Part shown: positions 1-64,000 of the stretch, piece after piece
Numbering within the stretch: position 1 is the stretch's first letter
How the letters are laid out: each line of letters begins with the position of its first letter
Assembly (NCBI GenBank): GCA_028874215.1
Contig: JAPPLF010000022.1
Location: 1-64,000 of the forward strand
DNA: 64,000 nucleotides
DNA from: Acidobacteriota bacterium
Lineage (GTDB): Bacteria; Acidobacteriota; UBA6911; RPQK01; JAJDTT01
Reading direction: 5' to 3'
Program-made: the position numbers and the translations under genes
The notes under the pieces: model-generated
What the model saw: only the letters and a program-made list of their open reading frames with translations
Told to the model about the DNA's origin: nothing
The model's database searches: none

Positions 1-19
1 CAACTTGGCGACAAAGATT

Positions 20-47
20 GGGCGATTGGAAATCGCCCCTCCTTTTT
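20..47 (+). terminator. Rho-independent terminator
   Basis: An 8-bp perfect stem (GGGCGATT paired with AATCGCCC, loop GGA) is followed by a T-rich run (CTCCTTTTT). The orientation fits a plus-strand transcript entering from left of the window. The T-run ends just before the stop codon of the opposing penicillin-binding protein gene, so two transcripts converge here. Confidence 0.75.
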
Positions 48-48
48 C

Positions 49-2397
49 TTAGAAGGACGGCGCGGGAATGTCCTCTTCGATGATGTTCGGGAGCGGTCTC
101 GGTTTCGGCCTTGGTTGCTCGGACTCCCTGGAATCTCCTTCCCCGGAATCGGCATCATCGGAGTCTCCGTCATCCAGTTCCGCCTCTTCCACCGGTGCAG
201 GAACTGACGCGGCTCGGCGAGCGGCGTAGAGCTCGGTCCCGAAGTTTCCCGAAGGCGTCTTGTCCACGGTGGCCTTCATGAATTCGATCCAGATGGGAAG
301 GGCGAGGGTGCTGCCGTAGACCCTTTCCCCCATCGATACCTTGGTGTCGTGCCCCACCCAGACGCCGGCGGTGAGCAGCTTGCTGAATCCCACGAACCAA
401 CTGTCGGTACAGTCGTTGGTGGTGCCCGTTTTCCCGGCGACCGGAATGGGCAAACTCCGGGCCTTGCGGCCGGTTCCCGTCAGGACTGCGTTTCTCAAAA
501 GATCCACCAACGCTTCGGCGGTTCCCCGTTTGACGACCTCGTCCACGCTGGTCTCGTGCCGCTCCAGAAGGACACCGTTGGCGTCCTCCACCCGGTCGAT
601 GTAGTAGGGGTGGACCCGGACTCCGCCGTTGGGGAAGGCGCTGAAGGCGGACGTGATCTCCTCCAGAGTGACTTCGCCCGCCCCCAGAGCGGTGGGGAGA
701 TAGAGCGGGATATCCCGTTGGATCCCGAACCGGTGCGCTACGTCGACGATTCTCTCGACCCCCATGGCGTTGGCCAGACGAAGGGTGGGGACGTTTCGGG
801 ATTCCGCCAGGGCTTGGCGGATGGGGATGAGGCCTTTGAATTTCTCGTCCGCGTTCACCGGACGGTAGGGGCGCCCCAGACCGTCCAGAAACTCCACCGG
901 TTTGTCCAGCACGGTGTCCTCCGGCGAGTAGCCGCTTTCCACCGCTGCAACGTATGTGAAGGGCTTGAAGACGGAACCGGGTTGCCTCTCCGCCTGGGTG
1001 GCTCGATTGAACTTGCTGTATCGAAAGTCGAATCCTCCGACCATGGCTCGAATGGCGCCGGTTTCGCTCTCGATGGCCATCAACGCGCCTTGGACCTGGG
1101 GAATGCGGTCCAGCATGACTTCGACGGTCCGTTCCTCACGATTGATGCTCTCGAGGGTGAAGACACAAACGTCACCCGCCTTGAGGACGCGGTCCAGCCG
1201 CTCCCTTCCGGTCCATTCCACGTGGCCGGGCCGAACCGTGGCCCGGTAGCTGCCGACCTTCACTTCCGCAGAGCGCTGGCCCGACCGAAGAACGAGGCCA
1301 TGAACCATCTGGCCGGGGGAGAAAATCGTATTCCAGTCGGTACGCCAGTACCCTTCCAGCTCCTTGCCGGCCTCGAGGATGTTCTCTTTGGCGCCGCGCC
1401 ATCTCGGCCGCTTCTTGTCGAAGGCCTTCAATCCGTCGCGAAGCGCTTTTTCGGCCGCCGTCTGAAACTCGTAGTCCAGCGTGGTGTAGATCTTCAGGCC
1501 CCGCCTGTGGATTTCTCCGCCCGGGTACCGTTTCTCCAGATACTGGCGCACCCATTCCACGAAATAGGGAGCCGACGCCTGTTGCCGGGTCCATGTCTTC
1601 AGGGCCAAGGGCTCCTGAAGCTCGGTTCGCAGAGTCCCCGCATCGATGAAACCTTCCTCGTAGGCCCGTTCCAGGACCCAGTTGCGCCGGTTGACGGCCG
1701 CTTCAGGATGGTTGATCGGAGAATACTTGGCGGGGTTCGGAAACAGTCCCACCAGCAGGGCCGCTTCGTGCCACTCCAGCGCGTCCATGGTTTTCTGGAA
1801 GTAGAACTCGGAGGCGGCCGCCAGCCCGTGTCTGCCGTGTCCCAGGTACAACTGGTTGACGTAGCGGGTGAAGATCTGCTCCTTGGACATGGTGCGCTCG
1901 ATCTGGATGGCGAAGATCATGTCCTGAATCTTGCGCTTGATGGTCACCTCGGGACTGGTCAGCAGCAGTTTGCTCAACTGCATGGTGATGGTGGAGGCGC
2001 CTTTTCGTTCTCCGTAGGCGATATTCCGGAAGACGGTGTAGATGAGCCGGCGGAAGTCGATGCCGGCGTGCTGGAAGAAGTCCGAGTCTTCGGCCGCCAG
2101 AATCGAATTCTTCACCGTATCCGGAATCTTGTCGTAGGTGACGACCTGCCTCTTCTCCTTCGCGAAGATGCCCAGAATCCGGCCGTCCGACGAATAGACC
2201 TCCGAGATGACGTCCGGGCTGGTCTGCTGCAGTTCCCAGACCTGTGGCAGTTCGAATCCCCAGGTCAGAACCAGGCCGGTGAGGGATCCGGTCACCGCCG
2301 CGGCGATGATCAGGACGGCGCAGGTGGCCCAGACCAGAAAGCGGCGCCGGCGGGGGGACGGTTTCTTGCGGGAGGCGGGTCTTCTTCGAGGGGGCAC
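49..2397 (-). CDS. mrcA: Class A penicillin-binding protein 1A (glycosyltransferase/transpeptidase)
   Basis: Bifunctional peptidoglycan synthase of 782 aa acting at the outer face of the inner membrane. A basic cytoplasmic tail (about residues 1-20) precedes one membrane anchor (about 21-47). The GT51 domain follows, with the catalytic Glu in AAEDSDFF (E103) and the STITMQLSK motif. An OB-like insert comes next. The transpeptidase domain has SVFK (SxxK), SRN (SxN) and KTGTT motifs. The C-terminus is an acidic then proline-rich low-complexity tail. The start codon is GTG; TAGAAT lies about 8 nt upstream of it, so a very short leader is possible. Length and motifs are normal for the family. The gene stands alone, with a decayed restriction locus upstream. 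Confidence 0.95.
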   Translation of the reverse strand: MPPRRRPASRKKPSPRRRRFLVWATCAVLIIAAAVTGSLTGLVLTWGFELPQVWELQQTSPDVISEVYSSDGRILGIFAKEKRQVVTYDKIPDTVKNSILAAEDSDFFQHAGIDFRRLIYTVFRNIAYGERKGASTITMQLSKLLLTSPEVTIKRKIQDMIFAIQIERTMSKEQIFTRYVNQLYLGHGRHGLAAASEFYFQKTMDALEWHEAALLVGLFPNPAKYSPINHPEAAVNRRNWVLERAYEEGFIDAGTLRTELQEPLALKTWTRQQASAPYFVEWVRQYLEKRYPGGEIHRRGLKIYTTLDYEFQTAAEKALRDGLKAFDKKRPRWRGAKENILEAGKELEGYWRTDWNTIFSPGQMVHGLVLRSGQRSAEVKVGSYRATVRPGHVEWTGRERLDRVLKAGDVCVFTLESINREERTVEVMLDRIPQVQGALMAIESETGAIRAMVGGFDFRYSKFNRATQAERQPGSVFKPFTYVAAVESGYSPEDTVLDKPVEFLDGLGRPYRPVNADEKFKGLIPIRQALAESRNVPTLRLANAMGVERIVDVAHRFGIQRDIPLYLPTALGAGEVTLEEITSAFSAFPNGGVRVHPYYIDRVEDANGVLLERHETSVDEVVKRGTAEALVDLLRNAVLTGTGRKARSLPIPVAGKTGTTNDCTDSWFVGFSKLLTAGVWVGHDTKVSMGERVYGSTLALPIWIEFMKATVDKTPSGNFGTELYAARRAASVPAPVEEAELDDGDSDDADSGEGDSRESEQPRPKPRPLPNIIEEDIPAPSF

Positions 2398-2564
2398 CGT
2401 TGCATTCTACACGACTTGCCCTGTCAGTATTTGGGCGGACAGGTCGTCCGGGATTCCGGTGGGATCGAGTTGACGGACTCCTGATCCACAACTTTCCAAC
2501 AGCCGGCCCACAGCCTCTCAACAGCATTCCGACAGCAGTTCCACAGGTGTTTTTCAGACAAGTC

Positions 2565-2866
2565 TCACTCCGAGCCGAACCGGGTGGCGACGTACTTCCC
2601 GGCATCCTTCTCGCTCAGCCGCACCGTGCCGGGGCCGCTCCGGACGTAGAGATCGCCCTTCGCGGATTTTTCCAGACCCTTCCACCGTAGGTAGACTGCC
2701 TCTGGACTTCGCTGGCAACTCACGAGACAGACGGTCTTCCCCTCCACAATCTGCGTCTTGGGATCGATGCAGGTGCCGGCGCGGTCGCCGAGTCCGTTTC
2801 GCACGACCTGGGCCAGGTGCAACATGAACTTGTCGTCGGTTTCCAGACGGTCGTGGGCGATGCCGA
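2565..2866 (-). pseudogene. AlbA_2 (Schlafen-type) DNA-binding domain protein, C-terminal fragment
   Basis: The reading frame encodes a stretch that includes NGLGDRAGTCIDPKTQ, VCLVSCQRSPEAVYLRWKG and DLYVRSGPGT. This is the C-terminal part of the AlbA_2 / putative DNA-binding domain family often found in restriction and defence loci. The coding sense continues upstream of the first available ATG (VIGIAHDRLETDDKF) straight into the end of the hsdR fragment. The 5' portion has therefore been lost by a deletion whose junction lies near 2867-2872. No start codon or ribosome-binding site is present at the break, so I call it a remnant. Confidence 0.6.
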
Positions 2867-3613
2867 TTACCTTTGAATCCGTAAGGACTCCATGTCGATG
2901 GCCTCCCGGATCTCGAGAGGCAGCGCTTCCCGGGCGATCGACAGCAGCTTCCGGAGGTGCCGGGCGAAGACGTAGAGCTTCTCCAGGTCGGTGTCGGCGA
3001 ACGTCAGCACCTGGGAGAGGAAGGCGTAGAGGCGCGCGTAGTCGGTGAGCTGGCCGCGGAATTCGCGTCCCTCGTCCGGCACCAGATCGGCGAAGCGCTG
3101 CCGCGCCGGTTCCAGCGCCGCGTAGAGTTTGTCCTGGCCCGCATTCGGATCGAAAAACGCTCGCGCGAAGGTTTCGACGTCGCCTTCGGCGAACACGCCG
3201 AAGGCGAGCAGCCTGCCCTGAACCTCGTAGAGGAGGTTGGGATCGGTCCCCTCCGAGAGGAGAGTGGTCTCGTAGTAAGGATCGAAGGCCTTCTTGATCT
3301 CCTCCGCTTCGTTGGCGAAGTCGAGCACCATCGTTCCCCGCTTGCCGGCGTGGGTCCGATTCAGGCGGGACAGCGTCTGGACCGCGTTCACGCCGCCCAG
3401 CTTCTTGTCCACGTACAAGGTGTGAAGCAGCGGCTGGTCGAAGCCGGTCTGGAACTTGTTGGCGACCACCAGGAAGAGGTACTCGGGATTCTCGAAAGAC
3501 TCCCAGTGCGCTGGGATTTCACCCACCCACTCGACGCCGGAATACCTATACTTCGGGTACGGAAGGAATCGGCGTTGTTGACGCTTGGTGATCCGTTCGT
3601 TTGCTTCGGTCAC
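2867..3613 (-). pseudogene. Chimeric remnant of type I restriction genes (hsdS N-terminus fused to hsdR C-terminal part)
   Basis: Residues 1-38 (FLPYPKYRYSGVEWVGEIPAHW) match the classic opening of a type I specificity subunit HsdS. From residue 39 the frame changes family without a stop. It becomes the late helicase/C-terminal region of HsdR (LFLVVANKFQTGFDQPLLHT, LSRLNRTHAGKRGTMVLDFAN, ADTDLEKLYVFARHLRKLL). It ends at MESLRIQR, where intact HsdR proteins normally continue. About two thirds of hsdR and nearly all of hsdS are missing. The in-frame join could still be translated (248 aa), but neither parent activity could survive: there are no Walker motifs, no nuclease and no target-recognition domains. 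Confidence 0.75.
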
Positions 3614-3619
3614 GGTTTC

Positions 3620-4561
3620 TTAACTTCCCGTCCGAGCCTGAATCTTTGAGCGCCACGGCCCGCCGCCAGGCCACGTGGCGACGAAACGGTCTCCATGTGC
3701 CAGGGCACGCCACGGCGGTGCTAAGAAAAGTATGACGAGTTCACCGATAGCGCCGAAGTCCATGGGAGCCGACAGGCGGCCGCGCTTGGTCAGATAGGCG
3801 CGCCAGCGGTCGCCCCGCGCGAGGTCGGTATAGAAACCCCTGGTCAGAGAGAGCGGTACATCGTCGGTCGGTGAACTACGGTTTTGGAAAGTCGCGACAA
3901 GGGCCTGCACGAGTCGCACGCCGTCGAAGCGGAAGCACCGGGCCAATTCGTACAGGTCGAAGAAATCCTTGTACCGGCTCGTCTGCGCACCGTGCACGAC
4001 CGTGGCATGGAATTTTTCGGATACGACCGCTTCCTTGGGGTACGCGCGAACGCGGTGCTTGGCGGTGCCGAGCAGCGTCGGGAATTCGGCATCCGCCGGC
4101 GGTGGTTGAATTGAATCGCCGACGCCGATGTCCACCTGCACAGTGATGCGGGCTCGGCCGACGGTCGCCGGGAAACGGTAGCGGGTGCCGCCCTGGTCCG
4201 TTGTGCCGCGGATTGTGCTGCTGCTGATTTGGTCGGCGTGGAAGATGACGCCGTCGTCGTCGACGCCGGTCCGGCAAACTTGCTGCAATGCCGTCACCAA
4301 GTCGTCGGTTTCCGTGTCGCCATAGGCGGCGAAGTCAATGTCCCGGGTCTGCCGGTGGAGCGACTCGTTCCAGACGGCGAAGAGCATGGCCCCCTTCAGA
4401 ACGAAGTGATCACGGTAGGGCGAATGGCTGAGACGGAAAAGGAATCGTTCGACCACATATCTCCAGAGAAGAAACTGAAAATCCTCGCCAGTCTCGCGGC
4501 TGCGAGCGAGCAGCCGGTCGCGGACGGACGCCGCGACGTTCTTGAGTGGACGTGTCCTCAC
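3620..4561 (-). CDS. AbiEii-family nucleotidyltransferase toxin
   Basis: 313 aa, type IV toxin-antitoxin / abortive infection toxin of the AbiEii (DUF1814) nucleotidyltransferase family, a cytoplasmic enzyme. Visible motifs are FVLKGAMLF (residues 53-61), the nucleotidyltransferase acid motif RQTRDIDF (D74, D76), SEKFHA, and RYKDFFDL with the conserved K-D-x-x-D arrangement. The start is GTG at 4561, overlapping the AbiEi stop as GTGA, so the pair is translationally coupled. The C-terminal 60 residues are less family-like and end seven bases before the hsdS' remnant. That tail may have been altered by the junction. All catalytic motifs are present, so I treat it as potentially active. Confidence 0.85.
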   Translation of the reverse strand: MRTRPLKNVAASVRDRLLARSRETGEDFQFLLWRYVVERFLFRLSHSPYRDHFVLKGAMLFAVWNESLHRQTRDIDFAAYGDTETDDLVTALQQVCRTGVDDDGVIFHADQISSSTIRGTTDQGGTRYRFPATVGRARITVQVDIGVGDSIQPPPADAEFPTLLGTAKHRVRAYPKEAVVSEKFHATVVHGAQTSRYKDFFDLYELARCFRFDGVRLVQALVATFQNRSSPTDDVPLSLTRGFYTDLARGDRWRAYLTKRGRLSAPMDFGAIGELVILFLAPPWRALAHGDRFVATWPGGGPWRSKIQARTGS

Positions 4562-5160
4562 GACAGAACCGCTTCCATGTAGGGCTGCAGGACCGTGCGT
4601 GCCCGGCAGACGCTGGCTGCACGCATGATCTCATCCACGGTGGCGAGCCGTTGGCGCAGGACATCCCGGAGCGCTTCCAGAGCGGTGTCGAGGCCAAATT
4701 TGTTGCGGTACCGGAAGCAGTCCACGACCGTCCGGGCCGGCGATGTGATGGCAACAGGCACGCCGAGCATCCGGCGGCTAACGACCCCGTATGTGAGCAT
4801 CGCCTTCGAGAACCAGACCACGCGAACCTGCGTCGGCACTCGGGCGGGCCGGCGCGCCTTGCGGTTGATCGCTATCCAGACTTCGTGAGGGGATTCGGTT
4901 CCGATCTCGTATACTCGTAGCGCGGTCATCAGGCAGACGATCGCGTGCGGCACCGCAGCCGCCACCATGGCGACCGTTTCCAACTCCGTCGGCTCGACCT
5001 CGGCCAGCCGGTAAAGGCCGCCGCCGAGGTTCTCAACGGCGCCGGCCGCAACGAGTCCGCGGAGGCGACGGTACGGGACACCGAGCGCTTCGATGTCTCG
5101 CGGCCGGAAGAAGGCTCCAATGCCGGCTGCTTCGAGCGCGGTCACAGTGAGTTCAGGCAT
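4558..5160 (-). CDS. AbiEi-family antitoxin/transcriptional regulator
   Basis: 200 aa, antitoxin partner of AbiEii. An N-terminal winged-helix domain (about residues 1-60, with RPRDIEALGVPYRRLRGLVAAGAVENLGGGLYRL) is followed by the AbiEi C-terminal domain containing TSPARTVVDCFRYRNKFG. AbiEi proteins are known to bind promoter inverted repeats and repress their own operon. I chose ATG at 5160 because a TTG further upstream (5196) lies inside the inverted repeat and the promoter. Translation ends in a GTGA overlap with the toxin gene. It seems intact and is the best preserved unit of this island. Confidence 0.85.
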   Translation of the reverse strand: MPELTVTALEAAGIGAFFRPRDIEALGVPYRRLRGLVAAGAVENLGGGLYRLAEVEPTELETVAMVAAAVPHAIVCLMTALRVYEIGTESPHEVWIAINRKARRPARVPTQVRVVWFSKAMLTYGVVSRRMLGVPVAITSPARTVVDCFRYRNKFGLDTALEALRDVLRQRLATVDEIMRAASVCRARTVLQPYMEAVLS

Positions 5161-5166
5161 GAGTGA

Positions 5167-5204
5167 ATCGTAACAAATGTCGGCACATACAAGCAAGTGC
5201 CGAC
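5167..5204 (-). promoter_or_regulatory. Promoter and inverted-repeat operator of abiEi-abiEii
   Basis: Read on the minus strand, an 8-bp perfect inverted repeat GTCGGCAC...GTGCCGAC (5197-5204 and 5179-5186, 10-bp spacer) surrounds a possible -35 TTGCTT (5191-5196). The spacing is 18 bp to a possible -10 TACGAT (5167-5172). ATG of abiEi follows at 5160. AbiEi antitoxins are known to autoregulate by binding paired repeats, which this arrangement fits. Confidence 0.6.
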
Positions 5205-5256
5205 GTTTATTTCTTGCTTCGATCAGGCCCGCGAAGCCGTCACCCCGCCGTCCCCT

Positions 5257-5499
5257 TCAGTGAGGCGCCATCAAACGGCGGAACCCGTTCGGGTTGAAGA
5301 GCAGTTGGCGGTACTCCCGAACTCCGAAGTCCAACAACTCCCTCGGGCAGCTCCCATGTTCGGGGAACGCGGACAGCGATTGGAAGGCCTGTCCGATCCG
5401 TTTGAGAACATGTTCCGTTCTCCCTGGCGTGTCCTGACGGGAGAAGAAGTCGACGATCTCTACCAAGTCGTCTGCGGCGCCATCGGTCAACTGCGCCAT
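5257..5499 (-). pseudogene. ParE/RelE-family toxin, C-terminally truncated
   Basis: 80 codons starting MAQLTDGAADDLVEIVDFF, four bases after the Phd stop. The N-terminal two thirds of a ParE/RelE plasmid-stabilisation toxin are clear (helical hairpin, then GSCPRELLDFGVREYRQLLFNP). The family then needs two more beta strands carrying the R-V-I-Y-R type sequence. Here the frame goes to NGFRRLMAPH and stops. I could not find the missing strands in the other frames just downstream, so this looks like a truncation rather than a single frameshift. It is probably inactive. Confidence 0.65.
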
Positions 5500-5503
5500 G
5501 GCG

Positions 5504-5779
5504 TCAATCGGCCTGTTGCCGTTCCCGAAGCCGCGCAATGACCCGTTCGGCCGGCTGCACCTGCCCAGCTTCAATCTGAAGTTTGCCAAGCGCAAGCATC
5601 TTGAGCAGGGCGACGCTCGACTGCATTCGCTCGTAGCTGTCGATGTCTTGCACAACCGCCTTGGCTTCGCCGTTCTGAGTGACGATCAGAGGGTCCGACG
5701 GGTCCTTGAGCGTGCGGGTCCCCTCGGATGCGTGGGCTTTCAGGTATCTGATCGGCTTGATTCGGTCTGACAGAGACAT
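5504..5779 (-). CDS. Phd/YefM-family antitoxin
   Basis: 91 aa, type II antitoxin and autorepressor. The N-terminal Phd fold is visible in SDRIKPIRYLKAHASEGTRT, PLIVTQNGEAKAVVQDIDSYER. A C-terminal helix would wrap the ParE toxin. Its natural partner directly downstream is truncated, so the antitoxin may be an orphan. The ribosome-binding site (GCGAGG) of this gene is formed by the last codons of a 22-codon vapC stub; a deletion has fused two toxin-antitoxin operons exactly at this point. Confidence 0.8.
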   Translation of the reverse strand: MSLSDRIKPIRYLKAHASEGTRTLKDPSDPLIVTQNGEAKAVVQDIDSYERMQSSVALLKMLALGKLQIEAGQVQPAERVIARLRERQQAD

Positions 5780-5782
5780 GGT

Positions 5783-5851
5783 CTACCTCGCGTTGATGAC
5801 CATTGTGTATTCCATGTACACGTTGGCGTCCACGAACAACGAGTCACGCAC
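5783..5851 (-). pseudogene. VapC PIN-domain toxin, 22-codon N-terminal stub
   Basis: A GTG start at 5851 with GAGGAG just upstream opens a frame reading RDSLFVDANVYMEYTMVINAR then stop. The LFVDAN(V) segment is the first strand and first catalytic Asp of PIN-domain nucleases. The rest of the domain (about 110 residues and three further acidic residues) is absent. It follows the ribbon-helix-helix antitoxin at the spacing expected of a vapBC operon. It is too short to be recognised except by context and the start-proximal motif. Confidence 0.5.
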
Positions 5852-5856
5852 GCTCC

Positions 5857-6162
5857 TCAATTGTCCTCGTGACTTTCCGGACCTTCGGTAGTGTGGAGAC
5901 AGTCGGCAACCCGGCCGACCTTCAGCCGACTGTACTGGCGCTCCCACTCCGGCAGCGATTCCGGTGCTGGGACCGTCGCTGACGTGTACAGCCTGTCGAT
6001 GGCCTCGAGCCGGCGTTGCCGCGCCTCCGGCAGAACGCAATACTGCTCGACGGCCTCCCGAACGACTGCGGCCAACTTCCTCCCTTCGCGTCGTGCAATC
6101 CGCGACACTGACGCGTACGATCTCGCATCAAGCGTCACTTGGATTCGCCGCGCATCACCCAT
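5857..6162 (-). CDS. Ribbon-helix-helix antitoxin (VapB/CopG type), toxin lost
   Basis: 101 aa. The first 45 residues (RRIQVTLDARSYASVSRIARREGRKLAAVVREAVEQY) form a ribbon-helix-helix DNA-binding domain. The remainder is a charged, toxin-binding tail. The partner vapC downstream survives only as a stub, so this is an orphan antitoxin. The start is ATG 6162, with an inverted repeat 20 bp upstream that is a likely self-operator. The sequence upstream of that operator is the broken end of hsdM. Confidence 0.75.
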   Translation of the reverse strand: MGDARRIQVTLDARSYASVSRIARREGRKLAAVVREAVEQYCVLPEARQRRLEAIDRLYTSATVPAPESLPEWERQYSRLKVGRVADCLHTTEGPESHEDN

Positions 6163-6179
6163 GGTGCGTGATCCTGCAG

Positions 6180-6623
6180 CTACACACGGTGTGTGTCAGG
6201 ATGATCGTGCCGTTCAACTTGTGTCAAAGCGTGGGTGTCAACTACGTCGAGCTTGGAGATGGTGTTGTCGAAGTCGAACTTTTCCAGCACCTCGCGCATG
6301 TTGGGGCTGAACCCGGCGATGTAGTTGCGCAGGTTCTGCGCGATGTGGGGCGCGTCGGCGAGCAGCTTCTCGAAGTCGTAGCGGGAGGTGTTGTAAAAGC
6401 CGAATCCGGAGGCGCGTTGAAGCAGGTTATCGAGGTTTTCGAGTTTGCCGCGGAATCTGGCTTGGACCTCCAGCACCTTCGGCTTGGTGGGGGCCAGCAC
6501 GCAGTCGAGCCGGCGAAGCACCGTGAGCGGGAGGATCACGTCCTGGTACTTGCCGCGCTTGAAGGTGTCGCGGATCAGATCCGCCACGCCCCAGATGAAG
6601 CTGGTGATCTCGCTGTGGTTCAT
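6180..6623 (-). pseudogene. hsdM N-terminal fragment (type I DNA methyltransferase subunit)
   Basis: Starting at ATG 6623 (MNHSEITSFIWGVADLIRDTF) the frame matches the N-terminal helical domain of HsdM, including YQDVILPLTVLRRLD and EVLEKFDFDNTISKLD. Homology stops abruptly after about 122 residues near 6255. The last 25 codons are unrelated and end at an operator for the antitoxin gene. The whole methyltransferase catalytic domain (NPPY and SAM motifs) is missing. Together with the hsdS'::hsdR' piece it marks the two ends of a former type I operon. Confidence 0.75.
6182..6194 (-). promoter_or_regulatory. Inverted repeat, probable antitoxin operator
   Basis: ACACAC-G-GTGTGT forms a 13-bp inverted repeat 20 bases upstream of the ribbon-helix-helix antitoxin start. 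Antitoxins of that fold typically bind such short palindromes. I saw no convincing -35/-10 pair around it. Confidence 0.4.
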
Positions 6624-6743
6624 GCCGGGTCCGTTGAATGTAGCAGATTGCCCGACTCGGATATCGAACGTTGAACGGGGAATCTGCTCGACCACGCCCC
6701 TGGACCTCCATGAGTAATTCCAAGGCCGGAGATCCGCCGCGCC

Positions 6744-6772
6744 TTGTCAACACGGTCCGGGATTCGTATGTT
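6744..6772 (+). promoter_or_regulatory. Sigma70-like promoter of the sialidase gene
   Basis: TTGTCA (6744-6749), 17-bp spacer, TATGTT (6767-6772): five of six and four of six matches to consensus with ideal spacing. The start codon at 6833 leaves an untranslated leader of roughly 55 nt that ends with a good GGAGG ribosome site. Confidence 0.5.
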
Positions 6773-6832
6773 CGGCGACGGGTTTTTCGATACGGCCTCC
6801 GGGCGAATATTCAAGAAGAGATGGAGGATCCC

Positions 6833-8008
6833 ATGACTTGGAGAAACATTGTCGCGGCAGGCGTGCTGTCGGTGGGGGCCATGGCCTGCGCAGCCCCTGA
6901 CGAATCGGGTTCGGCCAGTGAGGGTGCGAACCAAGCGGAGCAACCCCGACACGTCAAGGTCTACTTCGAGAAGGGCATGTTCGGCGGCTGGCCGGCCAAC
7001 CATGGGATCTGGATCTGGGGTGAGGAGATCCTCGTCGGATTCGGCATGGGCCATTACAAGGATCACGGTCTGCGGCACCACATCGACCGCGAGAAACCGG
7101 AAATCCCCATGCTGGCCAGGAGCCTGGACGGCGGCGAGACCTGGGCGTTGGAGGACCCGACGGCCAAGGGGTACCTGATCACCGAGGGCGGTTATCTGCA
7201 CGGGGTCACGCGGCCGGGATTGACGATTCCTCCCATGCTTGAGAGCGAAGGGGGCATCGATTTTACCCACCCCGACTTCGCCCTGACGGTCCGCACCAAC
7301 AGCATTCACGCCGGAATCGGCCGGGTGTTCCACTCCGATGACCGGGGGCGTTCCTGGAAGGGTCCGTTCCGGCTGCCCAGCTTCGACACGCCCGGAATCG
7401 CACCGCGGACCGACTACATCGTCGACGACAAGGACACGTGTACCCTGTTCATCACGGCGGCGAAGCCGAACGGACTGGAGGGCCGCCCCCTCTGCGTCCG
7501 CACCACGGACGGCGGCAAGACGTGGAAGTTCCTCTCCTGGATCGCCCCGGAACAGGGGGAGGGGTTTTCCATCATGCCTGCCTCCGTGCGGCTCAGCGAC
7601 TCGGACATCCTGGCGACGGTCCGCGATCACGAAGGACCTCGGCGCTGGATCGCCACCTACCTGTCCACCGACAACGGTTCGTCGTGGGAATACCTCAATG
7701 ACGCAGTGCCCGACGCGGGAATCGGAAATCCGCCGGCCATGATCCGGTTGCGGGACGGACGCCTCTGCCTGCTCTACGGCTACCGGGCCGAGCCCTACAG
7801 CATTCGCGCGGTGCTCAGCAGCGACGGCGGCCGGACCTGGGGCGACCACATCACGCTCCGGGACGACGGCGCCAGCCGCGACATCGGCTACGTCCGGGCC
7901 GTCGAGAGACCGGACGGCAAGGTGGTCGCGGTCTACTACTTCACCGACGAGGCCTCCGGCCCCGAACGCTACATTGGAGCCACCATCTGGAGCCCGCCGC
8001 CGGAGTAG
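6833..8008 (+). CDS. Secreted sialidase/neuraminidase-fold (BNR repeat) protein
   Basis: 391 aa, six-bladed propeller of the exo-alpha-sialidase superfamily. At least five Asp-box repeats are visible: SLDGGETW, SDDRGRSW, TTDGGKTW, STDNGSSW and SSDGGRTW. The N-terminus (MTWRNIVAAGVLSVGAMACAAP) is a signal peptide with a weak lipobox at Cys20, so it may be a lipoprotein. ATG 6833 is preceded by GGAGG at the right distance, which decides it over earlier in-frame codons. Asp-box proteins include sialidases but also many other glycan-active or non-enzymatic proteins, so the substrate cannot be named. It is monocistronic and borders the defence island. Confidence 0.85.
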   Translation: MTWRNIVAAGVLSVGAMACAAPDESGSASEGANQAEQPRHVKVYFEKGMFGGWPANHGIWIWGEEILVGFGMGHYKDHGLRHHIDREKPEIPMLARSLDGGETWALEDPTAKGYLITEGGYLHGVTRPGLTIPPMLESEGGIDFTHPDFALTVRTNSIHAGIGRVFHSDDRGRSWKGPFRLPSFDTPGIAPRTDYIVDDKDTCTLFITAAKPNGLEGRPLCVRTTDGGKTWKFLSWIAPEQGEGFSIMPASVRLSDSDILATVRDHEGPRRWIATYLSTDNGSSWEYLNDAVPDAGIGNPPAMIRLRDGRLCLLYGYRAEPYSIRAVLSSDGGRTWGDHITLRDDGASRDIGYVRAVERPDGKVVAVYYFTDEASGPERYIGATIWSPPPE

Positions 8009-8144
8009 CCTACAGTTGTCGTCAACAGTCAATAGTCGTTGAAAACGTGGGACTTCGCGCGCCGTCCTGCCGTTGCGGCGATGCCAACCAAGCCGCTAAG
8101 GTCGTCTCAACCTGTCGAATCATCACGGTGGAAGGAGTCCGTCA

Positions 8145-8183
8145 TTGACGGCAAACTAACGCCAATGATACAGATATCTGTAT
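8145..8183 (+). promoter_or_regulatory. vapBC promoter with palindromic operator over the start codon
   Basis: TTGACG (8145-8150) is followed 16 bp later by GATACA. A perfect 16-bp palindrome (8168-8183, half-site ATACAGAT) spans the -10 region and runs into the vapB ATG at 8182. Transcription would begin at or next to the ATG, so the mRNA may be leaderless. VapB bound here would block both promoter and start codon. Confidence 0.55.
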
Positions 8184-8421
8184 GAAAACGACCCTCAACT
8201 TCGATGATCGTCTGATACGAGCGGCAAAACAACGAGCCACGGAAGAGGATTTAACGCTCACGCGGCTGATCGAGTGTGCACTGCGCAAATACTTGCAACC
8301 CCCACCTGTCCCGAATCGTAACTTCCGTGCTCGACTTTTGACCAAGCGGGGACGGACAATGCCGGGAATCGATCTGGATGATCGAGTCTCACTCTACGAG
8401 CGCATGGATGGACCGAGTTGA
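8182..8421 (+). CDS. vapB: VapB-type ribbon-helix-helix antitoxin
   Basis: 79 aa. MKTTLNFDDRLIRAAKQRATEEDLTLTRLIE is a ribbon-helix-helix domain of the type II antitoxin VapB group (DUF2191-like). The C-terminal part (from about residue 45) would thread into the VapC active site. Its stop overlaps the vapC start (TTGA), giving coupled translation. A palindromic operator covers its promoter. The pair is intact, unlike the vapBC remnant 2.3 kb to the left, and the region is lower in GC than the surrounding genes, consistent with acquisition. Confidence 0.85.
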   Translation: MKTTLNFDDRLIRAAKQRATEEDLTLTRLIECALRKYLQPPPVPNRNFRARLLTKRGRTMPGIDLDDRVSLYERMDGPS

Positions 8422-8843
8422 TCGCGATTGACACGAACGTTCTCGTCCACGCGCACTGGCCGGATTCACCTAAACATCGTCTTGCTCACGACCGTGTCGT
8501 TGCGCTTGCGGAGGCTCCTTCCCAATGGGGAATCCCCGTTTTCTGTATCGGAGAGTTCGTCCGCATAATCACTCACCCCAAAGTATTCGATCCACACTAC
8601 ACGTCCGCAGAAGCATGTGAAGCCTTGGCAAGGGTGCTCGCCTCACCGAGCGCAGTCGTGCTTTGCCCCGGTCCTGAGTATCCCATCCTACTCATGGAGG
8701 CGATACGCGAGTCAAACGCAACTGGCAATCTTGTATTCGATGCTCAGATCGTTGCTCTTTGCCGAGAGTGGGGCATCTATCAACTACTCACTGAGGATCG
8801 CGATTTCGATCGATTCAAGAATTTGAAAACCGAACGACTGTGA
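8418..8843 (+). CDS. vapC: VapC-type PIN-domain ribonuclease toxin
   Basis: 141 aa PIN-domain nuclease. Acidic residues expected for Mg2+ binding are visible: D5 in IAIDTNVLVHA, E46 in CIGEFVRI, D in VFDAQIVAL and D in LTEDRDFDRF. The start is TTG at 8418 inside the vapB stop. VapC toxins cleave tRNA or rRNA and are neutralised by VapB. Family length is normal and no damage is seen. Confidence 0.88.
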   Translation: MIAIDTNVLVHAHWPDSPKHRLAHDRVVALAEAPSQWGIPVFCIGEFVRIITHPKVFDPHYTSAEACEALARVLASPSAVVLCPGPEYPILLMEAIRESNATGNLVFDAQIVALCREWGIYQLLTEDRDFDRFKNLKTERL

Positions 8844-8915
8844 ACGTCATACTGTCCGTCTCCCAACCCTTGGGAGAGACGGACAGCGAAAAGCTCAAGA
8901 TCAGGTGGAGTGAAT

Positions 8916-9143
8916 ATGAGTATCACCGATATCTTGGACCAAAGTCTGGTTGGGGTGAGCCCTTATTGCGTTAGTAGAATTACTCATTGGCTTTTCGGTG
9001 GATGGATCGTGCAAGCTGGCGTTGGTATCGTCGCCATCGTCCGGTTGATAGCCCAAGAAAAAGATTCCTAAACAGAAGGCGGGAACAGTGGTGGAAAACG
9101 CCTCGCTATGCCTTGTCCTCCAATGACTAGCGGATTGTTCTGA
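8916..9143 (+). CDS. Possible small membrane-associated ORF
   Basis: A 75-codon frame begins at ATG 8916 with a good ribosome site (GGTGGAG, 5 bases upstream). It contains one hydrophobic stretch (GGWIVQAGVGIVAIVRLIAQ, about residues 28-47) flanked by basic residues. I recognise no family. The 319 bases between vapC and the polyketide synthase gene (8844-9162) hold nothing else I can support. Coding status is doubtful; it could be chance in a lower-GC spacer. Confidence 0.25.
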
Positions 9144-9162
9144 TGAGAACTGGACGAGAGAA

Positions 9163-10227
9163 GTGTTGCCGGTGACAGCGGATTCGGGTCCGCGAATCAG
9201 GTCCATCGCCACGGCGGTTCCGCCCCACCGGATCACCCAGGACGAGGTCAGGGATTTCGGCGCCAGGTTCTTTGCCGGCGACGTCGCGGCCCTGGATCGC
9301 CTGCTGGATGTCTACGACAACGCGGCGATCGGAGAAGGGTATTGCTGCCTGCCCAAGAGCTGGTACGCGGAAAACGGGCACGGCTTCGGGGAGAAGAACC
9401 GGCTCTTCCTCGAACACGCGGTGGCGTTGCTGAAAGAGGCGGCCATGGGGTGCCTGGCCGACGGAGACACCGACCCGCGCGAGATCGACCTCATCGTCAC
9501 CGTCTCGACGACCGGTATCGCGACGCCCAGCCTGGACGCCAGGCTCATGACCGAGCTGCCGTTTCGCCGCGACGTGCAAAGACTGCCGATCTTCGGTCTG
9601 GGATGCGCGGGCGGCGTGCTGGGGCTGGCCCGTGCGGCCGCGTGCGCGCGTGCTGCTCCCGGCAGCCGAGTTCTGGTCCTGGTCGTGGAACTCTGTACGC
9701 TCACGTTCCGTGGCCGTGATCGATCCGCGCGCAACCTCGTCGCCACGGCGCTGTTCCGTGACGGCGCCGCCGCGGTGTTGCTGACGGATGACGGGCCGGG
9801 TCCGGCGATCGCTTCCTGGGGCGAATACACCTGGCCCGATTCGCTCGAGGTCATGGGGTGGGACGTGGCCGACGACGGGTTCGGAGTCGTGTTCTCCCGC
9901 AGCATACCCGACCTCGTGCGCTCGAACATGCGGCAGGCAACGGAGGAGTTTCTTTCCTCGCAGGATCTGCGCCTTCGAGATATCGACAGTTTCGTCTGCC
10001 ACCCCGGTGGCGCCAAGGTGCTCGACGCCCTCGAAGCAGTGTTCGACCTCCCAGCCGGGGGTTTGGAGCAGTCCCGGTCGGTCTTGCGCGACTACGGCAA
10101 CATGTCGGCCGCCACCGTGGTGTTCGTGCTCCAACGCATCCTCAGGGACCGTAGGGCGAAGCGTCACCTGTTGACCAGCCTGGGCCCGGGATTTTCGGCC
10201 GGTTTCCTGCTGCTCCAGTCGGCGTGA
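9163..10227 (+). CDS. Type III polyketide synthase (chalcone/stilbene synthase family)
   Basis: 354 aa homodimeric condensing enzyme. The Cys-His-Asn triad is visible: C148 in FGLGCAGG, H280 in FVCHPGGAKVLDALE and N313 in YGNMSAATVVF; the final GPGFSAGFLLL matches the family C-terminus. Bacterial members extend acyl-CoA starters with malonyl-CoA to make alkylpyrones or alkylresorcinols. The start is GTG 9163 with GAGAGAAG upstream; TTG 9166 or GTG 9172 are alternatives. Its stop overlaps the ICMT-like methyltransferase start, an arrangement known from bpsA-bpsB of Bacillus and srsA-srsB of Streptomyces. A long-chain phenolic or pyrone lipid product is inferred, not shown. Confidence 0.92.
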   Translation: MLPVTADSGPRIRSIATAVPPHRITQDEVRDFGARFFAGDVAALDRLLDVYDNAAIGEGYCCLPKSWYAENGHGFGEKNRLFLEHAVALLKEAAMGCLADGDTDPREIDLIVTVSTTGIATPSLDARLMTELPFRRDVQRLPIFGLGCAGGVLGLARAAACARAAPGSRVLVLVVELCTLTFRGRDRSARNLVATALFRDGAAAVLLTDDGPGPAIASWGEYTWPDSLEVMGWDVADDGFGVVFSRSIPDLVRSNMRQATEEFLSSQDLRLRDIDSFVCHPGGAKVLDALEAVFDLPAGGLEQSRSVLRDYGNMSAATVVFVLQRILRDRRAKRHLLTSLGPGFSAGFLLLQSA

Positions 10228-10751
10228 TGCCTGTCTCGTTTCCCATGAGCCCGCTGTACCTGATCGTCGGCTTTCTTGTTCTGCAGCGTCTCGTGGAACT
10301 GGCCATCGCGCGGCGCAACCACCGGGCGTTGGCGGCCGAGGGGGCGATTGAGTTCGGCCGGCGGCACTATCCCGCGCTTGTGGCCCTGCACACCGGCTGG
10401 CTGCTGGCGCTGCTTGGCACCATCGATCCGAAGACGCCGGTGTCGATCCCCCTGCTCGCCGTTTTTGTCCTGCTGGAATGCGGACGGGTGTGGGTCGTCG
10501 CGACCCTGGGTTCGCGATGGACCACTCGCATCATGGTCGTCCCCGGCGGCAAGCGTATCCGAAGCGGGCCGTACCGCTACGTCAATCACCCGAACTACCT
10601 GATCGTTTGCGGAGAGATCGCCGTGGTGCCGCTGATGTTCGGCGCGTGGGGACTGGCGTTGATCGCATCCGTGCTGAACCTTCTGGCGCTACGCACGCGG
10701 GTCCGGGTCGAAAACAAGGCCCTTGCGGAGGTCTACGGCGCAGGCTCCTAG
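10227..10751 (+). CDS. Isoprenylcysteine carboxyl methyltransferase (ICMT)-family membrane methyltransferase
   Basis: 174 aa integral membrane SAM-dependent methyltransferase. Four to five hydrophobic helices are followed by the ICMT signature GPYRYVNHPNYLIVCGEIAVV and a late RVRVENKAL helix. In type III polyketide synthase operons this family O-methylates alkylpyrones or resorcinols. ATG at 10227 overlaps the upstream stop by one base (TGATG), so the two proteins are made together. A GTG at 10224 is possible but would give a larger overlap. The C-terminus (EVYGAGS) is a little short for the family. Confidence 0.85.
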   Translation: MPVSFPMSPLYLIVGFLVLQRLVELAIARRNHRALAAEGAIEFGRRHYPALVALHTGWLLALLGTIDPKTPVSIPLLAVFVLLECGRVWVVATLGSRWTTRIMVVPGGKRIRSGPYRYVNHPNYLIVCGEIAVVPLMFGAWGLALIASVLNLLALRTRVRVENKALAEVYGAGS

Positions 10752-10926
10752 TGCAAGGTTCCAGATTGGCGGCAGGCGCGCGTCGGCGAACGTATGGCGA
10801 AAAAAAATTGCTTGGTTATTTTTCGTTAATATTTGGTTACAATTACGTGCTCCTATCGACTTTCCTCCGGCTCCGTACGGAGGTGGGTGCACCCTCGTTT
10901 TTAAAAGAGTGGACGGAGGTGAAACC
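10752..10926 (+). other. AT-rich spacer upstream of the flavin oxidase
   Basis: 175 bases separate the methyltransferase from the oxidase gene. The middle part (about 10798-10850) is unusually AT-rich for this window (runs such as AAAAAAATTG and ATTTTTCGTTAATATTTGG) and is a likely promoter region. I cannot define -35 and -10 boxes with correct spacing. No hairpin terminator was seen, so readthrough from the polyketide synthase operon is possible. Confidence 0.4.
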
Positions 10927-12540
10927 GTGCAACCGAAAATGACCAAACGCCAATTCCTGCAATCCATCGGCGCCGTCTCCGGGGTTGCCGCCATGTATCG
11001 GAGCATGAACGCGCTGGGCATGGCGAGCCCCGCTACGGCCGGTACCACCCGATTCCAGTTGACGCCGGGGTCGGGAATCGGGACGAGAGTCGCCATCCTG
11101 GGGGCCAGCGTCTCCGGCCTCGTCGCCGCCTACGAATTGTCGAAGGCGGGTTACGACTGCGTTGTGCTGGAGGCCACCGACCGCGCGGGCGGGCGCAACC
11201 TCACGGTTCGGAGCGGAGACGTGATCGAGGAGGAGGACAGCCGGCAATGGGTGGACTTCGATGCCGAAGACCATCTCTACGTGAACCTCGGTCCCGCCCG
11301 CCTGCCCTACCATCACACCACCATTCTCGGGTACTGCCGGGAATTCGGGGTCGACCTGGAGGTTTTCACCAACGACAACCGGGCCGCTTTCTTCCACAAC
11401 CAGGATCGATTCGACGGGCCGGTCGCGGCCCGGCAGGTTGTGACGGATACCCGCGGATATATTGCCGAACTTCTGGCCAAGGCGGTGAACCGCAACGCCC
11501 TGGACAGTGAGTTGACCGGCGAGGACAAGGAACTGATCCTCGGCCTGCTCCGCAGCTACGGCGATCTGGACCCGGATGATCTCTACGTGGGCTCGAGCCG
11601 CGGCGGCCATCTGGGGCCTCACGTCCATGCCGGTCTGGCGCCGGGAGACGTGAACGACCCCCTCGATCTGAGTCAACTGCTCAGATCGGACTTCTGGCAG
11701 TACAAGCTCCATTTCAGCCAATTCCTCGATCAGAACCCGACCCTGTTGCAGCCTGTCGGGGGAATGGACGCCATTGTGGCTGCCTTCAAAGAGCGGGTGG
11801 AGCCTCTCGTCGTGTATGGGAGCGTCGTCGAGGAGATTCGGAAAACGACTGACGGCGTTCGTATCGTGTTCCGGACGCCGCACGACAGTCCGACTACGGC
11901 TGGCGCGGTTGCTGTCGTGTACGGGAGTTACAGGGGCATCATACAATCCTTGGAGGCGGACTACGCGATCTGCACCATACCTGCTCCGGTCCTGAGGGAC
12001 ATCCCCAACGATTTCTCGCCTGCGACGCAATCGGCGATCGCGTCGATCGAGTTCACCAACGCGGTCAAGATCGGATTCCAGGCCCAGCGGCGTTTCTGGG
12101 AGGAGGACCACGCCATCTACGGCGGCATTTCCTGGACCGACCAGGACATCACGCAGATCTGGTATCCGGCCTACGGCTATCATCGTGAAAAGGGGATCGT
12201 CCTCGGGGCCTATATCTGGGATCCCGAGCCCGGTCTGCGTTACTCGGAAATGACGCCGTCCGACCGCTTGCAGGCCGCCATCGCCGAGGGCGAGCTCATC
12301 CACCCCGGTTATGGCGACGAGATGGCGTCCGGCGTGAGCCGCGCCTGGTCCAAGGTCCCGTTCCAGCGGGGAGGCTGGCCGGAGAGCTACAGGCCGCCGC
12401 AGCGGCTCACAAGGCCCGATGGCAGGATCTATTTTGCCGGCGACCAATTGAGCGCCCTGCCCGGTTGGCAGGAAGGGGCCGCCCTGGCCGCCCAGGCCGC
12501 CGTGGCCGCCATCGACGAACGGGTCAGGATGGGTGGATAG
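10927..12540 (+). CDS. Flavin-dependent amine oxidase-family oxidoreductase, exported
   Basis: 537 aa FAD enzyme of the monoamine oxidase / L-amino acid oxidase superfamily. The N-terminal Rossmann motif is VAILGASVSGLVAAYEL (residues 55-71) followed by LEATDRAGGR. The C-terminal flavin motif is YFAGDQLSALPGWQEGA. The GTG start at 10927 has GGAGGT six bases upstream; the ATG at 10939 is too far from it. The N-terminus (TKRQFLQSIGAVSGVAA) resembles a Tat signal with K-R in place of R-R. The usual GxGxxG has Ser at the second Gly. Position after the type III polyketide synthase and methyltransferase suggests it oxidises their product, as the flavoprotein SrsC does in Streptomyces, but an independent amino-acid oxidase is equally possible. 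Confidence 0.8.
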   Translation: MQPKMTKRQFLQSIGAVSGVAAMYRSMNALGMASPATAGTTRFQLTPGSGIGTRVAILGASVSGLVAAYELSKAGYDCVVLEATDRAGGRNLTVRSGDVIEEEDSRQWVDFDAEDHLYVNLGPARLPYHHTTILGYCREFGVDLEVFTNDNRAAFFHNQDRFDGPVAARQVVTDTRGYIAELLAKAVNRNALDSELTGEDKELILGLLRSYGDLDPDDLYVGSSRGGHLGPHVHAGLAPGDVNDPLDLSQLLRSDFWQYKLHFSQFLDQNPTLLQPVGGMDAIVAAFKERVEPLVVYGSVVEEIRKTTDGVRIVFRTPHDSPTTAGAVAVVYGSYRGIIQSLEADYAICTIPAPVLRDIPNDFSPATQSAIASIEFTNAVKIGFQAQRRFWEEDHAIYGGISWTDQDITQIWYPAYGYHREKGIVLGAYIWDPEPGLRYSEMTPSDRLQAAIAEGELIHPGYGDEMASGVSRAWSKVPFQRGGWPESYRPPQRLTRPDGRIYFAGDQLSALPGWQEGAALAAQAAVAAIDERVRMGG

Positions 12541-12591
12541 GCGCACGCAGACCGGTACGGCGCAATCACTGCGCGTGCCGCTTTCCCGGCA

Positions 12592-13056
12592 CTACTCGTC
12601 GTGGATGGTGGTCAGTTCGACAATCTCGTAGTGCTTGGTCCCGCCGGGGGTCCGGATCTGAACTTCGTCCCCCTCTTCCCGGTTCATCAGGCTGCGGCCG
12701 ATGGGAGAGGTGGTGGAGATCAGGCCGGCCTTGACGTCCGACTCCTCGCTGGTGACCAGCCGGTAGGTCACCTCGCTCTCGGTGTCCAGGTCGAACAGGA
12801 CCACGGTGGAGCCGTAGGAGATGCGGTCGGTGGGGATCTTGCTCAGATTGATGAGGGATAGGTTGGCCAGCCGCTGCTGCAGGTTGGCCAGATGGGCCTG
12901 GACGTAGGACTGCCGCTCCTTGGCGGTCTGGTACTCGGCGTTCTCTCTTAGGTCGCCCAACTGCAGCGCTTTCTTGAGCGCCGCCGGAAGCTCCTCACGC
13001 AGCTCCCGCTCCAGCTTCCGGATCTCTTTTTCCAGCTTCGCCTTGGCCTGCTTCAC
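12592..13056 (-). CDS. greA: Transcription elongation factor GreA
   Basis: 154 aa RNA polymerase secondary-channel factor that rescues backtracked complexes. It has an N-terminal coiled coil with the acidic tip GDLRENAEY (D35, E38) and a C-terminal FKBP-like domain ending GLISTTSPIGRSLMNREEGD and GTKHYEIVEL. The GTG start at 13056 overlaps the nuoN stop (GTGA), so greA is the last cistron of the nuoJKLMN operon and translationally coupled to it. The N-terminus is about four residues shorter than usual. The next gene is convergent. Confidence 0.9.
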   Translation of the reverse strand: MKQAKAKLEKEIRKLERELREELPAALKKALQLGDLRENAEYQTAKERQSYVQAHLANLQQRLANLSLINLSKIPTDRISYGSTVVLFDLDTESEVTYRLVTSEESDVKAGLISTTSPIGRSLMNREEGDEVQIRTPGGTKHYEIVELTTIHDE

Positions 13057-14483
13057 AGTCCTGCCGCCTCCCCGGCTATCGAAAGAACCTGCGCCGGGTA
13101 GACCCCCAGATAGAGGGTGCCGGCGGCCATAATTATTATCACGATCCGTGCCGCCAGAGGTATGGGGACGGGTTCCGGCGGCGTGGCCGCCTCCTTCATG
13201 AACATCAGGACGATGATCTGCAGGTAGTAGTAGAGTCCCACGGCCGAGGCCAGCACCGCCAGAATCACCAGGGCGACCAGGTCCGCTTCGACGGCGGCCG
13301 AGAAGAGGAAGAGCTTTCCGTAGAATCCCGCCGTCGGTGGAATGCCGATCAGGGAGAGGAGAAAGACGGTCAGGGAGACGCTCAGCAGCGGATGGCGGTA
13401 ACCGATTCCCCGATAGTCCTCCAGCTTGGTGAACTGCTCGTCCCGGCGCGCAAAGACCTGCACCACGGCGAAGGCTCCCAGCGTCATCAGGGAGTAGGCC
13501 GCCAGATAGAAGAGAACCCCCTGGCTCCCTCCCGGGCTGTTGGCGATGACGCCGAGCAGGATGTAACCGGCGTGGGCGATGGAGGAATAGGCCAGGAGGC
13601 GCTTGACATCGGTCTGGATCAGGGCCGCCACGTTGCCGATGATCATGGTCGCGGCGCAGGCGATCCAGAGCAGCACCTGCCACTGGTCGGCGCTGGCAGG
13701 GAACACTTGGTGAAGGAGGCGCAGCAACGTGATCAGGACGGCGGCCTTGGAACCCACCGCCAAGTGGGCGGTGATGGGAACCGGGGCTCCCTGGTAGACG
13801 TCCGGAGTCCAGACGTGCAAGGGCGCCAGAGCCGCCTTGAAGCCGAATCCCACGAGAAGCAGTCCAAGGCCCAACAGGAAGGTGGCGGTTCCCGCCTGTC
13901 CCTGGGCCGCCGCCTCGGCGATCGCCGCATACTTCGTCGAACCCGCCGCGCCGTACAGGAGGGCGATCCCATAGAGCATGAAGGCCGTGGAGAAAGCGCC
14001 CAGGAGGAAGTACTTGAGGGCCGACTCGTTCGATCTGGGGTCTCCCCGCCGGTAACCGGCCAGGACGTAGCTGGAGATGGAAAGGATCTCCAGTCCCAGG
14101 AAAGTCATGATGAGGTCGGCGCTCACGGCCATGAGCGACATCCCCACCGTGGCCATCAACAGGAGAGGGAAGTATTCGCCGTGCCGCAACCGCTCCCGCT
14201 TCAGGTAGGAGACTGAAATCAGGGCAACGGTTGCGCTGGAGACCAGAAACAGGATTCTGGCGGCGCCGCCCAGAGCGTCCATGGACACCATGCCGAAAAA
14301 GGCGGGACCATGGTCGCCCCATTGGAGCAGAGCGGTGACCAACGCCGCAACGAGGAACAGCGAGGCGGCGTAGCCCAATCGGACCTGCTGCCGAGACGGA
14401 AGGACCGGGATGGCCAGCATGAGCAGAATGCCGGCCACGGCCAGAAGGATCTCCGGAAGCAGGACGGAAGTGTTAAGGGGCAT
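13053..14483 (-). CDS. nuoN: NADH-quinone oxidoreductase subunit N
   Basis: 476 aa, one of the three antiporter-like proton-pumping subunits of complex I. About 14 hydrophobic helices are present, with LPSRQQVRLGY near the start and the conserved pumping helices around PLHVWTPDVYQGAPVPITAHLAV and VKRLLAYSSIAHAGYIL. Overlaps nuoM by 11 bases upstream and greA by 4 bases downstream. Normal family length. Confidence 0.95.
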   Translation of the reverse strand: MPLNTSVLLPEILLAVAGILLMLAIPVLPSRQQVRLGYAASLFLVAALVTALLQWGDHGPAFFGMVSMDALGGAARILFLVSSATVALISVSYLKRERLRHGEYFPLLLMATVGMSLMAVSADLIMTFLGLEILSISSYVLAGYRRGDPRSNESALKYFLLGAFSTAFMLYGIALLYGAAGSTKYAAIAEAAAQGQAGTATFLLGLGLLLVGFGFKAALAPLHVWTPDVYQGAPVPITAHLAVGSKAAVLITLLRLLHQVFPASADQWQVLLWIACAATMIIGNVAALIQTDVKRLLAYSSIAHAGYILLGVIANSPGGSQGVLFYLAAYSLMTLGAFAVVQVFARRDEQFTKLEDYRGIGYRHPLLSVSLTVFLLSLIGIPPTAGFYGKLFLFSAAVEADLVALVILAVLASAVGLYYYLQIIVLMFMKEAATPPEPVPIPLAARIVIIIMAAGTLYLGVYPAQVLSIAGEAAGL

Positions 14484-16005
14484 CGCTTCGGACTACCTGT
14501 TCGTGCTGGTCCTGGTTTAGCCGGTCCACCAGCTGTTGAATGCTGGTGTCCATGGTTCTCAGAAAGGCGCCGGAGCCGATCCCCATCCAGAGCGAAAGCG
14601 CGATGGCCGGAATCAACATCGCCCCCTCCCGGAAGCTCAGGTCCGGGAGCCGGCGGTTCGCTTCCTTTTCGACCCGTCCCAGAAAGACCCGCTGGTACAT
14701 CCAGAGCATGTACGCCGCCGACAGGACCACCCCGCAGACCGCAACGGCGGCGGCCGGGACGTTGGTGAGAAAAGTCCCCTGGAGAATGAGGAACTCGCCC
14801 ACGAACCCGCCGAGGCCGGGCAGCCCGATGCTTCCCAACAGCACGACGAAAAAGCAGGCCGAATAGCGCGGCATGGAATGGGCCAGCCCCCCGAACTCAT
14901 CGACCCGGCGGGTGTGACGGCGCTCGTAGAGGATACCCACCAGGAGAAACAGGGCTCCGGTGGAGACTCCATGATTGAGCATCTGGTAGGCGGCTCCCTC
15001 CATGGACTGAAAGTTGAAGGAGAAGATGCCCAGCACTACGAATCCCAGGTGGCTGACGGACGAATAGGCCACGAGCCGCTTCAGGTCGGGCTGCACCATG
15101 GCCACCAGGGCGCCGTAGATGATTCCGATCAACGCCAGCACGCAGACCGTCGGCGCCAACTGGACCGACGCCGAGGGAAAGAGGGGAAGGCAGAAGCGCA
15201 GGAGCCCGTAGGCCCCCATCTTGAGCAGGACGCCGGCCAGGATCACGGAAGCGGCCGTCGGCGCCTCGGTGTGGGCGTCCGGCAGCCAGGTGTGCAACGG
15301 AAAGACGGGAACCTTGACGGCGAAGGCCACGAAGAACAGGCCGAAGAGAAGGGTCTCGACTCCCGGGGAGAGAACCGCCTCGCCCCGCTTCAGGATCCCG
15401 ATCATTTCCACCAGATCGAAGTTGCCGGTTCCCAGCAGGAAATAGAGGATGACGATCCCCGCCAACATCAGCAGAGAACCGGCCATGGTGTAGATGAAGA
15501 ACTTCACCGCCGCGTAGATGCGCCGTTGCGACCCCCAGATTCCGATCAGGAAATACATGGGAATCAGAGAGACCTCCCAGAAGACGTAGAAGAGGATCAG
15601 GTCCAGAGCCAGGAAGACTCCCAGAATTCCCACTTCCAGGAGCAGGATGGAGGCCAGGTATAGCTTGAGCCTGTCCTTGAGGTTCCAGCTCGACAACAGC
15701 GCCAATGGGATCAGGACCGTGGTCAGGAGCACCAGGAGCAGGCTGATGCCGTCCAGACCCAGGAAGTACTGGACCTGGAAACCGGCGGCCCGGAACCAGT
15801 CGGCCTGCTCCACCATCTGGAAGGAACCGGCCTGGTTGTCGAAGTTCCGGAAGAGAACGGCCGACCAGAGAAACGTCGCCAGGGAAGCGATGAAAGCCGT
15901 CCATTTCAGGAGCCGGTCCCGTTCGGACGGGAGCAGGCAGACCACGACGGCTCCGATAGCCGGAATCAGCAGCAACAGGCTCAGATGATACGCAGCCATG
16001 GGCAT
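14473..16005 (-). CDS. nuoM: NADH-quinone oxidoreductase subunit M
   Basis: 510 aa antiporter-like membrane subunit of complex I. Landmarks are YVFWEVSLIPMYFLIGIWG with the conserved Glu, FPLHTWLPDAHTEAPTAASV and DLKRLVAYSSVSHLGFVVLG. The start ATG shares one base with the nuoL stop (TGATG). No anomaly seen. Confidence 0.95.
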   Translation of the reverse strand: MPMAAYHLSLLLLIPAIGAVVVCLLPSERDRLLKWTAFIASLATFLWSAVLFRNFDNQAGSFQMVEQADWFRAAGFQVQYFLGLDGISLLLVLLTTVLIPLALLSSWNLKDRLKLYLASILLLEVGILGVFLALDLILFYVFWEVSLIPMYFLIGIWGSQRRIYAAVKFFIYTMAGSLLMLAGIVILYFLLGTGNFDLVEMIGILKRGEAVLSPGVETLLFGLFFVAFAVKVPVFPLHTWLPDAHTEAPTAASVILAGVLLKMGAYGLLRFCLPLFPSASVQLAPTVCVLALIGIIYGALVAMVQPDLKRLVAYSSVSHLGFVVLGIFSFNFQSMEGAAYQMLNHGVSTGALFLLVGILYERRHTRRVDEFGGLAHSMPRYSACFFVVLLGSIGLPGLGGFVGEFLILQGTFLTNVPAAAVAVCGVVLSAAYMLWMYQRVFLGRVEKEANRRLPDLSFREGAMLIPAIALSLWMGIGSGAFLRTMDTSIQQLVDRLNQDQHEQVVRSDAP

Positions 16006-17939
16006 CAGCCGATCACGCTAAAGAGATACAGGAAGACCAATGCGGCCCCGGTCACGATCCACGCCGCGTAGGTGCGGGTGTTCCCACTCTGCATCCGCGT
16101 CGCAACGCCGCTCCATCGCCGAAACAGGGAGGCGGTGCCGTTGACCGCCCCGTCCACGACGCCCACGTCGACGATTCTCCACAGCACCCGGCGGGACAGC
16201 GCCTTGAGACCGCCGACCACGAAAAGGGAATAGGCCTCGTCGATCCGGAACTGCCGCAGGAGCGTGCCGTGGAGCGCCGGAAACCGGTCGGCCAACCGCC
16301 GGGGGAGAGACCGGTCCCGGGCGTAGAGCCGGTAGGCCAGGCCGGCGCCAAACAGGCTGATGGCCAGGGCCGCGCCACCCGCCAACAACTCCATGCTGTG
16401 GGAGGCGTGGCTCCCGGAGACGCCGTGGTCGTAGGAGTGCCGGAACACGGGCGCCAGGAACTGATCCAACCGGTGGTCGCCCAGGTAAGCCGGCAGACCG
16501 GCGAATCCGGCGACCGCCGCCGCCCCGGCCAGTATGGTCAGGGGCGTGGTGACGGCGGTTCCCGCTTCCGCGCCGGATTCCTCGTGGCCGTGCGCGGGCG
16601 ATCCGTAGAAGGCCAGGAACATGAGCCGGCACATGTAGAAGGCGGTGAGGCCGGCCACCACCAGGCCCGCCACCCAGAAGACCGGATGCCCCAGGGGACT
16701 GTCGAGGGCTCTCCACAGGATCTCGTCCTTGGAGAAGAACCCGGACAGGGGGAAAATTCCGGCCAGGGCCGCGGTCCCCACCCACATGGTCCAACAGGTC
16801 ACTCTCAGGGAGTTCTTCAGACCCCCCATGCGGAACAGGTCCAGTTCGTGGTGAAGCCTCAGCAGGACGCTCCCCGCCCCCAGGAAGAGCAGGGCTTTGA
16901 AGAAGGCGTGGGTGAACAGGTGGAAAATCCCGGTGCTGAAAGCGCCCACTCCCAGCGCCATGAACATGTAGCCCAGCTGGCTGATGGTGGAGTAGGCCAG
17001 GACCTTCTTGATGTCCCGTTGGACCAGCGCCGTGAGGGCCGCCAGGAGGGCCGTCAAGACTCCGACGACGGCTACCAGCAGGAGCACGTCGGGGGCCCGG
17101 CTGTAGAGTGCGGCCGACCGCACCACCAGGTAGACGCCCGCGGTCACCATGGTGGCGGCGTGGATCAGGGCGCTCACCGGAGTGGGTCCCTCCATGGCGT
17201 CTGGCAGCCAGACCTGAAGCGGGATCTGGGCGCTCTTGCCCGTCGCCCCCAGGAACAGAAGCAGAGTGATTGCCGCCAGGACGGTGAAGCCGCTCTCGGG
17301 CTGGGGATGGGTCCGGCTCACGGTTTCGAAGAGGGAGCCGAACTCCAGGGTCCCGAAGGTCTTGAAGATGAGAAAGACGCCCAGGAGAAAACAGGCGTCT
17401 CCCACCCGATTCACCACGAAGGCCTTCTTGGCCGCATCGCCGGCGCTCTTCCGCTCGATGTAGTAGCCGATCAGGAGATAGGAGCAGAGGCCCACCCCTT
17501 CCCATCCCACGAACAGCAGCAGGTAGTTTCCCGCCATCACCAGCAGGGACATCATGAAGACGAAGAGGTTCAGATAGGAGAAATAGCGGTACAGACCCGT
17601 CTCGCCCTCCATGTAGGCGGTGGAGTAGACGTGAATCAGGAATCCGACCCCCGTGATGACCAGGAGCATGACCATGGAGAGAGGGTCCAGCAGGAAGCTG
17701 CACTCGGCGGTGAAGGTCCCCGCCTGAATCCAGGTGAAGAGGCGGTGGACGATCTGCTGCTCCTCGGCCGGCAGCCGGATGAACTCGGCGAAGACGGCCA
17801 GCAGAAACAGAAAGCTGGCTCCGGTGGCCGCGCAGCCGGCGCCGGAGACGATGCGATCCGGCAGCCGTTTCCCCGCCAGGCCGTTGAACAGGAAACCGGC
17901 GAGGGGAGGGACCAGGGCCAGCCAGAAATACTCGATCAT
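16005..17939 (-). CDS. nuoL: NADH-quinone oxidoreductase subunit L
   Basis: 644 aa, the largest proton-pumping membrane subunit of complex I, with the long C-terminal lateral helix. Conserved features include FVGWEGVGLCSYLLIGYY, QVWLPDAMEGPTPVSALIHAATMVTAG and DIKKVLAYSTISQLGYMF. The start ATG lies three bases after the nuoK stop. Length is typical for NuoL. Confidence 0.96.
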   Translation of the reverse strand: MIEYFWLALVPPLAGFLFNGLAGKRLPDRIVSGAGCAATGASFLFLLAVFAEFIRLPAEEQQIVHRLFTWIQAGTFTAECSFLLDPLSMVMLLVITGVGFLIHVYSTAYMEGETGLYRYFSYLNLFVFMMSLLVMAGNYLLLFVGWEGVGLCSYLLIGYYIERKSAGDAAKKAFVVNRVGDACFLLGVFLIFKTFGTLEFGSLFETVSRTHPQPESGFTVLAAITLLLFLGATGKSAQIPLQVWLPDAMEGPTPVSALIHAATMVTAGVYLVVRSAALYSRAPDVLLLVAVVGVLTALLAALTALVQRDIKKVLAYSTISQLGYMFMALGVGAFSTGIFHLFTHAFFKALLFLGAGSVLLRLHHELDLFRMGGLKNSLRVTCWTMWVGTAALAGIFPLSGFFSKDEILWRALDSPLGHPVFWVAGLVVAGLTAFYMCRLMFLAFYGSPAHGHEESGAEAGTAVTTPLTILAGAAAVAGFAGLPAYLGDHRLDQFLAPVFRHSYDHGVSGSHASHSMELLAGGAALAISLFGAGLAYRLYARDRSLPRRLADRFPALHGTLLRQFRIDEAYSLFVVGGLKALSRRVLWRIVDVGVVDGAVNGTASLFRRWSGVATRMQSGNTRTYAAWIVTGAALVFLYLFSVIG

Positions 17940-17941
17940 GG

Positions 17942-18250
17942 TCAGCCCTGCAGCTTGTTGACGGAGTCGATGTCAAGGGTCTGGGAATGCCGGTCGAGAC
18001 CCAGGATCAGCGCCAGACCCACCGCCGCCTCCGCCGCGGCTACGGTCATGACGAAGAAGACGAAGATGTGGGCGTCCACCTGGTTCAACGTCCGCGCGTA
18101 GGCCAGAAACGTCAGGTTGACGGCATTGAGCATCAGTTCCACCGACATGAACATGGTGATGACGTTGCGTCTGACAACGAAGCCGGCGACGCCGATGACG
18201 AAGAGAACCGCGCCCAGCGCCAGGTAGTGAGAGGCAGGGACCATACCCAT
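17942..18250 (-). CDS. nuoK: NADH-quinone oxidoreductase subunit K
   Basis: 102 aa, three transmembrane helices. The two membrane Glu residues essential for proton transfer are present in MFMSVELMLNAVNL and VAAAEAAVGLAL. ATG at 18250 overlaps the nuoJ stop by one base (TGATG); the second ATG at 18244 (MVPASHYL) matches the commonest family start and is an equally good choice. Confidence 0.94.
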   Translation of the reverse strand: MGMVPASHYLALGAVLFVIGVAGFVVRRNVITMFMSVELMLNAVNLTFLAYARTLNQVDAHIFVFFVMTVAAAEAAVGLALILGLDRHSQTLDIDSVNKLQG

Positions 18251-18747
18251 CAATCGGGACGATGCTTGACCAGGACGACGGCGCCCAGAATGGCCACCAG
18301 GATCAGGATGGAGGTGACCTCGAAGGGGAGCAGGTAGTCCTGGAAGAGAATATGGGCGATTCGTTTCGGACCTTCGCCCGAGCCGAGCGGGTCGCCTGAT
18401 CCCCGGGGGCTCCACGCCGGGAAGACGCGCAGCAGGACAAACCCCAGAAAGGCGGCCGCAGGCAACGCGGCCAAGGCCGTTTTCTTGAACCGGTCGGGCC
18501 CGAACCTCTCGGACTGCGGATCCAGCAGCATGATCACGAACAGGAACAGGACCATGATGGCCCCGGCGTAAACGATGACCTGCAGCGCGGCGACGAGGGC
18601 GGCTCCCAACTGAAAATAGAGAACGGCCAGAGCGCCGAAGCAGACGATCAGGGAGAAGGCGCTGTAGACGGCGCGCTGCTGGAGCACGACGAGAAGGGCC
18701 GAGCCGACGGCTACGGCTGCGAAGACGTAAAAGACGATCTGCTCCAC
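18250..18747 (-). CDS. nuoJ: NADH-quinone oxidoreductase subunit J
   Basis: 165 aa, five predicted membrane helices, including the conserved ALQVIVYAGAIMVLFLFVIMLL helix. The start is GTG 18747, chosen for a strong GGGGGAG ribosome site and because the family begins at this hydrophobic helix; the frame stays open further upstream without any coding signal. First gene of nuoJKLMN-greA. Subunits A to I are not in the window; a promoter directly upstream shows that J to N form a separate transcription unit. Confidence 0.92.
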   Translation of the reverse strand: MEQIVFYVFAAVAVGSALLVVLQQRAVYSAFSLIVCFGALAVLYFQLGAALVAALQVIVYAGAIMVLFLFVIMLLDPQSERFGPDRFKKTALAALPAAAFLGFVLLRVFPAWSPRGSGDPLGSGEGPKRIAHILFQDYLLPFEVTSILILVAILGAVVLVKHRPD

Positions 18748-18775
18748 ACTTGGCTCCCCCGCTTGCGGAAAATGA

Positions 18776-18804
18776 ATCTTAGTGAAGGGCCCGGATGGTG
18801 TCAA
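18776..18804 (-). promoter_or_regulatory. Promoter of nuoJKLMN-greA
   Basis: On the minus strand TTGACA (18799-18804) is followed by a 17-bp spacer and TAAGAT (18776-18781). This is a perfect -35 with optimal spacing and a four-of-six -10. The nuoJ GTG is at 18747, leaving about 22 nt of leader containing its ribosome site. This is the clearest promoter in the window. Confidence 0.75.
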
Positions 18805-18972
18805 CGAACGGACCCGATCCCGGGGCCATCGCCAGTATTGGCATCCGGCCCTCAACTCCGGGCCCAAGGCATACCTGGTTGGTGATCCCCCGTAGGGAGG
18901 ACGGGCCAGATCAGTGTTCTCCCGTGTTGCCTGGGGCGGCATTTCGCTCCCTGTGTCTGAGTATCGCGGGGT

Positions 18973-18984
18973 CGTAGTAGACTG
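18973..18984 (+). promoter_or_regulatory. Shared promoter-like 12-mer upstream of the phosphodiesterase gene
   Basis: CGTAGTAGACTG lies 56 bases upstream of the phosphodiesterase start. The identical 12-mer precedes thiSG (24944) and bioB (55477, minus). TAGACT within it is a -10-like hexamer. No -35 with proper spacing is evident. It sits in the 293-base divergent spacer between nuoJ and the phosphodiesterase, which otherwise holds only the nuoJ promoter. Confidence 0.4.
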
Positions 18985-19040
18985 AACGGCAATATGCGAG
19001 CCGGCAACGCTGTCCGCACAACCGATACGCGGCAGGCGCC

Positions 19041-21023
19041 ATGACCTGGAATCGGGTGGGACTCGTTCTGATGGTCCTTCTGGGCGCATTCTGTACACCC
19101 GCCCCCAGGCAACCCGGCTTCAAGGTCGTGGTCCTGGGCTTCGACGGCGTGGACCCCGATCTGGTGGATCAATGGATCGAAGAGCTTCCCACCATCCGCC
19201 GCCTGGGGGAGCAGGGGACCCTGTCGACCCTGGGCACCACCAACCCTCCCGAGTCCCCCGTGGCTTGGGCCAGCTTCGCCACCGGACTCAATCCGGGCCG
19301 GCACGGAATCTTCGACTTCCTCCGCCGGGACCCCGCCACCTACATGCCCGACATCGGCCTCGTGAAGGTGGAAAAGCCCCGCTTTCTGTTCAAGACCATC
19401 CCCATCCGGGGAGCGCGGGTGACCAACAACCGCAAGGGCGTTCCCTACTGGGAGCAATTGGACCGGGGCGGCATCGTCACCGCCAATCTGCGGCTTCCCC
19501 TGGAGTTTCCGCCCCGGTCCCTCGACCACGGGACCACTCTGTCGGGGCTCGGCGTGCCCGATGTCCGGGGGACGTGGGGGACCTACTTCTACCTCTCCAC
19601 CGACGTGAGCCGCTGGGATCTGCAGGATACCGAGTTCGGCGGCCGGGTGATTCGGCTGGAGGGAGAGGACGGACGTTTTCAGGCGCTGATCGACGGACCC
19701 GCCGACCCCAGAGAGGAGGAACTGGTCCGGCTGACGATTCCGCTGTCGGTGGAGTTGGACCCGCAGTCGACTGCCCTGACGATCAGGCTCCAGGATCAGG
19801 AAGAGGAGGTCGACGAGGGGCAGTGGAGCGACTGGTTCCGTTTCGTCTTTTCTGCGGGACCTCTGGTCAAGATCCGGGGCATCAGCCGTTTCTATGTCCT
19901 GGAGACGTTCCCCGAAGTGAGGCTCTACCTGATGCCCATCAGTCTCGATCCGGCCGGTCCCGTTCTGCCCCTCTCGACTCCGGCCGGTTACTCGGGTGAC
20001 CTCGCCTCCTGGCTCGCCCCGTTCAAGACCCTGGGTTGGATCCATGAGACCTGGGGCCTCAACGAAGAGCAGATCGACGAGCAGGTCTTTCTTGAGGACC
20101 TCTTCCGCAACATGAACCATCTGGAGCGGCTCCTGATGCACGAGCTGGACCGGGGTGAAGCCTCCCTGTACACGGCCGTCTTCACGGCCACCGACAGCGC
20201 CGCACACATGTTCTACCGCTTCATCGATCCCCAACATCCCCGTTACGACGCGAAGGGAGCTCAGGCCTACGGCAGAGCCGTGTTGAACGTCTACCGGAAG
20301 ATGGACTCTATCGTCTCCCAGGTCGTGGAGCGCCTGGACCCCCAGGATCTGCTGCTGGTGGTTTCCGATCATGGGTTTCATTCCTGGCGCAAGGAATTCA
20401 ACACCAACACCTGGCTTTTGGAGAATGGGTTCCTGGTTCTCAAAGGCGTCCGGGCCGACACCGATCTGAAGCGGCTGGAGCAGGTCTATCGCGGCGGGAG
20501 CTTCTTCCCCAACGTCGACTGGAGCAGGACCCAAGCGTATGCCCTGGGCCTGGGCCATATCTACGTGAACCTGAAGGGGCGGGAGGGTCAGGGCATCGTC
20601 GATCCCGGCCGCGACTACATGGATCTGGTCCGGGACATTTCTCGGGAAATTCTCGAGTATCGAGACCCGGAAACCGGAGAAGCGGTGGTGCAGAACGCAT
20701 ATTTCAGGGAAGACATCTACTCCGGCGATGAAATCGAGCATGCCGGGGATATCCAACTCAGCTTCCGATCCGGTTACCGGACTTCGTGGCAGACGGCCCT
20801 GGGCGCCGTGCCGGAGCACGTCCTCGTCGCCAACCTCAGGAAATGGAGCGGTGACCACTGCGCCTCCGATTTTTCGGACACCGAGGGCTTCGCCGTCTCC
20901 AATCGCAAGATACTTTCGGAGAATCTGCACATCATGGACGTGGCGCCGACGCTGTACCGGTTGTTTCAGGTCGAGGATCCCGGACCCCTGGACGGCCGGG
21001 CCTGGGCGTTCGAATCGCCATGA
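19041..21023 (+). CDS. Type I phosphodiesterase / alkaline phosphatase-superfamily lipoprotein
   Basis: 660 aa exported metallo-phosphoesterase. Signal peptide MTWNRVGLVLMVLLGAF ends at C18, a lipobox-like site. Metal ligands and nucleophile of the nucleotide pyrophosphatase/phosphodiesterase family are visible: GFDGVDPD, the Ser/Thr region PVAWASFATGLNPGRHGIFDF, TDSAAHMFYRF, VSDHGFHSW and a late WSGDHCASD. The substrate is unknown; relatives hydrolyse nucleotide or lipid phosphodiesters. Its stop overlaps the SDR gene start by four bases. The co-transcribed genes act on prenyl lipids, so a lipid substrate is my guess. Confidence 0.88.
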   Translation: MTWNRVGLVLMVLLGAFCTPAPRQPGFKVVVLGFDGVDPDLVDQWIEELPTIRRLGEQGTLSTLGTTNPPESPVAWASFATGLNPGRHGIFDFLRRDPATYMPDIGLVKVEKPRFLFKTIPIRGARVTNNRKGVPYWEQLDRGGIVTANLRLPLEFPPRSLDHGTTLSGLGVPDVRGTWGTYFYLSTDVSRWDLQDTEFGGRVIRLEGEDGRFQALIDGPADPREEELVRLTIPLSVELDPQSTALTIRLQDQEEEVDEGQWSDWFRFVFSAGPLVKIRGISRFYVLETFPEVRLYLMPISLDPAGPVLPLSTPAGYSGDLASWLAPFKTLGWIHETWGLNEEQIDEQVFLEDLFRNMNHLERLLMHELDRGEASLYTAVFTATDSAAHMFYRFIDPQHPRYDAKGAQAYGRAVLNVYRKMDSIVSQVVERLDPQDLLLVVSDHGFHSWRKEFNTNTWLLENGFLVLKGVRADTDLKRLEQVYRGGSFFPNVDWSRTQAYALGLGHIYVNLKGREGQGIVDPGRDYMDLVRDISREILEYRDPETGEAVVQNAYFREDIYSGDEIEHAGDIQLSFRSGYRTSWQTALGAVPEHVLVANLRKWSGDHCASDFSDTEGFAVSNRKILSENLHIMDVAPTLYRLFQVEDPGPLDGRAWAFESP

Positions 21024-21943
21024 GGTGCCTGGTTACGGGCGGGACAGGCTTCCTGGGGAGCGTTCTGGTGCGCAGGCTCCGGGAGCTGGGGCACCAGGTG
21101 ACCGTCGCTTCACGGTCCCGGGGCCAGGACGTGACCCGTGTTTCCACCCTGGAGCCGTGCTTCCGGGAGATCCAGGCGGTGTTTCACCTGGCTGCCCTGG
21201 TGCAGTCCCGGCCCGGCCCATTCCTTCGCGTCAACGTCGACGGGTTGAGAAACGTCCTGGAACTGGCCCGGCGCCATGGGGTTGCCCGGCTGGTCCACGT
21301 CTCCTCCTTCACCGTCTTCGGCCCCAGCGGCGACGGGGTCCATACCGAGGAACGCATGCCGGACCGCAACCGGTTCTTCCACGGGTACGACCAGAGCAAG
21401 TACGAGGCCTTTCGAATGGCCGGCCAGTGGAAGGACCGGCTCTCCATGAACACGGTCTTTCCCACCGTCGTCTACGGCCCCGGGCCGATGACGGAGGGAA
21501 ACCTGCTGGTGCGGCTGCTCCGGCGCTGGAAGAAGCTTCGAATGGCGGCATTGCCGGGCCGCGGGGCTCCTTGTTGGAACTTCGTCTATGTGGACGACGT
21601 CGCCGACGCCCTGATTCGATGCCTGGATGCCGATGCCGGGGAGGACTTCATCCTGGGAGGCGAAAACCGGACGCTCCAGGATCTGTTCGGGACCTTTCGG
21701 AAGGTCGCGGACGTGCCGATGGTTCCCTTGGGCCTCCCGGATCGGCTGTTTCGCGCGGGCGCCCGTTTGGAGGACTGGAGCGCTCGGCTGCGGGGCGCCT
21801 CGCCGTTGCTGGTCCCGTCGACGGCCGAGTTCTTTCTCCGGAACTGGCGATTTTCCTCGGGCAAGGCCGGCGCCCAATTGGGCTACTCGCCCCGCTCCCT
21901 GGAGGAGGGCTTGATCAGCACCAACCGGTGGATGGCTTCGTGA
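21020..21943 (+). CDS. NAD(P)-dependent epimerase/dehydratase-type SDR
   Basis: 307 aa extended short-chain dehydrogenase. Cofactor motif GGTGFLG at residues 7-13, catalytic YDQSK (Tyr/Lys) near residue 128, substrate-side motif NFVYVDDVADAL. Similar to sterol/flavonol-type and sugar epimerase SDRs; the substrate cannot be read from sequence. Overlaps both neighbours (ATGA upstream, GTGA downstream), so it is part of a tightly coupled operon with the phosphodiesterase and the kinase fusion. Confidence 0.88.
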   Translation: MRCLVTGGTGFLGSVLVRRLRELGHQVTVASRSRGQDVTRVSTLEPCFREIQAVFHLAALVQSRPGPFLRVNVDGLRNVLELARRHGVARLVHVSSFTVFGPSGDGVHTEERMPDRNRFFHGYDQSKYEAFRMAGQWKDRLSMNTVFPTVVYGPGPMTEGNLLVRLLRRWKKLRMAALPGRGAPCWNFVYVDDVADALIRCLDADAGEDFILGGENRTLQDLFGTFRKVADVPMVPLGLPDRLFRAGARLEDWSARLRGASPLLVPSTAEFFLRNWRFSSGKAGAQLGYSPRSLEEGLISTNRWMAS

Positions 21944-23271
21944 GGAGCAGAGGCGAGGACCTGAGGCAACTGGAACATGTACTGCCCCTGGCTTTCGCCT
22001 TTCTCCTTCCCTACGTGGACTACAGGCTGATCCTCTGCCTGAGCCTCCTTTCGTTCTTCTATGCCGCGTTCATATCTCCCCGTTGGATCCGGGTGACGAC
22101 CCGCGATTCGGAAGGGGAGGCGGGATTTTCCCCCGGCAAGCTCTACTACGCCTTCGGGATCATGATGCTGCTCATCCTGTTTCGCGAGCGCCTTCATGTC
22201 GCTGCGGCGGTCTGGGCGGTTCTGGCGGTGGGAGACGCCGTTTCCAACCTGGCGGGGCGGCGGTGGCCCTGGGTCCGACTCCCCTACAATCGGGAGAAGA
22301 GCCTGGGCGGTTCCATCGGCTTCTTTCTGGCGGCGGCGGTGGCATCCTGGGTCCTCCTGGTCTGGAACCTGCCGCAAGCAGATGGCAGTTCCAATCTCAA
22401 GCTGGCCGCCTGTTGCATTTTCGGATCGCTGGTCTGCGCTTTGGCCGAGTCGTTGCCGAATCTGGTGGACGACAATCTGGTCATCGTGGTGGTCGGCGCC
22501 GGGATCTTCCCCTTGCTCCTGGACGTCCCCGGCCTGATTCCCGAGTTGTCCGCGCCCTGGTCCCACGCGGTCGGAATCAACTTCCTCCTGGCCGGCCTCG
22601 CCGTGATGGTGGGTTGGATCTCGTGGCGCGGCGCCGCCGCCGGCGTGGTCCTGGGGATCGGCGTCTATCTCTCGGCGGGTCCCGCAGGCTACGTCGTCCT
22701 CTGCCTCTTTTTCTTCCTGGGCGGGTTCAGCACATGGTTGGGGACGGGACGCAAGGAGGCCCTGGGGGTGGCCGAAGAGAATCTGGGGCGGAGAGGCGTC
22801 GCCAACGTCTTGTCCAAGGGTCTGGTGGCCGGCATCCTGGCGCTTTTGTTTTTCTGGACCGACAGCACCGTGGCGCGGGTGGCCTACACCGGCGCCCTGG
22901 CCGCCGCCGCCATGGACACGGTCGCTACCGAGATCGGACAGTGGTTGGGACGGGCTCCCCGGGATCTGCGGTCCTTCAAACCGGTTGCCGTGGGGACTCC
23001 CGGCGCCGTTTCACTCGCGGGCACGCTGGCCGGGCTGGTTGCGGCCCTGGCGGTCTCGTCGGTGCCGGCCGTATGGAACTGGATCCCTGCGTCGGCGCTG
23101 CCGGCGTTGGGGGCCGGGGCCATTGCGGGGAATGGAGTCGAGTCCTGGCTGGCCGGCGCCGGGAGGGACGCCCCGGGCCGGCACCAGGTGCTCAACTTGT
23201 ACAATACGCTGGCGGGAGCCTGCGCCAGCGGCGGAATCTGGATCGTGTTGAGTTCCCCTGCAACCCCTTGA
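21940..23271 (+). CDS. Phytol/dolichol kinase-like domain fused to DUF92 (VTE5-VTE6-like) membrane protein
   Basis: 443 aa polytopic membrane protein made of two families. Residues about 1-200 resemble the CTP-dependent phytol/dolichol kinase group, with GDAVSNLAGRR (98-108) and LPYNREKSLGGSIGFF (114-129). Residues about 210-443 are DUF92/TMEM19, with RRGVANVLSKG, AAMDTVATEIGQWLG, GTLAGLVAAL and AGNGVESWLAGAG. In plants and cyanobacteria these two activities (VTE5 phytol kinase, VTE6 phytyl-phosphate kinase) convert free phytol to phytyl-diphosphate. GTG 21940 overlaps the SDR stop (GTGA) with GGTGGA upstream, which fixes the start. The UbiA gene next to it could use the product. The prenyl substrate is inferred. 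Confidence 0.85.
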   Translation: MRSRGEDLRQLEHVLPLAFAFLLPYVDYRLILCLSLLSFFYAAFISPRWIRVTTRDSEGEAGFSPGKLYYAFGIMMLLILFRERLHVAAAVWAVLAVGDAVSNLAGRRWPWVRLPYNREKSLGGSIGFFLAAAVASWVLLVWNLPQADGSSNLKLAACCIFGSLVCALAESLPNLVDDNLVIVVVGAGIFPLLLDVPGLIPELSAPWSHAVGINFLLAGLAVMVGWISWRGAAAGVVLGIGVYLSAGPAGYVVLCLFFFLGGFSTWLGTGRKEALGVAEENLGRRGVANVLSKGLVAGILALLFFWTDSTVARVAYTGALAAAAMDTVATEIGQWLGRAPRDLRSFKPVAVGTPGAVSLAGTLAGLVAALAVSSVPAVWNWIPASALPALGAGAIAGNGVESWLAGAGRDAPGRHQVLNLYNTLAGACASGGIWIVLSSPATP

Positions 23272-23358
23272 AGAATGGAACGCCCCCGAAGGATTCACGA
23301 ACCTGCGGAATCGCTGCCGATGGTCCACGCCTGGCAGGCTTAAAGCACCCGCCGTGTC

Positions 23359-24285
23359 ATGCCTGAATCAATCGTCCGTTACTTCCGGTTCATTCGCCCC
23401 TTCACCCTGCTGGTGCCGGCGTTGGGGATGGTCTGCGGCGCCCTCATGGGACTTTCGGCGGATCCGAAGGGAGTCTCCGATTGGAGCCCGGGGGCCGAGA
23501 CTATCGTTCTGCGGATCGTCGCCGGGGCCGTTCTGGCAGCCGCGTTGAACGCCTTTTCCAACGGGCTCAACCAGATCTTCGACCAGGAGATCGACCGGAT
23601 CAACAAGCCTCACCGCCTGTTGCCCTCGGGCCGCATCTCCGGACCGGAAGCGTGGTGCCTCAGTCTGGCTTTCCTGGTCATCGCCCTGTTGCTGGCCGCC
23701 TGGATCAATCTCCAGTGTTTCTTCGTCGTTCTTGCAGGCGCCCTGGGAACCGTTCTCTACTCGGTGCCCCCGATTCGGACCAAGTCCCGAGGCATCTGGG
23801 CCAACCTGACCATCGCCCTGGTCCGGGGAACGCTGTTGCCGGTGGCCGGTTGGTCCACCGTGAAGCATGTGTTGCAGCCCGAGACCTGGATTCTCGGCGC
23901 GATCCTGGGAGCCTATTTTTTGGGGGCGGTCACGACCAAGGACTTCTCCGACGTGGAGGGGGACCGCCGGGGCGGCTGCCGGACGCTTCCCGTCATCTAT
24001 GGCGTGCAACGGTCGATCCGGATCATCGCTCCTTTCTTCGTCCTGCCGTTTCTGGCCCTCGTCCCCGGCGCGGTCTACGGGCTCCTGTCCGGACGGCCGT
24101 CGCTGCTGGCGGGCCTGGGACTGCTGCTCGCCGGTTGGGGCGGTTGGATCATCCTGCTGCTCGTGAGGTCTTCCCAGGAATGGGAGGGGAATCTGGAATG
24201 GGAGAACCATCCCAGTTGGCGGCAGATGTATCTCCTGACGCTGACGGCCTATATCGGCTTGGCCTCGGCCTATCTGTTGCGCTGA
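23359..24285 (+). CDS. UbiA-family prenyltransferase
   Basis: 308 aa, about nine membrane helices. The first Asp-rich motif NGLNQIFDQEIDRINKPHR carries N71, D75 and D79 (NxxxDxxxD) for prenyl-diphosphate binding. The second motif TKDFSDVEGDRRGGCRTLP is near residue 195. Family members transfer prenyl chains to aromatic quinone precursors, chlorophyllide, haem or glycerol phosphate. Placed 87 bases after the phytol-kinase/DUF92 fusion, which would supply prenyl-diphosphate. Which acceptor it uses cannot be told; homogentisate-type or naphthoate-type quinone formation are the main options given menG 3 kb downstream. The start ATG 23359 has no strong ribosome site. Confidence 0.88.
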   Translation: MPESIVRYFRFIRPFTLLVPALGMVCGALMGLSADPKGVSDWSPGAETIVLRIVAGAVLAAALNAFSNGLNQIFDQEIDRINKPHRLLPSGRISGPEAWCLSLAFLVIALLLAAWINLQCFFVVLAGALGTVLYSVPPIRTKSRGIWANLTIALVRGTLLPVAGWSTVKHVLQPETWILGAILGAYFLGAVTTKDFSDVEGDRRGGCRTLPVIYGVQRSIRIIAPFFVLPFLALVPGAVYGLLSGRPSLLAGLGLLLAGWGGWIILLLVRSSQEWEGNLEWENHPSWRQMYLLTLTAYIGLASAYLLR

Positions 24286-24490
24286 CGGTTCGGGGAAATA
24301 GTCCCGTATCCCATCGGATCTGAGGACGAATTCCCTTCGACAAATGATGCTGGCGCGATACCCTTCGGTTGCCGGTTGCTCCTCTCGTTTCGTATGGAAT
24401 CTGGCGCTGATCGAGATTCGCGCCGAGATCTGCTGCGGGCTGTTATGTTTCTTGAGGCCGTGAGATCCCCAATAACATGGAGGAGACGCC

Positions 24491-24688
24491 ATGGCGAAAA
24501 CGTCACCGAAAACACGCCCGTCAACTGATCATGAACGTCCGCCCGTGTACGTAACGTCAAGGGGTGCCCGCTACGTCAAAGCGGGCGAGTTACTCCGTAG
24601 CAAAAGGGCGCGCGCCGTCATCGACCAAGTGGCGGAACTCGACTTCGAAGCCTCGCGGTATGGTGCATCTCCGAAAAAACGCCAGTAA
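24491..24688 (+). CDS. Small basic hypothetical protein
   Basis: 65 aa, pI high. A good GGAGGAG ribosome site lies five bases before ATG 24491, which supports real translation. The core YVTSRGARYVKAGELLRSKRARAVIDQV reads like a short beta hairpin followed by a helix; the ends are Lys/Arg rich. I do not recognise the family. It lies in a lower-GC 690-base interval between the UbiA and thiSG genes that also contains a truncated frame, suggesting an acquired or decaying segment. The 205 bases before it (24286-24490) hold nothing I can name. Confidence 0.5.
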   Translation: MAKTSPKTRPSTDHERPPVYVTSRGARYVKAGELLRSKRARAVIDQVAELDFEASRYGASPKKRQ

Positions 24689-24723
24689 GAATCGGCGGGT
24701 TCTTCAGTGAGGAACCGTATCCC

Positions 24724-24948
24724 TTGGGTCTTGGTCTTTTTCTCGGCTCAACTCTTGGCGGATACTGGTTTCTGACCCACCTCCATTTCACACGTTACGA
24801 AGCTCTGCGTGATTCCGGCTACAGCTTTCGACCGGCACATAAGCGGCATCCACAGCGGGTCCGCCGGAGCCGAACGGTGCGTCTGGCAGCTATTGATCAC
24901 ATTCCGACCGAGGCTCCGTTCGGCTGGCAGACGGGCGCGGCGTCGTAG
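24724..24948 (+). pseudogene. N-terminal fragment of a small membrane protein
   Basis: From TTG 24724 the frame encodes a hydrophobic segment (LGLFLGSTLGGYWFLTHLHF) then TRYEALRDSGYSF. This looks like the opening of a membrane protein: one helix followed by a conserved-looking T-R-Y-x-A-x-R-x-x-G-Y. It then becomes Arg-rich noncoding-like sequence (HKRHPQRVRRSR) to the stop. I infer a truncated gene; family not recognised. Confidence 0.3.
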
Positions 24949-24955
24949 TAGACTG
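24944..24955 (+). promoter_or_regulatory. Shared promoter-like 12-mer upstream of thiSG
   Basis: CGTAGTAGACTG, 20 bases upstream of the thiSG start, contains TAGACT. TGGCAG lies 18 bases upstream of that hexamer (24925-24930-region) and could be a weak -35; the same TGGCAG appears 17 bases before TATACT in front of the M48 protease gene. No thiamine riboswitch (TPP box) was found in this leader. Confidence 0.45.
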
Positions 24956-24975
24956 GGCCCGAAAACGATGGACCC

Positions 24976-25959
24976 ATGAGCAAGATCCAAGTCCTTTTGA
25001 ATGGCCTGCGGCACCAGGCCGAACGCGGCGGTAGCGTGGCGGATCTGGTCCAGGATCTGGGGCTTGACGGGGGTCGGGTCGCGGTGGAGATCAATGAGCA
25101 GATCGTCCGCCGCAACCGGTGGGCCGGGCAGGAGATCCAAAGCGGCGATCGGATCGAAATCGTCCATTTCGTGGGAGGAGGGGCCGTGGAAGATACGTTG
25201 ACCATAGCCGGACGTGAGTATCGCTCCCGTTTGCTGGTGGGAACGGGAAAGTACGCGACATTCAGCCAGATGGAGCAGGCCCTGGAGGCCAGCGGATCCG
25301 AGCTGGTGACGGTAGCCGTGCGGCGCGTCAATATATCCGATCGAAGCCGGGAATCCCTCCTGGACTACATCGATCCCGACCGGTACCAGCTACTCCCCAA
25401 CACGGCCGGCTGCTACACGGCGGCCGAGGCGATCCGGTACGCCCGGCTGGGCCGGGAGGCCGGCCTGTCGAATCTGGTCAAGCTGGAGGTGATCGGAGAC
25501 GAACGCACGCTTTTTCCCGACAATGAGGCCTTGCTGGAAGCCACGCGCGTCCTGGTCAAGGAAGGATTCGTAGTGCTTCCCTACACCAATGACGACCCCA
25601 TCGTCTGCAAGCGGCTGGAGGATGCCGGTGCGGCGGCTGTGATGCCGCTCGGCGCCCCCATCGGTTCGGGCCTCGGCATTCAGAATCCCAACAACATCCG
25701 CATCATCCTGGAGTTCGCCTCGGTCCCCGTCATCGTCGACGCCGGCGTCGGGACCGCTTCCGACGCCACACTGGCCATGGAGCTGGGTGTGGACGGAGTC
25801 CTCATGAACACCGGGATTGCCGGGGCCGGGGACCCCGTATCCATGGCCAGGAGCATGAAGCTGGCCGTGGAGTCGGGTCGCCTGGCCTACAAGGCGGGCC
25901 GAATTCCCCGCAAGCTCTACGCTACGGCCAGCAGTCCCCTGGAAGGCGTGCTGAGCTAG
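24976..25959 (+). CDS. thiSG: ThiS-ThiG fusion: sulfur carrier protein and thiazole synthase
   Basis: 327 aa. Residues 1-69 are a complete ThiS beta-grasp sulfur carrier ending in HFVGGG (67-69). The frame runs on without a stop into ThiG, starting [23 protein letters not shown]. ThiG is a TIM barrel that makes thiamine thiazole from deoxyxylulose phosphate, dehydroglycine and ThiS-thiocarboxylate. Its Schiff-base Lys is in [10 protein letters not shown] and its phosphate-binding end is [13 protein letters not shown]. ThiS needs a free C-terminal Gly-Gly, so processing or an alternative is implied. A GTG at 25186 with GGGAGG seven bases upstream could initiate free ThiG internally. Bifunctional ThiS-ThiG annotations exist in databases. 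No other thi gene is nearby. Confidence 0.92.
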
Positions 25960-26052
25960 GATTGGCCCGGGACCGCCATTCCCACAGGCCACGCCGGCCG
26001 CAGTGATGCCTCCGCTTATTCCCAAACCCGTGCAAGGCAGGAAAGGAACCCG

Positions 26053-27144
26053 GTGAAGACGGTTCAGGTCAGCCTTCCCGGCCGCAGCTATGACATCCTG
26101 ATCGGTCCCGGTCTCCTGGCCCAGGTTCCGAGGCTGCTGAGGGACCGGGGGACGGCCCGGAGGCTGTTCCTGGTCTCCAATCCGGTGGTCCACGAACTCT
26201 ATGGCGAGACGTTGATGAAGGGTCTGGCGGAGTCGGGGTTCCGGGTGTCGGAGATCCTGATCCCGGACGGAGAAACCCACAAGTCGCTTCAAGCCGTCGA
26301 GCGGATCTACGGGAAGCTCGTGAGCGGGGGCGCGGATCGCTCGTCGGCCCTGGTGGCCCTGGGGGGCGGCGTGACCGGGGACATCGCGGGATTTGCCGCC
26401 GCCACCTTCATGCGGGGCATTCCGTACATCCAGATCCCGACTTCGGTGGTGGCTCAGGTGGACAGTTCAGTCGGAGGCAAGACCGGAGTCAACTACGGCT
26501 TGGCCAAGAATATGGTCGGTTCCTTCTGGCAGCCGAGCCTGGTCTGCATCGATCCCGAGACTCTCCACTCCCTGCCTCAGCGAGAGTATCAGTCCGGACT
26601 CTACGAGGTCTTCAAGTACGGCCTCATCCGTGACGCCGAATTCCTCGACTGGCTGAACGCGTCGCTGGAAGAGATCCAGGCCCGGAAATCCCTGGTGATG
26701 CAGCAGTTGATCCGGCGCTGCTGCCAGATCAAGGCCGAGGTCACGGCCCGGGACGAACGCGAATCGGATCTGCGGCGAATACTGAACCTGGGACACACTT
26801 TCGGTCACGGACTGGAATCCGCCGTCCGATTCCGGGGGGTGACCCACGGGGAAGCGATCGCCTACGGAATGATGGCTGCCGCTCATCTCTCGCATTGGCG
26901 CACCGGGCTGTCCCGGGAGTCACGGGACCGGGCGGTGCAGTCGATCCGGGAGATCGGGCCTCTGCCAAACATCGATACCGTCCCCACGAGCCGCGTCGTG
27001 GAGGCCATGAAGCGGGACAAGAAACGCCGGAATCAACGCACGGTCGTGGTGTTGCTGGCGGCGATCGGGATCACGGAAATTCGGGACGACATCCCGGACC
27101 GGGACCTGGCGCGGGCCTGGGACCAGGTGAAGCAACTGAATTAG
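26053..27144 (+). CDS. aroB: 3-dehydroquinate synthase
   Basis: 363 aa NAD- and Zn-dependent enzyme that converts DAHP to 3-dehydroquinate, second step of the shikimate pathway. Landmarks are DGETHKSL, the NAD-binding ALGGGVTGDIAGFAAATFMRG, TSVVAQVDSSVGGKTGVN, and the Zn ligands in ESDLRRILNLGHTFGHGLE and GEAIAYGM. The GTG start 26053 has AGGAAAGGAACC upstream. Shikimate products feed the quinone pathway to which the next gene belongs. Confidence 0.95.
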   Translation: MKTVQVSLPGRSYDILIGPGLLAQVPRLLRDRGTARRLFLVSNPVVHELYGETLMKGLAESGFRVSEILIPDGETHKSLQAVERIYGKLVSGGADRSSALVALGGGVTGDIAGFAAATFMRGIPYIQIPTSVVAQVDSSVGGKTGVNYGLAKNMVGSFWQPSLVCIDPETLHSLPQREYQSGLYEVFKYGLIRDAEFLDWLNASLEEIQARKSLVMQQLIRRCCQIKAEVTARDERESDLRRILNLGHTFGHGLESAVRFRGVTHGEAIAYGMMAAAHLSHWRTGLSRESRDRAVQSIREIGPLPNIDTVPTSRVVEAMKRDKKRRNQRTVVVLLAAIGITEIRDDIPDRDLARAWDQVKQLN

Positions 27145-27181
27145 GGGCCTTTGGGGGCCGCCGCGGATTCCCGGGAGTCAG

Positions 27182-27901
27182 ATGCAAGACAAGGAATCGG
27201 GGCGGATCCGCCGAATGTTCGGCGCCATCGCCCCCCGATACGACCGGGCCAACCGTCTGCTCTCGCTGTCCGTCGACCGGCATTGGAGACGGCTGACGAG
27301 GCGCGAACTGGAAGGCCGCCTGCCGCCGGACCCGCGGATCCTGGACCTTTGCACCGGGACCGGCGATCTGGCCCTGGAGCTCTCCAGCCTGGGTTCGGTG
27401 GTGGCCTGCGATTTCTCTCATCCCATGCTGATTTTGGGTATGAAGAAGGCATCCCGTTCCGCAGCCGGCCGCCGAATCTCATTCACCGAAGGGGACGCGC
27501 TGAGACTCCCGTTCCCGGACCGAACCTTCGACGCCGTCAGCATTGCCTTTGGATTGAGGAATCTGGAGAGCTATCGCCAGGGTCTGGCCGAAATGCACCG
27601 GGTTCTCCGTCCCCGAGGCGTGTTGGCCATCCTGGAGTTCACACTTCCCAATTTGCCGCTGTTCAGGTCGCTCTATTTGTTCTATTTCGTTCGGATCCTG
27701 CCCAGGCTGGGAGGTTGGATCTCGGGACACGGTCAGGCCTACGAATATCTCTCCCGGTCGGTGCGGCAGTTCCTCGCACCCGAGGATCTGGACCGGTTGC
27801 TCGGGAGGGCGGGGTTCCATCAGATCCGCCACCGAACCCTGTCTGCAGGGATCGCGTGTCTTCACCTGGGACGAAAACCGGCCTCGGGTGGGTTCCGGTA
27901 A
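27182..27901 (+). CDS. menG: Demethylmenaquinone / ubiquinone biosynthesis C-methyltransferase
   Basis: 239 aa SAM-dependent class I methyltransferase that methylates the quinone ring. Family signatures are visible: RMFGAIAPRYDRANRLLSLSVDRHWRR at the N-terminus, motif I LDLCTGTGDLAL, DALRLPFPDRTFDAVSIAFGLRN, and the UbiE C-terminal signature around YEYLSRSVRQF. 37 bases after aroB, probably the same transcript. The organism probably uses menaquinone, so menG is preferred over ubiE; sequence alone does not decide. Confidence 0.92.
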   Translation: MQDKESGRIRRMFGAIAPRYDRANRLLSLSVDRHWRRLTRRELEGRLPPDPRILDLCTGTGDLALELSSLGSVVACDFSHPMLILGMKKASRSAAGRRISFTEGDALRLPFPDRTFDAVSIAFGLRNLESYRQGLAEMHRVLRPRGVLAILEFTLPNLPLFRSLYLFYFVRILPRLGGWISGHGQAYEYLSRSVRQFLAPEDLDRLLGRAGFHQIRHRTLSAGIACLHLGRKPASGGFR

Positions 27902-27910
27902 CTGTCCGTA

Positions 27911-27931
27911 ATGACTCTTGCCACGGGCTGT
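27911..27931 (+). repeat. 21-bp exact repeat, copy 1
   Basis: The 21 bases starting ATGACTCTTGCC and ending GGGCTGT recur exactly at 38648-38668. Partial matching extends about ten bases on the left. This copy lies between the convergent menG and pilX-like genes and runs into a small hairpin. Confidence 0.8.
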
Positions 27932-27939
27932 CACAGCCC
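27925..27939. terminator. Short stem-loop between convergent genes
   Basis: GGGCTG-TCA-CAGCCC forms a perfect 6-bp stem with a 3-base loop between the menG stop and the end of the opposing pilin-type gene. There is no T tract on either side, so it may only be a weak bidirectional terminator. Confidence 0.4.
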
Positions 27940-27945
27940 AGGCGG

Positions 27946-29184
27946 TTACGGTGCCATCTCCGGAAAGAGCAACCGCCACCCCAGTTGGGTCGGCGGAAAG
28001 CTGCGCAGTCCCGAGCGGATGGAATCCGCGTCGTATCGAATACTGGCCCGGTCCGAAATATGAAGGACCAGGGGACCGCCTCGGATCGTATCTCCGTCCA
28101 CACTCAGATTGGAGAGCCAGAGTCCTCCAACGATGCGGGCGCGATCTCGCAAAACGACGCCGCCCCCGCCCAGATGTAGCAGGATTCCGCGGAATTGGAC
28201 GTCTCCCTGCAGGATCAGGTTCCCCCGGGCGACGACGACACCCGACATCTCCCCTGACAGGGTTCCTCCCTCAGGCAAGTGGACAATCCCGGCGGCCGGC
28301 GACATGTCGGGAAGGTGAGTCTCGAAATGCCTCCAGAAGCCGGCCTGGAAGAGGGAACGGTGCCGAGGGTCCTCCCGGTAGGCCGCAGTCGAGTCCCGGA
28401 GAGAAGGTTCCGGTCCGGTGCCGCGGATCCGGCCGGCTTGGGGCGGACTGAGGTTCTTCCGGAAGTCGGCGCCAAGTCCGCCGCTTCCCAGGGAGAGGAG
28501 GCGGACGGCCGGTTCCCGAGGGCCCCCGTCCAGGAGGAACCGGTTTCCCGACCAATGGAAGTTTCCGTCGTCTCCCGCCAGAGTGAGTGCGCTGCGCAGC
28601 CGGAATGCAGTCTCCTGCAGGAGCCGTGATTCGATCAGGGTCACGCTGTTTCGAGTCGAAGCCAGGAAGGGGTCCTGCAGTTTGAGGGGAGCCACTCCCA
28701 TGCTCCGGACCAGGACCACGCCGTCCCGGTCCTGGTGGGCCGGCTCCTCGGGATTGTTGGAAAACCTCAGGTAGAAACGGCCTCCTCCAGGATCCGGGTA
28801 GCCGTTCGGCAGCAGCAGGGCGCCGCCACGAAACGGTAGTCCGTCGTCGCGGCCGGGTGTCCAACTCTCGGGGTCCATGCGGCGAGCCTCCGCGAAGGGG
28901 AGAGGATTTCTCCATTCAGCGAGGTCGGTTCCGGAGAAGGAGCCGTCGGGACCGGGAAGGAGTTGGTCCAGATCGACCAGGGGAAGAAGGCCGCGGGCGA
29001 ACTCGATTCCGTTCTGGGCCAGGACCATGCTGTAGAGTCGCGCCTCGACCCCTTGCAGCAGCCTCCACTGGATCAGGTTCTGCATGCTCAGGACCCAGAC
29101 CAGGGTCGCGACCAGAGCCGTCGTGAGCAGGGCGGCCAACAGGGCGAGTCCCGCCTCCGATTCGGATGTCCGAAATTCATCCAT
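27946..29184 (-). CDS. PilX-like minor pilin / pilus assembly protein
   Basis: 412 aa. An N-terminal hydrophobic helix (GLALLAALLTTALVATLVWVLSM, about residues 12-34) follows a short charged leader, as in PilX/GspK-type proteins. It lacks the Glu at position 5 of normal pilins. The long periplasmic region ends with a beta-rich stretch (GNLILQGDVQFRGILLHLGGGGVVLRDRARIVGGLW) typical of large PilX-like proteins. Last gene of a four-gene minor pilin cluster, overlapping the pilW-like gene by 8 bases. It would prime or cap the type IV pilus. Confidence 0.65.
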   Translation of the reverse strand: MDEFRTSESEAGLALLAALLTTALVATLVWVLSMQNLIQWRLLQGVEARLYSMVLAQNGIEFARGLLPLVDLDQLLPGPDGSFSGTDLAEWRNPLPFAEARRMDPESWTPGRDDGLPFRGGALLLPNGYPDPGGGRFYLRFSNNPEEPAHQDRDGVVLVRSMGVAPLKLQDPFLASTRNSVTLIESRLLQETAFRLRSALTLAGDDGNFHWSGNRFLLDGGPREPAVRLLSLGSGGLGADFRKNLSPPQAGRIRGTGPEPSLRDSTAAYREDPRHRSLFQAGFWRHFETHLPDMSPAAGIVHLPEGGTLSGEMSGVVVARGNLILQGDVQFRGILLHLGGGGVVLRDRARIVGGLWLSNLSVDGDTIRGGPLVLHISDRASIRYDADSIRSGLRSFPPTQLGWRLLFPEMAP

Positions 29185-29782
29185 TCCGGGGAGGGAAGAG
29201 GTTGGGCCGGTAGTTCCGAAGCGTGTAACGGATCGTTTCGGTGGTTTCTCCGTCCGATCTCCAGTGCAGTAGATTCGGGCTGACGGCGCCGGTGACGCGA
29301 AGGTTCAGCGAACGTCCGTCCATTTGCACTTCCCACCGCCGGACCTGTCTCAGGACAGATTGAAAGTTTCCGCCACCGCTCTTGAGCTGCAAGTGGTCCG
29401 TCCGGCAGCGGAGTGACAGGCTCTCGAAGTTGCCGTCGACCCGGCCGTCGGGAAACCCGTCTTCTCCGTCCAGGTCGGACTCGATCCGGAGGACTCCGGA
29501 TTGGATCAGGATTCCGTCTCCGGTTCGATTCCATTCCCGGTTGCCCGCTCCCAGGATCCATCCACCCAGAAGGACCGGGGCCAGGATCAGGTTCCGGTCC
29601 CGTTCCATCAAACGCGTGAGGTTGGTGACGGTGGTCTGAGCTTGGTCCAACACCCCCAGAAACAGAGAGAAAAGAAGCACGGAGGCGGCGGTGGCCAAAA
29701 GCGACTCGATGAGGCTGAATCCCCGCTCCCCCTCGACCTCCCCGGTCGCGCGGGGTCCCGCAGGCAATTCAATCGGGCTCAT
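29177..29782 (-). CDS. PilW-like minor pilin
   Basis: 201 aa with a prepilin peptidase site: leader ending GERG, then FSLIESLLATAASVLLFSLFLGV with Glu at position 5. The rest is a beta-rich globular domain. ATG 29782 (MSPIELPAG) is chosen because it gives a leader of normal size, and the pilV-like stop lies only 14 bases upstream. Acts in type IV pilus initiation with its neighbours; prepilin peptidase is encoded 6 kb away. Confidence 0.75.
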   Translation of the reverse strand: MSPIELPAGPRATGEVEGERGFSLIESLLATAASVLLFSLFLGVLDQAQTTVTNLTRLMERDRNLILAPVLLGGWILGAGNREWNRTGDGILIQSGVLRIESDLDGEDGFPDGRVDGNFESLSLRCRTDHLQLKSGGGNFQSVLRQVRRWEVQMDGRSLNLRVTGAVSPNLLHWRSDGETTETIRYTLRNYRPNLFPPRNG

Positions 29783-29796
29783 CCGGAAGCCATCGT

Positions 29797-30117
29797 TCAG
29801 GGGTGTGATCGGAGCACCTCCCAACTCGCAGCGTTCTCCTCCTCGGAGCCCGAGACGTCGAGGCGCCACAAGGCGGGTCCGTCCGGCGCCAGGACGAACC
29901 TTTCCCCCTCCGGCTCCCGGGAGCGGGCCTCTTCGCTCCGGTTCCACCGTTCGAGAACCTCCTGGCGCCGCTTTTCCATGATGGCGTAGTTGCCCAGGGT
30001 CAGAGCCAGGGTCTGGATCAGGGAAAGCAGGGCGACGGTCAATATCATTGTGGCCATCAGGTATTCCAGGAGGGCGAACCCCTCCTGGGCGCCGTCTCCG
30101 GCTATTCTCTTTCCCAT
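29797..30117 (-). CDS. PilV-like minor pilin
   Basis: 106 aa with a prepilin signal: leader ending AQEG, then FALLEYLMATMILTVALLSL (Glu at position 5). Short for a pilin; the globular part is a helix plus a few strands ending in WEVLRSHP. ATG 30117 overlaps the end of the fimT-like gene by 16 bases. The frame is open far upstream but without pilin features. Confidence 0.7.
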   Translation of the reverse strand: MGKRIAGDGAQEGFALLEYLMATMILTVALLSLIQTLALTLGNYAIMEKRRQEVLERWNRSEEARSREPEGERFVLAPDGPALWRLDVSGSEEENAASWEVLRSHP

Positions 30118-30617
30118 CGAATCCTTCCGGCCGGCGAAACCACGATGCGGACCTTCCCGGCAGCGTTGCCCAGGACGAACGTCCCGCCCGGAGCGGCGGT
30201 CCCGCGGGAAAAGAAGGATACTTCGCGGTTCGGCCTCCGGACGGCCAGGACCCCCCTGGGAAGGTTCAGCCAATGTCCGGCTTCTTCCCCCTCCGGCGCC
30301 ATCGTGGTCCGTCCCCCGTCGTCTGAGATTCGGATCTGCACGGTCAGATTCCGGCCGACGGCCGCGGTTCGCCCTTGCTCCAGAAGTGAGAGAAACAACT
30401 GGGAACCCTGCGAGAGCCTCCAGTGATCCCGCACCTGCTGGTAGGCCGGCCATGCCAACGAGGCCAGGAAGCCGATGAGCAGGCAGGTCAGCGTGACTTC
30501 CAGCAACTGGTAGCCGTGAGCGTTCCCAGGCGCCGGGGATCCGGTTCGGACACGCCCCTTCCCGGGCGGAGCTCCTGGGCTTTGCTTCGGAGGCGGGAGA
30601 AGTGGAACTACGGGCAA
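30102..30617 (-). CDS. FimT/GspH-like pseudopilin
   Basis: 171 aa. A type IV prepilin cleavage site G-YQLLEV precedes the hydrophobic helix TLTCLLIGFLASLAWPAY (about residues 43-60), then a GspH-like globular domain. The consensus F after Gly is Tyr here, and Glu5 is retained. The only upstream starts are TTG/GTG-type; TTG 30617 gives a long 35-residue leader, so the true start is uncertain. First gene of the minor pilin cluster; the 108-base gap upstream of it would hold the promoter. Confidence 0.7.
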   Translation of the reverse strand: MPVVPLLPPPKQSPGAPPGKGRVRTGSPAPGNAHGYQLLEVTLTCLLIGFLASLAWPAYQQVRDHWRLSQGSQLFLSLLEQGRTAAVGRNLTVQIRISDDGGRTTMAPEGEEAGHWLNLPRGVLAVRRPNREVSFFSRGTAAPGGTFVLGNAAGKVRIVVSPAGRIRWERE

Positions 30618-30725
30618 ACGTTTCGAGGGGGCGGCGATGGACTCACCTCGTTTCCTGTGTTGTTGTCACACTCCCCTCAAACGCCGCCAGTCAGAAAAAT
30701 GTGAATCCGGTTTCAGTGGCCTCTC

Positions 30726-31172
30726 TCACCCTCTTTCCTGACCGAAGTCGATCTCCAGCAGGCGCTCGTCGCTCACCGGGTCCACCAGGATTCGGACGCG
30801 GACGGGGTCGTTTACCGGCAAATCGAGCTTTTCGCCCCATTCGATGATGACGACCGCTTCCCGGTCCAGGATCTCCTCGAGACCGATGGAATGGAAATCG
30901 TCGGCTCCCTCCAGGCGGTAGAGATCGACGTGGTAGACGCGGCCGCGAGCCGACGGGTATTCGTTGATCAGGGTGAAGGAGGGGCTTCGGACCAGGGAGA
31001 GGTCTTCGACTTCAAGACCGGCCGCCATGGCCTGGGTGAGCACGGTCTTGCCGGCGCCCAGTTCTCCGCTGAGGAGGACCACTCGCGGCGGCTGCAGCGT
31101 CTCACCCAGTGTCAGGCCGATGCTCCGGGTCTCCTCTTCGCTGCTTGAGCGAAGAACCTGGCTAGTCCGCAT
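30726..31172 (-). CDS. tsaE: tRNA threonylcarbamoyladenosine biosynthesis ATPase TsaE
   Basis: 148 aa P-loop protein required with TsaB and TsaD for the t6A37 tRNA modification. Walker A GELGAGKT (about residues 36-43), SPSFTLINEY with the conserved Thr, HVDLYRLEG and IIEWGEKL are family hallmarks. Overlaps the end of nnrD/E by 11 bases, a pairing that is common in bacteria. Confidence 0.93.
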   Translation of the reverse strand: MRTSQVLRSSSEEETRSIGLTLGETLQPPRVVLLSGELGAGKTVLTQAMAAGLEVEDLSLVRSPSFTLINEYPSARGRVYHVDLYRLEGADDFHSIGLEEILDREAVVIIEWGEKLDLPVNDPVRVRILVDPVSDERLLEIDFGQERG

Positions 31173-32892
31173 TTCCCACCGGCCCGCCGGCCCGCCCTTC
31201 CGGGCCGCGCAGTTGGAAGAAGGCCGGTCCCAGGTGATCGAGGAGGTCTCCGGCCGTCAGCGAGTCCATCCCCCGGTCCCGGGCCGCCAGATCGCCGGCC
31301 AGGGAATGGAGGTAGACGGCGGAGACCACGGCGTCCGTGGTCTGCGACGGAGAGGTGCGGGCCTGGGCCCGATACTGGCCCAGGAAAGAAGTGATTGCGC
31401 CAGTGAGGACGTCGCCGCTTCCTGCGGTGGCCATTCCCGGGTTTCCCAGCGGACAGGCATAGACCTGGCCGCCGGGCGCCGCCACCAGGGTCCGGAATCC
31501 CTTGAGCACGAGCCAGAGATTGTGGTCCCGGGCGAATTTCCGGGCGATGGAAATGCCGTTTTCGGTAATTTGTGCAACGGTATGGGCCGTCAGGCGGGCG
31601 AACTCACCCGGGTGGGGAGTGAGGACCAGGGGCTGACCCCTCCGGTTGACCAACTCGCGGGCTTGCCCGGCATAGGCGTTCAAGGCGTCGGCGTCCAGGA
31701 CCAGGGGAATCCCGGCCTCCCGCGTCAGCCGCCGCACGACGTCGACGGTTTCTCGCTCCGTCGTCAGGCCCGGCCCCAGGCCGGCGGCGTCTTTGCCCTC
31801 CAATATTTTCAGAATGCCATCGATCCCGGACGAGGCCAAGGTCCCGGCAGGCGTGGACGGCACACCTTCCGTCATGATCTCAGGATGGAAGGAGGCCATC
31901 AGGGGTTGGACGGCGTCGGGAGCCAGGCCCGTCACCAGGCCGGACCCGGATCTCAGCGCGGCCCGGGAGGCCAGGGCGCCGGCGCCGGCCTTGCCCCGGC
32001 TTCCCGCAATGACCGCCACGTGCCCGAACGTGCCCTTGTGAGAGAAGGTTCTGCGGACCGGCAGCAGCGCCCGAATCCGGGCGGGGGTCATCAGGTTCAG
32101 GAAGTGGTCCGGCGTGTCCAGCACCTGGGGAGGCGTCCCGATGGGAGTGACGTAGATCTGCCCGAATGTCTCCGGCTCCCGGTGGAGAACGTGGGCGATC
32201 TTGGGGGCGGTGAAGGTGACGGTGGCGTGAGCCCGGACCGATGGCCCGATGGACCGGATGCTGTCGGAGGGCGTGCCTGTGGGGATGTCGACGGCCAGCA
32301 CGAAGGCGCCGCTCCCGTTGACGTCCCGAACCACCTTTGCCAGCAGTCCGGCGACGGGACGTCCGAGCCCGGTTCCCAGCAGGGCGTCCACCACGATCCG
32401 GCAGCCGCCGAGGATGGGGGCAACCTCCGCCCACTCCTCCCGGGAGGTCACGGACACCACCTCGCCACCGGATTTCCGGTAGGCATCCAACTGGACCAGG
32501 GCGTCTCCCTGCATCTGTTCGGGACGGCAGAGCAGAATCACCGTGGGAGAAGATTCGCGCCGCGCCAACTGGCGGGCCAGGACCAGACCGTCCCCCCCGT
32601 TGTTCCCTTTGCCGCAGAGAATCGCGGTGGAGCGGCAGGCGAGCCGGTCCCCGAATCGGGACTTCAGGATCTGGTACAGGTTCAGCCCGGCATTTTCCAT
32701 CAACAACAGGCTGGGGAGCCCGCAGTCCCGGGTGGTCAGCCGGTCTACGGTCCCCATCTGGGACGCGGTCAGAATCCTGGTCCAGGAGCGGACCTCTCCG
32801 CCGAGGAAGGCGAGTGGGGCTGGGCTTTTGAACCCGGAAGCTGGCGGAAGCATCGGAATATGGTGAAGGAAGTTAGCAGAGATGCGGCGCAC
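31162..32892 (-). CDS. nnrD: Bifunctional NAD(P)H-hydrate epimerase / ADP-dependent NAD(P)H-hydrate dehydratase
   Basis: 576 aa repair enzyme. The N-terminal YjeF_N epimerase domain (about residues 40-260) contains LLMENAGLNLYQ, CGKGNNGGDGLVLARQL and VVDALLGTG. The C-terminal carbohydrate-kinase-like dehydratase domain contains VIAGSRGKAGAGALASRAALRSG, LTPHPGEFARL and GNPGMATAGSGDVLTGAI. The start is uncertain: ATG 32892 or ATG 32853 are possible and neither has a good ribosome site; the family usually begins near RILTASQM (about residue 39). It repairs hydrated NAD(P)H. Confidence 0.93.
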   Translation of the reverse strand: MRRISANFLHHIPMLPPASGFKSPAPLAFLGGEVRSWTRILTASQMGTVDRLTTRDCGLPSLLLMENAGLNLYQILKSRFGDRLACRSTAILCGKGNNGGDGLVLARQLARRESSPTVILLCRPEQMQGDALVQLDAYRKSGGEVVSVTSREEWAEVAPILGGCRIVVDALLGTGLGRPVAGLLAKVVRDVNGSGAFVLAVDIPTGTPSDSIRSIGPSVRAHATVTFTAPKIAHVLHREPETFGQIYVTPIGTPPQVLDTPDHFLNLMTPARIRALLPVRRTFSHKGTFGHVAVIAGSRGKAGAGALASRAALRSGSGLVTGLAPDAVQPLMASFHPEIMTEGVPSTPAGTLASSGIDGILKILEGKDAAGLGPGLTTERETVDVVRRLTREAGIPLVLDADALNAYAGQARELVNRRGQPLVLTPHPGEFARLTAHTVAQITENGISIARKFARDHNLWLVLKGFRTLVAAPGGQVYACPLGNPGMATAGSGDVLTGAITSFLGQYRAQARTSPSQTTDAVVSAVYLHSLAGDLAARDRGMDSLTAGDLLDHLGPAFFQLRGPEGRAGGPVGNAD

Positions 32893-32925
32893 ATGGAAAG
32901 CTTGTTGGCGGCTCCGGAGCGTTCG

Positions 32926-32954
32926 TGGCAGATCTGCTCAACAATGGATATACT
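32926..32954 (+). promoter_or_regulatory. Promoter of the M48 protease gene
   Basis: TGGCAG (32926-32931), 17-bp spacer, TATACT (32949-32954). The -10 matches five of six; the -35 is weak (three of six). The start codon at 32990 leaves a leader of about 29 nt. Confidence 0.45.
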
Positions 32955-32989
32955 GAATTGCAGTTCCAAACCCTTATGAGGGCGCAGCC

Positions 32990-34039
32990 ATGACGAAAAG
33001 AACCCGAATCTCATTGACTCTCCTGACTGCCACCCTGGTGTTGCTGGCGAACGTGCCGACACAATCCGGGCGCAAACACGGGGATGTGGAAAATATCGGC
33101 AACCGGGATATCAACGGGAAGGTGGCCCTGATCTTCCCCAACTTCATATCGCTGGAGAAAGAGATCCAGTTGGGAGCGCAGTACGCCCAGCAGATCGAGC
33201 AGACCGCCCGGTTGGTGGAAGATCCCGTTGTGAACGAGTACGTCGACGGGCTGGGCCAACTCATCGTGAAGAATTCGGATGCGAAAGTTCCCTTCGTGAT
33301 CCGTGTGCTCGATTCCGAAGAGGTGAACGCCTTCGCCTTGCCGGGCGGCTACTTCTTCATCAACAAGGGGCTGATTCTGGAGGCGGAGGACGAGGCCGAG
33401 CTGGCCGGTGTCATGGCTCACGAGATCGCCCACGTGACGGCCCGGCATGCCACGGAGAGGATGACCAAGGGCAACCTCATGCAGTTTGCGGCGCTGCCGG
33501 CCCTGATCCTCACCGGCGGCTGGACTCAGTATGCGCTCTACCAGGGGCTGGGGATGGGCATGAACCTGGCGGTTCTGGGCATCACCCGCAAGTCGGAGGC
33601 CGAAGCCGATCAGTTGGGCACCCAGTATCTCTGGAACACGGGATACGACCCGCAGGGATTCATCTCCTTCTTCGAAAAGATGCAGGCTAAGGACAAGAGC
33701 CGTCCCGGCAAGTTCGCCAGCTTCTTCCGGACTCACCCCAGCTTCGAGAACCGCATCGCCAAGGTGAACGAGGAGATCGCTTTCTTGCCTCCCAAGGAGG
33801 AATATGTGGTCAGCACCTCCGAGTTCGACCGGGTGAAGGCGCGTCTGATCCAGATGGACCGCGCGGAGATCCGTCCGGGCCAGGGTGGAACCAAGAGCGG
33901 CGCGAGCCGGCCCACCTTGAAGCGCCGGACCAACGACAGGGACGATCGGGAAGAGCCCACCTTGAAGGGCGATCGTCCGACGCTGAAGCGGCCCTCTCTG
34001 AAGAAGAAGCGCCCGAGCGAATCCGAATCCGAGGAATGA
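32990..34039 (+). CDS. Periplasmic M48-family zinc metalloprotease with basic C-terminal repeat tail
   Basis: 349 aa, BepA/YfgC-like but without TPR repeats. Signal peptide MTKRTRISLTLLTATLVLLANVP. Zinc site HEIAH at residues 144-148 preceded by VMA, third ligand Glu in SEAEADQLG near residue 204, and FRTHPSFENR. M48 proteins of this type act in outer-membrane protein quality control. The last 60 residues are unusual: a charged, low-complexity tail with four PTLK/PSLK units and an SESESEE end. Monocistronic, followed by a strong GC hairpin. Confidence 0.88.
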   Translation: MTKRTRISLTLLTATLVLLANVPTQSGRKHGDVENIGNRDINGKVALIFPNFISLEKEIQLGAQYAQQIEQTARLVEDPVVNEYVDGLGQLIVKNSDAKVPFVIRVLDSEEVNAFALPGGYFFINKGLILEAEDEAELAGVMAHEIAHVTARHATERMTKGNLMQFAALPALILTGGWTQYALYQGLGMGMNLAVLGITRKSEAEADQLGTQYLWNTGYDPQGFISFFEKMQAKDKSRPGKFASFFRTHPSFENRIAKVNEEIAFLPPKEEYVVSTSEFDRVKARLIQMDRAEIRPGQGGTKSGASRPTLKRRTNDRDDREEPTLKGDRPTLKRPSLKKKRPSESESEE

Positions 34040-34048
34040 CGGCAGGTT

Positions 34049-34073
34049 GCGGGGCGGCTTCCGGCCGTCCCGC
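34049..34073 (+). terminator. GC-rich hairpin after the M48 protease gene
   Basis: A 10-bp stem (34049-34058 with 34064-34073, one G-T pair) and 5-base loop starts ten bases after the stop. There is no T tract, so termination is plausible but not certain. The 180 bases from here to the TolC-like gene hold no recognisable ORF. Confidence 0.45.
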
Positions 34074-34295
34074 ACAGCCTCCTTCGAACGCCGCATCCCC
34101 TTCCGCGGCCGGCAATTCCAGGACTTCCTCGCCGCCCGGAGCCACTCCGCCGCTTCTCGACCTCCCGCCTTCTTGAAACAATCCTTCGGGTTCGTTCGTA
34201 AACGATAGGATGAGCCCTCATGTTACAGTCCGGGCTGGTTGTGCCCGGGTCATTGCCATGGTCTGTCCAGTCCAGAGCCTTTTCCAGGAGATGCC

Positions 34296-35981
34296 ATGAA
34301 GAGCGTCAAGGGGATTTTCCTGCCGGTTTTTGTCGTGATTGCGGTGCCATTCCTGGGGGCTGTTCCCCAGGAAGAACCGGTCCCTGATCAAGACGGTCCG
34401 CAGGTGCCGAAAATCGATCGGCCCGAGTCGTGGGCCGATCGGATGCGCCGCGAGAGACCGGTCCGGGAGTTGAGTGTCAAGGACGCCATCCGGCTGGCGT
34501 TGCTCAATAACCTGGAGATCGCCATCGAGGACTACAACGAGGACCTGAACCGCCAGCAGATCTTCGGGGCCAGCGGCTTCTACGACCCCAGGCTCCAGTT
34601 CGAGGTGGGGTGGGCGGCCACTGAGAATCCCGCCCGGTCCATCCTGGACGCGGGTCAGGGCATACCGGTGAACACGACGGACCGGGTCTACTTCGATACG
34701 TCTCTGATACAGAGTCTGCCCAACGGCAGCAGCCTCACCTTCAGCTTCAACAACAACCGTTTCAGCACCAACAGCACCTTCTCGTTCATGAACCCCTCGT
34801 TCGGGTCCAACTTCGCCGTTGGTCTGCGCCAGCCGCTGTGGAGGGGATTCCGCAAGACCCAGACCAGGCGTCAACTCAAGCTCTTCAACCTGGAAATAGA
34901 GATCAGCGACAGCCAGTTTCAGCAGAAGGTGTCGGAAATCGTCCAGCAGGTCCAGAATCAATATTGGGAACTTGTCTTTGCCATCGAGAGCTACGAGGCC
35001 ATTCGCAAGTCCATGGAGCTGGCCATCATCCAGCATGAGAACAATCAGAAGCGGGTCCGGATCGGTGTCATGGCGCCCATCGAGATCACTGCTTCCCGCG
35101 CCGAAGTGGCCACGCGCGAACAGGAGATGATCCAGTCGGAGGTCCAGATCATCACCTCCCAGAATGGACTCAAACGCCACTTGGCGCCGGACCCGAGGGC
35201 GGCCCTCTGGAATCTGACCCTGATTCCCACCCAGCTTCCCCGGGTCCAGGACCTGACCATCACGCTGGACGAGGCCATCGCCGGGGCCATGGAGAAGCGT
35301 CCCGAACTGGACCAGAATCGGTTGTTCCGGGAACAGGTGGAAGTGGATCGGGAGTACTACCGCCAGGATGGAAGACCCACTGTAGACCTGGTGGCGAGTC
35401 TGACGAATACGGGGCGGGCTGGAGAAATATTGGCGAGTCAGTTCGTCGATACGGATGGGGACGGTGTTCCGGACACCCGGATGCAAGACGTGCCGCAGCT
35501 GTCGAATCCATTCTTCGGCAGCTTCGGGAATTCGTGGGGTCAGGTCTTCGGGTTCAACTACATCAACTACACTCTTGGCGTCAGCGTGGAGATTCCTCTG
35601 AGAAATCGGGCCAATGAGGCGGAGAGGGCCAGCCTCCTGATCCGGGAGCGCCGCCTCGCCAGCCAATTGAAGAACCAGCAGCAGATGATCATCGTGGAAG
35701 TACGCAATGCTTATGAGAGCATCGCCACCCAGAGAAAGCGCCTGGAGGCGGCCCGAGTGGCGCGCGAGCTCTCGGAGGCTCAGTTGGAGGGCGAGAACAA
35801 GCGTTTCCAGGCCGGGTTGTCCACCAACTTCGAGGTGCTGCGGTATCAGCGGGACCTGAGCCAGTCGCAGGTACAGGAACTGAGGGCGCGGGTGGATTAC
35901 CAGCAGGCCGTGACCGACCTGGAGAAGGCCATGTACACCATCGTCGACAGCAACGACATCGTACTGGCCCGCCGTGATTAG
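34296..35981 (+). CDS. TolC-family outer membrane channel protein
   Basis: 561 aa. Signal peptide MKSVKGIFLPVFVVIAVPFLGAV, then two repeats of the outer-membrane efflux protein family: long coiled-coil helices (LNRQQIFGASGFYDPRL; SQFQQKVSEIVQQVQNQYWELVFAIESY; NEAERASLLIRERRLASQLKNQQQ) with interspersed beta hairpins. ATG 34296 has AGGAG upstream. It would form the outer-membrane duct of an efflux or type I secretion system; no inner-membrane pump or adaptor is adjacent. A calcium-loop-like sequence (DTDGDGVPDTRMQD) in the second half is an odd insertion. Confidence 0.85.
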   Translation: MKSVKGIFLPVFVVIAVPFLGAVPQEEPVPDQDGPQVPKIDRPESWADRMRRERPVRELSVKDAIRLALLNNLEIAIEDYNEDLNRQQIFGASGFYDPRLQFEVGWAATENPARSILDAGQGIPVNTTDRVYFDTSLIQSLPNGSSLTFSFNNNRFSTNSTFSFMNPSFGSNFAVGLRQPLWRGFRKTQTRRQLKLFNLEIEISDSQFQQKVSEIVQQVQNQYWELVFAIESYEAIRKSMELAIIQHENNQKRVRIGVMAPIEITASRAEVATREQEMIQSEVQIITSQNGLKRHLAPDPRAALWNLTLIPTQLPRVQDLTITLDEAIAGAMEKRPELDQNRLFREQVEVDREYYRQDGRPTVDLVASLTNTGRAGEILASQFVDTDGDGVPDTRMQDVPQLSNPFFGSFGNSWGQVFGFNYINYTLGVSVEIPLRNRANEAERASLLIRERRLASQLKNQQQMIIVEVRNAYESIATQRKRLEAARVARELSEAQLEGENKRFQAGLSTNFEVLRYQRDLSQSQVQELRARVDYQQAVTDLEKAMYTIVDSNDIVLARRD

Positions 35982-36015
35982 TCCGGTATTCGAGCGGCCC
36001 CGACTCCCGGAGCAA

Positions 36016-36043
36016 CGGGACCTTTCCGTCCCGCGCGTATAAT
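36016..36043 (+). promoter_or_regulatory. Perfect TATAAT box with adjoining hairpin, prepilin peptidase promoter
   Basis: TATAAT (36038-36043) ends eight bases before the ATG at 36052, so transcription should start at or next to the ATG. The expected -35 position is occupied by a 6-bp hairpin (CGGGAC-CTTTCC-GTCCCG, 36016-36033) that may end the tolC-like transcript. No TTGACA-like -35 is seen. Confidence 0.5.
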
Positions 36044-36051
36044 TGCGGGAA

Positions 36052-36858
36052 ATGGACTGGTTCGCAGTCGTGCCGGTAGTGGCCGGATTGGTGATCGGGA
36101 GCTTTCTCAACGTCTGTATTCACCGCCTCCCACGCGGGTTGTCGGTCATCCGGCCCCGTTCCCGCTGTCCCGGCTGCTCGAAACCGATCCCGGCAGGGGA
36201 CAACATTCCCATCCTGAGCTTCCTGCTGCTCAAGGGTCGCTGCCGCGCGTGCCACGCACCCATCTCTCGCCGCTATCCGTTGGTGGAAGCCGCGACGGCG
36301 GCTTTGTTTCTTGGCGCCTGGATTCGGTACGAATGGTCCTCGGCCTTTGTCATCTGCTGCCTCTTCCTGGCGCTGATCCTGACTCTCACCGTCATCGACC
36401 TCTACCATCGGATCCTGCCCGATGTCCTGACGCTCGGAGGCCTGGCGGCCGGGGTCCTCCTGTCGCCTTTGCAGGATCCCGGTTTTTTCCGCTGGGAGAC
36501 CGGGCCGGCGTCGCTGCCCGCCTGGGACCACGTGGGATTCTCCCTCCTGGGAGCCGGGCTGGGAGGTGGCTTCCTGTGGCTGGTCGCTGCGCTCTACCGC
36601 CGTTTTTCGGGGGTGGACGGGATGGGATTCGGCGACGTCAAGATGACCGCCATGCTGGGCGCCTTCCTGGGCTGGAGGTGTGCCTTGCTGAGCGTCTTCG
36701 TGGGTTCGGTGATCGGGGCCGCCGCCGGCTCCATCTACATGCGGGCCCGCTCCAAGGGACGGAGCTACCCGTTGCCGTTCGGAACGTTCCTGGGCGTGGC
36801 ATCGGCCGCGGCCGCGTTCTGGGGCCCCGGGATTCTGCGCTGGTATTTCTCCGATTGA
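36052..36858 (+). CDS. pilD: Prepilin peptidase / N-methyltransferase (PilD family)
   Basis: 268 aa inner-membrane aspartyl protease that cleaves and N-methylates type IV prepilins. The N-terminal methyltransferase domain has GSFLNVCIHRLP and the four-Cys zinc site CPGC...CRAC. Catalytic Asp residues are in TVIDLYHRILPD and GFGDVKM. About eight membrane helices. ATG 36052 is preferred; a TTG three codons earlier lies within the TATAAT box. It would process the minor pilins encoded at 28-30.6 kb. Confidence 0.92.
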   Translation: MDWFAVVPVVAGLVIGSFLNVCIHRLPRGLSVIRPRSRCPGCSKPIPAGDNIPILSFLLLKGRCRACHAPISRRYPLVEAATAALFLGAWIRYEWSSAFVICCLFLALILTLTVIDLYHRILPDVLTLGGLAAGVLLSPLQDPGFFRWETGPASLPAWDHVGFSLLGAGLGGGFLWLVAALYRRFSGVDGMGFGDVKMTAMLGAFLGWRCALLSVFVGSVIGAAAGSIYMRARSKGRSYPLPFGTFLGVASAAAAFWGPGILRWYFSD

Positions 36859-36868
36859 CGGCTGCCTG

Positions 36869-38122
36869 ATGCGGATCAGCACGACGCCTTTCCGGGTCAA
36901 CGGAGTGCAATACCGGCCTCCGGCCAAGCCGCTGGCGGTGGTCTGCATCGACGGATGCGGCCCCGAGTACCTGAAGGTTTCCCGGAATCGCGGCCGCATG
37001 CCCCATTTGGACGGTCTGGCTGAAGCCGGATTCGAGACCGTGGTCCGGGGCGCCCTCCCCTCCTTCACCAACGTGAACAATGCCTGCATCGTCTCCGGGG
37101 TTCCTCCTTCCGTCACCGGGATCAGCGGCAACTTCTTCCTCGATCCCCGGACCGGCCGGGAGCTGATGATGAACTCGTCCCGCTATGTCCGATGCGACAC
37201 GATTCTGGCGGCAGCGTCCCGTGCCGGCAGGAAGGTGGCGATGGTGACGGCCAAGGAAAAACTTCGGGACCTGCTGACGAAGGACCTGGATGGAATCGCC
37301 TTCTCATCGGAGCGGGCCGCGGCCGCCACCGTCGGGACCCACGGCATTGGGAACCTGGAGGACCTGGTGGGCAGGCCGCAGCCGGAGATCTACAGCGCCG
37401 GTGCCAGCCTCTTCGTGCTGGCGGCCGGTGTCCGCCTCGTGCAGAGGAGACTGGCCGATTTTCTCTTTTTGTCCCTGACCGACTACATGCAGCACAAATT
37501 TCCTCCCGAGTCCGACCAGTCGCTCGATTTTCACCAGGCGCTGGACCGGGAGATCGGTGCGCTGCTGGAGACCGGCGCCCGGGTTGGAGTGACGGCTGAC
37601 CACGGCATGAACGCCAAAGCCGGACCCGGCGGGAGCCCCAACGTCGTCTATCTGGAATCCCTGCTGCGAGACCGTTTCGGAGAGGGGAACCGAGTGGTCT
37701 GTCCCATCACGGACCCCTACGTCGTTCATCACGGGTCCCTGGGTTCGGCGGTCATGGTGCACGTGGCCGAACCCGCGGAGACCACATCCGTGGCTGCGTG
37801 GATCCGCCGGCTGCCCGGCATCGACGAAGTCTACGATCGCACTGCGGCGTCGAGGGAACTGGATTTGCCGCCCGACCGCATCGGCGATCTGCTCGTAATG
37901 GCGGACGCCGGCGCCGTCATCGGGAGGACTCCCGCCGACCACGATCTCAGTGTCCTGAACGAACCTCTGCGGTCCCACGGCGGACGCCACGAGGTGATGG
38001 TCCCCATGCTGCTCTCGGAACCGCTGAGCAGCGAGTACGAGTCCCGGGCGGCCCAGGGAGCCCGGAACTACGAAATTTTCGACTATCTCTGCAACGGCGT
38101 CCAATCACCAGTTGCCGGGTGA
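36869..38122 (+). CDS. phnA: Phosphonoacetate hydrolase
   Basis: 417 aa alkaline phosphatase-superfamily enzyme that cleaves the C-P bond of phosphonoacetate to acetate and phosphate. Conserved positions of the family are present: D28 in VVCIDGCGPEY, nucleophile T67 in LPSFTNVNNACIVSG, LTDYMQHKFPPE, TADHGMNAK and RSHGGRHEVMVPM. Begins 10 bases after pilD and is probably co-transcribed. No phosphonate transporter or phnW/phnY gene is nearby, so the substrate source is unclear. Confidence 0.88.
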   Translation: MRISTTPFRVNGVQYRPPAKPLAVVCIDGCGPEYLKVSRNRGRMPHLDGLAEAGFETVVRGALPSFTNVNNACIVSGVPPSVTGISGNFFLDPRTGRELMMNSSRYVRCDTILAAASRAGRKVAMVTAKEKLRDLLTKDLDGIAFSSERAAAATVGTHGIGNLEDLVGRPQPEIYSAGASLFVLAAGVRLVQRRLADFLFLSLTDYMQHKFPPESDQSLDFHQALDREIGALLETGARVGVTADHGMNAKAGPGGSPNVVYLESLLRDRFGEGNRVVCPITDPYVVHHGSLGSAVMVHVAEPAETTSVAAWIRRLPGIDEVYDRTAASRELDLPPDRIGDLLVMADAGAVIGRTPADHDLSVLNEPLRSHGGRHEVMVPMLLSEPLSSEYESRAAQGARNYEIFDYLCNGVQSPVAG

Positions 38123-38205
38123 GCCGCCGCTCCGCTTCGCGTTTTTTCCACCCGGGACGTTAGGCTCAGATAGGAAACGAAATACCAAACCATAAGGAGG
38201 TGCAC

Positions 38206-38514
38206 ATGCGAAAGATTCTGTTGTTCTCGACCTTGCTGATGGCCATGCCCTGGCTCTGGTGCCCGGATGTGGCGGCTGCGGACAAACTGGATCTGAATCA
38301 GGCGACTGTGGAAGAGTTGGACGCTCTCCCCGGCGTCGGACCGGCAATTGCCAGGCGAATCGTGGCGTTCCGGGAGAAAAACGGAGCCTTCAAGCGGATT
38401 GAAGACCTGATGAACGTCCGGGGCATCGGTGAGAAAACCTTTCTGAGGCTCAGGGACCGGATCATGGTCAAGGCCACCCCCACTCCATCCAAGGAACAGG
38501 CGAAGCGCCCGTAG
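38206..38514 (+). CDS. Secreted ComEA-like helix-hairpin-helix protein
   Basis: 102 aa. Signal peptide (MRKILLFSTLLMAMPWLWCPDVAAA) then tandem helix-hairpin-helix motifs: LDLNQATVEELDALPGVGPAIARRIVAFR and IEDLMNVRGIGEKTFLRLRDRI. ComEA-type proteins bind DNA nonspecifically in the periplasm and help DNA uptake. A perfect AAGGAGG sits five bases before ATG 38206. A strong terminator follows. Together with pilus genes it hints at competence, though housekeeping roles are possible. Confidence 0.85.
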   Translation: MRKILLFSTLLMAMPWLWCPDVAAADKLDLNQATVEELDALPGVGPAIARRIVAFREKNGAFKRIEDLMNVRGIGEKTFLRLRDRIMVKATPTPSKEQAKRP

Positions 38515-38588
38515 CGGTCTGTGCCGCAACGTTCCGGTCTTCTCAAGGCGCGGGGTTCCGAGGACGCTGAACTCGGCGGTCCCTGATG

Positions 38589-38630
38589 AAAGTCCCGCGC
38601 GGCATCGGTCCCGGTGCCGCGCGGGACTTT
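38589..38630 (+). terminator. Strong intrinsic hairpin after the ComEA-like gene
   Basis: A 16-bp perfect inverted repeat (38589-38604 with 38615-38630; arm ends AAAGTCCC/GGGACTTT) with a 10-base loop, 75 bases after the stop codon. Only three Ts close the right arm. The A/T ends make it work in either direction. Confidence 0.8.
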
Positions 38631-38647
38631 CGGTTTGACAGTCGGTG

Positions 38648-38668
38648 ATGACTCTTGCCACGGGCTGT
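38648..38668 (+). repeat. 21-bp exact repeat, copy 2, at the bshC promoter
   Basis: Identical to 27911-27931. Here the repeat runs into TG-T-TAAACT (38666-38674), an extended -10-like element nine bases before the bshC ATG. The copy at menG lacks this -10 because the sequence diverges at that point. Confidence 0.8.
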
Positions 38669-38683
38669 TAAACTGGCGGCCGC

Positions 38684-40324
38684 ATGAGACTCGATCGTCT
38701 CGACCGCCGCCGGTTGCCGGGGCAGAGTCGGCTATTTCTCCAGTATCTGTACGATTTCGACCAGGTCGCGCCCCTCTATCCGGCCGGAACGGGGCACACG
38801 GGTCCGGAGGCTCTGGGTGAGAGAGCCGAGGCCGCGCGAAAACGGGACTCCCGGTTGCCGCGTGAGGCCCTCGTCCGGATGCTCCTCGATTTCAATGCCC
38901 GGGTGGGCTCGGGCTCCTCTACCCGCGAGAACATCGAGAAGCTGCGGGATCCCGGGACCGTGGCCGTAGTCACGGGCCAACAACTGGGCCTGTTCGGCGG
39001 ACCGGCCCTCTCCGTCTACAAGGCGCTGACCGCCGTGAGCCTGGCCCGGATCCTGGAGGCGGGAGGGTACGCGGCGGTTCCGGTCTTCTGGCTTCCTTCC
39101 GACGACTCCGATTTTCTGGAGTCCCGTTCCACCGCCTTTTTCGATCCGCAAGGATCGCTGCTTCGGCTGGGGTATTCCGGTCCCTCCCCCCCTTCGGCGA
39201 CCATGGTGGGCACGGTTTCGTTGGAAGCGACCGGTGATCCCCTGAAGAGGCTCCAGGACGGCGCTCCCGTTTCCGAATATCGGAAAGAGGTCCTCCGGAC
39301 CCTCGAATCGGCCTACGCGCCCGGTACGTTCTTTACCGATGCCCAGGGCCGGTGGCTCGGCCGCCTCTTTCGAAACCAGGGACTCATTCTCTTCGACGCG
39401 CTCCACTCCGGATACAAGGATGCGTTGAGACCGGTCTTCGAGACGGCGGTCGTGGAGCGGAAGCGTCTGATCCGCTCCCTGCAGGCCCGCGGCCGGGAGC
39501 TGGAGGCGGAAGGTCACCGGGCGCAGGTGCCTGTGGATGGCTCCGAATCACTCCTCTTCTGGCTCGAGGAGAGACGGCGTTACAAGTTGGACTACCGGTC
39601 GGGAGCCTATTGGAGTCGCGGAAGCCGCTCTCTCCGGCTGCCGGCGGAGGAACTGCTGGACCGGATACGAACCGGAACCGGAGAGTTCGGTCCCAACGTG
39701 TTGTTGCGGCCCATCATTCAGGATCATCTCTTCCCTACCGTGGCCTACGTAGGAGGGCCGGCGGAGGTCGCCTACTTCAGCCAGGTCGGCGCCATCAGTC
39801 CCTACTGGAAGATTCAATGCTGCGTGTTTCCCAGGGCCGGGGTCACGGTAGTGGACCGGAAATCCCAGCGGCTGCTGAAGAAGCACTCGCTGGATCTGGT
39901 CGAGCTGCTCTCCCTGGGCGCCTCCCGCATCACCCAACGCGTCGCCAGGACCGGAGCATCAAAGCAGGTCCTGGACGAGTTCGACCGGGTTACCGACGTG
40001 GTTCGGGAGAGCCTGACCCGGCTGCAGGGGGACATTGTCCGCGTGGACCCGAGTCTCGGCAAGATGGTCCCCCGGGCTTGGAAACGAGTCTTCTATCAGA
40101 TGGAAAGGGTGGAGAAGCGATTCCTGGAAAACTACCGGACCCGCGACGGCGTCGCCGGCCGCCATCTGGACCATCTCCAGACCCGTCTTCATCCTCAGGG
40201 AAAGCTGCAGGAACGGGTCGTCAACTTCAACCAATTCCTGATGGAGGAGGGGCCCGGGTTCATCGACGGCCTGTTGGAAACGATCGATCCTTTCTGCATG
40301 GACCACCAGGTGATCCATGTTTGA
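38684..40324 (+). CDS. bshC: Putative cysteine ligase BshC (bacillithiol biosynthesis)
   Basis: 546 aa. Joins cysteine to glucosaminyl-malate in the last step of bacillithiol synthesis. It has the family's N-terminal Rossmann-like region (VVTGQQLGLFGGPALSVYKALTAV, about residues 94-117), VPVFWLPSDDSDFLE, and LRPIIQDHLFPTVAYVGGPAEVAYFSQ. A C-terminal coiled coil lies around residues 415-500. ATG 38684 lies nine bases after TAAACT with no ribosome site, so the mRNA is probably leaderless. Overlaps bshB by eight bases. Confidence 0.93.
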   Translation: MRLDRLDRRRLPGQSRLFLQYLYDFDQVAPLYPAGTGHTGPEALGERAEAARKRDSRLPREALVRMLLDFNARVGSGSSTRENIEKLRDPGTVAVVTGQQLGLFGGPALSVYKALTAVSLARILEAGGYAAVPVFWLPSDDSDFLESRSTAFFDPQGSLLRLGYSGPSPPSATMVGTVSLEATGDPLKRLQDGAPVSEYRKEVLRTLESAYAPGTFFTDAQGRWLGRLFRNQGLILFDALHSGYKDALRPVFETAVVERKRLIRSLQARGRELEAEGHRAQVPVDGSESLLFWLEERRRYKLDYRSGAYWSRGSRSLRLPAEELLDRIRTGTGEFGPNVLLRPIIQDHLFPTVAYVGGPAEVAYFSQVGAISPYWKIQCCVFPRAGVTVVDRKSQRLLKKHSLDLVELLSLGASRITQRVARTGASKQVLDEFDRVTDVVRESLTRLQGDIVRVDPSLGKMVPRAWKRVFYQMERVEKRFLENYRTRDGVAGRHLDHLQTRLHPQGKLQERVVNFNQFLMEEGPGFIDGLLETIDPFCMDHQVIHV

Positions 40325-41027
40325 ACCCAGGCCAGTCGACGTTCTCGCCGTGGGGGCGCATCCCGACGACGTCGAGTTGGGTTGCGGCGGGACTCTGCTT
40401 CGCCTGAAGTCGCTGGGCCGCCGCACGGGCGTCGTGGATCTGACGCGCGGCGAACTGGGAACCCGCGGCACCATGGAGACCCGGGCCCTGGAATCCCGCC
40501 GCGCGGCTGCTCTCCTGGGTCTGGACTTCCGGCTGAACCTGGGCCTGAGGGACGGGAACCTGAGTCCCGATGAAGAGAGCCGGTTGGCGTTGATTCGAGT
40601 GATCCGGAAGTGCCGGCCCAAGCTGGTCCTGACACACTCCAAATGGGGCCACCCGGACCATGGCAAGGCTTCCATCCTGGTCGAGGAGGCGGTTCATCAC
40701 GCCGGCCTGGCGGCCATCGACACGTCGCAACAGCGATTCCGTCCGCGGCGGATCGCCTGCTGGACCCATTTCGATGAACCGGTCGTGCCCCACGTCGGCG
40801 TGGACATCTCGGACCACTACGAGCAGAAGGAGCACGCTTTGAAGGCCTTCGCGTCCCAGTTGCATCGTCCGGACTCGCGCGAGCCCGCCACCTATCTCAG
40901 CGATCCCACGTTCCTGGAACGGATCCGGAGTTTCCACATGCACGTGGGGAGTCTAGTAGGATGCTCCCTGGCGGAGGGTTTCCTCATGGCCCGGCCTCCC
41001 CGGATCGGGGACCTGGCCGATTGCTGA
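40317..41027 (+). CDS. bshB1: Bacillithiol biosynthesis deacetylase BshB1
   Basis: 236 aa LmbE/PIG-L family zinc deacetylase that removes acetyl from GlcNAc-malate. Zinc-site motif VGAHPDDVELGCGGT (residues 12-26), DLTRGELGTRG, THSKWGHPDHG and CWTHFDEP are typical of BshB1. Coupled to bshC by overlap. bshA, the first-step glycosyltransferase, is not in the window. Confidence 0.92.
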   Translation: MFEPRPVDVLAVGAHPDDVELGCGGTLLRLKSLGRRTGVVDLTRGELGTRGTMETRALESRRAAALLGLDFRLNLGLRDGNLSPDEESRLALIRVIRKCRPKLVLTHSKWGHPDHGKASILVEEAVHHAGLAAIDTSQQRFRPRRIACWTHFDEPVVPHVGVDISDHYEQKEHALKAFASQLHRPDSREPATYLSDPTFLERIRSFHMHVGSLVGCSLAEGFLMARPPRIGDLADC

Positions 41028-41086
41028 ATTGAACGACCGCCGCCTCCCGGTCAGGTCCGTCCGGCCGGTGCGGGGACGACACCGAG

Positions 41087-42526
41087 ATGTTCGATCGCCA
41101 GTCTCAAGTCTACGGCAACCTGCTTCAGGCAGCGGACATCGCCGTGGCCTTTCTGGCCTTGACCCTGGCCTATTTCTCCCGGTCCATTCTTGTGGCGTGG
41201 GCGCCGGCCTCCATTGCGCTCGCATTCCATCCGCAACTGCTGCCCTATTCCCACTATCTGCTCTATCTGTTGGCCGCATTGCCGATTTGGATTCCCATCC
41301 TCCGGATCACCCAACGATACTCCCGCTTCTACCAGGTCTCCGCCTCCCAGCACCTGTTCCGCATCGGCCGCTTCGTCTGCGCCGCCGGTCTCGCCGTGGG
41401 CTTCTTCGTCTTCTTGTTCAACCTGGATGTCAGCCGGCCCGTCTTCTTCATCTTCATCGGACTCTCGGGTCTTTTCCTGGGTTTGAACCGCATTGTGCTG
41501 CATTGGATCTTGAGGACCCGGAACGTCAATGAGCACCATCAGGTCAGGATCCTGATCGTGGGAATCGACTCCCGGGCCGAGTCTGTCAGCCAGGTTCTGG
41601 GCCGGTTCCGAAAGTGGGGCTACCGTGTCGTCGGACACCTGGCCCCTGACGAACCATGGAAAGAGGTTCCCGGAATCCGGATCCTGGGCTCGCTGGAGGA
41701 TCTTCCCGGCCTGCTCATGGACCGCCTGGTGGTGGACGAGATCATATTCGTGGGCGCACAGCCGGAGGACACCCGGCAGTTTCAGGAGGTGCTTGGATTC
41801 TGTGAGGAACTCGGAATCCGGACCCGGATCGCCGCGGACTTTTTCCCCACCTCCATTTCCAGACTATCGCTCGATTATCTGGAGGAGCTTCCCCTCATCA
41901 CCTTCTCGACGGCCCCGGACCAGAGCGTGGCTCTGGTGGTCAAGAGGGTCATGGATTGTGTGCTGGCCTCGGCTCTGTTGGCGCTGGCGGCTCCCTTCAT
42001 GCTCCTGACCATGGCGCTGATCAAGTTCACCTCATCCGGATCGGTTTTCTACCGCCAGGTCAGGCGCGGTCTCTACGGCCGGGAGTTCAGCCTGGTCAAA
42101 TTTCGCACCATGGTGGAGGGAGCCGAAGACCAGCTCCGGAACCTCCGGCATCTCAATGAGATGGACGGCCCGGTGTTCAAGATGCGCAAAGATCCCCGGG
42201 TGACTCCCCTGGGGCGCATTCTGCGCAGGTACAGTATCGACGAGCTGCCGCAACTGGCCAATGTGGTGAGAGGCGAGATGAGCCTGGTCGGCCCCCGGGC
42301 CCCGTTGCCCGAGGAGGTCCGCCACTATTCCCGGAGTCAGCGGCGGCGGCTGAGCGTCAAGCCGGGCATCACCTGTCTCTGGCAGATCTCCGGCCGCAAC
42401 GAACTGGATTTCCAGAAATGGATGAAGCTGGATCTCCAATACATCGACCAGTGGTCCTTGAAGCTGGATCTTTGGATTCTGCTCAAGACCATCCCGGCCG
42501 TCGTCTGGGGCCGCGGCGCCAGCTAG
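41087..42526 (+). CDS. Undecaprenyl-phosphate sugar-1-phosphate transferase (WcaJ/EpsE-like)
   Basis: 479 aa polyisoprenyl-phosphate hexose-1-phosphate transferase that starts exopolysaccharide or O-antigen synthesis on the inner membrane. Four N-terminal helices, a CoA-binding-like Rossmann domain (about residues 145-260), and the C-terminal catalytic domain: KRVMDCVLASALLALAAPFML, the basic motif KFRTM, RVTPLGRILRRYSIDELPQLANVVRGEMSLVGPR and KPGITCLWQISGRNE. No polysaccharide glycosyltransferases or flippase are adjacent. Confidence 0.9.
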   Translation: MFDRQSQVYGNLLQAADIAVAFLALTLAYFSRSILVAWAPASIALAFHPQLLPYSHYLLYLLAALPIWIPILRITQRYSRFYQVSASQHLFRIGRFVCAAGLAVGFFVFLFNLDVSRPVFFIFIGLSGLFLGLNRIVLHWILRTRNVNEHHQVRILIVGIDSRAESVSQVLGRFRKWGYRVVGHLAPDEPWKEVPGIRILGSLEDLPGLLMDRLVVDEIIFVGAQPEDTRQFQEVLGFCEELGIRTRIAADFFPTSISRLSLDYLEELPLITFSTAPDQSVALVVKRVMDCVLASALLALAAPFMLLTMALIKFTSSGSVFYRQVRRGLYGREFSLVKFRTMVEGAEDQLRNLRHLNEMDGPVFKMRKDPRVTPLGRILRRYSIDELPQLANVVRGEMSLVGPRAPLPEEVRHYSRSQRRRLSVKPGITCLWQISGRNELDFQKWMKLDLQYIDQWSLKLDLWILLKTIPAVVWGRGAS

Positions 42527-42543
42527 TACCCCTCGATCTTCCC

Positions 42544-44337
42544 TCACGCCTCACTGCCGACTCCTATTGCCTCATCCTGGTACTGGAGCTGGTACAACTT
42601 GTAATAGAGCCCCCGCAGCTTGAGCAGTTCCTGATGGGTGCCTTCTTCCTCGATTCTGCCCTGGCGGAGAACGACGATACGGTCGCAGTTCTGGATGGTG
42701 GAGAGGCGGTGGGCGATGACGATGGAGGTTCGTCCCTCCATGAGCGTGTTCAACGCGTCCTGGATGAGAATCTCGGTCTCCGTGTCGACCGACGAGGTGG
42801 CCTCGTCCAGGATCAGGATTCTGGGGTCGTGGGCCAGGGCGCGGGCGAAGGCCAACAGCTGCCTCTGTCCCACGGACAACGACGCGCCCCTTTCGGTCAC
42901 CGGCGAGTCGAGTCCCTGCGGTTTCTCCCGGATGAAGTCCAGGGCATTGACGTGGCGCACCGCCTCCGTCACTTGGGGCCGGTCGATGGGAGCCCTCCAG
43001 AGCCGGACGTTCTCTTCGATGGTGCCGCTGAAGAGAAAGACATCCTGGAGCACGACTGCCATCCTGCGCCTCAGTTCCCCCGGGTCCAGGTGGGCGATGG
43101 GGATTCCGTCGATGAGAATGCCCCCGTTCCGGACGTCGTAAAACCTGCAGATCAGGTTGATGAGAGTGGTCTTTCCCGCACCGGTGGGTCCCACGATGGC
43201 CACTCGTTCGCCAGGGGCAATCCTCAGGCTCAGGTTCCGCAGGACCGGCGTATCTTCCTTGTAGGCGAACGTCACGTTGCGGAACTCGATGGCCCCGCCG
43301 CCCGGCGGCAGCGGTGTGGGTTTCGACGGAGGCCGAACCTGGGCCCGCGTGTCCAGGAGCTTGAAGATCCGCTCCGAGCTGGCCATGGCGCTCTGCAGGA
43401 TGTTGAACTTTTCGCTCAGGTCGCTGATGGGCTTGAAGAAGCGCTCCGAATACTGAAGGAAGGCCACGAGCGTGCCCAGGGTCAGGACTCCGTCCAGCAC
43501 GCGGCCGCCTCCGTACCAGAGGATCAGGGCGATGGCCAGCGCGCCCACCAGGTTGATCACCGGATAGAAGATGGCGTAGTAGAAGATGGATTGAATATTG
43601 GCCTGCAGGTGCTCCCGATTCCGTTCCCGGAACTGGCCGAACTTGCGGTCTTCCTGGACGAAGACCTGCACTACCGGCATGCCGGTGATGTTCTCCTGGA
43701 GGAAGGCGTTGATCTTGACCACGCAGGCCCGGACCCATCGATAGGATCCTCGAACCTTGATCTTGAAGATCATGGTGGCCACGAAGATGAGAGGCAGGAC
43801 GGAGAAGGTGACCAGGGCCAATTGCCAATCCCGCCAGAGCATGACCGTCACGATGCCGCCCAGCAGGAAGATATCCCCGAAGATGCTCACCACGCCCGCC
43901 GTGAAGAGCTCGTTGAGCACGTCCACGTCGTTGGTGACGCGGGTGATCAGGCGACCCACCGGATTCCTGTCGAAATAGCCGACGTGCAACGTCTGGACGT
44001 GACGGAAGATCTGGACCCTCAGATCGTGCATGACCCGCTGCCCGGTCCAGTTCATCAGCCAGGTCTGTGCGAAAGTGCAGCCGAATTGCAGAATCAGGAG
44101 GCCCAGGTAGAGCAGCGCCAGATAGGTGAGCCCGGTCCGGTCGCCGATGCGGATGTGGTCGTCGATGGCGATCAGGGTCAGGAGCGGACCCGCCAGTTGC
44201 AGGGCCGACACCAGCAGGAGCAGCGCGACCGACGCGCCCACGACCCAGCGGTAGGGATGAAGATATCCCAGCATCCGCCGCGCCAATCGCCCGTCGTAGA
44301 CCCGGCCCAGGATCTCGTCCTGGTCGTACTCGATCAT
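42544..44337 (-). CDS. ABC exporter subunit with canonical ATPase site
   Basis: 597 aa half-transporter: six-helix membrane domain (1-320) and nucleotide-binding domain with Walker A GPTGAGKTT, signature LSVGQ (Gly-to-Val change at the third position) and Walker B ILILDEATSSVD with the catalytic Glu. ATG overlaps the partner gene stop (ATGA). With the partner it forms a heterodimer of the type in which one ATP site is degenerate; substrate unknown, likely lipid or drug-like. It is convergent with the sugar transferase gene, only 17 bases apart. Confidence 0.92.
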   Translation of the reverse strand: MIEYDQDEILGRVYDGRLARRMLGYLHPYRWVVGASVALLLLVSALQLAGPLLTLIAIDDHIRIGDRTGLTYLALLYLGLLILQFGCTFAQTWLMNWTGQRVMHDLRVQIFRHVQTLHVGYFDRNPVGRLITRVTNDVDVLNELFTAGVVSIFGDIFLLGGIVTVMLWRDWQLALVTFSVLPLIFVATMIFKIKVRGSYRWVRACVVKINAFLQENITGMPVVQVFVQEDRKFGQFRERNREHLQANIQSIFYYAIFYPVINLVGALAIALILWYGGGRVLDGVLTLGTLVAFLQYSERFFKPISDLSEKFNILQSAMASSERIFKLLDTRAQVRPPSKPTPLPPGGGAIEFRNVTFAYKEDTPVLRNLSLRIAPGERVAIVGPTGAGKTTLINLICRFYDVRNGGILIDGIPIAHLDPGELRRRMAVVLQDVFLFSGTIEENVRLWRAPIDRPQVTEAVRHVNALDFIREKPQGLDSPVTERGASLSVGQRQLLAFARALAHDPRILILDEATSSVDTETEILIQDALNTLMEGRTSIVIAHRLSTIQNCDRIVVLRQGRIEEEGTHQELLKLRGLYYKLYQLQYQDEAIGVGSEA

Positions 44338-46097
44338 GCGATTCCCAGCTCCTGCTCCAGCAACTGCTTTCGGTGCATTTCGGCGTAAGGGCCCGCGGTC
44401 CGGAGCAACTCGCGGTGCCTTCCTCTCTGCACGATTCGTCCGCGGTCCAACACCAGGATCTGGTCCGCCCCCTTGACCGTCGAGATGCGGTGGGAGATGA
44501 GGATGGTGGTTCTTCCGGCGATGACGGGAGCGAGCCGCTTCAGGATCTCCTCTTCCGTGTAGGTGTCGACGCTGGAGAGCGAGTCGTCGAGAACCAGGAT
44601 CCTGGGGTCCGTCAGGAGCGCTCTCGCAATGGTCATCCGTTGTTTCTGTCCACCGGAGAGGGTCAGGCCTCTCTCACCCACGAAGGTGGCCATACGGTCG
44701 GGGAAGCGTTGAATCTCTCCCAGGATGTTGCTGGTGCGCGCAGCCTCCCGGATGGCTTGGTCGGAGGCGTCCGGTGCTCCGAACGTCAGGTTGTCCCGGA
44801 TCGATTCGGAAAAGAGGAACGTGTCCTGGGGAACGCAGCCGATGCTTCGGCGCAGGTGGGTCAGGGAAATGTCGTTGACGTCCCTGCCGTCGATGAGGAT
44901 CCGTCCCCTGGGCACCGGGTAGAGGCGGCAGAGCAGATGCACCAAGGTGGATTTTCCGCTTCCGGTGCTGCCCACGATGGCGAGTGTGTCGCCCGCGGGC
45001 AGCTCGAATTCCAGGTTCTTCAAAACCGGTGTCCCGTTGTAGGAAAAGGTGAGATTTTTGACTTCCACCCGGCCTTCGACGGCCTCGGCCGGAATGCCGC
45101 CATCGTCCAGCACATCCGGTTGGGTCGCCAGGATCCGGTTGATCCTGCCCATGGACGCCGACCCCCGCTCGAAGGTGTTGATGACCCATCCCAGGGCGAT
45201 GGTGGGCCAGGTCAGACGGGCCAGATAGAAGATGAACGAGACCAGGGCGCCGAGAGACAGCGCTCCGTCCATGACCTGCCGTCCTCCGTACCAGAGGAGA
45301 AAGACGGCCGACAGGCCCAACAGGAAAGCGAGGAGGGGATAGAAGACCCCCCAGATTTTGACCAGGGCCATGCTCCGCTTCATGTATTCCCGGTTGGCGT
45401 CTCGAAACCGGTTGACGAAGGCGGACTCCTGGTTGTAGGCCTTGACGACCCGGATTCCCGAGACGTTCTCCTGAACCAGGGTCGTCAGCATCGAGAATTG
45501 TTCCTGGATCTTTTCGAATCTCCGGTGGATCTTGCGCCCGAAAAACTTGACGCAGTAGGAGACCAGCAGGAGGGGGGCCAGGGTGAGAAGGGCCAGGCCG
45601 GCGTCGGTTCGAATCAGTATGGTGACGGTCAGCACGACCATGAACAGGGTGTTGACCGAGTACATGATGCCCGGTCCCAGCACCATTCGAACGGCGCCCA
45701 GGTCGTTGGTGGACCGGGCCATTACGTCTCCCGTGGAATGCCGCTGGTAGAAGGAGGGGGTCAGGCGCTGAAGGTGCCGGAAGAGGTCGTTGCGCAGGTC
45801 GAATTCGATCCGGCGGGAGACGCCGATGAGGATCCACCTCATCAGGTATCGGAAAAGGCCCTCGGCACAGCTCAGGGCCAGCAGCAGTCCGGCGTAGCGG
45901 AGCAGGAGGCCGGCGTCGGCTCCCTCGGTGAGATCATCGACCGCCCATCCCAGGACCTGGGGCGTGACGACCACCGCCACATTGGTCATGAGGACCATCA
46001 CGACACCGGTCGCGATGCGGGCGCGGTATTGCCTCAGGTAGGGGATCAAGGTGGCCAGGGCCCACGCTCGACCGGCTCCGGCTGGCTCAGGGGGCAT
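44334..46097 (-). CDS. ABC exporter subunit with degenerate Walker B
   Basis: 587 aa half-transporter, partner of the downstream gene. Walker A GSTGSGKST, signature LSGGQ, and Walker B ILVLDDSLSSVD, where Asp replaces the catalytic Glu. This substitution marks the degenerate-site subunit in heterodimeric exporters. The start is taken at ATG 46097, overlapping the upstream gene by 11 bases; GTG 46127 is possible. The N-terminal 300 residues hold six helices of an exporter fold. Confidence 0.9.
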   Translation of the reverse strand: MPPEPAGAGRAWALATLIPYLRQYRARIATGVVMVLMTNVAVVVTPQVLGWAVDDLTEGADAGLLLRYAGLLLALSCAEGLFRYLMRWILIGVSRRIEFDLRNDLFRHLQRLTPSFYQRHSTGDVMARSTNDLGAVRMVLGPGIMYSVNTLFMVVLTVTILIRTDAGLALLTLAPLLLVSYCVKFFGRKIHRRFEKIQEQFSMLTTLVQENVSGIRVVKAYNQESAFVNRFRDANREYMKRSMALVKIWGVFYPLLAFLLGLSAVFLLWYGGRQVMDGALSLGALVSFIFYLARLTWPTIALGWVINTFERGSASMGRINRILATQPDVLDDGGIPAEAVEGRVEVKNLTFSYNGTPVLKNLEFELPAGDTLAIVGSTGSGKSTLVHLLCRLYPVPRGRILIDGRDVNDISLTHLRRSIGCVPQDTFLFSESIRDNLTFGAPDASDQAIREAARTSNILGEIQRFPDRMATFVGERGLTLSGGQKQRMTIARALLTDPRILVLDDSLSSVDTYTEEEILKRLAPVIAGRTTILISHRISTVKGADQILVLDRGRIVQRGRHRELLRTAGPYAEMHRKQLLEQELGIA

Positions 46098-46755
46098 CGA
46101 ATCCCCGGATGTGCGGCGTCTCGACACCGTCGGGATCGACGAAGGCGACCTCGTACCCGTAGAGCTGGGAAGGGGACTTCTGCGAGAATTTCATGCCGAA
46201 ACTGCCCGAAGACTCGGGATTCAACACGTCCGGCTTCACCTTTGCCATGATTTCTTCCAGCATCTCGTCATCCTGTCCCCAGATCCGGACGCGCGCCGAG
46301 ATTCCTTTGAGAGGAAGCTGTCCCTGATTCCAGATCTCCCCCTTGAGGGAGAATCCCGTAAAGAACCGATCGTAGGAGAGGGCGACCAGTCTCAGAGGCG
46401 CCGTTTCGATGGACTCGACCCCGGTCCAGTTCTTGAGGTAGGGGATGGGCACGAAGCTCGCACCCACGAAGGAGCCGGCGGCCAGCAGGATGGAAAGCAG
46501 CATGACCTGGAAGACGATGCGGAACTCGTTCCGGGTGGCGGTCCAGGGTTCGGTCCGGCCCGGCTTGCCGGAGGTCTCTTCGAGTTTCTCCCGGTAGTAT
46601 CGATCGAACTCCTCCCGGAAATAGTCCTTGAGACTGAATTGTCGGGCGCGGATGCGATATCGGACCACCAGCAGGAATATCAGGAAGGAGACGAGGAAGA
46701 CCCAGAGAGCGACCTGAAGGGGAAAGTCCATGATTCGCAGGACGGGATGATCCAT
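46087..46755 (-). CDS. Membrane-anchored protein with FxLYD/DUF2393-like domain
   Basis: 222 aa. Two hydrophobic segments (about residues 15-31 and 84-104) flank a charged cytoplasmic loop (FREEFDRYYREKLEE). The exposed C-terminal part (FFTGFSLKGEIWNQGQLPLKGISARVRIWGQDDEML) reads like a beta-sandwich of the DUF2393/FxLYD type found in envelope proteins. Role unknown. Precedes and overlaps the ABC exporter operon, so it may serve that exporter. Confidence 0.55.
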   Translation of the reverse strand: MDHPVLRIMDFPLQVALWVFLVSFLIFLLVVRYRIRARQFSLKDYFREEFDRYYREKLEETSGKPGRTEPWTATRNEFRIVFQVMLLSILLAAGSFVGASFVPIPYLKNWTGVESIETAPLRLVALSYDRFFTGFSLKGEIWNQGQLPLKGISARVRIWGQDDEMLEEIMAKVKPDVLNPESSGSFGMKFSQKSPSQLYGYEVAFVDPDGVETPHIRGFDAP

Positions 46756-46897
46756 CGGATTTCAGCAGTCGTGGAAAAAGTCTTGACGCCTTGGACCGGT
46801 GTGGAAACGCGAACCAAGGTGTCGTCCGCGAAAACCTGCTCCCGGCGAACACGCGCCGCGGCCATGATCGCGCCGGCGTCTCTGGTTTTATTTCCCT

Positions 46898-47464
46898 TTA
46901 ATTTCCGGGCGGCTTCGCCGGCGCGCGGCCCTCCCCGATGGGAGGCAGCCCCAGAATTCCCTTGCGGCGCTTGTCCAGGGAAAAATCGGCGCCGTACAGG
47001 GTTTGTCCGAAAGCGGTCAGCAACTGCTTCTCCACCCGGCCGGAGGAATCGATTTCCACCCACTCCTCACGGCCCAGAAAATCACGTTTGAGCGCCTGGA
47101 TGTCACTGTCGACGGTGACCATGGTCTGGCGCTCCCGGATCAGGCTCACCGACAGATCGTAACGGTAGCGGACCCGAACCCACTCCCCGTCAGGCAGCCG
47201 GGGGCGGACTCCGATCTTGTCGAGATGGCCGGCCGTCAAGGGACCCGACATGTAATTCCGGTATCCGGTCACGATCTCGCCCCTGCCCCTGTCCTTCTTG
47301 ACTAGCTCCCATTCCTCGCGCTGCAGGACTTCCAGCATGGCCTTCCACGCCGCGGGAAACGGGACGCCCAGGCGCATCGGGGGTTCGAATCTCTTTTGCG
47401 CCTCGGCCTCGGTGGCGGCCAGAGCCAGGAGGGTCAGTAACGTCCAGACCAGCTTGTGTCCCAT
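46898..47464 (-). CDS. Exported protein with BamC-like fold
   Basis: 188 aa. Signal peptide MGHKLVWTLLTLLALAATEAEA. The mature part has the pattern FPAAWKAMLEVLQREEWELVKKDRGRGEIVTGY, which is characteristic of BamC/NlpB-like helix-grip domains: a helix, then a strand ending in I-V-T. No lipobox Cys is present. ATG 47464 follows an extended -10 (TG-A-TAGACT, 47478-47486) by 13 bases. It could belong to the outer membrane assembly system; assignment rests on fold-like pattern only. Confidence 0.5.
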   Translation of the reverse strand: MGHKLVWTLLTLLALAATEAEAQKRFEPPMRLGVPFPAAWKAMLEVLQREEWELVKKDRGRGEIVTGYRNYMSGPLTAGHLDKIGVRPRLPDGEWVRVRYRYDLSVSLIRERQTMVTVDSDIQALKRDFLGREEWVEIDSSGRVEKQLLTAFGQTLYGADFSLDKRRKGILGLPPIGEGRAPAKPPGN

Positions 47465-47477
47465 ACCACTCGTTGAC

Positions 47478-47486
47478 AGTCTATCA
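47478..47486 (-). promoter_or_regulatory. Extended -10 element upstream of the BamC-like gene
   Basis: TGATAGACT on the minus strand, 13 bases before the ATG. It fits TGn plus TAnACT. No -35 match is visible, as expected of extended -10 promoters. Confidence 0.45.
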
Positions 47487-47545
47487 GCAAGCACCTAACT
47501 GCTGAACCGATTGGAGGGGGCGAGTCGTGGTTTTCCGGCCGGCCG

Positions 47546-48544
47546 TCAGCGCTGGTAGCGGCGCACGGCCCGCTGGTGCGCCCGGTAGCTGGTGGAAAAG
47601 ACGTGGCTGCCGTCGTTCCGGGAGACGAAATAGAGGTGCCTGACCGGGGCCGGGTGGAGGGCGGCGTCAATGGATGCGGTCCCGGGGTTGGCGATGGGGC
47701 CGGGAGGGAGTCCCGCGTAGAGATAGGTGTTGTACGGAGAGTCCAGGCTCAGGTCGCTCTTGTGAAGCACTCCGTCGTAGTCGCCGCTCTTCCGGATGGC
47801 GTAGATGATCGTCGGGTCGCAGTCCAGCTTGATGTTCCGCCGAAGCCGGTTGTGAAACACGGCGGAAACCAGAGCCCGCTCCGCAGGGAGCGCGGTCTCC
47901 TTCTCGATGAGGGAGGCCAGGGTGATCACCTCCCGGATGGTGAGGTCCAGGTCGTCGGCGCGCTTCTGCCGCTGGGGGGTCCACACCTCCTTGAAGCGGG
48001 TCACCAGCGTGGAGACCAGGGTCAGCTCCTGGTCTGAACGCGTGAAGTGGTAGGTGTCGGGGAACAGGTAGCCCTCCAGGTCCGTGGCCTCGGGGTCCAG
48101 GCCGCCCAGCAGGTCGATGCGGCCGGCCAGAGGCTCCAGCTCGTGCCGCAGTCCCAATCCTTCCTGGACGAAACGGTCGATGATCTCGTCCAGGGTCAAT
48201 CCTTCGGGGATGGTGATGCGATACTGGTGAACCCGGCCCTCCCTCAGGACCTGCACCACTTGGGTCAGGCTGGCGGGATTCTCAAAAAGGTATTCGCCCG
48301 CCTGGAGAGGGTCGGCGCCACTCCACCGAACATAGGCCGCAAAGACGAGGCCGGACCGAATGACGTCCGCTTCCTGGAGCATCCGGCCGATTCCTCTCAC
48401 CGACGCTCCGAAGGGCACGGTCAGCAGCCGGCTCCCGGTCGTACGCCCCAGATGGGGTTCGCTGATGCGGGCGTCCCACCAGTTGGACCCGGCCCGGGCC
48501 ATTGCAACCAGAATCAGGGCCGCGATCAGCAGTCGCCGGATCAT
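47546..48544 (-). CDS. mltG: Endolytic peptidoglycan transglycosylase MltG
   Basis: 332 aa single-pass inner membrane protein that cleaves nascent glycan strands. Anchor IRRLLIAALILVAMAR at the N-terminus, LysM-like region (VPFGASVRGIGRMLQEADVIRS), and the YceG catalytic domain with ASLIEKETALPAERALVSAVFHNRL (catalytic Glu in IEKE), LDCDPTIIYA, SPYNTYLYAGLPPGPIANPG and FVSRNDGSHVFS. ATG overlaps the ruvX stop as ATGA. Normal length. Confidence 0.94.
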   Translation of the reverse strand: MIRRLLIAALILVAMARAGSNWWDARISEPHLGRTTGSRLLTVPFGASVRGIGRMLQEADVIRSGLVFAAYVRWSGADPLQAGEYLFENPASLTQVVQVLREGRVHQYRITIPEGLTLDEIIDRFVQEGLGLRHELEPLAGRIDLLGGLDPEATDLEGYLFPDTYHFTRSDQELTLVSTLVTRFKEVWTPQRQKRADDLDLTIREVITLASLIEKETALPAERALVSAVFHNRLRRNIKLDCDPTIIYAIRKSGDYDGVLHKSDLSLDSPYNTYLYAGLPPGPIANPGTASIDAALHPAPVRHLYFVSRNDGSHVFSTSYRAHQRAVRRYQR

Positions 48545-48972
48545 CCCCGCGATCCGGGAGTGGCCCGCTCTTCCAGGTACCATTTCAGAATCACCGCCGC
48601 CGAGAATTCGTCCTTCTTCTGCCACCTCTGGTGGGGCGGGATCCCCAGTTCCCGCATGACCGATTCGGCCTCCTTGGTCGACAGGCGTTCGTCCATCCAC
48701 TCTACCCGAACCGTCCCCAGTCCGCGCAGTCGGGTCACCAGGGGGACGGCGGCTTGCGCGATGGAGCTGGGCCGGCCGCTCAGATGCCGGGGTTGCCCCA
48801 CGATCAGTCTCTCCACCCGGTATTCCCGCAGGAGTCCGGTGATCCTCGCCACATCCTCCTCCAGGCTCTTCCGTTCAAACGTGAGCAGTGGACGGGACGT
48901 CAATTTCAGGGGGTCGGTGATGGCGACTCCGCACCGCTTGGAACCCACGTCCAAGGCCATCCATCGGGTCAT
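48541..48972 (-). CDS. ruvX: YqgF/RuvX Holliday-junction-resolvase-like protein
   Basis: 143 aa RNase H-fold protein implicated in 16S rRNA 5'-end maturation. Motifs MALDVGSKRCGVAITDPL, RLIVGQPRHLSG (usual G-x-P), VEWMDERLSTKEAE and KKDEFSAAVIL with the late Asp. GGGTAGGAGGG provides a ribosome site. Coupled to mltG, a pairing seen in many genomes. Confidence 0.93.
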   Translation of the reverse strand: MTRWMALDVGSKRCGVAITDPLKLTSRPLLTFERKSLEEDVARITGLLREYRVERLIVGQPRHLSGRPSSIAQAAVPLVTRLRGLGTVRVEWMDERLSTKEAESVMRELGIPPHQRWQKKDEFSAAVILKWYLEERATPGSRG

Positions 48973-48990
48973 GGCGCCGTTGGATCCCTC

Positions 48991-49917
48991 CTACCCTTCC
49001 GGTTGCCGGAAGTAGTGTTCCAGCGAGTCCCAACTCAACCAATGATCGGGGTAACTGCGGATATCCTGCTCCAACAGTCCCACCAGCTTCTGCATGAATT
49101 CCGCTCTGCCGGCGGCGGAGCGGAAGGAGTCCGTCACCTCCGAGATCTCGATCTCCTGGTGGCCCGTCTCCTGGTTTCTGTGGATCCTCCAGTGGAGAAG
49201 ACGGGATCCGGTGGTGAAGAAGAGGCTGGCGATGCCGTTGGGGAACCAGGCGCGCCGGCCGAAGAACCTCACCTCCGTCGTGTGTTTCGGGTTCACCAGT
49301 GTGGGCGCCACATCAGCCAGCATCATGACGACCTCTCCGGACCGAAGCTTCTCCACGAGCCTGGAGTAGTTGCCGCGTCCGGTCATGAGAAAGGGGTGTC
49401 CGATGGCCGTTTCGATCCAGCGGACCCGTTTCCGGTTGTAGCGGAGAACCGCCGGATGCAGCGGGTTGTCCTCCGGTTCGATGGACCGTCCGACGATGTT
49501 CATGGGGACTCCGCTCTTGCCGGTGAAGACGAAGAAGAGCCCGGTGCTCCCCATGTGGCCGGAAAAGAGGAGGACGCCGTCTCCGGCGGCGGCGGCTTCC
49601 CGCAGGGTGTCCAGACCGGTGCACCGGACGAAGGATTGGAGATGGTGCAAGGGCTTCGGGTACCAGAACGCCTCCATCTCGTTGCGGGACTCGGCCTGGT
49701 AGTGGCCGATGACGATCCTTCGGCGCTCAGCCGCGCCGCGATGGGGAAACGTGGACTCGACGTTTCGCGAGGCCCAGGCGAAAGAGTCGCGGAGCGCGCA
49801 GGCGAGCAATCTTCCCCGGAGATCGGCCAGGCCGTAGGCCAGCGCACGCGGCAGCTTCGAGATGGTGGGCAGGGCCACGCCATAGTCGGCTGCCTTGATC
49901 CAATCCATCAGGCCCAT
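48991..49917 (-). CDS. LpxL-family (lysophospholipid/lipid A) acyltransferase with altered HX4D/E motif
   Basis: 308 aa, inner-membrane-associated acyltransferase family that adds acyl chains to lipid A or related lipids. It shows the family arrangement FSGHMGSTGLF, GRSIEPEDNP, GRGNYSRLVEKLRSGEVVMMLADV, FFGRRAWFPNGIASLFFTTGSRL, and the ending HWLSWDSLEHYF. The catalytic motif is normally HX4(D/E); here it is HMGSTG, with Gly at the acidic position, so activity may be lost or changed. No lpx genes are nearby. It may act on a non-LPS lipid. Confidence 0.78.
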   Translation of the reverse strand: MGLMDWIKAADYGVALPTISKLPRALAYGLADLRGRLLACALRDSFAWASRNVESTFPHRGAAERRRIVIGHYQAESRNEMEAFWYPKPLHHLQSFVRCTGLDTLREAAAAGDGVLLFSGHMGSTGLFFVFTGKSGVPMNIVGRSIEPEDNPLHPAVLRYNRKRVRWIETAIGHPFLMTGRGNYSRLVEKLRSGEVVMMLADVAPTLVNPKHTTEVRFFGRRAWFPNGIASLFFTTGSRLLHWRIHRNQETGHQEIEISEVTDSFRSAAGRAEFMQKLVGLLEQDIRSYPDHWLSWDSLEHYFRQPEG

Positions 49918-49956
49918 GGCGCATCTACCGGAGAGGACGGGAAGGAGCCGGTCCGG

Positions 49957-51015
49957 TCAGCCGGCCTGCCACCCCGAGTCGATGTTCAGCTCTTCGCAGA
50001 CCTGGAGGATCTGCCCGATGGTGGTGCCGGCCAGAGGAATTCCCTCCCGCGTTCGCGTCTTCGACGTGCGCACCTCCAACTCGCCGGGGACCAGGATCTC
50101 GCCGTCGGGATCGATGGTCCGGGAGCTCTTCACGTAGTGGACGTACCGGTCGACCTCGTCGAAGAACTCGTCACGGTCCGCGAACCAGCTCCGGTCGATG
50201 ACGATGGTGAACATTCCGTTGGCCAGTTTGTGGGCGTTGGCGGGATTGGTGCACGATCCGCCGGTGAGGGCTCCCGCCAGTATTTCGATCATGAAGCTCA
50301 GGACGTAGCCCTTGTGTCCCGCGATGGGGAGGATGGAACCGGGAGGATGCCGGTAGAAGAGTTCCGGATCGGTGGTGGGACGGCCCTCCGAGTCGATGAG
50401 GCATCCGTCGGGGACTTGCACGCCCTTGTGGAGGGCCACCCGGACCTTCCCCTCGGCGATCATGCAGGCGGACATGTCCATGATGAGGGGAGGGCCTTCT
50501 CGCTGAGGCACGCCGCAGGCGATGGGATTGGCGGAGAGGCGCCGGTCCTTGCCGCCGTAGGGCGCCACCAGGTTGCCCATTCCGCTGGTGTTCACGAAGT
50601 GCAGGCTGAGCATTCCCGCGGCGGCCGCCATCTCCGGCCAATCGCCGATCCGGCCCAGGTGTCCCGTGTTCCGGAGTCCCACCATGCTGCAACCGTGGCG
50701 CCGGGCCCGGTCGATGGCGATCTCCATGGTCTGCTCTCCCGTCGACTGTCCGAAACCGCTGTTTCCGTCCAGCACGGCGACGGGACCCCGGTCCAGGACG
50801 AACGTCACTTTCCGGTTGGGCAGGACCAGGCCCTTCTTGATCCACTCCCAATAGCGCGGAATCCGGATGACCCCGTGGGAGTCGTGTCCCACCAGGTTGC
50901 TCTTCACCAGGCGGGTGGCGATTGTGACCGCCTCCCCATCGCCGCTGCCGGCGGCGGCGAAGATGCGCCGGGCCAGATCCCTCAACTCGTCGGCCGAAAA
51001 GACTCTTGATTCCAT
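49957..51015 (-). CDS. Ldh/malate-type (LDH2 family) NAD(P)-dependent dehydrogenase
   Basis: 352 aa, malate/L-lactate/ureidoglycolate/sulfolactate dehydrogenase family. Seen: LVKSNLVGHDSHGVIRIPRY, DGNSGFGQ, GLRNTGHLGRIGDWPEMAAAAG, LSANPIACGVP and PIAGHKGYVLSFMIEILAGALTGG. The His in RNTGHLGRIG is in the substrate/catalytic region. It oxidises a 2-hydroxy acid or reduces a 2-oxo acid. Next to an aldolase-like DapA relative and a carbohydrate-active protein, a sugar-acid role is likely. Confidence 0.85.
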   Translation of the reverse strand: MESRVFSADELRDLARRIFAAAGSGDGEAVTIATRLVKSNLVGHDSHGVIRIPRYWEWIKKGLVLPNRKVTFVLDRGPVAVLDGNSGFGQSTGEQTMEIAIDRARRHGCSMVGLRNTGHLGRIGDWPEMAAAAGMLSLHFVNTSGMGNLVAPYGGKDRRLSANPIACGVPQREGPPLIMDMSACMIAEGKVRVALHKGVQVPDGCLIDSEGRPTTDPELFYRHPPGSILPIAGHKGYVLSFMIEILAGALTGGSCTNPANAHKLANGMFTIVIDRSWFADRDEFFDEVDRYVHYVKSSRTIDPDGEILVPGELEVRTSKTRTREGIPLAGTTIGQILQVCEELNIDSGWQAG

Positions 51016-51030
51016 TGATTCGTTATCCCG

Positions 51031-53403
51031 TTAGAACCGCATTCTCCAGTTCTCCGCTTCCAGGTAGACGTCCAGGGCGACCCCTTTGAGGTAGTCGCGG
51101 CAGAAGTAGTTGAGGACACCCAGGGCCCCCAGATCCGAAGGATCGCGGACGGCGCCGGCCCAGGAGTGGATCCCCGAACCCAGGAGATCCACCGCCTTTT
51201 CCAGTTGCCCGTGGGCTCCCCGGATCCGCTTCTCGAAGCTGCGGGCGTCTTTCTGGACGAAGGCCTGCTGGGAGAGGTCGTACTCGACCCGGGCTCGGCG
51301 AACCGTCTGCACGGCTTCGATGTAGTCGACGCCGAAACGCACCTGCCCCAGAAGCTGCTCCAGGTAGCTCCGTCCCTCGGGCCGAGTCTTCGTCAGAGCG
51401 GACTCGAGCAGGGGGATGGTCTCCACGTAGTAGGCCTTCAATTCGTTCCATTCCGGCACCGGACCTTTCCGGCTGTGCCAGTGCTTTCGCATCATCCGGG
51501 TGACCGGAAAGAGGAATCCCATGGCGATCTCGTCTCCCCGGGCCGTGGCCCTTTCCAGGATCCGGTAGAACTCCAGCATCTCGGGGACGGCTTCGGAGCC
51601 GCAGACCTGTTCCACCTGGTCGCGATAGACCGACTCGGGAGTCGCCTCGGAAGACCAGGACGCCTGGGCCAGATAGGCCGTTCCCGCTTCCAGCTTGGTC
51701 ACCAGGAACTGGCGGCCGAAGAATCCGTGCACGCCATAGCGCTCCATGGCCTGAAAGATGCGATGAAGCGGCTGCGTGGGGAGCTGGGGCAGGATGCCCA
51801 CGTTGTCGTCCGCCAGGGTGGCCAGGGTGGCCACCTGCCCCGGATGCTCGCTGGCAAAGGAAAGCATCTCCGCGCGGCGGGCCGCCAGCGAGGTCAGGTA
51901 GTCCATCCGGACCAGGAGCATCGACCTTTCCGGAAAGATCTTGAGCATGACCGGGTAGAACTCGTCGCTGAAGGTGGCGACCACGACGGTGGCGTCCGGA
52001 TTGGCGGTCCCTTCCAGGATCCGCTCCTCGTTGAGCAGCTTGTCCAATGTATCGGCGTTGGCGATGGCTCCCTTGAGTTCATAAAGTGGACGGCCTGGTG
52101 CGCGGACCCCCACCGGCAGGATATTGGTTCGGGCCGATTCCTCCATCTTTTCCAGGCTGAACCGCGGTTCCAGCTTGTACTTGCGGTCCAGGCGCTTCCA
52201 CATGGTCTTGTAGTACTCGCCGCCTCCCGGATTCTCGGGCTGGGTCAGGCCGTAGAAATCCGCCTCCGGATAGGTGTTGATGTGGGCCTGGATGATGGCC
52301 TTGTTCAGACCGGTGACCGCTGGATTGTCCGGAGTCATGTAGGGGAAGGCCGTGGGGTCCACGCCGTATTCGGAGATGCCCAGCCGTCCGTTGTGCGTGC
52401 CCTCCATCAACTCCCGCGGGACATACTCCCGGTCGGACCATTCGGGGAGCCGCCAGTTGAACTCGTTGGTGAACTGGTTGATCCGGAAGTTGATGCCGGT
52501 CTGCATCCCCCGGCTCTTGGCGTAGGCCAGCAGGTCGTGCAGCAGCTTCTGGGCGGCGCGAACCCGTTCCTGGTAGGTCTCGGCCCCGGCCATGTCCGGG
52601 TTCACCAACTCGGTTCGGCCGCCGAAGAGCTCGCGCCCGATGGTCTCTCCGTGAATCGGCACCTTCCATCCGTAATGGAACACACCCGTCGTCTTGGGCT
52701 GGTCCCGGAACTGAAAATGGACGAAGGGCTGATGGGGATAGATCTGGCAGTACAGGACATTGAACTTCAACTTGGCCAGTTGATCGATGAGGTGCCGGTA
52801 GTCGTCCATTCCGTAGAAGATGAGCGACGTGGCCAGGTTGTTGATGGCCCGGTAGGAGCGGAACCGGAAGCGGGGCTCCTGGACCTTGTCCAGGCTTGGG
52901 GGCGGGAACGGGGCTGGACGGGCGGGAAGCACGTCCTTTTCCAGCAGAAAACGGACCCCCAACTGTTCCAGGAAGTCGTAAACGGCCCAAAGCGTCGCCG
53001 CCGGGCTGCCTCCCCCCACGATCACCGCCGGTTTGCCGTTCCAGGAGACGGTCTTCAGGACCAGTCCCTGGTCGCTGACCCGGGGCCATCCCGCCTCGCC
53101 CATCACCAGGGAGACGGACCGGTTCGTCGCCGGGCTTCCCAGAATCAGGTTGACGTCGGCCTGAGGGGAAATCGTCGCAATTGGAACCGCCTGGATGCCG
53201 TACAAGTCGCTCAGGTAGCGGCGCAGCTCGCGGGCGGCGTAGCGCTCCAATTCCGGCGCCTCGGAGCCCAGGACGATGGCGCAGGTCGGAGGGGCAGTGG
53301 AACCCTCTGCGCGGCCGGCGCTCAGCACCGCGAAGGCCAGGAACAATCCGAGCGGAACCAGGACCCGGCTGTCTCCGTTACGCGCGATCCAGGATTCTTG
53401 CAT
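51031..53403 (-). CDS. Secreted DUF4838-family glycoside-hydrolase-like protein
   Basis: 790 aa. Signal peptide VLVPLGLFLAFAVLSAGRAEG. An N-terminal GH20/GH67-type accessory domain (about residues 35-150: APELERYAARELRRYLSDLYG, ILGSPATN, LVLKTVSWNGKPAVIVGGGSPAATLWAVYDFLEQLGVRFLL) is followed by a TIM-barrel-like DUF4838 core (about 170-560) with ADFYGLTQPENPGGGEYY. The C-terminal part is helical. Relatives are proposed glycosidases of polysaccharide degradation; catalytic residues cannot be assigned confidently. AAAGGAGAG precedes ATG 53403. Co-directional with the DapA-like and Ldh2 genes. Confidence 0.75.
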   Translation of the reverse strand: MQESWIARNGDSRVLVPLGLFLAFAVLSAGRAEGSTAPPTCAIVLGSEAPELERYAARELRRYLSDLYGIQAVPIATISPQADVNLILGSPATNRSVSLVMGEAGWPRVSDQGLVLKTVSWNGKPAVIVGGGSPAATLWAVYDFLEQLGVRFLLEKDVLPARPAPFPPPSLDKVQEPRFRFRSYRAINNLATSLIFYGMDDYRHLIDQLAKLKFNVLYCQIYPHQPFVHFQFRDQPKTTGVFHYGWKVPIHGETIGRELFGGRTELVNPDMAGAETYQERVRAAQKLLHDLLAYAKSRGMQTGINFRINQFTNEFNWRLPEWSDREYVPRELMEGTHNGRLGISEYGVDPTAFPYMTPDNPAVTGLNKAIIQAHINTYPEADFYGLTQPENPGGGEYYKTMWKRLDRKYKLEPRFSLEKMEESARTNILPVGVRAPGRPLYELKGAIANADTLDKLLNEERILEGTANPDATVVVATFSDEFYPVMLKIFPERSMLLVRMDYLTSLAARRAEMLSFASEHPGQVATLATLADDNVGILPQLPTQPLHRIFQAMERYGVHGFFGRQFLVTKLEAGTAYLAQASWSSEATPESVYRDQVEQVCGSEAVPEMLEFYRILERATARGDEIAMGFLFPVTRMMRKHWHSRKGPVPEWNELKAYYVETIPLLESALTKTRPEGRSYLEQLLGQVRFGVDYIEAVQTVRRARVEYDLSQQAFVQKDARSFEKRIRGAHGQLEKAVDLLGSGIHSWAGAVRDPSDLGALGVLNYFCRDYLKGVALDVYLEAENWRMRF

Positions 53404-53423
53404 CGGACTCTCCTTTCCCGGGC

Positions 53424-54359
53424 TCAAGCAGCGGAGACGGATGCCTCCAACTCCAGGTAGTAATCGATGAGCTCGCCGGCCACACGGCCGTTGTAGCGGT
53501 CCCAGCGGAAATCTCCGAACCGCGTGTATTCCGTGGCGAAAACGCCTCTCCGCACCAGCAGCCGTTTTCCGAAAGCGATGGCCACCGACAGGTCCTGGTG
53601 GGTAAATCCCACTACAGGCTGGACGCGATTGAAGATTCGGATGGCCTCCTCTCGGCGGCCGCTGCGGTAACAGCGGTCGACGGCGGACCAGACCCGCACC
53701 ATGGAGCATTCGGGAATCATGGCATCCACGCCCCGATCCAGCGCTTCGATCATCTGGGCGATGGCCCACCCACCGGCCAGAAACATCCCGCCTCCGCAGA
53801 TTTCCCGGATTGCCGTGTACTTGGGTCCGGCCGGATTCGACTCGATCTTGAGCGAGGTCAAGCTGGGAAGCACCTGCGTGAGCCGGCGGATCATTTCGGG
53901 AGTCAGGCCCGGACCGGTGAAATCCAGGTCCTGCAGCATCAACGGGAAGTCCCCGGCGCCCTCCACCACCTCCCGGAAGAACGGCTCCACCCGTTCCGGT
54001 TCCTGGTACAGCCCGGTGGGCACGGCCACCAGGTACGCGGCCGCCCCGACTTCCCGGGCCAGTTGCGCCTGCTCGATGCAGACGCGAGGCCGGGAATCGG
54101 AGGCTCCCACGATGATGGGGACACGCCCGGCCACGATCCCGGCGACGCGCCGGACGATCTTGGCGCGCTCATCCGCGGTGAGGCAGGCGACCTCGCTGGC
54201 CACCGCGGGAACCAGGAAACCGTTCACCCCTCCGGCGATGGCGTCCTCCACCAGGTTGTCCAGGGAGGCCTGGTCTACGGCGCCCTGGGAATCGAAGGGG
54301 GTCTGGATGACGGAGATGATGCCCCGTTGGAGTGGCGGCGGGCCGGATCGGGAGTTCAT
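53424..54359 (-). CDS. Dihydrodipicolinate synthase/N-acetylneuraminate lyase-family aldolase
   Basis: 311 aa class I aldolase of the DapA superfamily. Schiff-base Lys in SLKIESNP and the Tyr in VPTGLYQEP are retained. The usual T-T hydroxylated pair reads AVASEVACL, so it is not a canonical DapA. Catabolic members cleave sugar-acid derivatives such as 2-keto-3-deoxy acids or N-acetylneuraminate. ATG 54359 with GGAGG eight bases upstream decides the start. First gene of the group DapA-like, DUF4838, Ldh2, and 28 bases after bioB. Confidence 0.83.
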   Translation of the reverse strand: MNSRSGPPPLQRGIISVIQTPFDSQGAVDQASLDNLVEDAIAGGVNGFLVPAVASEVACLTADERAKIVRRVAGIVAGRVPIIVGASDSRPRVCIEQAQLAREVGAAAYLVAVPTGLYQEPERVEPFFREVVEGAGDFPLMLQDLDFTGPGLTPEMIRRLTQVLPSLTSLKIESNPAGPKYTAIREICGGGMFLAGGWAIAQMIEALDRGVDAMIPECSMVRVWSAVDRCYRSGRREEAIRIFNRVQPVVGFTHQDLSVAIAFGKRLLVRRGVFATEYTRFGDFRWDRYNGRVAGELIDYYLELEASVSAA

Positions 54360-54387
54360 TTCCGGTTCCTCCCTCCTCATCTTGCCA

Positions 54388-55452
54388 CTACACACGCGCC
54401 GTCTTGGGATTCAGGATGCTGGGATTGTCGTCGATGGCGTAATTCTGAGCCGAGGTCCGGGGGCTGCCGGAAGGCGGTTCCCCTTCGATTTCGAAACCGG
54501 CGTCGCGGATCATGCGGTAGACGGGCTGTTTGGGGTCGCCGCGAGTGGCCAGGTAACCGTCCACGAAGAGGGAATTCGCCGGGTAGAGGGATAGGACCTG
54601 CAATTGGCGGAGGTGCCCCTCCCGGCCGGCAGCGACCCGGATCTCCGCCCGGGGATTGATGAACCGGAAGGCGCACAGAATCCGGAGGCAGCGGCGCGGC
54701 GAGAGTTGATCGAAGTCGTACACCGGGTTGCCCTCGATGGGAATCAGGAAGTTGACCGGGATGGAGGGGACCTCCAGCGAACGGAGCTCGTACGCCACGT
54801 CCAGGATGTCCTCGTCCGTCTCGCCCATTCCGGTGATCATGCCGCTGCAGCTCTCCAGTCCGGCTCGGCTGGCCGCTTCCAGAGTGGCGATCCGGTCCTG
54901 GTAGGTGTGGGTGCCCACGATGCTGCCGGTGTGGCGGCGGCTGGTGTTCAGATTGTGGTTGAGCCGATCCAGGCCGGCCCGCTTGAACAGGCTTGCCTTC
55001 TCGAAGTCCACCAGGCCGGCCGAGAGACAGGTCCGGATCCCCACCTCCTGGTCGATCCTGCGGATGATCCGGGCGAGCTTGGCCGCCTCCTGGGGAGTGG
55101 GTCCGCGCCCGCTGGCCACCATGCAATACCGGTAGACCCCTTGCTCCTTGGCCTCCCTGGCCTCCTGGACGATGGATTCCTCGTCCTTCATGGCGTACTT
55201 GCGCAACGGGGCCTGGGAGATCTTGGACTGGGCGCAGTAGCCACAGTCCTCGGGGCAGAGGCCATTCTTGATGTTGTTGATCTGGTGGACCTTCACCTTG
55301 CGCCCGAAGCGGGCCATCCGCACGTCGCCGGCAGCCGCCGCCAGGCGGAGGATGTCGACAGCGGGATCGGTCAGGACCTCCATCGCGTCTTCCCGGGGGA
55401 AGAACTCTCCGCTCAGGGAGATCCTGGCCCAGCGTTCGTATTGATTCTCCAT
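54388..55452 (-). CDS. bioB: Biotin synthase
   Basis: 354 aa radical-SAM enzyme converting dethiobiotin to biotin. Fe-S motif CPEDCGYCAQS (CxxxCxxC), then YRYCMVASGRGP, LSAGLVDFEKA, NHNLNTS, and the sulfur-donating cluster region NFLIPIEGNP. ATG 55452 has GAGAG upstream; the promoter-like 12-mer lies 25-36 bases upstream of it. No other bio gene is nearby. It is the apparent first gene of a long co-directional group. Confidence 0.95.
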   Translation of the reverse strand: MENQYERWARISLSGEFFPREDAMEVLTDPAVDILRLAAAAGDVRMARFGRKVKVHQINNIKNGLCPEDCGYCAQSKISQAPLRKYAMKDEESIVQEAREAKEQGVYRYCMVASGRGPTPQEAAKLARIIRRIDQEVGIRTCLSAGLVDFEKASLFKRAGLDRLNHNLNTSRRHTGSIVGTHTYQDRIATLEAASRAGLESCSGMITGMGETDEDILDVAYELRSLEVPSIPVNFLIPIEGNPVYDFDQLSPRRCLRILCAFRFINPRAEIRVAAGREGHLRQLQVLSLYPANSLFVDGYLATRGDPKQPVYRMIRDAGFEIEGEPPSGSPRTSAQNYAIDDNPSILNPKTARV

Positions 55453-55476
55453 CTCTCGGTCCACGCCTGTCGGTCC

Positions 55477-55488
55477 CAGTCTACTACG
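55477..55488 (-). promoter_or_regulatory. Shared promoter-like 12-mer upstream of bioB
   Basis: CGTAGTAGACTG on the minus strand, identical to copies upstream of thiSG and the phosphodiesterase gene. TAGACT is followed by GGG as at thiSG. The bioB start is 25 bases downstream. Confidence 0.45.
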
Positions 55489-55636
55489 CCGCCGTGGTGC
55501 GGAGCCTCCAACGATCCAGAGGGTCCGCGCAACGGCCATGATATCCTCCCAACTTAAAGTTTCCCATGCCTGTAGGATTCCGCCGGTTCGAACGGTCCGG
55601 AACCGGCACCAACGGCGCCCCCGGAGTTTGGTAAGG

Positions 55637-56380
55637 ATGCTGGCTGACGTTTGGATGGTGATGCGGACCGAATACCTGGACAGCTATCGTAATCACTACG
55701 GCCTGGAGCGTGCCGGCGTGATCGTGGTTGCGCCGTTGATGGGGGTGCTCTATGCGCTGCCGTGGGGGTTGGATTGGTATTCCCCCGGCCGTTGGGACGA
55801 GCATTTTGGGTCGACCCCGGCCGGGCTTGCGTGGCTCTTCACACTTGGTTTCGTGCTCCGAGAGCGAAGCCGCCTCAGTATGGAGGCTTTAAAGGCGAGG
55901 CACATGCCAAGTGACGCGATCCTCTTCGGCATGATCGGAGCTGGAGTCGGAGTCGGACTGGCTTTCTGGCTGGTGAAGTCGTCGGTGTCGCTAATAATGT
56001 TGAATTTGATGAAGCCGGGCGGTCCTTGGTCCAGCGTTCCGATCGAGGCCGCGCTGGTAATGTTTGCGTTGGTATTCCTGATTTCGCTTTCCGCCGGAAC
56101 GGGCGGCGTCTTGATCTCTCTTGGCGCAGCGAAGGTCGGACAGGTCTACAAGGTGGCATTCGCCGTGCTCGGTGGGCTTGCCGTCATCGCTCTCGCCGTC
56201 GTTAGGATCTCGGGGGCCTGGAGCACGTTTTTGCTCACGGAATTGCAACGGGTTTCGGTGCAGATGCAGTTCGCAACGGTTGCCATGGTGGTATTCGCAT
56301 TCCTGGATGTCGTATTGATCCTCTTCGCCCGGATGCGGTTCAAGCGGACGCCGGTGATCCCGAATCGATTCGGCACGTAA
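55637..56380 (+). CDS. Six-helix membrane protein of unknown function
   Basis: 247 aa. About six hydrophobic segments (residues 24-42, 58-73, 94-114, 131-160, 177-196, 212-236) and short loops with basic ends; the opening MLADVWMVMRTEYLDSYRNHYG resembles the cytosolic start of ABC-2-type permeases, but I cannot confirm the family. GC is lower than in neighbouring genes. ATG 55637 is chosen because upstream codons look noncoding. Alone between bioB and proC, divergent from bioB. Confidence 0.55.
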   Translation: MLADVWMVMRTEYLDSYRNHYGLERAGVIVVAPLMGVLYALPWGLDWYSPGRWDEHFGSTPAGLAWLFTLGFVLRERSRLSMEALKARHMPSDAILFGMIGAGVGVGLAFWLVKSSVSLIMLNLMKPGGPWSSVPIEAALVMFALVFLISLSAGTGGVLISLGAAKVGQVYKVAFAVLGGLAVIALAVVRISGAWSTFLLTELQRVSVQMQFATVAMVVFAFLDVVLILFARMRFKRTPVIPNRFGT

Positions 56381-56437
56381 GCGGCCTCACACGAAACCAA
56401 TGGCCGGTCGAACCCGGCGGCGTCCTTCCCCGCCGAC

Positions 56438-56446
56438 TGCTAAACT
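56438..56446 (+). promoter_or_regulatory. Extended -10 element upstream of proC
   Basis: TGCTAAACT, an extended -10 (TG-C-TAAACT), ends 28 bases before ATG 56475. It has the same form as the bshC element (TG-T-TAAACT). The predicted leader is about 21 nt. Confidence 0.5.
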
Positions 56447-56474
56447 TGGGCCGAAAGTTGGTTCGAGTAGTCCC

Positions 56475-57299
56475 ATGCAACAAAAAAGCGTTCTCCTGAT
56501 CGGTGGCGGAAACATGGGAGCGGCTCTGCTCCGGGGGATCATCCAGTCCGGACTGGCGCCGGCCCGCAGGGTCACCGTGATCGACATTCTGCCCGGCCTT
56601 CTGGAAACGCTCCGGTCGCGCCATGGCGTGAATGTCGACGTCGACCCGGGCCCCCATGTCGCCGGAGCCGACGTCATCATGCTGGCGGTCAAGCCTCAGA
56701 TCCTTCCCCAAGTGGCAGCCGGAATTCGCGGTTCCGTGCGGCCCGGTCAACTCGTCATCTCGATCCTGGCCGGGGTCGAGAGCACCCGCATTCGAGACCT
56801 ACTGGGGAAGAACAACCCGGTTATCCGGGTCATGCCGAACATCGCTGCCACCGTGGATGCCGCGGCCAGCGCCATCGCCGGTTGCGATCCGGCGACCGAA
56901 GAGCACTACCAGGTCGCCGAGACCCTCTTCGGGGCGGTGGGAAATGTGGTCCGGGTGGAGGAGAAGCTCCTGGACGCCGTCACCGGACTCAGCGGCAGCG
57001 GTCCGGCTTACGTCTACACCGTCATCGAAGCCCTCTGCGACGGCGGGGTCCACATGGGTCTCCCCCGGGAGGTGGCCATGAAGCTGGCCGCCCAGACCGT
57101 GTTGGGGGCGGCCATGCAGGTGCAGGAAAGCGGCGAGCATCCGGCGGTGCTGAGGGATCGGGTGACGACTCCTGGCGGCACCACCGCGGCGGCATTGAGG
57201 GAACTGGAAGACCGGGGCCTGCGGGCCGCGCTCATGAGCGCGGTGGCGGCGGCGACGGCCCGATCGAAGGAGTTGAACCGGAAGTCTGCGGAATCGTGA
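56475..57299 (+). CDS. proC: Pyrroline-5-carboxylate reductase
   Basis: 274 aa NAD(P)H-dependent enzyme for the last step of proline synthesis. N-terminal Rossmann motif VLLIGGGNMGAALLRGI, MLAVKPQ, VIRVMPNIAATVDAAASAI, and the P5CR signature VTGLSGSGPAYVYTVIEALCDGGVHMGL plus VTTPGGTTAAALRELE. ATG 56475 begins exactly at the domain. Confidence 0.95.
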   Translation: MQQKSVLLIGGGNMGAALLRGIIQSGLAPARRVTVIDILPGLLETLRSRHGVNVDVDPGPHVAGADVIMLAVKPQILPQVAAGIRGSVRPGQLVISILAGVESTRIRDLLGKNNPVIRVMPNIAATVDAAASAIAGCDPATEEHYQVAETLFGAVGNVVRVEEKLLDAVTGLSGSGPAYVYTVIEALCDGGVHMGLPREVAMKLAAQTVLGAAMQVQESGEHPAVLRDRVTTPGGTTAAALRELEDRGLRAALMSAVAAATARSKELNRKSAES

Positions 57300-57311
57300 A
57301 CGGCGGGGGGC

Positions 57312-57387
57312 TGGTGGGCGGTGGCAGGTTCGAACTGCCGGCCTCCTCCTTGTAAGGGAGGTGCTCTCCCAGCTGAGCTAACCGCCC
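57312..57387 (-). tRNA. tRNA-Val (anticodon TAC)
   Basis: The minus strand folds as a complete cloverleaf: acceptor GGGCGGT paired with ACCGCCC, D arm TAGCTCAGCTGGGAGAGCA, anticodon stem CTCCC/GGGAG with loop TTACAA-type (anticodon TAC), T arm with GTTCGAA. CCA is encoded (57312-57314). A single gene, lying between convergent proC and the Gfo-type gene. No integrase or duplicated 3' end was seen nearby. Confidence 0.95.
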
Positions 57388-57392
57388 ACGAA

Positions 57393-57419
57393 AGGGTCCA
57401 CCGGCCTTCGGCGGACCCT
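57393..57419 (-). terminator. Hairpin between the Gfo/Idh/MocA gene and tRNA-Val
   Basis: AGGGTCC(57393-57399)/GGACCCT(57413-57419), extended by CCG/CGG inside, then TTTCG on the minus strand. It lies between the oxidoreductase stop (57437) and the tRNA 5' end (57387) with only 5 bases left before the tRNA. So it either terminates the oxidoreductase transcript or is a processing element of a joint transcript. Confidence 0.55.
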
Positions 57420-57436
57420 CTTCCATTCCGGAGGAC

Positions 57437-58762
57437 TCAGACCACTTCGGGGACCACGAAGGGGGCCCGGTAATCGCGCGTCAGCAGGGTGCTGGCCTCG
57501 CCGTCGCCCCGGACCGTCTCGGTTTCCGGATCGAAATCCAGCGTCCGGCCGGTGCGATAGGCCATGTTCGCCAGGTGACAGAGCGCCGAAGAGAGGTGGC
57601 CCTCTTCGATCTCGGCGTTGAGGTCCTCCGTCCGGCGGGAGCGGACGGCCTGGATGAAGTTGGCGAAATTGTTGCCCCCTTCCATGCGGGTCGGTCCCGG
57701 CTCCCGTTTCCGTCCCAGGAAGGTGCGGTAACCCTTGCCGCCCTGCATGACCATGTAGCCCTCGGAGCCGAAGAAGAGGACCCCCACCTCGTTGGACTCG
57801 CCTTTGCCCAGGCCGGCTTCATGATTGGTGATCCAGTGGCGCACCTCGAAGACCAGTTGCTTCTTCTGGTCCGGGTACTCGAAAGTGGCCAACTGGCAGT
57901 TTGGCGTCTCCTGGTCGTCGTCGAACATGTAGTGGCCGCCGGATGACTGGACCCGGGTCGGCAAGCCGACTCCCAGCCCCCAACGCGCCATGTCCATCTC
58001 GTGCACGCCCTGGTTCCCGATGTCGCCGTTGCCGTAGTCCCAGTGCCAGTGCCAGTTGTAGTGAAACCGGTTGCGGCTGTAGGAGCGTTGGGGCGCGGGA
58101 CCCAGCCACAGGTCGTAGTGGACGCCGCCCGGAACCGGCTCTTCCGGGGTGTGGCCGATGGTGTTCCTCCACTTGTAGCAGAGTCCCTTGGCCATGTAGA
58201 CGTCCCCGATCACCCCTTCCCGGAGCTTCCGGATTCCCTCGCGAACACCGGCGCTGGACCGGGACTGGGTGCCGTGCTGGACGATCCGGCCATAACGGCG
58301 GGCCGCTTCCACCAGCTTCCGGCCTTCCCAGATGTTGTGGGAGCAGGGTTTCTCCACGTACGCGTCCTTGCCCGCCTGGCAGGCCCAGATCCCGCCCAGG
58401 GCGTGCCAGTGGTTGGGTGTGGCGAATCCCACCACGTCGATGTCCTTGGCCTCCAGCAAGCGGCGCATGTCGGTGTAGGTCCGGGCCTTCCGCCCCGTCA
58501 GCTCTTCCAGGTCGGAGGCACGCTCGGCCATGATGTTTTCGTCCACGTCGCACAACGCCGCGACTTCCACCTTGGGCAATCCGGCGAAACCCTTGATGTG
58601 AGACCTGCCCCGTCCTCGGAGTCCCACCACTCCCGCCCGGATGGTGTCGTTGGCATCGGCCCGGGACAGGAGGCCGGCGGCGGAACCGGTGCCCACGGCG
58701 GCCGTAGCCACCACACCGGCGGAACTCTTCAGGAAACTCCTTCGCTCGATCGGCTTCACCAT
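57437..58762 (-). CDS. Tat-exported Gfo/Idh/MocA-family oxidoreductase
   Basis: 441 aa. Twin-arginine signal IERRSFLKSSAGVVATAAVGT. The Rossmann domain has a diverged dinucleotide motif AGVVGLRGRGRSHI and LCDVDENI; VEKPCSHNIWEGRKL carries the EKP motif; the C-terminal domain contains NWHWHWDYGNGDIGNQGVHEMDMARW. Such periplasmic family members occur in large numbers in Acidobacteriota and Planctomycetota and act on sugars or cyclitols with bound NAD(P). The start ATG has GGGAGG nine bases upstream. Substrate unknown. Confidence 0.9.
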   Translation of the reverse strand: MVKPIERRSFLKSSAGVVATAAVGTGSAAGLLSRADANDTIRAGVVGLRGRGRSHIKGFAGLPKVEVAALCDVDENIMAERASDLEELTGRKARTYTDMRRLLEAKDIDVVGFATPNHWHALGGIWACQAGKDAYVEKPCSHNIWEGRKLVEAARRYGRIVQHGTQSRSSAGVREGIRKLREGVIGDVYMAKGLCYKWRNTIGHTPEEPVPGGVHYDLWLGPAPQRSYSRNRFHYNWHWHWDYGNGDIGNQGVHEMDMARWGLGVGLPTRVQSSGGHYMFDDDQETPNCQLATFEYPDQKKQLVFEVRHWITNHEAGLGKGESNEVGVLFFGSEGYMVMQGGKGYRTFLGRKREPGPTRMEGGNNFANFIQAVRSRRTEDLNAEIEEGHLSSALCHLANMAYRTGRTLDFDPETETVRGDGEASTLLTRDYRAPFVVPEVV

Positions 58763-58855
58763 TGTCTTATCCTCCCATTGGGTCGTGTCGAAAGCAGGTC
58801 ATTCCAGGCTACTCTTTCCGCCGCCAGCATTCCAGCCGCGCGGCGCTGTTCCCTC

Positions 58856-60118
58856 TCATTTTCTCAGGTCGACACAGACCAGCGCCGTCTCGTTTCGGGC
58901 ATAGAGGCGGCCCCGGGCCAGGGCCGGATAGGCACGCACCGTGCCCTCCAGAACCTTGGCGCGCGAGATCACCCGGAATTCCTCGGGATCGGCCGCGGCC
59001 AGGATCAATTCACCCCGCTCGGTCAGGACCAAAAGCCGGTCGCCGGCCAGGGTGACGGTCCCGGCACGCAACCCGCCCTGATTCCACTTGACCCGTCCCG
59101 TTTCCCACTCGACGCAACGCAGGCTGGGACCGTATTCCTGGCGGCCGTGAAAACCGTAGAGATAGCCGTCCCGGTAGACGCTGGTGGCATAGTGGTTGCT
59201 GAGGGCGTCGTTGGAAGTCCAGATTTTTGCGGGCGACTCTCCGGCGGCATCCAGCAGCAGGGCGCCGGTGCTGTAGCTGGCCGACACGAAGATCCGGTCG
59301 CCGACGATGAGGGGAACGGCCGCGTTGACCGAAGCCCGGCTTCGCGACCGCCAGCGTACTCGGAAGCCGACTCTTCCGTTGGCCGGGTCGATGGAGACCA
59401 CGCCGTATCGGGTGAAGGAGACGATCCACGGCCTGCCCCCGATGGAGGCGTGCACCGGAGAGGAGTAGCCCGCCTCGTCGTCGGTGGCCTTCCAGAGGGT
59501 CCGTCCCGTGTCGGCGTCGAACGCCACGACGCCGGCGCCTTGGGCGCCCACATGGACGAAAACGGCCCCGTCCCGGACCAGTGGGGAACAGGCTGCGCCG
59601 AAGAAGCCCTTGCGCGGTCGGAATTGGGACCGGGTGTCCACCTGCCAGATGCGGTTGCCCGAACCCAGGCCCAGGCATTGGAGGATTCCCTGAGCGCCGA
59701 AGGTGTAGATCCGGTCGCCGTCCGCCGCCGGACTGGCCCGGGGCCCCTCGTCGAAGCCGAAGTCATCCCGGTAGTCGGTCGGGTAGGAGAAGGTCCACAA
59801 CTCCCGGCCGTCGTCCGCTCCCAAGGCATCCACGACGTCCCGGCCGTCCACCCGGTGAAAGAGGATCAGGGTGCCGCCCGCCACGATGGGGTTGGCGAAC
59901 CCTTGTCCGGCCTCCCGCTTCCAGAGCACGCGTGGTCCCGAAGCGGGCCACTGGCGGGCCAGGTCCTTCCCGGCATAGACGCCGTCTCGAGTCGGTCCCA
60001 GAAACTGGGGCCAGTCGCCGGCCCGCAGCCCGCCGAGACAGAACGCCAACACGATATTGAGGCAGATTCCCGGGAGGAACTGCGATCCCTTGCGCCGGAG
60101 ATGCGGAGTTTCGGACAT
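58856..60118 (-). CDS. PQQ-like beta-propeller (outer membrane/periplasmic) protein
   Basis: 420 aa. Signal sequence FLPGICLNIVLAFCLGGLRA then GDWPQFLGPTRDGVY and repeated quinoprotein-type blades (DGRELWTFSYP; GNRIWQVDT; TGRTLWKATDD; ETGRVKWNQGG). No PQQ-binding catalytic residues are seen, so it is likely structural or a ligand-binding propeller like those common in Planctomycetota and Acidobacteriota. ATG 60118 starts one base after the pepF stop; a GTG 15 bases earlier would overlap pepF. Confidence 0.82.
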   Translation of the reverse strand: MSETPHLRRKGSQFLPGICLNIVLAFCLGGLRAGDWPQFLGPTRDGVYAGKDLARQWPASGPRVLWKREAGQGFANPIVAGGTLILFHRVDGRDVVDALGADDGRELWTFSYPTDYRDDFGFDEGPRASPAADGDRIYTFGAQGILQCLGLGSGNRIWQVDTRSQFRPRKGFFGAACSPLVRDGAVFVHVGAQGAGVVAFDADTGRTLWKATDDEAGYSSPVHASIGGRPWIVSFTRYGVVSIDPANGRVGFRVRWRSRSRASVNAAVPLIVGDRIFVSASYSTGALLLDAAGESPAKIWTSNDALSNHYATSVYRDGYLYGFHGRQEYGPSLRCVEWETGRVKWNQGGLRAGTVTLAGDRLLVLTERGELILAAADPEEFRVISRAKVLEGTVRAYPALARGRLYARNETALVCVDLRK

Positions 60119-60119
60119 T

Positions 60120-61952
60120 TCAGTTGGACTCACTCAGTTCTTCCGCCTGCCGGATCATGTCCTCGGTCATGGAGAGGCCAGTATTCCAGAAATCGGGGTC
60201 GGTGAGGTCCACGCCCATGGGCTGGAACATGACGTGCGGCCAGTCCGAGCCTCCGGCCTCCAGGAGCTCCAGATACTCCTCGGCGAATCCGTTCGCGTCC
60301 TGCTTGTAGCGGCCGTACAGGGCCAGGACCAACAGCTTGCCGAAAGCATAGGCGTAGACATACCCGGGGGTGTGGATGAAATGGGGGATGTAGCTCCACC
60401 AGGTGCTGTAGTGCTCTCCCAGGTGAACGCTTCCCCGGAACATCTCCTCCTGAGTTTCCATCCAGAGTTCATTGAATCGCTCGACCGACAGCTCACCTTC
60501 GTCCCGCCGCGCGTTGTGCGTCCGCTCCTCGAAGCGATGCAGGGCGATCTGCCGGAAGACGGTGGCCATGGTGTCGTCGATGTTGCCGACCAGGATGGAC
60601 AGCCGGACCCCGGGCTCCGGCTCGTTGCGGAGCAGGTGATCGAAGACCAGCATCTCCCCGAAGACGGAGGCCGTCTCCGAAGTGGTCAGGGGCGGACGGG
60701 ATTGCAGGTAGCCCTGGGTTCGGGAGAGGTACTGGTGGACCCCGTGCCCCAGTTCGTGGGCCAGGACCTGCACGTCGCGAATGTTTCCCGTGTAGTTCAT
60801 CATGACGTAGGGGTGAACCGGGGGGACGGTCTGATGACTGAAGGCGCCCCCCGATTTTCCCGGATTGGGCGGAGCGTCGATCCAGCGTTCGTCGAAGAAA
60901 CGGGCGGCGATGGATTCCATGGAGGGATGGAATGCCCCGTACGCCTCCAGGACGGTTTCACGGGCGGTGGCCCACGAATACCGGGCGGTGGCCGTGCCGA
61001 CGGGGGCGTAGCGGTCATAGTCCCGGGAGACGTCCAGGTTCAACAGGCGCTGCTTGAGCCGGTAGTGGCGGGCCGCCAGGTCGTAGCGTCCGGTCACCGC
61101 CTTCACCAGGACCTGGACGGCGTCATCGCTGATCTCGTTGTCCAGATTCCGGCTGGCCAACCAGTGGGGATATTTCCTGAGCCGGTCGTCGGAGGCCTTG
61201 TCGGCCAGCATGGTGTTGGAGATGAAGGCCATCTCGCTGACCCGCTCTTCCAGACCCCGGCTGAAGGCCAACGCCGATTCCCGCCTCACCTCCCGGTCCG
61301 GGTCATAGAGGCGGGAGAGCAGTTCCTCGCGGGTCAGCTTGCGATCCCCGCAGGTATAGCGGGCGGCACCGTGCATCTGGTCGAAGAGGCGATTCCACGC
61401 GGACCTGCCGGTCACCCGCTTTTCCGCCAGGATCTTCTCTTCCGGCTCGCTCAGGACGTGGGGAGCCCGCAGCCGCTCCACCTCCAGGTAGTGCCGGAAG
61501 GGTTGCAGCTCCCGGCTGGAAAGCAACTCGGCCGCCCGCCCCTCGTCCAATTGCAGCCACTCCAGTTCGAAGAATAGGATCTTGCGGACCAGTTGCGTCG
61601 AGGCTTCCCGCGTCTTCTGCAGGATGGCGCCGCGGCGGGAATCCTGCGTATCGGTGCACCAGTGCAGGTAGGCATAGGAGCCGGCCCGTCCCAAACCGAC
61701 CTGCAAAGCCTCGTACTCGCGGACGGCCTGAGCCAGCTCACGGCCGTCGAGGCGACCCACCCGACCCCGATACCGCTCGGCGAAACCGGCCGCTTGGTCC
61801 TGCGTCCGCTCCAGATCCCTCTCCAGGGCGTCGGGGCCGGGATAGAGGTCGTCCAGGTTCCAGTGAACCCCTTCGGCGCCGGTGCGCCCGTTGGCGCCTC
61901 CGTTCGGTTCTTCCGGCCCCAACAGAGACAGAGGCGGCCTTCCCGCATGCAT
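60120..61952 (-). CDS. pepF: Oligoendopeptidase F (M3B family)
   Basis: 610 aa cytoplasmic zinc oligopeptidase. HELGHGVHQYLS (zinc His pair and catalytic Glu, about residues 385-389), third ligand Glu in TASVFGEML, and the C-terminal HYSTWWSYIPHFIHTPGYVYAYAFG motif. N-terminal helical lobe 30-200. ATG 61952 lies six bases after TAATCT preceded by TGC (extended -10), so the transcript may be leaderless. It is upstream of the propeller gene in one operon. Confidence 0.93.
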   Translation of the reverse strand: MHAGRPPLSLLGPEEPNGGANGRTGAEGVHWNLDDLYPGPDALERDLERTQDQAAGFAERYRGRVGRLDGRELAQAVREYEALQVGLGRAGSYAYLHWCTDTQDSRRGAILQKTREASTQLVRKILFFELEWLQLDEGRAAELLSSRELQPFRHYLEVERLRAPHVLSEPEEKILAEKRVTGRSAWNRLFDQMHGAARYTCGDRKLTREELLSRLYDPDREVRRESALAFSRGLEERVSEMAFISNTMLADKASDDRLRKYPHWLASRNLDNEISDDAVQVLVKAVTGRYDLAARHYRLKQRLLNLDVSRDYDRYAPVGTATARYSWATARETVLEAYGAFHPSMESIAARFFDERWIDAPPNPGKSGGAFSHQTVPPVHPYVMMNYTGNIRDVQVLAHELGHGVHQYLSRTQGYLQSRPPLTTSETASVFGEMLVFDHLLRNEPEPGVRLSILVGNIDDTMATVFRQIALHRFEERTHNARRDEGELSVERFNELWMETQEEMFRGSVHLGEHYSTWWSYIPHFIHTPGYVYAYAFGKLLVLALYGRYKQDANGFAEEYLELLEAGGSDWPHVMFQPMGVDLTDPDFWNTGLSMTEDMIRQAEELSESN

Positions 61953-61958
61953 TGCCCT

Positions 61959-61967
61959 AGATTAGCA
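61959..61967 (-). promoter_or_regulatory. Extended -10 element directly before pepF
   Basis: TGCTAATCT on the minus strand ends six bases before ATG 61952, a distance that places the transcription start at the A of ATG. No ribosome site exists in the six-base gap. Confidence 0.5.
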
Positions 61968-62089
61968 GCCCCGTCCGTCCACAACAGTCCGGGATGCTGC
62001 AGCACTTCCCTCAATTCTTGGCTCGAAGCTCTCAGCAGACCGGTATACTGCCGCCACCGGGAGCGGGTGACACGTCAGGAGGGAAGTCC

Positions 62090-63592
62090 ATGAAGGCGCG
62101 GTTCATGTTCGAGAGGCAGTTGATCGTTCTGAGCCTGCTGGGGTTGGCGATCTGTATTTCGGTCCGGGCGCAGGGGTTCGACGACATCAAGCGGCAAGCT
62201 CCGGTCCGGGAGTTGGGTCCCGAGCGGCAGCTCTTCCTGGACGACTGGCTCATCGACCGGATCGAGAACGCAGCCCGTTGGGTCCACGTTGCGCGGAAGG
62301 CGCCGGAGAATCCGATCTTCAAGGCGGAACGGCCCTGGGAGGGCAACCGGGTCCTCTACTCCAACGTGATTTACGACGAGAAGGAGCGTCTTTACAAACT
62401 CTGGTACAACGTCCGGCCCGAATCCACGAACTATCTTTGCCTCGCCACCTCGGCGGACGGGATTCGATTCCGGCGTCCCGAACTGGGGCTCCGGGAATTC
62501 CAGGGAAGCCGCAAGAACAACCTGTTGGTCATACCGGAGGACATCACCGAGATCAGGGTCTTCCATGACGATCACGACCCGGAGCGCCCTTACAAGATGG
62601 CCTTCATGAAATACGACACCTACGGCATCGGTGTCGGCTGGTCTTCCGACGGGCATCGCTGGGAGTCGCACCCGTATCCGGTGATCGTGCCCGCCGGCGA
62701 CGGGCTTTCGACCCCCTTCTGGGATCAGCGCCGCGAGCGCTACGTCTACTATCACCGTCCCAACGCCGGTCACGTCCTGCGCTGGTCCAAGATCCGGACT
62801 CCGGAAGCCTACCCCACGCGGGTCGTCGGTCTGGCGGAGAGTTTCAACTTCACCCTTTGGACCGATCTCAAGGAGGTCGTGGTGCCTGACGAGCGGGACG
62901 GCGCCGGCACGGAGTTCTACTACATGCCCGTCTTTCCCTATGAGAGCGGGTACGTGGGGATGCTGATCGTCTATCACGAATACACGGGCGACCCCGAATT
63001 CATGGACGGTTTCAACTTCACGCTGGACGCCCAGCTCACCTTCAGCCGGGACGGCAAGAAGTGGACGCGGGTCGGCGACCGGCACATCTTTCTCAAGGGG
63101 ACCCCGGGAACCTGGGAAGGCAAGCGGGTCTATCCCGAGTGCGCCGTCTTGAGGGACGAGGAGATCCGGATCTACTACCGGGGCTCCAGCGTGCCCCATC
63201 GCAACCTCTTCGCATTGGTCGGAACCGAATACAAGGGCCGCATCCTGGAAGGGGACGCCTTGGGCCTTGCCCGTCTGCGGCCGGATGGATTCGTCTCGGT
63301 CCGCGCCGGAGAGGAAGAAGGCCTCCTGACCACCTGGCCCCTCCGCTTCCAGGGAGGCGAGCTTCGGGTGAACGCCGACGCCGCTGGAGGATCCCTGAGG
63401 GTCGAGGCGCTCACTCAGTTCGGCAAGCCGCTCGCCGGTTTCGAGCGGGAGGCCTGCCGGCCCATCGAGGGAAACGGAGTGGGCCAGAAGGTCCAGTGGG
63501 ACGGCGGGCGCCGTCTGGATGAGTTGGACCAGCCGGTGCGGCTCCGTTTCATCCTGAAGAACGCGGATCTCTATTCTTTCCAGATCCGGTGA
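62090..63592 (+). CDS. Secreted five-bladed-propeller (GH43/GH32-like) protein
   Basis: 500 aa. Signal peptide FERQLIVLSLLGLAICISVRAQ. The rest is a beta-propeller with glycosidase-like repeats: DDWLIDRIENAARWVH, YKLWYNVRPES, TSADGIRFRRPELGL, WSSDGHRWESHP, SRDGKKWTRVGDRHI and RIYYRGSSVPHR. C-terminal beta sandwich (GGELRVNADAAGGSLRVEAL). Relatives in Planctomycetota and Acidobacteriota are annotated as glycosyl hydrolase family 32/43-like, often without identified activity. AGGAGGG precedes ATG 62090. TATACT lies at 62044-62049. Confidence 0.75.
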   Translation: MKARFMFERQLIVLSLLGLAICISVRAQGFDDIKRQAPVRELGPERQLFLDDWLIDRIENAARWVHVARKAPENPIFKAERPWEGNRVLYSNVIYDEKERLYKLWYNVRPESTNYLCLATSADGIRFRRPELGLREFQGSRKNNLLVIPEDITEIRVFHDDHDPERPYKMAFMKYDTYGIGVGWSSDGHRWESHPYPVIVPAGDGLSTPFWDQRRERYVYYHRPNAGHVLRWSKIRTPEAYPTRVVGLAESFNFTLWTDLKEVVVPDERDGAGTEFYYMPVFPYESGYVGMLIVYHEYTGDPEFMDGFNFTLDAQLTFSRDGKKWTRVGDRHIFLKGTPGTWEGKRVYPECAVLRDEEIRIYYRGSSVPHRNLFALVGTEYKGRILEGDALGLARLRPDGFVSVRAGEEEGLLTTWPLRFQGGELRVNADAAGGSLRVEALTQFGKPLAGFEREACRPIEGNGVGQKVQWDGGRRLDELDQPVRLRFILKNADLYSFQIR

Positions 63593-64000
63593 CGCTGGTC
63601 AGGGCGGCGGCGTATGCGCGCCACGTGGCCTCGTCGAAGAGGACGAATCGGACCAGTTCCGGGGACCTGCGTTCCTCCAGAAACTCGATGACGGCGGAAA
63701 CGGCGGTCCGGGCGGCCTTGATCACCGGATAGCGGTACGCTCCGGTCGATAGGGAAGGGAAGGCGATGCCGCGGCACTCGTGGGTCACCGCCGCATCCAG
63801 GCAGCAGCGGTAGGCGGAGGCCAGCAGAGCGGGTTCGCCCTGGCTTCCGCCCTTCCAGACCGGTCCCACGGCGTGGATGACGAAGCGGCTCGGGAGGTCT
63901 CCCGCTCCGGTGATGACGGCCCGGCCCGTGGGGCAGCCCTGGGGATACCGGCGGCGGGTCTCCTCCATGATGGCGGGCCCGCCGCGCCGGTGAATGGCGC
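63549..64000 (-). CDS. Macro-domain (ADP-ribose-binding) protein, 5' end beyond the window
   Basis: The reading frame is open to the window edge: codons upstream of the internal ATG (63968) read AIHRRGGPAI, the beginning of the macro-domain helix, so the gene starts outside and only the C-terminal 150 residues are seen. Visible motifs are PTGRAVITGAGDLPSRFVIHAVGPVW and the binding loop AFPSLSTGAYRYP. Likely an O-acetyl-ADP-ribose or ADP-ribosyl-protein hydrolase. The N-terminal catalytic region is not visible. Its 3' end overlaps the convergent propeller gene by 44 bases. Confidence 0.8.
   Translation of the reverse strand, partial: AIHRRGGPAIMEETRRRYPQGCPTGRAVITGAGDLPSRFVIHAVGPVWKGGSQGEPALLASAYRCCLDAAVTHECRGIAFPSLSTGAYRYPVIKAARTAVSAVIEFLEERRSPELVRFVLFDEATWRAYAAALTSVTGSGKNRDPRSSG

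Follow-up and report, generated by a model that had tools for sequence, protein, structure and literature searches.

A four-gene bacterial module associating a phosphodiesterase, an SDR, a two-domain kinase-like fusion and a separate UbiA subfamily: a candidate pathway for prenyl-alcohol activation and transfer

Organisation of the locus

The window considered here, i.e. the whole stretch of 64,000 nucleotides of DNA analysed, comes from an uncultured Acidobacteriota bacterium and harbours four adjacent genes on the same strand encoding a phosphodiesterase (PDE), an SDR, a two-domain kinase fusion and a UbiA-superfamily prenyltransferase. The coordinates, the common strand and the Pfam matches (Table 1) confirm the arrangement initially proposed for these genes. 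Overlaps of 4 bp link the first three, as ATGA at the PDE/SDR junction and as GTGA at the SDR/fusion junction; gaps of 87 bp between the fusion and UbiA and of 690 bp between UbiA and the thiS-thiG fusion follow. In two genomes of the same genus, the block and its nuo and thiSG-aroB-menG flanks are kept at 84-95% identity; in a third one, the block is divided between two contigs.

Table 1. Features of the module and of its downstream flank (positions in the window).
Feature	Position	Strand	Characteristics
PDE	19041..21023	+	660 aa; PF01663 E=4e-31
SDR	21020..21943	+	307 aa; PF01370 E=2e-32
Kinase fusion	21940..23271	+	443 aa; GTG start at 21940; two-domain membrane protein
Fusion, N-terminal half	21940..22539	+	dolichol/phytol-kinase-like (CTP_transf_1 clan) domain
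Fusion, C-terminal half	22540..23268	+	DUF92 (VTE6/COG1836 family) domain
UbiA-superfamily prenyltransferase	23359..24285	+	308 aa; PF01040 E=2e-44; separate subfamily
thiS-thiG fusion	24976..25959	+	flank, outside module; neighbour kept only within genus
aroB	26053-27144	+	flank, outside module; neighbour only within genus
ubiE/menG	27182-27901	+	flank, outside module; neighbour only within genus

Phosphodiesterase and SDR

The PDE is a type I phosphodiesterase of the alkaline-phosphatase superfamily (PF01663, 109.5 bits for a cut-off of 23), in which the metal-site residues D35, D385/H389, D443-H444 and H606 are invariant in the alignment. It bears a hydrophobic segment at the N-terminus and is predicted from its sequence to be exported; in Planctomycetota, its gene directly adjoins UbiA. 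The SDR is of the extended type, with invariant S95, Y123 and K127 (YxxxK) in the alignment, and across phyla it is encoded directly 5' of the fusion or, where the N and C halves are separate genes, between them. Its best NCBIfam model is the sugar epimerase HpnA, with a score far under the cut-off, and family membership by itself does not fix the choice of substrate. In some Acidobacteriota, the cluster adjoins nucleotide-sugar genes.

The kinase fusion

The C half of the fusion matches PF01940/DUF92 over residues 214-404 (E=2e-36; 125.9 bits for a gathering score of 27.5), and the protein scores 110 bits with NCBIfam TIGR00297, below the cut-off of 205.85. In the window protein, the N half is without a match in the Pfam profile search; a homologue (G011) passes PF01148 (28.0 vs. 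24 bits). Upon profile comparison by HHalign, the N half resembles the CdsA profile (95.3%, E=2e-8), as does the C half (79%, E=2e-5), and the two halves resemble each other (89%, E=2e-6), the UbiA protein used as a control for CdsA remaining below 1%. In the AlphaFold model (pLDDT 89, pTM 0.88), CdsA is the sole PDB match of probability above 0.2 among the top 50 listed by foldseek, with a non-significant E of 0.55. Residues D99, G124, E170 and D178-N179 in the N half, as well as K272, R285, D326-T327, E331 and G352 in the C half, are invariant in the alignment. Profile comparison and structure prediction thus give both halves the features of the kinase superfamily, and both fall within the CTP-dependent lipid-kinase/CdsA fold; because they share this fold and resemble each other, the original prediction of a fused kinase is upheld. 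No fusion was found on plasmids.

A separate UbiA subfamily

The UbiA protein carries the motifs NQIFDQEIDRINKP and KDFSDVEGD but misses every curated cut-off. Its nearest profiles are those of ChlG/BchG (equivalog, 129 bits for a cut-off of 313) and of the archaeal DGGGP synthase (DGGGPS), whose equivalog cut-off is not reached either; it obtains 52 bits with the haem O synthase model TIGR01473 (cut-off 210), which a separate CtaB on contig C66 passes, and 67.8 bits with TIGR01475 (cut-off 180.8), the MqnP cut-offs being likewise missed. In the tree, where the long-branched CtaB row is placed unreliably, it branches as a clade distinct from those of ChlG/BchG, archaeal DGGGPS and the MqnP-like enzymes. 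As the original prediction implied, the enzyme lies outside the haem O synthases, given the missed TIGR01473 cut-off, and outside archaeal DGGGPS, given the separate clade.

Co-inheritance and spread of the module

Co-occurrence was assessed in 80 genomes, i.e. the genome at hand and its relatives, of which 27 have this UbiA and 53 do not. The fusion is present in all 27 genomes with UbiA vs. 2 of the 53 others (p=3e-19) or, counted by family, in 16/16 vs. 2/22 (p=7e-9), and the two also co-occur across contigs, 13 of these genomes having them on different contigs. With score cut-offs that, for the SDR, PDE and radical-SAM enzyme, were set after the scores were seen, the PDE is found in 25 of the 27 genomes vs. 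2 of the 53, and the SDR shows a weaker profile (18/27 vs. 2/53), its subfamily missing from nine of the 27. Of 26 UbiA-bearing genomes selected for the most part from other phyla, 21 have the fusion or one or both of its halves; in the remaining five neither kinase half was seen, and five others gave a weaker match to the N half only. The profile scan of named genomes used the UbiA alignment as query.

The module also occurs in Planctomycetota (Brocadia), Nitrospinota, Wallbacteria, Eisenbacteria and Krumholzibacteriota. In Krumholzibacteriota, Eisenbacteria and Brocadiia, the fusion is sometimes replaced by separate genes for the N half and the C half, with the SDR gene in between. In many lineages, the module is joined by a radical-SAM enzyme of a variant type and by a membrane protein of uncharacterised function (protein X), both missing in this genus. 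Gene order, split and fused forms and genome co-occurrence agree and support the view that PDE, SDR, fusion and UbiA constitute one functional unit, in line with the single pathway initially suggested. More locally, MTA phosphorylase and PfkB genes adjoin protein X in three genomes only, and genes for a two-component regulator and carboxypeptidase-regulatory proteins adjoin the module in one order.

Proposed pathway and alternatives

Considering the observed gene order, domains, catalytic residues and co-inheritance, these four genes rather probably form a pathway activating and transferring a prenyl alcohol, for which we infer the following reactions and sequence. The SDR would most likely provide the alcohol by reduction of a prenal, as plant FLDH does ahead of FOLK. 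The N half of the fusion would then act as a CTP-dependent kinase converting an isoprenoid alcohol to its monophosphate, like VTE5, FOLK or dolichol kinase, and the C half as a CTP-dependent kinase yielding the diphosphate, like VTE6. From this diphosphate, UbiA would move the prenyl group onto a membrane acceptor, for which menaquinone precursors, haem and glyceryl phosphate are all unlikely. Outside the inner membrane, the exported PDE would probably act on a phosphodiester and thereby release either the prenyl group or the acceptor. Plants offer the precedent for such a salvage route (PMC13415981; PMC9782597). A broader proposal, to which slightly less than an even chance is given, is that of an undescribed pathway, common to several phyla, that would yield a new prenylated compound, either a membrane lipid or a cofactor, with the PDE, SDR, dual kinase and new UbiA subfamily as components of the pathway and, in many lineages, the variant radical-SAM enzyme and the membrane protein in addition. 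Regarding phytol, no clear candidate for a geranylgeranyl reductase, which would make phytyl chains, emerged from the genome search, which argues against phytol produced by the cell itself. The only sizeable match to this family, on contig C50, is below cut-off and lies beside radical-SAM and CoA-ligase-like genes; read by eye, it is an ordinary FAD oxidoreductase, which weakens the phytol reading.

The same genes could instead recycle a bactoprenol-like polyprenol for envelope glycans, the fusion rephosphorylating a long-chain polyprenol, the SDR working on sugars or sugar lipids and UbiA making a glycan carrier or a prenylated sugar lipid. Such a scheme, considered unlikely as a whole, would account for the rmlA, rmlD, GMD/LegB-like and LptD-like genes preceding the SDR-fusion pair in Thermoanaerobaculia and Fischerbacteria, for HpnA as the nearest model of the SDR and for the DUF92 genes adjoining uppS in archaea (PMC5898192), but the module has no adjoining sugar-nucleotide genes in this genus, Krumholzibacteriota or Brocadia, the aspartate motifs of UbiA are of the prenyl-diphosphate type and the DPPR-synthase type is absent among its 25 best NCBIfam models. 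That one or both halves of the fusion form a CDP-lipid by CdsA chemistry, rather than acting as kinases, is suggested by the common fold family and nonetheless appears quite improbable: the CdsA signature HGGxxDRxD is found in 0/25 fusions vs. 15/15 CdsA controls, the genome encodes a true CdsA at another site and phytyl-phosphate kinase activity has been demonstrated for the DUF92 family in plants (PMC9782597).

A place in the pathway to menaquinone or to another respiratory quinone, in which UbiA would be the quinone prenyltransferase and draw on salvaged prenyl diphosphate, was hinted at by the proximity of menG and aroB and finds some echo in the presence of homogentisate phytyltransferase among the better profile matches of UbiA. 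While menG/ubiE and aroB are indeed encoded in the same orientation 2-3 kb downstream, their conservation beside the module does not extend past the genus; because of this genus-level linkage and of a separate MqnP-like UbiA paralogue, which passes TIGR01475 on contig C15, the hint fails and the link was rejected. Besides, roughly two in three of the searched relatives are devoid of this UbiA, and the chances of a quinone pathway are deemed slim. As for archaeal-type ether lipids made by the bacterium with UbiA as DGGGP synthase, the best relative of solved structure is indeed a DGGGP synthase (6m31, E=6e-29), but no GGGP synthase (PcrB) was found in the genome itself and the UbiA clade is apart from DGGGPS; this route was rejected as highly improbable.

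Comparison with known systems

At the time of a 2022 review (PMC9782597), plants and cyanobacteria were the only organisms with genes attributed to prenol salvage. The plant phytol/farnesol salvage involves the same families (FLDH, FOLK/VTE5, VTE6 and UbiA-type) in a matching logical order, but the present system is bacterial and operonic, with fused kinases, an added exported PDE and another UbiA subfamily. The fusion of SEC59 and COG1836 (DUF92) has already been described in Methanosarcina barkeri as Mbar_A3310, a proposed isoprenoid kinase with both domains in identical order, in an archaeal context of uppS and with no linkage to SDR, PDE or UbiA reported there (PMC5898192). The original claim that no described system has this gene order fits the searchable literature, in which neither a bacterial pathway of this kind nor a demonstrated role for DUF92 genes of bacteria other than cyanobacteria was found, but the kinase fusion alone was known from Methanosarcina (PMC5898192). 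With ChlG/BchG and archaeal DGGGP synthase, UbiA has in common the fold and the NxxxDxxxD and DxxxGD-type motifs, but it forms a separate clade and no chlorophyll or GGGP synthase context was found. The Ebo cluster, through EboC, is likewise a conserved bacterial cluster with a UbiA enzyme and an unknown acceptor, but this genome has an apparent separate ebo locus, on contig C23, with a different UbiA. Beyond these systems, the conservation of the partner genes suggests that Acidobacteriota, anammox Planctomycetota and a number of uncultured phyla make a prenylated product outside the obvious quinones, haem and archaeal lipids. E. coli is devoid of these kinase activities (PMC9782597), and the compact operon with separable parts makes this bacterial pathway directly testable there.

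Organization of the locus

The genes for an exported type I phosphodiesterase (PDE), an extended dehydrogenase (SDR), a kinase-like fusion and a UbiA prenyltransferase lie on one strand as originally predicted, flanked by a nuo operon on the opposite strand on one side and by thiSG-aroB-menG on the other. The ATG of the SDR overlaps the PDE stop (ATGA) and the start of the fusion overlaps the SDR stop (GTGA), which suggests translational coupling of both pairs. The block and its flanks are kept at 84-95% identity in two genomes of the same genus and the block is found on two contigs in a third, the genome under study being itself a 5.7 Mb MAG-like assembly. Positions 24976-25959 carry a single-frame thiS-thiG fusion (ThiS residues 6-69, ThiG 76-321).

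Genes of the four-gene module
Gene	Position	Strand	Remark
PDE	19041-21023	+	module gene 1
SDR	21020-21943	+	module gene 2
fusion	21940-23271	+	module gene 3, GTG start
UbiA	23359-24285	+	module gene 4

The fusion and the UbiA subfamily

In the fusion, DUF92 spans residues 214-404; the N half of the window protein has no Pfam match and the same region of one homologue (G011) scores above the CTP_transf_1 cut-off. With HHalign, the N half (95%, E=2e-8) and the C half (79%, E=2e-5) both matched a CdsA profile built from relatives, as well as each other (89%, E=2e-6), the UbiA control remaining below 1%. The sole plausible PDB match of the AlphaFold model (pLDDT 89, pTM 0.88) is CdsA (4q2g), with a foldseek probability of 0.80 and a non-significant E-value, so the profile result is what carries weight for kinship with the CdsA fold. 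Together with the acidic residues of both halves, invariant across 25 diverse members, and the absence of the CdsA signature from the fusion, profile, model and DUF92 match bear out a kinase-like domain joined to DUF92 in one protein and show the fusion to be a tandem pair of lipid-kinase-fold domains.

The UbiA protein matches the models ChlG, PRK12884, BchG, homogentisate phytyltransferase and DGGGP synthase, all far below cut-off, and its solved-structure relatives are DGGGP synthase and ChlG. In a reference tree including no characterised homogentisate prenyltransferase and with several long branches unreliably placed, CtaB most of all, the subfamily forms its own clade (support 96/96) apart from ChlG/BchG, archaeal DGGGPS and MqnP/ApUbiA. 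The genome encodes three other UbiA proteins, namely an MqnP-like one (contig C15), CtaB (C66) and one next to eboE (C23); the latter belongs to a separate ebo-like locus (L058 7072-10102) with a dehydroquinate-synthase-like gene, EboE (E=2.7e-134) and the UbiA gene. The quinone link formerly drawn from menG and aroB is not supported, these genes being neighbours within the genus only and the MqnP-like UbiA lying elsewhere.

Co-inheritance and spread across phyla

Among the genome and 79 relatives, mostly MAGs, so that absences are soft, the UbiA subfamily occurs in 27 of 80 and the two-domain fusion in 29. By Fisher tests, which only partly allow for shared ancestry, the fusion accompanies UbiA in 27/27 genomes vs. 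2/53 others (p=3e-19; by family 16/16 vs. 2/22, p=7e-9), and adjacency alone does not account for this pattern since both lie on different contigs in 13 of the 27. With cut-offs set after scores were seen for PDE (at least 700 summed bits), SDR (E<1e-80) and radical SAM, the PDE subfamily is found in 25/27 vs. 2/53 (by family p=2e-8), the SDR subfamily in 18/27 vs. 2/53 (by family p=8e-6) and a variant radical-SAM protein (A4) in 16/27 vs. 2/53 (by family p=1e-7); protein X (A3) is found in 13/27 vs. 0/53 (by family p=2e-5).

Protein X, a membrane protein of about 256 aa without Pfam match, is encoded 3' of UbiA in several phyla. In Wallbacteria, Deltaproteobacteria (Myxococcota) and Brocadiia, UbiA is followed by A4, either directly or with X in between. 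Both are accessory, or replaced, in the window's genus, where neither was found. Conserved stretches of X are EMFxWIxTGxGAE and NYMxFYV (L080:7125-7895, L097:1627-2394, L123:1085-1831); MTA phosphorylase, a PfkB-family kinase and X stand in a row at L265 6450-9019, likewise in L266 and L269. A4 (NF045502), with invariant C130, C142 and C145, directly follows UbiA or X (L117:7923-9122, L123:1854-3044, L128:873-2084) and co-occurs with UbiA in Acidobacteriota.

A UbiA-alignment scan of GTDB species gave 220 stretches encoding relatives, the best 80 of which are mostly from Acidobacteriota, besides Planctomycetota (Brocadia), Nitrospinota, Eisenbacteria, Krumholzibacteriota, Wallbacteria, Coatesbacteria, Omnitrophota and Myxococcota. 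The fusion or at least one half occurs in 21 of 26 UbiA genomes chosen mostly outside Acidobacteriota, five of them with a weaker N-half match only. In Planctomycetota and Fischerbacteria the SDR lies immediately 5' of the fusion; in Krumholzibacteriota, Eisenbacteria and Brocadiia, where the N and C halves are separate genes, it stands between them. The PDE comes right after UbiA in four planctomycete loci, and a PDE is located close to the kinases in two more. This independent rearrangement of the same parts across phyla is the strongest case for their belonging to one pathway. In Thermoanaerobaculia and Fischerbacteria, rmlA, rmlD and GMD/LegB-like genes lie upstream of the SDR-fusion pair (L151 1645-5613, L226 719-7313; LptD-like in L226), from which an envelope link is possible.

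Comparison with known systems

The fusion is not new, since Makarova and colleagues reported the same SEC59-DUF92-type architecture in Methanosarcina (PMC5898192). In plant salvage, prenal is converted to prenol by the NADH-dependent FLDH, then to prenyl-P by FOLK/VTE5 and to prenyl-PP by VTE6 (PMC13415981, PMC9782597), the latter itself discovered by comparative genomics (PMC9782597). By analogy, the SDR, whose nearest NCBIfam model is HpnA, may be FLDH-like. The bacterial module shares the enzyme classes of plant prenol salvage and adds an exported phosphodiesterase and a prenyltransferase.
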